19,337 nucleotides of DNA from an uncultured Prevotellaceae bacterium. Its GTDB lineage: Bacteria; Bacteroidota; Bacteroidia; Bacteroidales; Bacteroidaceae. Location of the stretch: assembly GCA_946644025.1 (NCBI GenBank), contig CAMPCG010000017.1, positions 1-19,337 of the forward strand, written 5' to 3'. Below, piece after piece: positions 1 to 19,337 of the stretch. The position numbers were made by a program, and so were the translations under genes. The number at the start of each line of letters is the position of its first letter. Positions within the stretch are counted from its first letter, which is position 1. Under the pieces are notes generated by a model. The model did no database searches. It was given only the letters and a program-made list of their open reading frames with translations, and was not told the origin of the DNA.

Positions 1-407
1 CGGTGGCCTTCGACACGCTGCAGAGCGCCAAGGCCAACGGTGCCGACGTGGTGCTCATCGACACTGCTGGGCGACTGCACAACAAGGTGGGCCTGATGAA
101 CGAGCTGAAGAAGATAAAGGACGTGATGAAGAAAGTGCTGCCCGGCGCTCCCGACGAGGTGCTCCTCGTGCTCGACGGCTCCACCGGTCAGAACGCCTTC
201 GAGCAGGCCCGCCAGTTCGCCGCCGTCACCCAGATTACGTCGCTGGCCATCACCAAGCTCGACGGAACGGCAAAGGGCGGCGTCGTCATCGGCATCAGCG
301 ACCAGCTCCAGGTGCCCGTGAAGTACATCGGGCTGGGCGAGGGGATGAAGGACCTGCAGCTCTTCGACCGCAGGGCCTTCGTGGACAGCCTCTTCAAGAA
401 TAACTGA
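1..407 (+). CDS. ftsY: Signal recognition particle receptor FtsY, C-terminal part (5' end outside window)
   Basis: This is the C-terminal end of the SRP-receptor GTPase, which docks ribosome-SRP complexes at the inner membrane for co-translational insertion. The reading frame is open from base 3 with no upstream boundary, so the true start lies before the window and the GTG at 3 is an internal Val codon. The visible 134 residues contain the SRP-GTPase signatures DTAGRLHNK (G3 region), TKLDGTAKGG (G4) and the closing GLGEGMKDLQLFD segment, ending FKNN at a TGA, which is a normal FtsY C terminus. The family is certain. The N-terminal part and its membrane-targeting region cannot be judged. The next gene starts 23 bp downstream and is visibly more AT-rich. 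Confidence 0.97.
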   Translation, partial: VAFDTLQSAKANGADVVLIDTAGRLHNKVGLMNELKKIKDVMKKVLPGAPDEVLLVLDGSTGQNAFEQARQFAAVTQITSLAITKLDGTAKGGVVIGISDQLQVPVKYIGLGEGMKDLQLFDRRAFVDSLFKNN

Positions 408-430
408 CTGCGGGAGTCAAAAGAATAAAT

Positions 431-730
431 GTGTGTATGTTGAGACTTCAGGATTGCTTGCAGAAACTACAAGATTTCAAGAGAAATTTCGGTACGCGAT
501 ACGGCATCTTGAGCATAGGAGTGTTTGGTTCCGTGGCGCGTCAGGAGAATCGTGAGGACAGTGATATTGACATTGTCGTGGAAGTGGAGCGGCCTACTCT
601 CAGCTTAATGTATGAACTGAGGGAGATGTTGAAACAGCTGTTTGGCTGTGAGGTAGACCTTGTACGGTTCCGCGATTCTTTGCGTCCCTTGTTTAAGTCC
701 AACATTCAAAGAGATGCCATCTATGTCTGA
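431..730 (+). CDS. mntA: MNT-type nucleotidyltransferase, antitoxin of an MntA-HepT pair
   Basis: This is a minimal nucleotidyltransferase of 99 aa. The polymerase-beta-like signature is plain: G33-S34 followed by SDIDIVVE with D45 and D47 as the metal-binding pair, and CEVDLV supplying the third carboxylate (D76). In the described MntA-HepT systems the MNT protein transfers AMP to a tyrosine of the HEPN toxin and so inactivates it. That role is inferred here from the family and from the immediately downstream HEPN gene, which overlaps the stop codon of this gene. Two starts are possible, ATG 431 and ATG 437; I took the first. Base composition is more AT-rich than ftsY, consistent with acquisition. 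I see no clear promoter of its own. Confidence 0.9.
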   Translation: MCMLRLQDCLQKLQDFKRNFGTRYGILSIGVFGSVARQENREDSDIDIVVEVERPTLSLMYELREMLKQLFGCEVDLVRFRDSLRPLFKSNIQRDAIYV

Positions 731-1088
731 GGACCAAACCACTTTGCGAGACCGGCTTGAAGATATTCTTGAGTCGGTCAGTCTCATTCAAGAATGGGCG
801 GCAGACAGGAAGACTGTCGATGATTTTATGCTGTCATCAACTGGCGTGATGGCTTTCAATGCATGCGTGATGCGCTTTCAGGTGATAGGTGAGCATGTGG
901 GTAGACTGCTGAAGTCAGACAGAAATTTGCTGGATAATTACCCTCAAATTCCTTGGCACGCTATTTATGGTTTAAGGAATATCATTTCTCACGAGTACGC
1001 CAATATTGACGAGGAGGTCATCGTGTCTGCAATCAATAATGACCTTCTGCCGCTAAAAGCCGCTGTGGAAGACATGCTGAAGCGATAA
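723..1088 (+). CDS. hepT: HepT-like HEPN RNase toxin (DUF86 family)
   Basis: This 121-aa all-helical protein carries the HepT active-site motif R-x4-H-x-Y as R85-NIIS-H90-E-Y92 (RNIISHEY), the ribonuclease motif of HEPN toxins and the tyrosine that the partner MNT adenylylates. The chosen start, ATG 723, overlaps the last 8 bp of the antitoxin gene and gives the usual family length; ATG 714 (three residues longer) is also possible. The longer open frame back to 660 lies inside the antitoxin gene and is probably not used. The overlap suggests translational coupling. The stop TAA at 1086 sits within the left arm of a strong hairpin. The family assignment is firm; RNA target and activity are inferred. 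Confidence 0.9.
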   Translation: MSEDQTTLRDRLEDILESVSLIQEWAADRKTVDDFMLSSTGVMAFNACVMRFQVIGEHVGRLLKSDRNLLDNYPQIPWHAIYGLRNIISHEYANIDEEVIVSAINNDLLPLKAAVEDMLKR

Positions 1089-1124
1089 CATCCCCGGCTC
1101 CAAGCAAAAGGAGCCGGGGATGTT
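1087..1124. terminator. Bidirectional hairpin terminator between convergent genes
   Basis: A perfect 15-bp inverted repeat (AACATCCCCGGCTCC at 1087-1101, its complement at 1110-1124) with an 8-nt A-rich loop lies between hepT (plus) and the kinase-like gene (minus). The left arm overlaps the hepT stop codon. Only a short T-run follows on the plus strand (TTTCGG), so termination strength is uncertain, but position and symmetry suit a shared terminator. Confidence 0.8.
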
Positions 1125-1144
1125 TCGGTTATTACTGAGCCTGT

Positions 1145-1768
1145 TCAGCCGATATACTGCAGTATGAGGTCGGCAATCTCGTCTTCAGTCTTGCCTTTCA
1201 TGCTGATGACGAGGTCGTAGTTGCGGGTGTCGTAGCGGGTGGTGCCGGTGAACTTCTTTATGTAGTTCTCGCGCCCTGTGTCCACCTTTTCTATGGTTTT
1301 CGCAGCCTCCTCGGCGGTCAGTCCCTGATGGCTGACAAGGCGCTCTATGCGCTGCTCCAGGGGTGCTGTGATGAAGATGCTGAGGCGGTTGGGATGGTCC
1401 TTGAATATGAAGAATCCGCTGCGGCCTGCTATCACGCACGACTCCGACTCGGCAATGCCTTTGAGAATCTCCTTCTCGGTCCTGAACATTTCGCCGACGT
1501 TAAGCGGGTTTGGCTCGTCGCCGTCAGAACTCTTAAAGCCGGAGCCGATGCCCACCACGCGCTTGAATTCCGACCACCACTCCTGTTTGCGCCCTTTCAG
1601 ACGCTCAATCTCCTCGACACTCAGCTTGTATTTCTCCATGAGGCCCTGAATGACGGCCTTGTCATAGTAGGGCACGCCCAGCTTGGCAGACAACTTGGCG
1701 CCTACGGTGTGGCCGCCGGAGCCTATTTCACGGTTGATGGTGATGACAAATTTTTCGTTCTTGTTCAT
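1145..1768 (-). CDS. Cytidylate kinase-like family P-loop protein
   Basis: This 207-aa protein matches the cytidylate-kinase-like family common in Bacteroidota (PF13189 type). The N terminus has a P-loop, INREIGSGGHTVG (about residues 11-23), then LGVPYYDK, as in CMP-kinase-like proteins. Middle motifs are VIAGRSGFF and an arginine-rich lid-like stretch (RIERLVSHQG); the C terminus (RYDTRNYDLVISMKG) is also typical. The substrate is not established for this family, so I do not call it Cmk. It is transcribed opposite to its neighbours from its own Bacteroidota-type promoter (1837-1868) and ends at the shared hairpin. The ATG at 1766-1768 is the first good start before the GSGG loop. Confidence 0.88.
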   Translation of the reverse strand: MNKNEKFVITINREIGSGGHTVGAKLSAKLGVPYYDKAVIQGLMEKYKLSVEEIERLKGRKQEWWSEFKRVVGIGSGFKSSDGDEPNPLNVGEMFRTEKEILKGIAESESCVIAGRSGFFIFKDHPNRLSIFITAPLEQRIERLVSHQGLTAEEAAKTIEKVDTGRENYIKKFTGTTRYDTRNYDLVISMKGKTEDEIADLILQYIG

Positions 1769-1836
1769 TGTTGTATAGTTTGATGATTAATGGAATAGTC
1801 GAACGGATAAAAGCAGGAACGCCGAAATGTTGTCTG

Positions 1837-1868
1837 CAAAGGTACGGATTATTATTCAGACGGGCAAA
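1837..1868 (-). promoter_or_regulatory. Bacteroidota promoter for the kinase-like gene
   Basis: On the minus strand TTTG (plus 1865-1868) is followed by exactly 20 nt and then TACCTTTG (plus 1837-1844), the Bacteroidota -33/-7 pair. It lies about 70 bp upstream of the ATG at 1768. The rest of the 1769-2091 gap holds the divergent rimO control region and no gene that I can see. Confidence 0.8.
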
Positions 1869-2012
1869 TTTTTTTGAAAGAATTAAATGGAGGCGCCTAC
1901 TCTGCAAGGTCTGAAAAGTCCACGATGCCGCAAATGCTGGCGCGGCCGATCCCTCCCTTCCCCCCTCCCATTACCACGCTTCTGTGTCGCTTAAGAAACC
2001 TATTGAAATAAT

Positions 2013-2036
2013 GTAATATTGATTAAAGAATGTTAC
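2013..2036. promoter_or_regulatory. 24-bp palindrome upstream of rimO promoter (candidate operator)
   Basis: An imperfect palindrome (18 of 24 positions symmetric) with ends GTAA and TTAC and centre TTAA. It ends 5 bp before the -33 TTTG of the rimO promoter. An almost identical copy sits in the same position relative to the first HU promoter (6829-6852). Operator function is inferred; the binding protein is unknown. Confidence 0.55.
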
Positions 2037-2041
2037 ATGTC

Positions 2042-2073
2042 TTTGCCGATTGCTTGTTTCTGCCCTACCTTTG
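2042..2073 (+). promoter_or_regulatory. Bacteroidota promoter of rimO
   Basis: TTTG (2042-2045), a 20-nt spacer and TACCTTTG (2066-2073). The expected transcription start is around 2079-2081, which rules out the TTG at 2050 as a start codon and leaves GTG 2083 or TTG 2092. Confidence 0.85.
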
Positions 2074-2091
2074 CATAAAAATGTGCAAAGT

Positions 2092-3492
2092 TTGAAAACC
2101 ATTGACTTCATATCGCTGGGCTGTTCCAAGAATCTTGTGGACAGCGAGGTGCTGATGGGACTCTTCGAGGCCCACGGCTATCATGTGACTCACGATGACC
2201 CTGACCCGAAGGGTGACATCGCCGTTATCAACACCTGTGGCTTCATTGCAGATGCCAAGGAGGAGAGTATCAACACCATTCTGGAGCAGGTGCAACGCAA
2301 GGCCGAAGGTGAGGTCGAGAGAGTCTACGTCATGGGCTGTCTCTCAGAGCGTTACCTCGCCGAGTTGGAGGAAGAAATCCCCGAGGTCGACGGGTGGTAC
2401 GGGAAGTTCAACTACAAGGATTTGCTAAAGGCTCTACCCAGCAGACCCTCCCCCAACCCCTCCCTGCAGGGAGGGGAGTATATACATTTGTCATCAGAAT
2501 TGTCTGCGGATGAAGTAACCGCTCCCCTTCCTGCAGGGAGGGGTTGGGGGAGGGTCTTAACCACCCCTCCCCACTACGCCTACATCAAGATTAGCGAGGG
2601 CTGCGACCGCTCGTGTGCGTACTGCGCCATACCCCTCATCACCGGCCGTCACCGCAGCCGGCCCATGGAGGAAATCCTCGACGAGGTGCGCTCGCTGGTG
2701 GCCCGCGGGGTGAAGGAGTTTCAAGTTATCGCGCAGGAGCTAACCTACTATGGCCTTGACCTTTACGGCGAGCGGCGCATTGCCCAGCTCGTTGAGCAGA
2801 TGGCCGACATAGAGGGCGTCGTGTGGATACGCCTGCACTATGCCTACCCCACCAACTTCCCCTGGGAGCTGCTGCGCGTGATGCGTGAGAAGCCCAACGT
2901 CTGCCGCTACATCGACGTGGCCCTGCAGCACGTGAGCGACAATGTCCTGGCCCGCATGAAGCGCATCATCACCCGCCAGCAGACCTACGACTTCGTAGAG
3001 CGCCTGCGCAGCGAGGTGCCCGGCATCCACCTGCGCACCACGATGATGGTGGGCTTCCCCGGCGAGACCGACGACGACTTCCGCCAGCTGCTCGACTTCG
3101 TGAAGTGGGCACGCTTCGAGCGTCTCGGCGCCTTCGCCTACAGCGAGGAGGACGGCACCTGGTCGGCCGCCCACTATGAGGACGACGTGCCCGACGACGT
3201 GAAGCAGCGCCGCCTGGACCGCCTCATGCGCGTGCAGCAGAACATCAGCGCCGAGCTCGAGGCCCAGAAGGTGGGCACCACCCTGCCCGTCATCATCGAC
3301 CGCACCGAGGGCGACTACTACGTGGGCCGCACCGAGTTCTGTTCGCCCGAGGTGGACCCCGAGGTGCTCATCCCGCGGGGAGCAAACGGAATTGAAAGTG
3401 ACGATACTTGCAAGCTCGACATAGGTAATATATATAATGTGAAGATTATCGACTCCGAGGAGTTCGACCTCTACGGCGAGGTCGTGGACTGA
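2092..3492 (+). CDS. rimO: Ribosomal protein uS12 methylthiotransferase RimO with palindromic in-frame insert
   Basis: This radical-SAM enzyme adds a methylthio group to the conserved aspartate of ribosomal protein uS12. From TTG 2092 it is 466 aa. N-terminal methylthiotransferase cysteines are C11 (LGCSKNLVDSE), C49 (INTCGF) and C83 (VMGCLSERY). The radical-SAM motif is C171-x3-C175-x2-C178 (SEGCDRSCAYCAIP), then QELTYYGLDLY and a C-terminal TRAM-like region. Residues of about 118-155 are extra: they are encoded by a GC-rich inverted-repeat element in the linker between the two domains. The TTG start is preferred because the upstream leader is homologous to that of the HU gene, where the aligned position is its ATG (6911), and because a 4-codon reading frame (ATG 2081 to TGA 2093) ends overlapping it. 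GTG 2083 is the alternative. Confidence 0.95.
   Translation: MKTIDFISLGCSKNLVDSEVLMGLFEAHGYHVTHDDPDPKGDIAVINTCGFIADAKEESINTILEQVQRKAEGEVERVYVMGCLSERYLAELEEEIPEVDGWYGKFNYKDLLKALPSRPSPNPSLQGGEYIHLSSELSADEVTAPLPAGRGWGRVLTTPPHYAYIKISEGCDRSCAYCAIPLITGRHRSRPMEEILDEVRSLVARGVKEFQVIAQELTYYGLDLYGERRIAQLVEQMADIEGVVWIRLHYAYPTNFPWELLRVMREKPNVCRYIDVALQHVSDNVLARMKRIITRQQTYDFVERLRSEVPGIHLRTTMMVGFPGETDDDFRQLLDFVKWARFERLGAFAYSEEDGTWSAAHYEDDVPDDVKQRRLDRLMRVQQNISAELEAQKVGTTLPVIIDRTEGDYYVGRTEFCSPEVDPEVLIPRGANGIESDDTCKLDIGNIYNVKIIDSEEFDLYGEVVD
2444..2556. repeat. GC-rich inverted-repeat element inserted in rimO
   Basis: The left arm (2444-2478) and the reverse complement of the right arm (2522-2556) match at 34 of 35 positions, around a 43-nt AT-richer spacer. 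The left arm itself contains the perfect palindrome CCCCTCCCTGCAGGGAGGGG. The element is read through in frame (left arm PSPNPSLQGGE, right arm APLPAGRGWGRV). It falls between the MTTase domain and the radical-SAM domain, where RimO proteins have a variable linker. Confidence 0.9.
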
Positions 3493-3585
3493 CGGTTTGT
3501 AAGCGCGTACCAACGATTTTCCGAAAAAGTTGAAATGCCGACGGCGTTTTTTCCAAACCACGTCGGTGTTACAGATTGGTCACAC

Positions 3586-3634
3586 AGATTTCACTGATTT
3601 CACAGATTGCTTGCCGGGGAAATCCGTGAAATCT
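3586..3634. repeat. Inverted repeat of CACAGATTTCAC type
   Basis: AGATTTCACTGATTTC (3586-3601) pairs with GAAATCCGTGAAATCT (3619-3634) at 15 of 16 positions around a 17-nt loop. It lies just downstream of rimO, before the decayed gene, and is embedded in further ACAGATT-type short repeats (3571-3608). It may act as the rimO terminator; I see no other terminator there. Confidence 0.6.
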
Positions 3635-3648
3635 AAATTCCTCGAAAA

Positions 3649-3682
3649 CTTGCCGCCGTTTCAGAATAATTTCGTAACTTTG
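3649..3682 (+). promoter_or_regulatory. Possible promoter of the decayed 3700 gene
   Basis: A good -7 box TAACTTTG (3675-3682) is preceded by a weak -33 (CTTG, 3649-3652) at 22-nt spacing rather than the usual 20. It is likely a relic promoter, 17 bp before the GTG at 3700. Confidence 0.4.
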
Positions 3683-3699
3683 CCCTGGCGGGTAAGGAC

Positions 3700-4163
3700 G
3701 TGGGGCAAGCCTTTGAGCCTGCCTATGCCAACTGCCCCGACAGCCGCCACCCGCACTGGATAGACCTGGGCCTGCCCAGCGGCACGAAGTGGCAGTGTTG
3801 CAACGTAGGAGCCATTGCGCCCGAGGAGTATGGCAGTTACTATACCTTCGACGAGGCACAGGTCTGCAACCCGCCTTCGCTCGACCAGATAAATGAGCTG
3901 TGGAACAATACCTTCCACGAGTGGACCGCGCTGAACGGCGTGAAGGGACGAAAGTTCACCAGCAGCAACGGCGGCTCTGTGTTCATCCCCGCCGCGGGCT
4001 ACCGCAACTATTCGGACATGGGCATCTAAGAAGCGGGCTCGGGCGGCGTCTACTGGTAGTCCACGCCTCGCAGCGAGTACAACGGCTATTACCTCCGCTT
4101 CGGTTCGGGCGGGTGCTAATTGCAGACACAGCCGTTAGAAAGTTGCCTTTGCCCGTATATTAA
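3700..4163 (+). pseudogene. Decayed Fibrobacter succinogenes major paralogous domain protein
   Basis: The frame from GTG 3700 encodes HWIDLGLPSGTKWQCCNVGA, PEEYGSYYTF, and SSNGGSVFIPAAGYRNYSD, the standard order of motifs in this Bacteroidota/Fibrobacter cell-surface module. The frame meets TAA at 4027. In the same frame it continues recognisably as EAGSGGVYW, a TAG exactly where the family has Ser (YWSST), then STPRSEYNGYYLRFGSGG and another stop (4117-4119). The final SVRPV-like end (DTAVRKLPLPV) lies in a different frame. So there are at least two nonsense codons plus a frame change. No signal peptide is visible. I call it a pseudogene; the domain function (possibly adhesion) is not established. 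Confidence 0.8.
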
Positions 4164-4192
4164 ATGTAGGAAGGGTAGGGGAAATCTTGAAA

Positions 4193-4271
4193 CGCTGTCA
4201 GTGTTTGTATAAACACTGACAGCGTTTGTACAAACACTGCCTTGGTTTGTACAAACACTGTCTTGGTTTGA
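4193..4271. repeat. Three tandem 21-bp repeats with GTTTGTACAAAC palindromic core
   Basis: Units at 4203-4223, 4224-4244 and 4245-4265, then a partial copy GTTTGA. Each begins GTTTGTAYAAACACTG followed by a variable 5-nt tail. The first unit is also the right half of a longer palindrome with 14-bp arms (CGCTGTCAGTGTTT at 4193-4206, complement at 4211-4224). No gene overlaps convincingly. Confidence 0.85.
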
Positions 4272-4303
4272 AGAATCGCCGTCGGTGTGGCAAAAGAGAT
4301 TTC

Positions 4304-4442
4304 GCAGCCAACGGCCTGAAAGGCCAGAAAGCAGGTAGCCCAGGGCAGCGCCCTGGGTGGAGCGATGGAGGTAAATACGGCCTGAAAGGGCAAAAGCATT
4401 GGTATAGAATAATGCTTTCTGGCCTTTCAGGCCGTTGGCTGC
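4304..4442. repeat. MITE-like element with perfect 30-bp terminal inverted repeats
   Basis: The sequence at 4304-4333 (starting GCAGCCAACGGCCTGAAAGG) is perfectly complementary to 4413-4442. The 79-nt interior contains a second hairpin, CCCAGGGC-AGC-GCCCTGGG (4339-4357), and a partial third copy of the arm motif (ACGGCCTGAAAGGGC from 4377). I see no target-site duplication and no convincing coding sequence. It resembles the non-autonomous palindromic repeats scattered in Bacteroidota genomes. Confidence 0.85.
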
Positions 4443-4486
4443 GCGTCACTTTTCACTCCAACCATGCGAAAATTGAATATATTTTA

Positions 4487-4518
4487 TTTGGAGGGTTGGA
4501 AATTATTTCCTATCTTTA
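4487..4518 (+). promoter_or_regulatory. Bacteroidota promoter upstream of the exported dockerin-like gene
   Basis: TTTG (4487-4490), a 20-nt spacer and TATCTTTA (4511-4518; the last base departs from TAnnTTTG). Transcription would start near 4524, so the 29-bp hairpin at 4528-4597 would form the very 5' end of the transcript, which has a leader of about 190 nt. Confidence 0.65.
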
Positions 4519-4527
4519 CAGCGTCCA

Positions 4528-4597
4528 AGTAGGAGGCGACGTGTCTCACGTCGCAATCCAGCAGACTGTTGCGACGTGAGACACGTCGCCTCCTACT
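4528..4597. repeat. Perfect 29-bp inverted repeat (strong hairpin)
   Basis: AGTAGGAGGCGACGTGTCTC and nine further bases (4528-4556) pair perfectly with 4569-4597 around a 12-nt loop. It directly follows the predicted transcription start of the 4718 gene. It could be a dispersed palindromic repeat, a 5'-UTR structure, or an attenuator; the sequence alone does not decide. From 4598 to 4717 I see nothing further except the GTG start region. Confidence 0.85.
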
Positions 4598-4717
4598 GCA
4601 AAGCGGCTTAATAACTATTAGTTATATAGAAGCGTCAATCCTTCCTGTCTCTGGAAGCGCCCAATGACGATAAGCCTTAAGTCATTACTTCAACCCACTC
4701 TTTAAACCCTAACAATT

Positions 4718-5701
4718 GTGAAACGACTCTTTACTTTTCTGACGCTCCTGGCCCTGGGCTGCATCCTTGCCCACGCCGAGGACTACGGCCTGAAGATTGT
4801 AGGTAAGGACATTACCTCTTCTGGCAACATCGATGCCGGACAGACCACCGGCACTATCAGCTGGAATGGTGACAATAGCGAGCTGACGTTCACGAACGTG
4901 ACAGCCAACAACATTTCCGGCTCTGCTTTTGTGAGCTTTAAGGGTTCGGGCAGCATCACACTCAAGTTTATTGGCAACAACACTATCACGTCTTCCCAGA
5001 CCATCATTCGCTCCAGCAGCTCCGCCAGTGTCTACATTTATGGTGAGCTCAACAAGACGGGACGGCTCACGCTGACGATGAACGACAATGCTAGCGAGGG
5101 GGGCTGCCCCATCTGGGTGAGCGGCAACCTCCAAATCGGCAGATTATACCTGAACGCAACGGGCAAGAACTATGCCATCACGGGCGGTGGGTCGAACAGC
5201 ATTAGTTTCGACGAGACCATACTCGACGCACGTACCATGATGGGCAGCTACGGTGCCCTCTGCGACTTTGCGTCTGCATCGTTCAATCAGTGGGATGCCT
5301 ATCTCATCACCGGCAGCTTCAACAAGGAGAAGAAAGCCGTCTGCGACGGTGGCGGCACCCCCCTCTCACGGGTCAGGACCGACGCCTCGCTGCTCGTCAA
5401 TGGCGCCATCGTCGGCATAGGCTACACACAGCCCAAACGGGTCTATCCTTCAGGCCTCAAAGTGGGCACCATCACCTATTCATACGATGATAAGACCCTG
5501 ACGCTCGACGGAGTGAACATGAAGTGCGTGGGCGGCTCCTACGCCATCGTCAACAAGAAGCTCTCGGGACTGACCATATGGCGGCGTGTTTTTCGATGGC
5601 AAGGAAAGAGGCATCTGGGGCAACGGAGGCAACTATGCCAGCAGCACCGTCACCCTGAAGCAGAACACGCCAAACTCGGACTACTATTTCAGGGGCCATG
5701 A
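4718..5701 (+). pseudogene. Exported repeat protein, 5' fragment of a frameshifted gene
   Basis: GTG 4718 begins a signal peptide (MKRLFTFLTLLALGCILAHA, then EDYG), so the product is exported; the LALGC stretch could alternatively be a lipobox. The mature part has two repeats of a beta-rich module: a GTISWNGDNSELTFTNVTAN unit and, near 5460-5530, KVGTITYSYDDKTLTLDGVN. The frame stays meaningful to LSGLTI at about 5578, then turns into a run of unlikely residues, while the next frame continues with GGVFFDGKERGIW. The two pieces therefore form one original gene of about 660 residues (4718-6716). The defect is equivalent to one extra base or a 2-base loss in ACCATATGG. A sequencing or assembly error is equally possible. 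The fold resembles beta-helix carbohydrate-binding proteins, but I cannot name the family securely. Confidence 0.75.
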
Positions 5702-6716
5702 CAACGGAGCCATCATCAATGTGGCCGACCTCAAGTTCGAGGGCATGGACTTCTTCTACAGCGACGACTACGGCACGCCCGGCTGCTACTTCGACGAAAG
5801 ATACGTCAGGCAGAACGGCGGCAAGGTGGTGGCGGGCGACGACATGGTCAACGTCTACGGCATTGACCAAGACTACGGCATCATCGTCGCCGGCGTGCCC
5901 GTCACCTCGTGCAATTGCCGTGCAGTCGGCTCGAAGTACATCACCGGCGGAGGCCCCAAGGCCGTCTCCTTCGAATACATGGAGGACATGCTGACCCTGG
6001 ACAACGCCACCATCGACTATAGTGGAGACGATAAAGCATTCCAAACGCTGGAAACCTGCGGCATTGAGCTACTGAACATTAGGCTCGTGGGCGACAACAC
6101 CATCAGCACCACTGGCTCCCTGGCAGCGCGTATCGGCGGCGGCTCCGTGGACAAGCCCGTCACCACCAAGATAACAGGCGACGGCAGCCTCCAGGCCACA
6201 AGCTCTTGGTATGCCATAATGGTCGATAACTACAGCACACTCGACATCGGCGACAAGGCTACCGTCAGGGCAGAGGGTACAGCGACAGGCATCGGCAACA
6301 ACATGAACGGCGATTTCGGCGAGACACTCATCATACGCGAGAACGCACATCTGGAGGCAAAAGGCGATATTTACGCCATCTGTAGGCTGAACAGCATACA
6401 GCTGCTCGACGGCAACAAAATCATGAAGCCCGCAGGTGCCGAGATTGCAAAGGAACAGTTCGGCAGGGGCATCTTCGTAGACGGAAAGCCCACCACTGAG
6501 GTGGTGATCGGCAAAAGACTCAAGGGCGACGTCAACGGCGACGGCTCAATCGACGTGGCCGACATCTCGACCATCATCAACGTCATGGCTGGAAAAGCAC
6601 TTGAGTTTAAAGACGCAGCCGACGTGAACGGAGACCATAACGTAGACGTGGCCGACGTCTCCACCGTCATCGACATCATGGCCGGAAAAGACGGCGGGAT
6701 GGGCGGAGAAGAATAG
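5586..6716 (+). pseudogene. Exported repeat protein, 3' fragment with C-terminal dockerin-like domain
   Basis: This frame continues the 4718 gene after the frameshift; GTG 5586 is an internal Val rather than a real start. It holds a third copy of the module (YGIIVAGVPVTSCNCRAVG, then TLDNATIDYSG), followed by beta-helix-like repeats (LVGDNTIS, KITGDGSLQATS, TLDIGDKATVRAEGTATGIG). It ends in a two-repeat dockerin-like domain: DVNGDGSIDVADISTIINVM and DVNGDHNVDVADVSTVIDIM, each with the D-x-N-x-D calcium-loop pattern and a following helix. The domain sits at the extreme C terminus, as dockerins usually do. In cellulosomes dockerins bind cohesins; no cohesin is visible here, so the role is unknown. 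No homologue of known function was recognised for the rest. Confidence 0.75.
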
Positions 6717-6770
6717 CTGCGGCACCGCTCACTCCACGAAGGCAAAACGTGCGGAAGTAGCGTAAATTGA

Positions 6771-6806
6771 GGGGCACCCGATATTTCCGGAAATATCGGG
6801 TGCCCC
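6771..6806. terminator. Perfect 36-bp palindrome downstream of the dockerin-like gene
   Basis: GGGGCACCCGATATTTCC is followed directly by its exact reverse complement, giving 18-bp arms with no spacer. It lies 55 bp after the stop at 6716 and just before the HU control region. As RNA it would form a strong hairpin, but there is no clear T-run after it (ATGGTTTATTG), so it may be a terminator or a dispersed palindrome. Confidence 0.6.
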
Positions 6807-6828
6807 ATGGTTTATTGAAATAATTAAC

Positions 6829-6852
6829 GTAATATTGATTAAAGAATGTTAT
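6829..6852. promoter_or_regulatory. Palindrome upstream of HU promoter, copy of the rimO one
   Basis: This differs from 2013-2036 only at its last base. It ends 5 bp before the -33 element, the same distance as at rimO. It is a candidate operator shared by the two genes. Confidence 0.55.
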
Positions 6853-6857
6853 CCGGC

Positions 6858-6889
6858 TTTGCCGTTTAGCCGTTTCTGTCCTATCTTTG
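6858..6889 (+). promoter_or_regulatory. Bacteroidota promoter of the first HU gene
   Basis: TTTG (6858-6861), 20 nt, TATCTTTG (6882-6889). The surrounding bases (CTTTGCCG, TTTCTG, CTTTGCAT, then GTGCAAAGT before the start codon) repeat those at rimO. Confidence 0.88.
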
Positions 6890-6910
6890 CATTTTAATTG
6901 GTGCAAAGTA

Positions 6911-7174
6911 ATGAACAACAAGCAACTCACATCGGCGCTGGCCGTCGCCACGGGCAGCAGAGTGGCTGACACGGGGCGGCTCCTGGAGAGCGTGGCCCAG
7001 CTCATGGGCGACCACTTCGCCAAGGGCGACAGCGTGCAGCTCACGGGACTGGGCACCTTCGAGGTGCGCAAGAAGATGGAGCGCGTCATCGTCAACCCCG
7101 GCACGGGCCAGCGAATGCTCGTGCCGCCGAAGCTGGTGCTGGCCTTCAAGCCACACAAAGGAGGGAGGAGTTAG
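6911..7174 (+). CDS. HU family DNA-binding protein (first of two)
   Basis: This 87-aa protein is a full-length HU/IHF-fold nucleoid protein: an N-terminal helical dimerisation part (NNKQLTSALAVATGSR, then VADTGRLLESVAQLM), the LTGLGTFEVRKK turn, and the DNA-binding arm region with NPGTGQRMLVPP, then KLVLAFKPHKG. ATG 6911 is chosen because it gives a standard HU N terminus and follows the promoter at 6858-6889; the open frame extends to 6887 but that lies within the -7 box. It has its own promoter, shared in design with rimO. Homo- or heterodimer partner is unknown; the second HU gene is the obvious candidate. Confidence 0.95.
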   Translation: MNNKQLTSALAVATGSRVADTGRLLESVAQLMGDHFAKGDSVQLTGLGTFEVRKKMERVIVNPGTGQRMLVPPKLVLAFKPHKGGRS

Positions 7175-7176
7175 TA

Positions 7177-7260
7177 AGCCCCACCCCCGGCCCCTCCCCC
7201 GAAGGGAGGGGAGCTTTAGCGGCTTAAGCCTCCCCCTCGGGGGGAGGTTGGTGGGGGCTT
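7177..7260. repeat. GC-rich imperfect inverted repeat between the HU genes
   Basis: AAGCCCCACCCCCGGCCCCT near the left end pairs imperfectly with the right end (GGGGGGAGGTTGGTGGGGGC, then TT), around TTTAGCGGCTTAA. CCTCCCCC/GGGGGAGG cores appear in both arms. It has the same style as the elements inside rimO and the nfn fusion. It starts 3 bp after the first HU stop and could terminate or process the transcript. Confidence 0.75.
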
Positions 7261-7263
7261 GGG

Positions 7264-7288
7264 AGTTAAGAGTTAAGAGTTAGGAGTG
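7264..7288. repeat. AGTTAAG heptamer tandem repeat
   Basis: AGTTAAG, AGTTAAG, AGTTAGG, then AGTG, ending 10 bp before the ATG of the second HU gene. Short heptamer arrays of this kind recur elsewhere in the window (10292). Any effect on translation of HU2 is speculative. Confidence 0.7.
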
Positions 7289-7298
7289 ATAAATACTT

Positions 7299-7616
7299 AT
7301 GGGCAAGATATATCTTGAAGACTTGGCGGCAGAGCTGGCCCGAAGGGACGACATCAGTCAGAAGCAGGCAAAGCTGTTTCTGAAAGCGCTCGTGGAGACA
7401 GTGCAGAAAGGCATTGCCGACGACGGGCTGGTGAAGGTGAAGGGGCTGGGCACGTTCAGGCTCGTGGACATAGAAGCCCGCGAGAGCGTTAGCGTGAACA
7501 CGGGGCAGCGCGTCATGATAGACAGCCACCAGAAGCTGGCCTTCACCCCCGACACGGCCATGAAGGAACTGGTGAACAGACCCTTCTCCATGTTTGAGAC
7601 AGTAATAATAAATTGA
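7299..7616 (+). CDS. HU family DNA-binding protein (second, C-terminally extended)
   Basis: This 105-aa HU-fold protein has the N-terminal helices YLEDLAAELARRDDISQKQA, the KVKGLGTFRLVDIEAR beta-turn, an arm region of about residues 55-75 (VNTGQRVMIDSHQKLAFTPD, with the proline tip less typical) and a 20-residue tail ending NRPFSMFETVIIN beyond the usual HU end. It lacks the NPxTG sequence of the first gene and has NTGQR instead, so DNA-bending properties may differ. It follows HU1 by 124 bp filled by repeats; I see no separate promoter, so read-through from HU1 is likely. Confidence 0.9.
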   Translation: MGKIYLEDLAAELARRDDISQKQAKLFLKALVETVQKGIADDGLVKVKGLGTFRLVDIEARESVSVNTGQRVMIDSHQKLAFTPDTAMKELVNRPFSMFETVIIN

Positions 7617-7623
7617 ATATTTT

Positions 7624-7768
7624 TAGGAGTGAAAAGGAGTGAAAGGGAATTGAGCCGACTATCGTCGGCGGGAGTGAAAGTGTCGATACTTTCATCGCTG
7701 AAAGGCATGGCAAGAGTAACGTCACTTTCACTCCCCTTTCACTTCCCTTTCGCTCCCCCCTTCACTTC
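7624..7768. repeat. GAGTGAAAG inverted-repeat array without a gene (empty element)
   Basis: The left side has GGAGTGAAAAGGAGTGAAAG (7626-7645) and GGAGTGAAAGTGTCGATACT (7671-7690). The right side carries the same units inverted (CACTTTCACTCCCCTTTCAC from 7723, then TTCCC, TTTCGCTCCC, TTCACTT). Between them lie two small hairpins (GCCGAC-TATC-GTCGGC, 7654-7669, and GAAAGT/ACTTTC) and no gene. The inner end sequences match those around the four-helix-bundle gene at 8880. Confidence 0.75.
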
Positions 7769-7799
7769 ATGCAAAGTTAAATAACTAATAGATAGAATA

Positions 7800-8795
7800 A
7801 TGGCAGAAAACATTGACATCCGCGAACTGAATATCCGGATAGAACAGCAAAGTGGCTTCGTCACCAACCTGGTGGCAGGCATGGACCGCGTCATTGTCGG
7901 TCAGAAACATCTCGTCGACTCACTGCTCATCGGCCTTCTGAGCGACGGCAACATCCTGCTCGAGGGTGTGCCCGGCCTGGCTAAGACGCTGGCCATCAAG
8001 ACCCTCTCGCAGCTCATCGACGCCCAGTACAGCCGCATACAGTTCACCCCCGACCTGTTGCCGGCCGACGTCACCGGTACGATGATTTACTCGCAGAAGG
8101 ACGAGCGCTTCCTCACCAAGAAAGGCCCCGTCTTTGCCAACTTCGTGCTGGCCGACGAGATTAACCGTGCCCCGGCAAAGGTGCAGAGCGCACTGCTCGA
8201 GGCCATGCAGGAGAAGCAGGTGACCATCGGCAGCGAGACCTTCGACCTGCCCTCGCCCTTCCTCGTCATGGCCACGCAGAACCCCATCGAGCAAGAAGGC
8301 ACCTACCCCCTGCCCGAGGCTCAGGTGGACCGATTCATGCTCAAGGTGGTCATCGACTACCCCTCGCTCGAAGAGGAGAAGAAGATTATCCGCGAGAACA
8401 TTGGCGGCGGCCTGCCCCGCGTGACGCCCGTCACCTCGGCCAAGGACATACTCAAGGCCCGCGAGGTGGTGCGCGAGGTGTATATCGACGAGAAGATTGA
8501 GCAGTACATTGCCGACATCGTCTTCGCCACCCGCTACCCCGACCGCTACGGCCTGAAGGAGCTGAAGGACATGATTTCCTTCGGCGGCTCGCCCCGCGCC
8601 AGCATCAACCTGGCCAAGGCTGCCCGCGCCTACGCCTTCATCAAGCGCCGCGGCTACGTGGTGCCCGAGGATGTGCGCGCCGTGGCCCACGACGTGCTCC
8701 GCCACCGCATCGGACTGACCTACGAGGCCGAGGCCAGCAGCGTTACCAGCGAGGAGATAGTCAGCAAGATAGTGAATAAGGTGGAGGTGCCCTAA
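7800..8795 (+). CDS. moxR: MoxR-family AAA+ ATPase of the Bat aerotolerance operon
   Basis: This 331-aa AAA_3-type ATPase is thought to act as a chaperone for the VWA-domain proteins encoded beside it. Walker A is GVPGLAKT (residues 56-63), Walker B is in FVLADEINRAP (115-125), sensor 1 is MATQNPIEQEGTYPLPEAQ with DRF following, and sensor 2 is in GGSPRASINLAKAARAYA; all are intact and the length is typical. ATG 7800 follows an A/T-rich stretch (TAATAGATAGAATA) without a Shine-Dalgarno, as is common in Bacteroidota. It is the first gene of the Bat set here. Repeat arrays of the same type lie on both sides of it, with the four-helix-bundle gene separating it from DUF58. Confidence 0.95.
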   Translation: MAENIDIRELNIRIEQQSGFVTNLVAGMDRVIVGQKHLVDSLLIGLLSDGNILLEGVPGLAKTLAIKTLSQLIDAQYSRIQFTPDLLPADVTGTMIYSQKDERFLTKKGPVFANFVLADEINRAPAKVQSALLEAMQEKQVTIGSETFDLPSPFLVMATQNPIEQEGTYPLPEAQVDRFMLKVVIDYPSLEEEKKIIRENIGGGLPRVTPVTSAKDILKAREVVREVYIDEKIEQYIADIVFATRYPDRYGLKELKDMISFGGSPRASINLAKAARAYAFIKRRGYVVPEDVRAVAHDVLRHRIGLTYEAEASSVTSEEIVSKIVNKVEVP

Positions 8796-8801
8796 GGTAA
8801 T

Positions 8802-9340
8802 GGAGTGAAAGGGAAGTGAAGGGGAAGTGAAAGGGGAGTGAAAGTGACGATACTTCTTACGTAGAGCGAAACTGAGATTATGGCCCTATATAGTTTTGAG
8901 AACGTGGTTGCATGGCAGAAAGCCCATGCTTTTACAGTCAGCGTATATGCTATTACCAGAGAGTTTCCAATGGAGGAACTCTACGGGCTGACCTCCCAGT
9001 TCCGCAGGGCTGCGGTCTCAATAGAGGCCAATATTGCTGAAGGGTACAAGAAACTAAGCAAGGCAGACAAGCTACGTTTCTTTAATATCTCACAGGGAAG
9101 CCTTGAAGAGTGTCGTAACTATATTCTTCTCTCACGCGACCTGAAATTTGCAGACGATGAAGTTATACAACTTCTCTATCAGCAAATAGAACAGGCCAGC
9201 TGGTTCTTAAACAAATACTGTCAAGGAATAATTAACAACAACGGAGTCAAAGATGAATGACGAAGGGGAAAATGTAGCGAAAAAGCTAACGTTCCTTTCA
9301 CTTCCCCTTCACTCCCTTTTCACTCCCCCTTCACTCCCCA
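8802..9340. mobile_element. Candidate mobile element: four-helix-bundle gene between inverted GAGTGAAAG arrays
   Basis: The left array (8802-8855) has roughly 12-bp units such as AGTGAAAGGGGA and ends GGAGTGAAAGTGACGATACT. The right array (9287-9339) holds the same units inverted (TAACGTTCCTTTCACTTCCC and on). Together they enclose one AT-richer gene (8880-9260). The gene-free copy at 7624-7768 has nearly the same inner ends, which supports a defined unit. No transposase is present, so mobility is inferred and would need help in trans. Confidence 0.5.
8880..9260 (+). CDS. Four-helix-bundle protein (S23 / 23S rRNA intervening-sequence protein family)
   Basis: This 126-aa protein has the family's recognisable order: FENVVAWQKAHAFTVSVYAI, REFPMEELYGLTSQFRRAAV, SIEANIAEGYKKLSKADKLR, FFNISQGSLEECRNYILLSR. 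The family includes ORFs found in 23S rRNA intervening sequences and relatives of the Avd protein of diversity-generating retroelements; the molecular function is unknown. No rRNA, reverse transcriptase or variable repeat lies in this window. It interrupts the moxR-DUF58 junction, is more AT-rich than both, and is flanked by inverted GAGTGAAAG arrays, so it looks inserted. ATG 8880 is preceded by CGAAACTGAGATT. Confidence 0.92.
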   Translation: MALYSFENVVAWQKAHAFTVSVYAITREFPMEELYGLTSQFRRAAVSIEANIAEGYKKLSKADKLRFFNISQGSLEECRNYILLSRDLKFADDEVIQLLYQQIEQASWFLNKYCQGIINNNGVKDE

Positions 9341-9349
9341 TAATGAAAA

Positions 9350-10219
9350 ATGGAAACTTCTGAGATCATCAAAAAAGTCCGCAAGATTGAAATCAAGACC
9401 CGCGGACTGAGCAACAACATCTTCGCCGGACAGTACCACACCGCCTTCAAGGGTCGCGGCATGGCCTTCTCGGAGGTGCGCGAGTATCAGTATGGCGACG
9501 ACGTGCGCGACATAGACTGGAACGTGACGGCCCGATTCAACAAACCCTACGTCAAGGTGTTTGAGGAGGAGCGCGAGCTGACCGTCATGCTACTCGTCGA
9601 CGTCAGCGGCTCGCTCGACTTCGGCACGCAGCGGCAGATGAAGCGCGACATGGTGACCGAGATAGCCGCCACACTGGCCTTCTCGGCCATACAGAACAAC
9701 GACAAGATTGGCGTCATCTTCTTCTCGGACAAGGTGGAGAAATACATTCCGCCGAAGAAGGGCCGCAAGCACATACTCTACATCATACGCGAGATGCTCG
9801 ACTTCCATGCCGACAGCCGACGCACCGACGTGGCACAGGCCATAGAGTTCCTCACCGGAGTGAGCAAACGGCGCTGCACCGCCTTCCTGCTCTCAGACTT
9901 CTACGTGCGCCAGGACTTCAGCCAGCAGCTCACCATCGCCAACCGCAAGCACGACGTGGTGGCCATACAGGTGTATGACCGCCGGGCCATGGAGCTGCCC
10001 GACGTGGGACTGATGAAGGTGGTCGACGCCGAGACGGGATTTGAGCAGTATGTAGACACCGGCAGCCGACGGCTGCGCGACAGCTACCACCGATACTGGA
10101 CCAAACGGCAGGCCGACCTGCGCGAGACCTTCGCCAAGAGCAACGTAGACAGCGTGAGCATTGCCACCGACGGCGACTATGTCAAGTCGCTCCTCGGACT
10201 GTTCAGGCAGAGAAGTTAA
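9350..10219 (+). CDS. DUF58 domain protein of the Bat operon
   Basis: This 289-aa soluble protein has the DUF58 signature SEVREYQYGDDVRDIDWNVT, then ARFNKPYVKVFEEER (residues 41-75), followed by a VWA-like fold with DVSGS (84-88) as a MIDAS-type motif. No membrane segment or signal peptide is visible. DUF58 proteins accompany MoxR ATPases and are predicted to work with them on the periplasm-facing Bat complex; the biochemical role is unknown. ATG 9350 is the obvious start, 11 bp past the inverted repeat array. It is separated from moxR only by the four-helix-bundle insertion. Confidence 0.94.
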   Translation: METSEIIKKVRKIEIKTRGLSNNIFAGQYHTAFKGRGMAFSEVREYQYGDDVRDIDWNVTARFNKPYVKVFEEERELTVMLLVDVSGSLDFGTQRQMKRDMVTEIAATLAFSAIQNNDKIGVIFFSDKVEKYIPPKKGRKHILYIIREMLDFHADSRRTDVAQAIEFLTGVSKRRCTAFLLSDFYVRQDFSQQLTIANRKHDVVAIQVYDRRAMELPDVGLMKVVDAETGFEQYVDTGSRRLRDSYHRYWTKRQADLRETFAKSNVDSVSIATDGDYVKSLLGLFRQRS

Positions 10220-10250
10220 GTAAGAACAGATTTAAAACAGACAATAGTGA

Positions 10251-11336
10251 ATGAAGTCAAAAGGTAGATGGATAATGCTGGTGGGCTTAACGCTTATCGC
10301 TTATCACTTATCGCTTATCACTTCGTTGGCGCAAGTTAAAGTAGAGTCGACGATAAGTGCCATGGAGATGCTGGTGGGCCAGCAGGTGATGCTCACCGTC
10401 TCGGCCACCGCCGACGAGGGCGCCACCGTGACCTTTCCACAAGAGGCACAGCTGCCCGTGGGCATAGAGTTCATGGGAGCCGTGGAGATGCCCGAGGAGA
10501 AGACCGCCGACGGACAGGTGCTCTACCAGCGCGGATACGTGCTCACCTCCTTCGAGGACACGCTCTACTACATACCACCCTTCACCGTCAACGTAGACGG
10601 CAAGGACTATGAGACGAAGAAACTGGCGCTGAAGGTGCTCACCGTAGACGTGGACACCACCGACTACGAGAAATACTACGGCCCGAAGACCATACAAGAC
10701 AACCCCTTCAACTGGGAGCTCGACGAGTGGGCCGTGCCCTTCTGGCTCAGCGTGATGATGCTCGTCATGCTCGCCCTGACCTATTACCTCTACCTGCGGC
10801 TGCGCGACAACAAGCCCGTCATCGCCCGTCCGCGGTTCATACGCCGGCTGCTGCCCCACCAGAAGGCTATGCAGGCCATCGAGGAGATAAAGGCAGAGCG
10901 GATGCAGACCGCCGAGGACCCGAAGGAGTACTACACCCGACTGACGGACACCCTGCGCAAGTACATCGAGGAGCGCTACGGATTCTATGCCATGGAGATG
11001 ACCAGCACGGAAATCATAGACCGTCTGCAGCAGGAAGACCCGGAGTCGCTGGCAGAGCTGACACAGCTCTTCCAGACCGCCGACCTGGTGAAGTTTGCCA
11101 AGTACTCGACGCTCATCAACGAGAACGACGCCAACCTCGTCTCGGCCATCGACTTCATCAACCGCACGAAGGTGGAGGTGCCACCCGAGCAGCAGGTCAT
11201 CAAGCAAGACCTCACCGAGGAGGAGAAGCAGACGAAGAAGAGCCGCACCACGCTCAAGGCCGCCGTCACCGTGCTGGCCGTGGCCGCGTCAGCGCTGTTC
11301 TGCTATATCGTGTACTGTGTTATTGACTTGATTTAG
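10251..11336 (+). CDS. BatD-like exported membrane protein of the Bat operon
   Basis: This 361-aa protein has an N-terminal signal segment (about residues 5-28, cleavage near SLAQ), a beta-rich periplasmic domain resembling BatD N-termini (STISAMEMLVGQQVMLTVSA), and a membrane span at about 161-183 (AVPFWLSVMMLVMLALTYYL). A cytoplasmic helical part follows (EDPKEYYTRLTDTLRKYIEE, LVKFAKYSTLINEND), and a second hydrophobic span closes the C terminus (about 338-360). It lies 31 bp after DUF58 and shares its strand. The signal-peptide coding sequence contains 4.6 tandem heptamers (10292-10323). The Bat role is inferred from context; it might also be named a DUF4381-like protein. Confidence 0.85.
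   Translation: MKSKGRWIMLVGLTLIAYHLSLITSLAQVKVESTISAMEMLVGQQVMLTVSATADEGATVTFPQEAQLPVGIEFMGAVEMPEEKTADGQVLYQRGYVLTSFEDTLYYIPPFTVNVDGKDYETKKLALKVLTVDVDTTDYEKYYGPKTIQDNPFNWELDEWAVPFWLSVMMLVMLALTYYLYLRLRDNKPVIARPRFIRRLLPHQKAMQAIEEIKAERMQTAEDPKEYYTRLTDTLRKYIEERYGFYAMEMTSTEIIDRLQQEDPESLAELTQLFQTADLVKFAKYSTLINENDANLVSAIDFINRTKVEVPPEQQVIKQDLTEEEKQTKKSRTTLKAAVTVLAVAASALFCYIVYCVIDLI
10292..10323. repeat. GCTTATC/ACTTATC heptamer array in signal-peptide coding sequence
   Basis: Units GCTTATC, GCTTATC, ACTTATC, GCTTATC, ACTT encode residues 14-25 (LIAYHLSLITS region). A change of one unit would shift the frame by one base. Confidence 0.85.
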
Positions 11337-11347
11337 GAGAGAAAGTT

Positions 11348-11665
11348 ATGCAAGAGAAAAGAGCCATGATAATCAATATGATTCGTGAAACCATTCGTGA
11401 AGCAGAGCCAACTGCCCAAATCATTCTCTATGGTTCCCGTGCCAGAGGTGATGCACATGAAGGAAGCGACTGGGATGTGCTGGCTATTGTTGACAAGCCA
11501 AGATTGAGCGTGAAAGAACGTGGCAACATTCAGTATCCTGTTTGGGATAAAGGGCTTGATATGGGAGAGGAAATAAATGTGTTCTCATACACCAGACGAC
11601 AATGGGAACAGGCTCCTCCGTCTCTTTTTAAGAATAATGTATTGAGAGAGGGGATAGTGCTATGA
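11348..11665 (+). CDS. MNT-type nucleotidyltransferase, second MNT-HEPN pair
   Basis: This 105-aa minimal nucleotidyltransferase has YGSRARGDAHEGSDWDVLAI (residues 28-47), with G29-S30 and the catalytic D41/D43 pair; EEINVF (about 74-79) is the likely third acidic site. It starts 12 bp after the BatD-like gene and its stop overlaps the next start by 4 bp (ATGA), so the two are probably translated together. It is clearly more AT-rich than the Bat genes on both sides. It is probably an antitoxin against the HEPN partner, inferred from the gene pair. It is not closely similar to the first MNT protein (431). Confidence 0.88.
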   Translation: MQEKRAMIINMIRETIREAEPTAQIILYGSRARGDAHEGSDWDVLAIVDKPRLSVKERGNIQYPVWDKGLDMGEEINVFSYTRRQWEQAPPSLFKNNVLREGIVL

Positions 11666-12060
11666 GTTTAGATATGGACAACAGAAAAGCAGTCGTAGAC
11701 TACCGGAAGGAAAAGGCTGATGCCGCCCTGGAGGATGCCGATTTCTTAGCTCAGGCGGGAAAGTACAATCTCGCCGCCAACCGTTTATATTACGCTCTGT
11801 ATTATGCTTGCACTGCACTTCTGATTAGTAAGGAAATTCCCACAAAACGTCATGCTGGCATGATTGCACAGATTAGCAGGCATTTTGTAAAAACAGGAGT
11901 CCTTTCTGTTGACGATGGAAAGCTTATAAAGGTTATGTTTAACCTACGCCATGAGGGTGATTATGAAGACTTCGTTGATGTGCAGGCTGAGGATTTAGAA
12001 GAATTTACTCCTCTCGTTCGCTCCTTAGTTCGAAAGCTGAAAGGGCTGACTGAGATATAA
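11662..12060 (+). CDS. HEPN domain protein, second MNT-HEPN pair
   Basis: This 132-aa helical protein has the HEPN core AANRLYYALYYACTALLISK (residues 38-57) and NLRHEGDYEDFVD (94-106), as in the PF05168-type HEPN proteins that are partners of MNT. Unlike the first pair it shows no R-x4-6-H ribonuclease motif; R96 and D100-Y101 occupy the conserved C-terminal motif instead, so catalytic activity is uncertain. The start at ATG 11662 overlaps the MNT stop. The pair sits between the BatD-like gene and batA and is AT-rich, so it is probably a later insertion into the Bat operon. The 62 bp to batA show nothing special. Confidence 0.87.
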   Translation: MSLDMDNRKAVVDYRKEKADAALEDADFLAQAGKYNLAANRLYYALYYACTALLISKEIPTKRHAGMIAQISRHFVKTGVLSVDDGKLIKVMFNLRHEGDYEDFVDVQAEDLEEFTPLVRSLVRKLKGLTEI

Positions 12061-12122
12061 GACCGTTTACATATTCACACCTACTGCAAAATAGTATATA
12101 TAGAGGAAAACAACTGTAGAAT

Positions 12123-13121
12123 ATGGAATTTGCCAATAGAGAATATCTGCTGTTATTGCTGCTCATCCTGCCCTACATCGTGTGGTACGTGATGTGGCGC
12201 AAGAAGAGCGAACCCACTATCCGCATGGCCGACACGTTCGCGTTCCGCTATGCCCCGCGCTCGTGGAAGGTGCTGCTCATGCCGGTGCAGCTGCTGCTGC
12301 GCATCGCGGCCTTCACCCTGCTGGTCATCGCCCTGGCCCGCCCGCAGACCCACGACTCGCTGAAGAACGAGACCATAGAGGGCATCGACATGATGCTGGC
12401 CATGGACGTGTCGACGTCGATGCTGGCCGAGGACCTCTCGCCCAACCGCATAGAGGCCGCCAAGAGCGTGGCCGCAGAGTTCATAGCCGGACGTCCTAAC
12501 GACAACATCGGACTGACTATCTTCGCCGGCGAGGCGTTCACACAGTGCCCCATGACCATCGACCACGGAGCGCTGCTGTCTCAGCTGAAGAACGTGCGCA
12601 CCGACATAGCCGCCCGCGGGCTCATAGAGGACGGCACCGCCATCGGCATGGGACTGGCCAACGCCGTGGGGCGACTGAAGGACTCGAAGGCCAAGAGCCG
12701 CGTCGTCATCCTACTCACCGACGGCTCGAACAACAGGGGCGACATCTCGCCTATGACCGCTGCCGACATAGCCAAGAGCCTCGGCATACGTGTTTACACC
12801 ATCGGCGTGGGCACCAACGGCATGGCGCGCTACCCCATCGCTGCCGGCGGACAGACGCAGTACATCCAGGTGCCGGTGGAGATTGACACCAAGACGCTGG
12901 GAGACATCGCTCGTGGCACCGACGGAAAGTTCTACCGCGCCACCAACGCCCGCGAGCTGCGCGAAATCTATCAGGAGATAGACAAGCTGGAGAAGTCGAA
13001 GATAGACGTGCAGCACTTCAGCCGTCGCTATGAGGCCTACCAGCCCTTCGCCCTCGGCGCCCTGCTGGCCTTGCTGCTCGAGGTGCTGCTGCGCATCACC
13101 GTGTTCCGCAGAATACCTTAG
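12123..13121 (+). CDS. batA: BatA-type VWA domain membrane protein
   Basis: This 332-aa protein has two N-terminal membrane spans (about residues 8-25 and 55-73), the motif LARPQT, and a VWA domain whose MIDAS is D95-V-S97-T-S99 (AMDVSTSMLAEDLSPNRIEA), with TDGSNNRGD further on. A C-terminal span (about 309-328) completes the BatA layout. Bat proteins are linked to aerotolerance in Bacteroides and are thought to form a membrane complex served by MoxR. Normally batB, batC and further genes follow; here none does. The start ATG 12123 gives a canonical N terminus (MEFANREYLLLL). Confidence 0.94.
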   Translation: MEFANREYLLLLLLILPYIVWYVMWRKKSEPTIRMADTFAFRYAPRSWKVLLMPVQLLLRIAAFTLLVIALARPQTHDSLKNETIEGIDMMLAMDVSTSMLAEDLSPNRIEAAKSVAAEFIAGRPNDNIGLTIFAGEAFTQCPMTIDHGALLSQLKNVRTDIAARGLIEDGTAIGMGLANAVGRLKDSKAKSRVVILLTDGSNNRGDISPMTAADIAKSLGIRVYTIGVGTNGMARYPIAAGGQTQYIQVPVEIDTKTLGDIARGTDGKFYRATNARELREIYQEIDKLEKSKIDVQHFSRRYEAYQPFALGALLALLLEVLLRITVFRRIP

Positions 13122-13194
13122 ACTATATTGCGCCCCTTATGCAAGTTTCGTCCCTCCCTGTGCCTCGTGTGAGGGTGGGGGATATATGGGGATT

Positions 13195-13244
13195 TTTAGC
13201 TTGCCCGATTCCGACACTCGTTATGCGGAATCAGGCAAGCTAAA
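13195..13244. terminator. 19-bp hairpin downstream of batA
   Basis: TTTAGCTTGCCCGATTCCG (13195-13213) pairs with CGGAATCAGGCAAGCTAAA (13226-13244) except for one C/A mismatch, around a 12-nt loop; the stem is followed by TTCCTTTTAG. It is the only strong hairpin between batA and the next promoter and is a likely terminator. The rest of 13122-13386 shows no gene; an 11-bp direct repeat ATATTGCGCCC (13125-13135 and 13288-13298) brackets the hairpin. Confidence 0.6.
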
Positions 13245-13386
13245 TTCCTTTTAGCATCGGCAACTTATTGCCTGAATGGAGGAAAGGATATTGCGCCCGA
13301 ACCTTCTGACGACGCGGTCCGCGCCAACAGGGGAGGCTCCGATTGTGACCTCGGCACGTTAATTTTTGAAGATTTTCTACAAATAG

Positions 13387-13418
13387 TTTGCGGCAATCAA
13401 CATATTTTTGTACTTTTG
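13387..13418 (+). promoter_or_regulatory. Bacteroidota promoter of the nfn fusion operon
   Basis: TTTG (13387-13390), exactly 20 nt, TACTTTTG (13411-13418), 33 bp upstream of ATG 13452. The -7 box fits TAnnTTTG exactly. It probably drives the whole run of genes to at least 18253. Confidence 0.88.
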
Positions 13419-13451
13419 TAGCCTTAAAGCGACACTTAACACAAAAGACTA

Positions 13452-15842
13452 ATGAATAAGATTGTACGTAAAGAGCAGTTCTCGGAGAAAGTTTTTCTCT
13501 TCGAGATTGAAGCCCCGCTGATTGCGCAGAGCCGCAAGGCGGGCAATTTCGTCATCGTGCGTGTAGGACAGAAGGGCGAGCGTATGCCGCTGACCATCGC
13601 TGCCGCCGATACCGATAAAGGCACCATCACGCTGGTGGTGCAGAAGGTGGGCCTGTCGTCGACGAAGCTGTGCGACTTGGGCGTAGGCGACTATGTGACC
13701 GACGTGGTAGGTCCGCTGGGCAATCCCACAAGGATAGAGAAGTACGGCACCGTGGTGTGCGCCGGCGGAGGCTTGGGCGTAGCGCCGATGTTGCCCATCA
13801 TACAGGCCCTGAAGAAGGCCGGAAACCGAGTGCTCAGTGTCATGGCAGGACGGTCGAAAGACCTTATCATACTGGAAGACAAGGTGCGCGAGGCAAGCGA
13901 CGAGGTGATTATCATGACCGACGACGGCTCTTACGGCGAGAAGGGTGTGGTCACCGTGGGCATAGAGAAATTCATCGAGCAGGAACACGTGGACAAGGTG
14001 TTCGCCATAGGACCGCCCATTATGATGAAGTTCTCGAACCTTACGGCGCAGAAGCACGGCATACCCTGCGAGGTGAGCCTCAACACCATCATGGTGGACG
14101 GAACGGGCATGTGTGGCGCCTGCCGACTGACCATCGGCGGCAAGACGAAGTTCGTCTGCATAGACGGCCCAGAGTTCGACGGCGCACTCGTAGACTGGGA
14201 CGAGATGTTCAAGCGAATGGGAACGTTCAAGAACGTCGAGCGCGAGGAGATGGAGCATTATCAAGAGCACCAAGACAAAGTGGCCCCCCCTTCGGCCCCC
14301 GAGGGGGCTACGATAGACTCTCCCCTGAACGGCAAAACTATAGAAGCCCCCTCGGGGGCCGTAGGGGGGGCCTCGCCTTCGGGGCCTGAGTCTCTTACTG
14401 ACCGTAACGCCCCGTGGCGCCAGGAGCTGCGCAACAGCATGAAGCCGAAGGAGCGTATGCAGATAGAGCGCGTGGTGATGCCCGAACTCGACCCCGTCTA
14501 TCGTGCCACCACCCGCACTGAGGAGGTGAACATCGGCCTCACCGCCGAGATGGCCGTGCAGGAGGCAAAACGCTGCCTGGACTGCCCCAAGCCGTCGTGC
14601 ATTGAGGGTTGTCCGGTGAATATCGACATACCGTCGTTCGTGAAAAACATTGAGCGTGGTGAGTTCCTTGCCGCCGCCAAGGTGCTGAAGCAGACATCGG
14701 CACTGCCGGCCGTCTGCGGTCGTGTATGCCCGCAGGAGAAACAGTGCGAGAGTCGATGCGTACACCTGAAGAGTGGCGGAAAGGCTGTCGCCATAGGCTA
14801 CCTGGAGCGCTTCGCTGCAGACTATGAGCGTGAGAGCGGAAACATATCGCTGCCCGAGATAGCACCGGCCAACGGCATGAAGATTGCCGTCGTGGGAAGC
14901 GGACCCGCCGGACTCTCCTTCGCCGGAGACATGGTGAAGAAGGGCTACGACGTCTATGTATTTGAGGCACTGCACGAGATAGGCGGCGTGCTGAAGTATG
15001 GCATACCAGAGTTCCGACTGCCCAACAAGATTGTCGACGTGGAGATTGAAGGCCTGCGCAAGATGGGCGTACACTTCCAGACCGACGTCATCGTTGGTAA
15101 AACCATCTCGGTGAAGCAGCTGGAGGAACGGGGCTTCAAGGGAATCTTCGTGGGCAGCGGCGCCGGACTTCCCAACTTCATGAACATTCCGGGCGAGAAC
15201 GCCATCAACATCATGTCGTCGAACGAATACCTGACCCGTGTGAACCTTATGGACGCAGCCAACCCCACCACCGACACGCCCATCAACCTGGGCAAGCGGG
15301 TGATGGTCGTGGGCGGAGGCAACACCGCTATGGACTCCTGCCGTACGGCCAAGCGCCTGGGCGCCGACGTCACGCTGGTATACCGACGCTCGGAGCAGGA
15401 GATGCCAGCCCGACTGGAAGAGGTGAAACATGCTAAGGAGGAGGGGATAAAGTTCCTCACGCTGCATAATCCCCTGGAGTATCGTGCCGACGAGAACGGC
15501 GCCGTCTGCCAGGCAGTCCTGCAGGTGATGGAGCTGGGCGAACCCGATGCCAGCGGACGCCGCAGCCCCGTGCCTGTGGAGGGAAAGACCGTTACACTCG
15601 ACGTGGACCAGGTCGTCGTGGCCGTCGGCGTGAGTCCCAACCCCCTGGTGCCCAAGAGCATCGAGGGACTGGAGCTGGGACGGAAGAACACTATCGTGGT
15701 CAACGAGGACATGCAGTCAAACCACCCCGAAATCTTTGCCGGAGGCGACATCGTGCGCGGAGGCGCTACCGTCATCCTCGCCATGGGTGACGGGCGCAAG
15801 GCTGCGCAGCACATGGATGAGTATTTAACGAAAGTAAAGTGA
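13452..15842 (+). CDS. NfnA-NfnB type fusion: electron-transfer flavoprotein / NADPH-dependent glutamate synthase-like oxidoreductase
   Basis: This 796-aa fusion has an N-terminal half (1-270) resembling the FAD/NAD-binding electron-transfer subunit of sulfide dehydrogenase/NfnA: VVCAGGGLGVAPMLPI (101-116) and a [2Fe-2S] motif with D216, C221, C224 and C236 (DGTGMCGACR). Aspartate as first ligand is the hallmark reported for SudB/NfnA proteins. The C-terminal half resembles NfnB/GltD: cysteines C375, C378, C383, C387, C422, C426, C432, C436 for [4Fe-4S] clusters, an FAD site VGSGPAGLS (481-489) and an NADPH site VVGGGNTAMDS (619-629). Databases often label such fusions bifunctional DHOD B subunit/glutamate synthase; transhydrogenase between NADH, ferredoxin and NADPH is a likely role. 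Residues 277-307 come from a palindromic insert in the inter-domain linker. Confidence 0.93.
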   Translation: MNKIVRKEQFSEKVFLFEIEAPLIAQSRKAGNFVIVRVGQKGERMPLTIAAADTDKGTITLVVQKVGLSSTKLCDLGVGDYVTDVVGPLGNPTRIEKYGTVVCAGGGLGVAPMLPIIQALKKAGNRVLSVMAGRSKDLIILEDKVREASDEVIIMTDDGSYGEKGVVTVGIEKFIEQEHVDKVFAIGPPIMMKFSNLTAQKHGIPCEVSLNTIMVDGTGMCGACRLTIGGKTKFVCIDGPEFDGALVDWDEMFKRMGTFKNVEREEMEHYQEHQDKVAPPSAPEGATIDSPLNGKTIEAPSGAVGGASPSGPESLTDRNAPWRQELRNSMKPKERMQIERVVMPELDPVYRATTRTEEVNIGLTAEMAVQEAKRCLDCPKPSCIEGCPVNIDIPSFVKNIERGEFLAAAKVLKQTSALPAVCGRVCPQEKQCESRCVHLKSGGKAVAIGYLERFAADYERESGNISLPEIAPANGMKIAVVGSGPAGLSFAGDMVKKGYDVYVFEALHEIGGVLKYGIPEFRLPNKIVDVEIEGLRKMGVHFQTDVIVGKTISVKQLEERGFKGIFVGSGAGLPNFMNIPGENAINIMSSNEYLTRVNLMDAANPTTDTPINLGKRVMVVGGGNTAMDSCRTAKRLGADVTLVYRRSEQEMPARLEEVKHAKEEGIKFLTLHNPLEYRADENGAVCQAVLQVMELGEPDASGRRSPVPVEGKTVTLDVDQVVVAVGVSPNPLVPKSIEGLELGRKNTIVVNEDMQSNHPEIFAGGDIVRGGATVILAMGDGRKAAQHMDEYLTKVK
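14282..14372. repeat. GC-rich inverted-repeat element in the nfn fusion linker
   Basis: The left arm (14282-14309, starting GGCCCCCCCTTCGGCCCCCG) and the reverse complement of the right arm (14345-14372) match at 27 of 28 positions around a 35-nt spacer. It is translated in frame as VAPPSAPEGATIDSP and on to GAVGGAS, a Pro/Ala/Gly-rich linker. Confidence 0.9.
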
Positions 15843-15843
15843 T

Positions 15844-16269
15844 ATGAGCAGACTATATGGTTACCAGCTTTTGCTGATGTTACTCTTGGGGACGGTCGCC
15901 TCATCGAAGGTGAACGCAGCCACAGCGAACGAGCTGACGTTGATAGTGAAGGGACAGCCGATGACGATAGAAATGTCGAAGACGACGGTCATCACCTATA
16001 CCGACAACACGCTGCACATCAAGACCAACGCGGAAAGCACCGACGTTCCCGTTGCCGACATCTCCGGAGGTGCATTCCCAAAGGTCGTCCATGGCGATGT
16101 GAACGGTGACTATGCGGTCGATGTGGCCGACATCGCCAGCATCATCAGCGTCATGGCCAGTGCCACTACTCCCGAGGCGTCAGCCTCGGGTAATGCCGAC
16201 GTGAACCACGACGGCGCGGTGGACGTGGCCGATATTGCAACAACAATCTCTATTATGGCAGGAAAATAA
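15844..16269 (+). CDS. Small exported protein with C-terminal dockerin-like repeats
   Basis: This 141-aa protein starts one base after the nfn stop, so it is co-transcribed. A signal peptide (LLLMLLLGTVASSKVNA, about residues 9-25) is followed by a short module (ELTLIVKGQPMTIEMSKTTV, then ITYTDNTLHIKT and VPVADIS) resembling the N-terminal ligand- or sorting-associated segment seen in many small Prevotella exported proteins. The last part is a pair of dockerin-like calcium loops: DVNGDYAVDVADIASIISVM (85-104) and DVNHDGAVDVADIATTISIM (119-138). The linker PEASASG between them is encoded by a short perfect palindrome (16171-16190). The same dockerin type ends the 4718-6716 gene. Partner and function are unknown. 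Confidence 0.8.
   Translation: MSRLYGYQLLLMLLLGTVASSKVNAATANELTLIVKGQPMTIEMSKTTVITYTDNTLHIKTNAESTDVPVADISGGAFPKVVHGDVNGDYAVDVADIASIISVMASATTPEASASGNADVNHDGAVDVADIATTISIMAGK
16171..16190. repeat. Short palindrome in dockerin linker
   Basis: CCCGAGGC-GTCA-GCCTCGGG, perfect 8-bp arms, lies in frame between the two dockerin repeats and encodes PEASASG. It may be a minimal relative of the larger in-frame palindromes, or chance in a GC-rich gene. Confidence 0.6.
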
Positions 16270-16286
16270 AAAAAGTATACAAGATT

Positions 16287-16829
16287 ATGAAAAGGACAAT
16301 TCTTATGTCGCTTTTTGCGACGCTTTTATCGGTATTTACCGCTACGGCACAGGAGAACACTTACAGCATCATCGTCAAGATGCAGAATGGCACCGTGCTG
16401 ACCATCGGGCCTAACGAGGCCGACAGTATCTTCTTCGACGACGGAAAGCTGACCGCGTCGGGAAAGAGCATCGAGGACATCATCAAGCGCCTGGATAATC
16501 AAGAGGACATGTTTAAAGTAGTTCAGGACGAAACATCCATGCTGAAAGTCCGGATAGAAGAAAACACCTATTCTGTCAAGAGTAACACGGAAAGTATCAA
16601 TGCTGTTCAGGCACAAGTTGAAAATCTCAATGCAAGCCTAAATACTGTAAAGTACTCGACGGATGCCATCAATGCTGTGGTTCATAAGAATGAAGCAGAG
16701 ATTGATGTGTTACAGGCAGAAATGAACGACCAGGAGAAGAAGATTGAAATGTTGGATGCTGATAACAAAGCGATGATGGCCAGGATAGCCCAGTTGGAGG
16801 CTATTGTCAATGAACTGCAGAACAGATAA
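16287..16829 (+). CDS. Exported coiled-coil protein of unknown function
   Basis: This 180-aa protein has an N-terminal signal peptide (MKRTILMSLFATLLSVFTAT, cleavage near TAQ), then a short module (NTYSIIVKMQNGTVLTIGPN, SIFFDDGKLTASG) similar in pattern to the one in the preceding gene. From about residue 55 to the end it is a long heptad-rich helix (IKRLDNQEDMFKVVQDETSM, AQVENLNASLNTVKYS, MMARIAQLEAIVNELQNR), predicted coiled coil. The second half is more AT-rich than the first, hinting at a composite gene. It lies 17 bp after the dockerin-like gene and 20 bp before the peptidase gene, in the same operon. I recognise no catalytic residue. It might be an exported scaffold or trimeric stalk; that is a guess. 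Confidence 0.8.
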   Translation: MKRTILMSLFATLLSVFTATAQENTYSIIVKMQNGTVLTIGPNEADSIFFDDGKLTASGKSIEDIIKRLDNQEDMFKVVQDETSMLKVRIEENTYSVKSNTESINAVQAQVENLNASLNTVKYSTDAINAVVHKNEAEIDVLQAEMNDQEKKIEMLDADNKAMMARIAQLEAIVNELQNR

Positions 16830-16849
16830 ACCCTCAATAACTAAAAACA

Positions 16850-18253
16850 ATGTTTAGCAAAGAAACCTATATCCGCCGCCGTGCGGAACTGAAACGCCTT
16901 GTAGGCAATGGCGTTATCGTGTTCTTCGGAAACAACGAGTCGCCGATGAACTATCCAGCTAATGTCTATTCACCCATGCGCCAGGACTCCTCCTTCCTCT
17001 ACTACTTCGGACAGAAGCGCGAGGGGCTGGTGGGCATCATCGACATTGACAACGACCAGGAGTGGCTGCTGGGCAACGACATCGATGTGGCCGACATCGT
17101 GTGGATGGGCTATACGCCCTCTGTCAGCGACCTTGCCGCAGAGGTGGGGGTTGCAAAGACTGCCCCGCTCGCCCAGCTCAGTCAGCTATGCTGCAACAGT
17201 GGTGCAGCAAAGAGGACGCTCCACTTCCTGCCCCCCTATCGTCACGACACCATGATTCAGCTCATGGACCTCACGGGCATACACCCCTCGAAGCAGAAGG
17301 AGGCCGCCTCGGTAGAGCTTATCAAGGCCGTGGTGAAGATGCGTTCGCGCAAGGAGCTGCAGGAGATAGACCTCATTGAGCGTGTTTGCGACATCGGCTA
17401 CGAGATGCACGTCACGGCCATGGATCTCATTGAGCCGGGCAAGACCGAGCGCGAGGTGGCAGGCCAGGTGGACGGCGTCGCCCGCTCACGGACACAGGGC
17501 AACTCGTTCCCCACCATATTCTCGCAGCATGGCGAGATTATGCATGGCTCTCCCAGCGATGCCCGTATGGAGGAGGGGCGGCTGGTCATCTGCGATGCTG
17601 GCTGCGAGCTGGAGGGCTATGCCTCAGACAACACCCGCACCATGCCTGTCAGCGGACGCTTTACCCCGAAACAACTGGACATATACCGCATCGTCGAGGA
17701 GTGTCACGACTATGTGCTCGATGTGGCCAAGCCCGGCGTGAAGTGGGCCGACGTACACTTTGCCGTAGCCCGCATGATGACTGAGCGGCTGAAGGAACTT
17801 GGACTGATGAAGGGCGATGTGGACGAGGCCGTTGCAGCCGGCGCCCATGCCATGTTCTTCCCCCACGGACTGGGCCACATGATGGGTCTCGACGTACACG
17901 ACATGGAGGGCCTGGGACAGATATACGTGGGCTTTGACGACGAGACACGTCCCAACCTGGAGCAGTTCGGCACCAACTGCCTGCGCATGGGCCGCCGACT
18001 GGAGCCAGGATTCATCCTCAGCGACGAGCCAGGCATCTACTTCATACCCGCACTCATAGACAAGTGGCGCGCCGAAGGCCACTGCAAGGACTTCCTTTGC
18101 TTCGACAAGATAGAGGAGTACAGGGACTTCGGCGGCGTGCGCATAGAGGACGACCTGCTCATCATGGAGGGCGGATGCCGCTTCATGGGCCACAAGCGTA
18201 TACCCTACCACCCCGAGGACGTGGAAGAGCGAATGAGCAACCTGCCATTCTAA
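16850..18253 (+). CDS. M24 family metallopeptidase, Xaa-Pro aminopeptidase type
   Basis: This 467-aa protein has an aminopeptidase P N-terminal domain (about residues 1-150: RRRAELKRLVGNGVIVFFGN, DSSFLYYFGQ) and a pita-bread catalytic domain. All five metal ligands are present: D249 (VICDAG), D260 (ASDNTRT), H343 (HGLGHMMGLDVHD), E393 (SDEPGIYF) and E433 (VRIEDDLL). It probably removes N-terminal residues preceding proline, most likely in the cytoplasm, as no signal peptide is visible. The start ATG 16850 follows AATAACTAAAAACA, an A-rich Bacteroidota-type leader. It is 20 bp downstream of the coiled-coil gene, apparently in the same transcript. Confidence 0.95.
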   Translation: MFSKETYIRRRAELKRLVGNGVIVFFGNNESPMNYPANVYSPMRQDSSFLYYFGQKREGLVGIIDIDNDQEWLLGNDIDVADIVWMGYTPSVSDLAAEVGVAKTAPLAQLSQLCCNSGAAKRTLHFLPPYRHDTMIQLMDLTGIHPSKQKEAASVELIKAVVKMRSRKELQEIDLIERVCDIGYEMHVTAMDLIEPGKTEREVAGQVDGVARSRTQGNSFPTIFSQHGEIMHGSPSDARMEEGRLVICDAGCELEGYASDNTRTMPVSGRFTPKQLDIYRIVEECHDYVLDVAKPGVKWADVHFAVARMMTERLKELGLMKGDVDEAVAAGAHAMFFPHGLGHMMGLDVHDMEGLGQIYVGFDDETRPNLEQFGTNCLRMGRRLEPGFILSDEPGIYFIPALIDKWRAEGHCKDFLCFDKIEEYRDFGGVRIEDDLLIMEGGCRFMGHKRIPYHPEDVEERMSNLPF

Positions 18254-18258
18254 CCCCC

Positions 18259-18301
18259 AACACCCATCACCCAAACACCCATCACCCAACACCCATCACC
18301 C
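18259..18301. repeat. AACACCCATCACCC tandem repeat abutting a start codon
   Basis: Two 14-bp units and one 15-bp unit (18259-18272, 18273-18287, 18288-18301) fill nearly the whole gap between the M24 stop and the ATG at 18303. Confidence 0.88.
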
Positions 18302-18302
18302 A

Positions 18303-19337
18303 ATGGAAGCATTCTTCCGTACACACAGATACCTTGTGGAGCATGTCAACGCCCCCGTCCGCCGCACGTTGATGGACGAGATTGACTGGAGCCACCGCAT
18401 GATTGGCATCAAGGGGACACGGGGCGTGGGCAAGACAACGTTTCTGCTGCAGTACGCCCGCGAGCACTTTGACCTCGAGGACAAGCAGTGCCTCTATGTC
18501 AACATGAACAACTTCTACTTCCAGGGTCGGGGCATTGCCGACTTCGCCGGCGAGTTCTATCACCACGGCGGCCGCGTGTTGCTCATCGACCAGGTGTTCA
18601 AGCAGCCCGACTGGTCGAAGGAACTTCGCCGCTGCTACGACCTCTACCCTGGGCTGAAGATTGTGTTCACCGGTAGCAGCGTGATGCGACTGAAGGACGA
18701 GAACCCCGAGCTGAATGGCATCGTACAGAGCTATAATCTGCGGGGGTTCTCCTTCCGTGAATTCCTCAATTTGATGACGGGCAATGAGTTCCGTCCTTAC
18801 TCGCTCGAAGAGATTCTCACAGACCACGAGCACATCGTCAAGCAGATATTGCCGAAGGCTTCGCCGCGAAAGTATTTCCAAGACTACATCCACCACGGGT
18901 TCTATCCTTTCTTCCAGGAGCACCGCAACTACTCTGAAAACCTGCTCAAGACGATGAACATGATGACCGAGGTGGACATCCTGCTCGTCAAGCAGATAGA
19001 GCTGAAGTACCTCACGAAGATCAAGAAGCTCTTCTACCAGCTGGCCGAGGAGGGGCCCAAGGCGCCCAACGTCAGCAAGCTGGCCATGGACATCGAGACC
19101 AGCCGCGCCACCGTGATGAACTACATCAAGTATCTGGCCGACGCCCGCCTGCTGAACATGATCTACCCCGTGGGCGAAGCCTTCCCGAAGAAGCCGTCGA
19201 AGGTGATGCTCCACAACTCCAACCTGCTCTACGCCATCTACCCCATCCACGTCGATAAGCAGACGGCCATGGAGACCTTCTTCGTCAACTCGCTGTGGAA
19301 GGACCATAAGGTCAACCAGCAGCCGCGCGACACCCGC
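18303..19337 (+). CDS. AAA-family ATP-binding protein (AAA_14/DUF4143-like), truncated by window end
   Basis: The frame from ATG 18303 is open for 345 codons to the last base, so the 3' end is missing. Walker A is GTRGVGKT (residues 38-45). The Walker B region reads RVLLIDQVFKQPDWSKELRR (91-110), with Gln where the catalytic Glu is usual; FTGSSVMRL further on is the sensor-like motif, and LRGFSFREFLNLMTG follows. Near residues 260-280 a winged-helix-like stretch (KAPNVSKLAMDIETSRATVM, NYIKYLADARLL) begins the DUF4143-type part. Such genes are numerous and variable in Bacteroidota and their function is largely unknown. The leader is a tandem repeat, not a recognisable ribosome-binding site. 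Confidence 0.9.
   Translation, partial: MEAFFRTHRYLVEHVNAPVRRTLMDEIDWSHRMIGIKGTRGVGKTTFLLQYAREHFDLEDKQCLYVNMNNFYFQGRGIADFAGEFYHHGGRVLLIDQVFKQPDWSKELRRCYDLYPGLKIVFTGSSVMRLKDENPELNGIVQSYNLRGFSFREFLNLMTGNEFRPYSLEEILTDHEHIVKQILPKASPRKYFQDYIHHGFYPFFQEHRNYSENLLKTMNMMTEVDILLVKQIELKYLTKIKKLFYQLAEEGPKAPNVSKLAMDIETSRATVMNYIKYLADARLLNMIYPVGEAFPKKPSKVMLHNSNLLYAIYPIHVDKQTAMETFFVNSLWKDHKVNQQPRDTR

What the first reader, a model, noticed from the sequence alone, without database searches (positions are those of the whole stretch)
7624..9340. Paired inverted-repeat elements around moxR, one with a four-helix-bundle gene and one empty
GAGTGAAAG-type tandem units occur as two inverted pairs: 7624-7768 enclosing no gene and 8802-9340 enclosing a four-helix-bundle gene. 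The inner ends are alike: GGAGTGAAAGTGTCGATACT at 7671 and GGAGTGAAAGTGACGATACT at 8835, with the right ends sharing TAACGT before the inverted units. This suggests a defined element in gene-carrying and MITE-like forms. A mobile unit built on an S23/Avd-like four-helix-bundle protein with no transposase would be unusual and, as far as I know, not well described.
Basis: partly seen in the sequence, partly recalled or inferred. Interest (0 to 1): 0.8.

Follow-up and report, generated by a model that had tools for sequence, protein, structure and literature searches.

The report
Transposase-free hairpin elements inside operons
A small gene for a ring-forming, probably RNA-binding protein sits inside a long hairpin made of mirrored short repeats, and such hairpins, with or without the gene, have spread between neighbouring genes in many bacteria without carrying any known transposase.

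Summary
Two inverted tandem-array elements lie around moxR, one enclosing a PF05635/TIGR02436 four-helix-bundle gene, one gene-less, with matching inner ends. This is not local: 75 of 79 close relatives and 47 of 70 PF05635 genes examined across Bacteroidota (swapped-arm controls 16 of 350) are enclosed the same way, as are nine genes checked in Cyanobacteria, Azospirillum and Gemmatimonadota. The repeat unit differs between elements, but the two arms match in register. The genes lie in sense orientation between operon genes (70 of 77; background 45 of 104). The same operon gap is filled in some genomes and empty in relatives. One relative's genome holds at least 19 gene-less copies with the window's inner ends. 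In Azospirillum the element is a 23S rRNA insert whose stem is the same kind of array. I read it as the operon counterpart of rRNA intervening sequences (IVS): a dispersing hairpin carrying a conserved, RNA-binding-type protein. Gain and loss are shown by comparison; the enzyme, RNA excision and the protein's role are inferred. Ten paper searches found no description.

The parts
7624..7653 (.). gene-less element, outer part of the left arm (GGAGTGAAA-type units)
7654..7669 (.). small hairpin set into the left arm (GCCGAC..GTCGGC)
   Evidence: pairs in the fold
7670..7691 (.). gene-less element, inner unit of the left arm with inner motif GTCGATACT
   Evidence: family D7; 95% identical to 8834-8855
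7715..7768 (.). gene-less element, right arm (inner motif AGTAACGTC, then inverted units)
8802..8855 (+). gene-bearing element, left arm (four GGAGTGAAAGG-type units, inner motif GACGATACT)
8880..9260 (+). four-helix-bundle gene, 126 aa, PF05635 / TIGR02436 (23S rRNA IVP family)
   Evidence: model pLDDT 94.6; fold of 2gsc
9285..9339 (+). gene-bearing element, right arm (inner motif CTAACGTTC, then inverted units)
7800..8795 (+). moxR, upstream neighbour of the gene-bearing element
9350..10219 (+). DUF58 gene, downstream neighbour; 2-112 bp from moxR in 29 of 30 relatives examined

Best explanation
It is a dispersing hairpin element of intervening-sequence (IVS) type that lives between operon genes instead of inside rRNA. 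Two arms of short tandem units, complementary in register, enclose one gene for a pentamer-type four-helix protein (S23p/IVP family). Gene-less hairpins with the same inner ends behave like non-autonomous copies. Shown here by comparison: the architecture, conservation of the protein, matching arms, sense placement in operons, filled and empty sites, multi-copy gene-less forms. Inferred: the operon transcript folds into the long stem and is cut there (as RNase III cuts rRNA IVS), so the insert leaves its host genes expressed and is tolerated; the four-helix ring binds the stem (as RNA, or the same hairpin as single-stranded DNA) and is needed, in cis or trans, for new copies to form; a host activity does the joining.
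For: Arms in register in 75 of 79 relatives, 0.88 identical against 0.61 when slid one unit; 47 of 70 across the phylum against 16 of 350 swaps, 3 of 210 shuffles and 5 of 43 other ORFs; unit similarity follows protein identity across different sites (Spearman 0.26, 0 of 999 permutations); 70 of 77 co-oriented with both neighbours against 45 of 104; filled and empty gaps in one genus and in cyanobacterial plasmids; 81 inner-end matches in G002 against 3 for the reversed pattern, 19 facing gene-less pairs fetched; dN/dS 0.03-0.12 in 8 pairs; fold of 2gsc, 2rld and Avd; the same kind of arms on a 23S rRNA insert; co-variation at the kdu site.
Against: No transcript or movement was observed. No clear target duplication. 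Site groups on the tree are mostly single clades, so movement is rare. 23 of 70 phylum genes fall below the arm threshold. Co-variation is strong at one of three site sets only. Other inverted arrays without any four-helix gene are common in these genomes (80 other inverted repeats in 861 kb, 3 of them around further four-helix genes). No joining enzyme was identified.
Confidence: 0.6

Rival explanations
1. REPIN-RAYT-like system: the hairpins move as single-stranded DNA through a Y1/HUH transposase acting in trans, and the four-helix gene is cargo or an accessory factor.
For: Gene-less hairpins scattered in intergenic gaps plus a gene flanked by the same arms look like REPINs and RAYTs (papers seen as listing). 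Y1 genes occur in 9 of 10 genomes searched.
Against: G004 has no Y1 match but 16 PF05635 matches and 12 inner-end matches. None of 12 fetched Y1 loci (of 33 matches) holds the GAGTGAAAG unit within the fetched 1.5 kb; only 6 of the 12 come from genomes where that unit was sought. The constant partner of the arms is the four-helix gene.
Confidence: 0.2
2. Host-serving mRNA processing or stability element: the hairpins tune the expression of neighbouring operon genes, and the four-helix protein is their regulator; apparent spread is slow duplication.
For: Old, vertically kept sites, strong constraint on the protein, sense placement in conserved operons.
Against: Gaps vary between filled and empty within one genus and within one plasmid operon; genes decay (L244 and L250); sites span unrelated pathways.
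Confidence: 0.15
3. Retroelement-like copying by a reverse transcriptase in trans, as Avd works with the DGR reverse transcriptase.
For: Avd and the DGR complex are among the structural matches (4dwl, 8ub7; Foldseek prob 1.0, E 0.02-0.14, 8-10% identity). Sense placement in transcribed gaps would follow from an RNA intermediate.
Against: RVT_1 was found in 5 of 10 genomes only; G145, G161 and G133, with 16, 14 and 13 PF05635 matches, have none. The genomes may be incomplete.
Confidence: 0.08
4. Ordinary intergenic repeats with no link to the gene.
For: These genomes hold many other inverted arrays; L111 has an unrelated one in the moxR-DUF58 gap.
Against: Arms enclose the four-helix gene far above controls, match each other better than arms of other loci and are found with it in four phyla.
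Confidence: 0.03

Closest known systems
23S rRNA intervening sequences (IVS) with the S23p/IVP ORF
   Same: Same protein family; complementary ends form a stem with the ORF in the loop; forms without the ORF exist; patchy distribution (PMC4990558, first part and passages; PMC11270868, passages). The Azospirillum 23S insert L217 has the same inverted tandem arms.
   Different: The window element lies between protein genes, not in rRNA; RNase III cutting is not tested; gene-less copies reach dozens of inner-end matches in one genome.
REPIN-RAYT (REP hairpins and their Y1 transposase)
   Same: Intergenic hairpins in many copies plus one gene flanked by the same ends (listing only).
   Different: The gene is a four-helix protein, not a Y1 transposase; units change freely between elements.
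Avd of diversity-generating retroelements
   Same: Fold (4dwl, 8ub7); PF05635 is described as resembling Avd (PMC10053308, passages).
   Different: No reverse transcriptase beside the element; PF05635 match is direct, Avd similarity is structural with 8-10% identity.
Intergenic heptamer repeats (TAACTGA) and BrickBuilt MITE
   Same: Short tandem units in gaps, in Bacteroidetes and Cyanobacteria (PMC4679880, passages); a minisatellite inside a MITE of Porphyromonas gingivalis (PMC4596501, listing only).
   Different: TAACTGA sets are direct repeats of one heptamer with a single inverted case in the main genome studied; the passages mention no enclosed gene of this family.

Membership tests
23S rRNA IVS | Encodes an S23p/IVP (PF05635) protein | tested here: met
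   118.1 bits, cut-off 33.8
23S rRNA IVS | Complementary termini form a stem enclosing the ORF | tested here: met
23S rRNA IVS | Lies inside an rRNA gene | tested here: not met
   Between moxR and DUF58; no Rfam match in the window at gathering score. Met for L217
23S rRNA IVS | Excised by RNase III without ligation | not testable with these tools
   needs transcript mapping
REPIN-RAYT | Many gene-less hairpins in intergenic gaps | tested here: met
   G002: 81 inner-end matches, 19 facing pairs fetched
REPIN-RAYT | Cognate gene is a Y1 (HUH) transposase | tested here: not met
   Enclosed gene is PF05635; 0 of 12 fetched Y1 loci hold the unit
MITE / IS element | Transposase carried or related by ends | tested here: not met
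   The only ORF found between the arms in the window is the four-helix gene; related elements enclose the same family
MITE / IS element | Target-site duplication | tested here: inconclusive
   Nostoc and Picosynechococcus filled/empty junctions show no clear duplication; gap 2 of L218 could be read as a 3-nt one
Diversity-generating retroelement | Reverse transcriptase beside the Avd-like gene | tested here: not met
   None among the window ORFs searched by profile (10 ORFs); RVT_1 in 5 of 10 relatives' genomes
Diversity-generating retroelement | Template and variable repeats | not tested
   not searched

The most novel reading that the evidence does not exclude
PF05635 proteins define a large, so far undescribed class of transposase-free mobile hairpins that spread through operons, and rRNA IVS are its best-known corner. 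The arms are not inherited ends: one arm is copied from the other during replication or repair, so any tandem unit can serve, and the four-helix ring recognises the shape of the hairpin rather than its sequence.
Probability: 0.3. Interest if true: 0.92.

Novelty: new variant of a known kind. Interest (0 to 1): 0.78.

Why it matters
PF05635 genes pass their cut-off in 113 of 148 sampled Bacteroidota genomes, with up to 16 matches in one, yet the family has no established function that I know of. Finding them in hairpins with paired, changing arms gives a concrete ligand to test, ties rRNA IVS to a much larger set of operon insertions, and points to a way of spreading without a recognised transposase. 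It would also explain four-helix genes inside cas, par and other operons as insertions rather than parts of those systems.

Tried and rejected
Own-genome analysis was impossible: no genome is held for the window. Phage records: no match. Rfam: nothing in the window at gathering score. The two nucleotidyltransferase-HEPN pairs show no flanking arrays by eye. Gemmatirosa L281 gave no Rfam match.

Wrong turns: one search stopped with an error; one search replaced it, and there 19 of 30 loci were on the minus strand, so only their gap lengths (from the DUF58 start) are used, not the printed sequences. misread minus-strand loci; one search replaced it. In one search I counted gene-less arrays as purine-first in the direction of transcription (14 of 17); this is void, because an inverted repeat reads the same from both strands. 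The valid part is that left arms are purine-rich (74 of 74 and 39 of 44, leaving out 1 of 75 and 3 of 47 at exactly one half). The baseline is raised because many loci share units. The pair listing was cut; only its summary lines are used. For the shuffles one row per set was left out (L035, L059, L244); with all rows the both-side counts are 7, 5 and 6. The phylum sample is 30 loci of the best-scoring matches plus 40 that I picked from the listed matches; some loci give two or three genes and some none, and one of 71 was dropped as over 520 nt, so it is not random. Its 43 control ORFs contain repeats from loci with more than one four-helix gene. The nine non-Bacteroidota loci are my pick: 8 of 29 listed and 1. 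The 20 regions were picked for facing motifs.

Full report
WHAT IS THERE. The window (Prevotella-like, judging by its closest relatives) has the order HU gene - gene-less array pair (7624-7768) - moxR - array pair with a four-helix gene (8802-9339) - DUF58. The arms are about 11-nt GGAGTGAAAGG-type units on the left and their reverse complement on the right, ending inside in G(T/A)CGATACT and in AGTAACGTC or CTAACGTTC. Folded as RNA the gene element gives -182.9 kcal/mol and the gene-less one -80.8.

RELATIVES. A scan of genome contigs with the 126-aa protein found 222 relatives and kept 80 loci, by title Prevotella or other Bacteroidales, mostly MAGs. Reading their flanks showed the same plan in most, with different units: GAGTGAAAG, GAGTTAAAG, GAGTTCAG, AGATAAAAG, GAGACAAG and others. 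Of 79 loci with enough flank (the window counted as one; 81 in all), 75 have an ungapped arm score of 12 or more; in register the arms are 0.88 identical on average, slid by one period 0.61, and in register is higher in 71 of 75 (the diagonal was chosen as the best, which favours it). Own arms have a median local score of 28, arms from different loci 10. Among 232 pairs of loci with like units, own arms beat swapped arms in 175. In 72 of 74 folded loci more than half of the left arm pairs with sequence beyond the gene. Left arms are purine-rich in 74 of 74.

SITES. The 81 loci fall into 41 neighbour-gene classes; nine are splits caused by ORF miscalls or contig ends, so about 32 sites. By my reading of the neighbour proteins (not a database search) these are conserved operon gaps such as kduI-kduD, etfA-acyl-CoA dehydrogenase, mlaE-mlaF, parA-parB, gcvH-gcvPA, atpH-atpA, gltX-waaA, pta-ackA and moxR-DUF58. 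Both neighbours run in the direction of the four-helix gene in 70 of 77 loci with two neighbours (three of the seven exceptions look like miscalled upstream ORFs). For other middle ORFs of 90-200 aa in the same loci it is 45 of 104, for larger ones 109 of 229. In the phylum sample it is 50 of 67.

INHERITANCE AND MOVEMENT. On the protein tree (quick method, few columns) the site groups need 13 changes where 10 is the least possible and shuffles average 39.2, so insertions are usually old. The three moxR-DUF58 proteins and the two gltX-waaA proteins form one group of five (support 87), and both sites use the GAGTGAAAG unit. Across different sites unit similarity follows protein identity (Spearman 0.26, 0 of 999 permutations reach it): arms and gene travel together. 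The moxR-DUF58 gap was read in 30 relatives (the best of 90 genomes with a match): one, the same locus as L001, has the element and 29 have 2-112 bp. L111, with 97% identical MoxR, has an unrelated gene-less inverted array there.

FILLED AND EMPTY SITES. In one genus (8 genomes, 1-16 PF05635 matches each) I fetched one operon from 7 genomes. Four gaps are each filled in some and empty in others: f2|f3 is 3 nt in L249 and occupied in six (a short gene in L250); f4|f5 overlaps by 4 nt in L248, is 131 nt without the gene in L250, and holds a truncated gene in L244; f5|f6 is 46, 67 and 49 nt in L246, L248 and L250 (L247 not covered); f1|f2 is 39 nt in L250. The script labels f1|f2 of L249 empty, but its 415-nt gap holds a four-helix reading frame without an ATG start. 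In nine Nostoc plasmid records one operon carries the element in gap 1 (L213, L283, L284) or gap 2 (L218); gap 1 is 3 nt in L218 and L285-L288 and holds 199 nt of other sequence in L289; gap 2 is 4 nt or less in the other eight records. In gap 0 L284 and L285 carry gene-less elements with the GGAGTCAG unit and different loops that L286 and L288 lack. The Picosynechococcus cmr2-cmr3 gap is filled in PCC 7003 and empty in PCC 7002 at 90.9% identity. The junctions fit insertion without a clear target duplication.

GENE-LESS COPIES. The inner-end pattern with up to 3 mismatches occurs 81 times in G002, the genome of L002, against 3 for the reversed pattern. I fetched 19 facing pairs from G002 and one from G001; all show facing motifs with loops under 90 nt. 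The 19 from G002 have a median arm score of 32 (lowest 15) and loops of 9-86 nt. One gene-less loop elsewhere (L068) keeps a four-helix remnant, E = 2e-4 in that small search, and three large loops of the 861-kb scan (L005, L008, L030) turned out to hold more distant four-helix genes in arrays of other units.

BREADTH. PF05635 passes its cut-off in 113 of 148 Bacteroidota genomes. Of 70 genes examined, 47 have arm score 14 or more (58 have 12 or more); controls at 14 or more: 16 of 350 swapped arms, 3 of 210 shuffles, 5 of 43 other ORFs, two of the five being, by locus, length and score, the other four-helix genes of L193. Nine genes picked from cyanobacterial, Azospirillum and Gemmatimonadota plasmid records all score 12 or more, 6 of 9 score 14 or more. 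In the seven annotated cyanobacterial loci both neighbours run in the same direction as the gene; they include cmr2/cmr3, cas6/cas4 and an AAA ATPase/parB. A published note of such genes in cas loci (PMC3936711, passages) and a gmk-four-helix-nadD order in Flavobacterium (PMC5524665, passages) would fit; I did not examine those loci.

THE rRNA LINK. L217 (Azospirillum lipoferum plasmid) lies inside a 23S rRNA gene (Rfam LSU), and its stem is of AGAGGACGGATGACAG-type tandem arrays, score 26. It is the only rRNA case I had. rRNA IVS are cut out by RNase III without ligation, with the S23p ORF in the loop (PMC4990558, first part and passages), and rRNA insertions without ORFs are reported (PMC11270868, passages). 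The window element is the operon counterpart of an IVS by anatomy and protein, not a member by location.

PROTEIN. The model has mean pLDDT 94.6. Foldseek puts XCC0516 (2gsc) first (the five chains are the only matches with E under 0.001; TM 0.84-0.96), then BT_0352 (2rld, E about 0.001-0.005), then Avd (4dwl, 8ub7; E 0.02-0.14). XCC0516 is described as a homopentamer (text of PMC4990558). dN/dS is 0.03-0.12 in 8 of 12 pairs, partly sharing loci; dS is saturated in the other 4. Six residues are invariant in 39 sequences: Q40 R43 S47 N51 E54 E77.

CO-VARIATION. At the kdu site (13 sequences) 7 of 16 pairs change on both sides and 93% of cells stay standard pairs; shuffles reach the pairing in 0 of 500 and the both-side count in 4 of 500. 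The etf clade gives 4 of 33 pairs (33 of 500; pairing 10 of 500), the f2|f3 gap 1 of 20 (425 of 500). Only the kdu site is strong evidence on its own.

MECHANISM. Shown by comparison: a hairpin with a constrained protein, arms kept complementary while their sequence changes, sense placement in co-oriented gaps, gain and loss, gene-less copies. Inferred: folding and cutting of the transcript, stem binding by the ring, a joining enzyme supplied by the host. RVT_1 is found in 5 of 10 genomes and Y1 in 9 of 10, and none of 12 fetched Y1 loci carries the GAGTGAAAG unit, so no universal partner is evident. How both arms change together is open: compensatory change and template switching between arms (quasi-palindrome correction, recalled) are both possible.

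NOVELTY. Ten full-text searches brought up rRNA IVS, Avd, REPIN and heptamer-repeat papers but no account of PF05635 genes in inverted tandem arrays in operons. I read listings and passages, not whole papers, and the library lacks most subscription journals and preprints.

Noticed in passing
window 7178-7260 and 2443-2557; L055 388-916; L059 4326-4867: A second single-ORF inverted-repeat family in these genomes: DUF559 (PF04480) ORFs between arms that are themselves hairpins (CCCCACCCCCGGCCCCTCCC..GGGAGGGG). Of 26 uncut DUF559 loci 13 have arm score 18 or more, 12 of the 14 with ORFs up to 160 aa (swapped arms 5 of 78). The window stretches look like gene-less copies.
   Followed up: partly
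window 7263-7287, 10285-10323, 18252-18303: Seven-nucleotide tandem repeats (GAGTTAA, GCTTATC/ACTTATC, 14-nt CCCAACACCCATCA), direct, not inverted pairs.
   Followed up: no
window 431-1088 and 11348-12060: Two nucleotidyltransferase-HEPN gene pairs like type VII toxin-antitoxin MntA/HepT, without flanking arrays by eye.
   Followed up: partly
L111 (G080), moxR-DUF58 gap: A gene-less inverted array of a quite different unit (ACAGATAAAAACAAG) occupies the gap that holds the gene-bearing element in the window.
   Followed up: no
L249, gap f5|f6: Right arm expanded to a long run of TGAACTCC copies while the left arm stays short: arms can grow on one side alone.
   Followed up: no
L285, gap 0 of the Nostoc operon: The gene-less element has a loop with its own long palindrome (CACCACTAAATC..GATTTAGTGGTG) that is absent from the copy at the same place in L284.
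   Followed up: no
L283, L286, L288, gap 0 of the Nostoc operon: About 120 nt with a right-arm-like array (TTCTGGCTCCTGACTTCTG..) but no full left arm: half elements.
   Followed up: no
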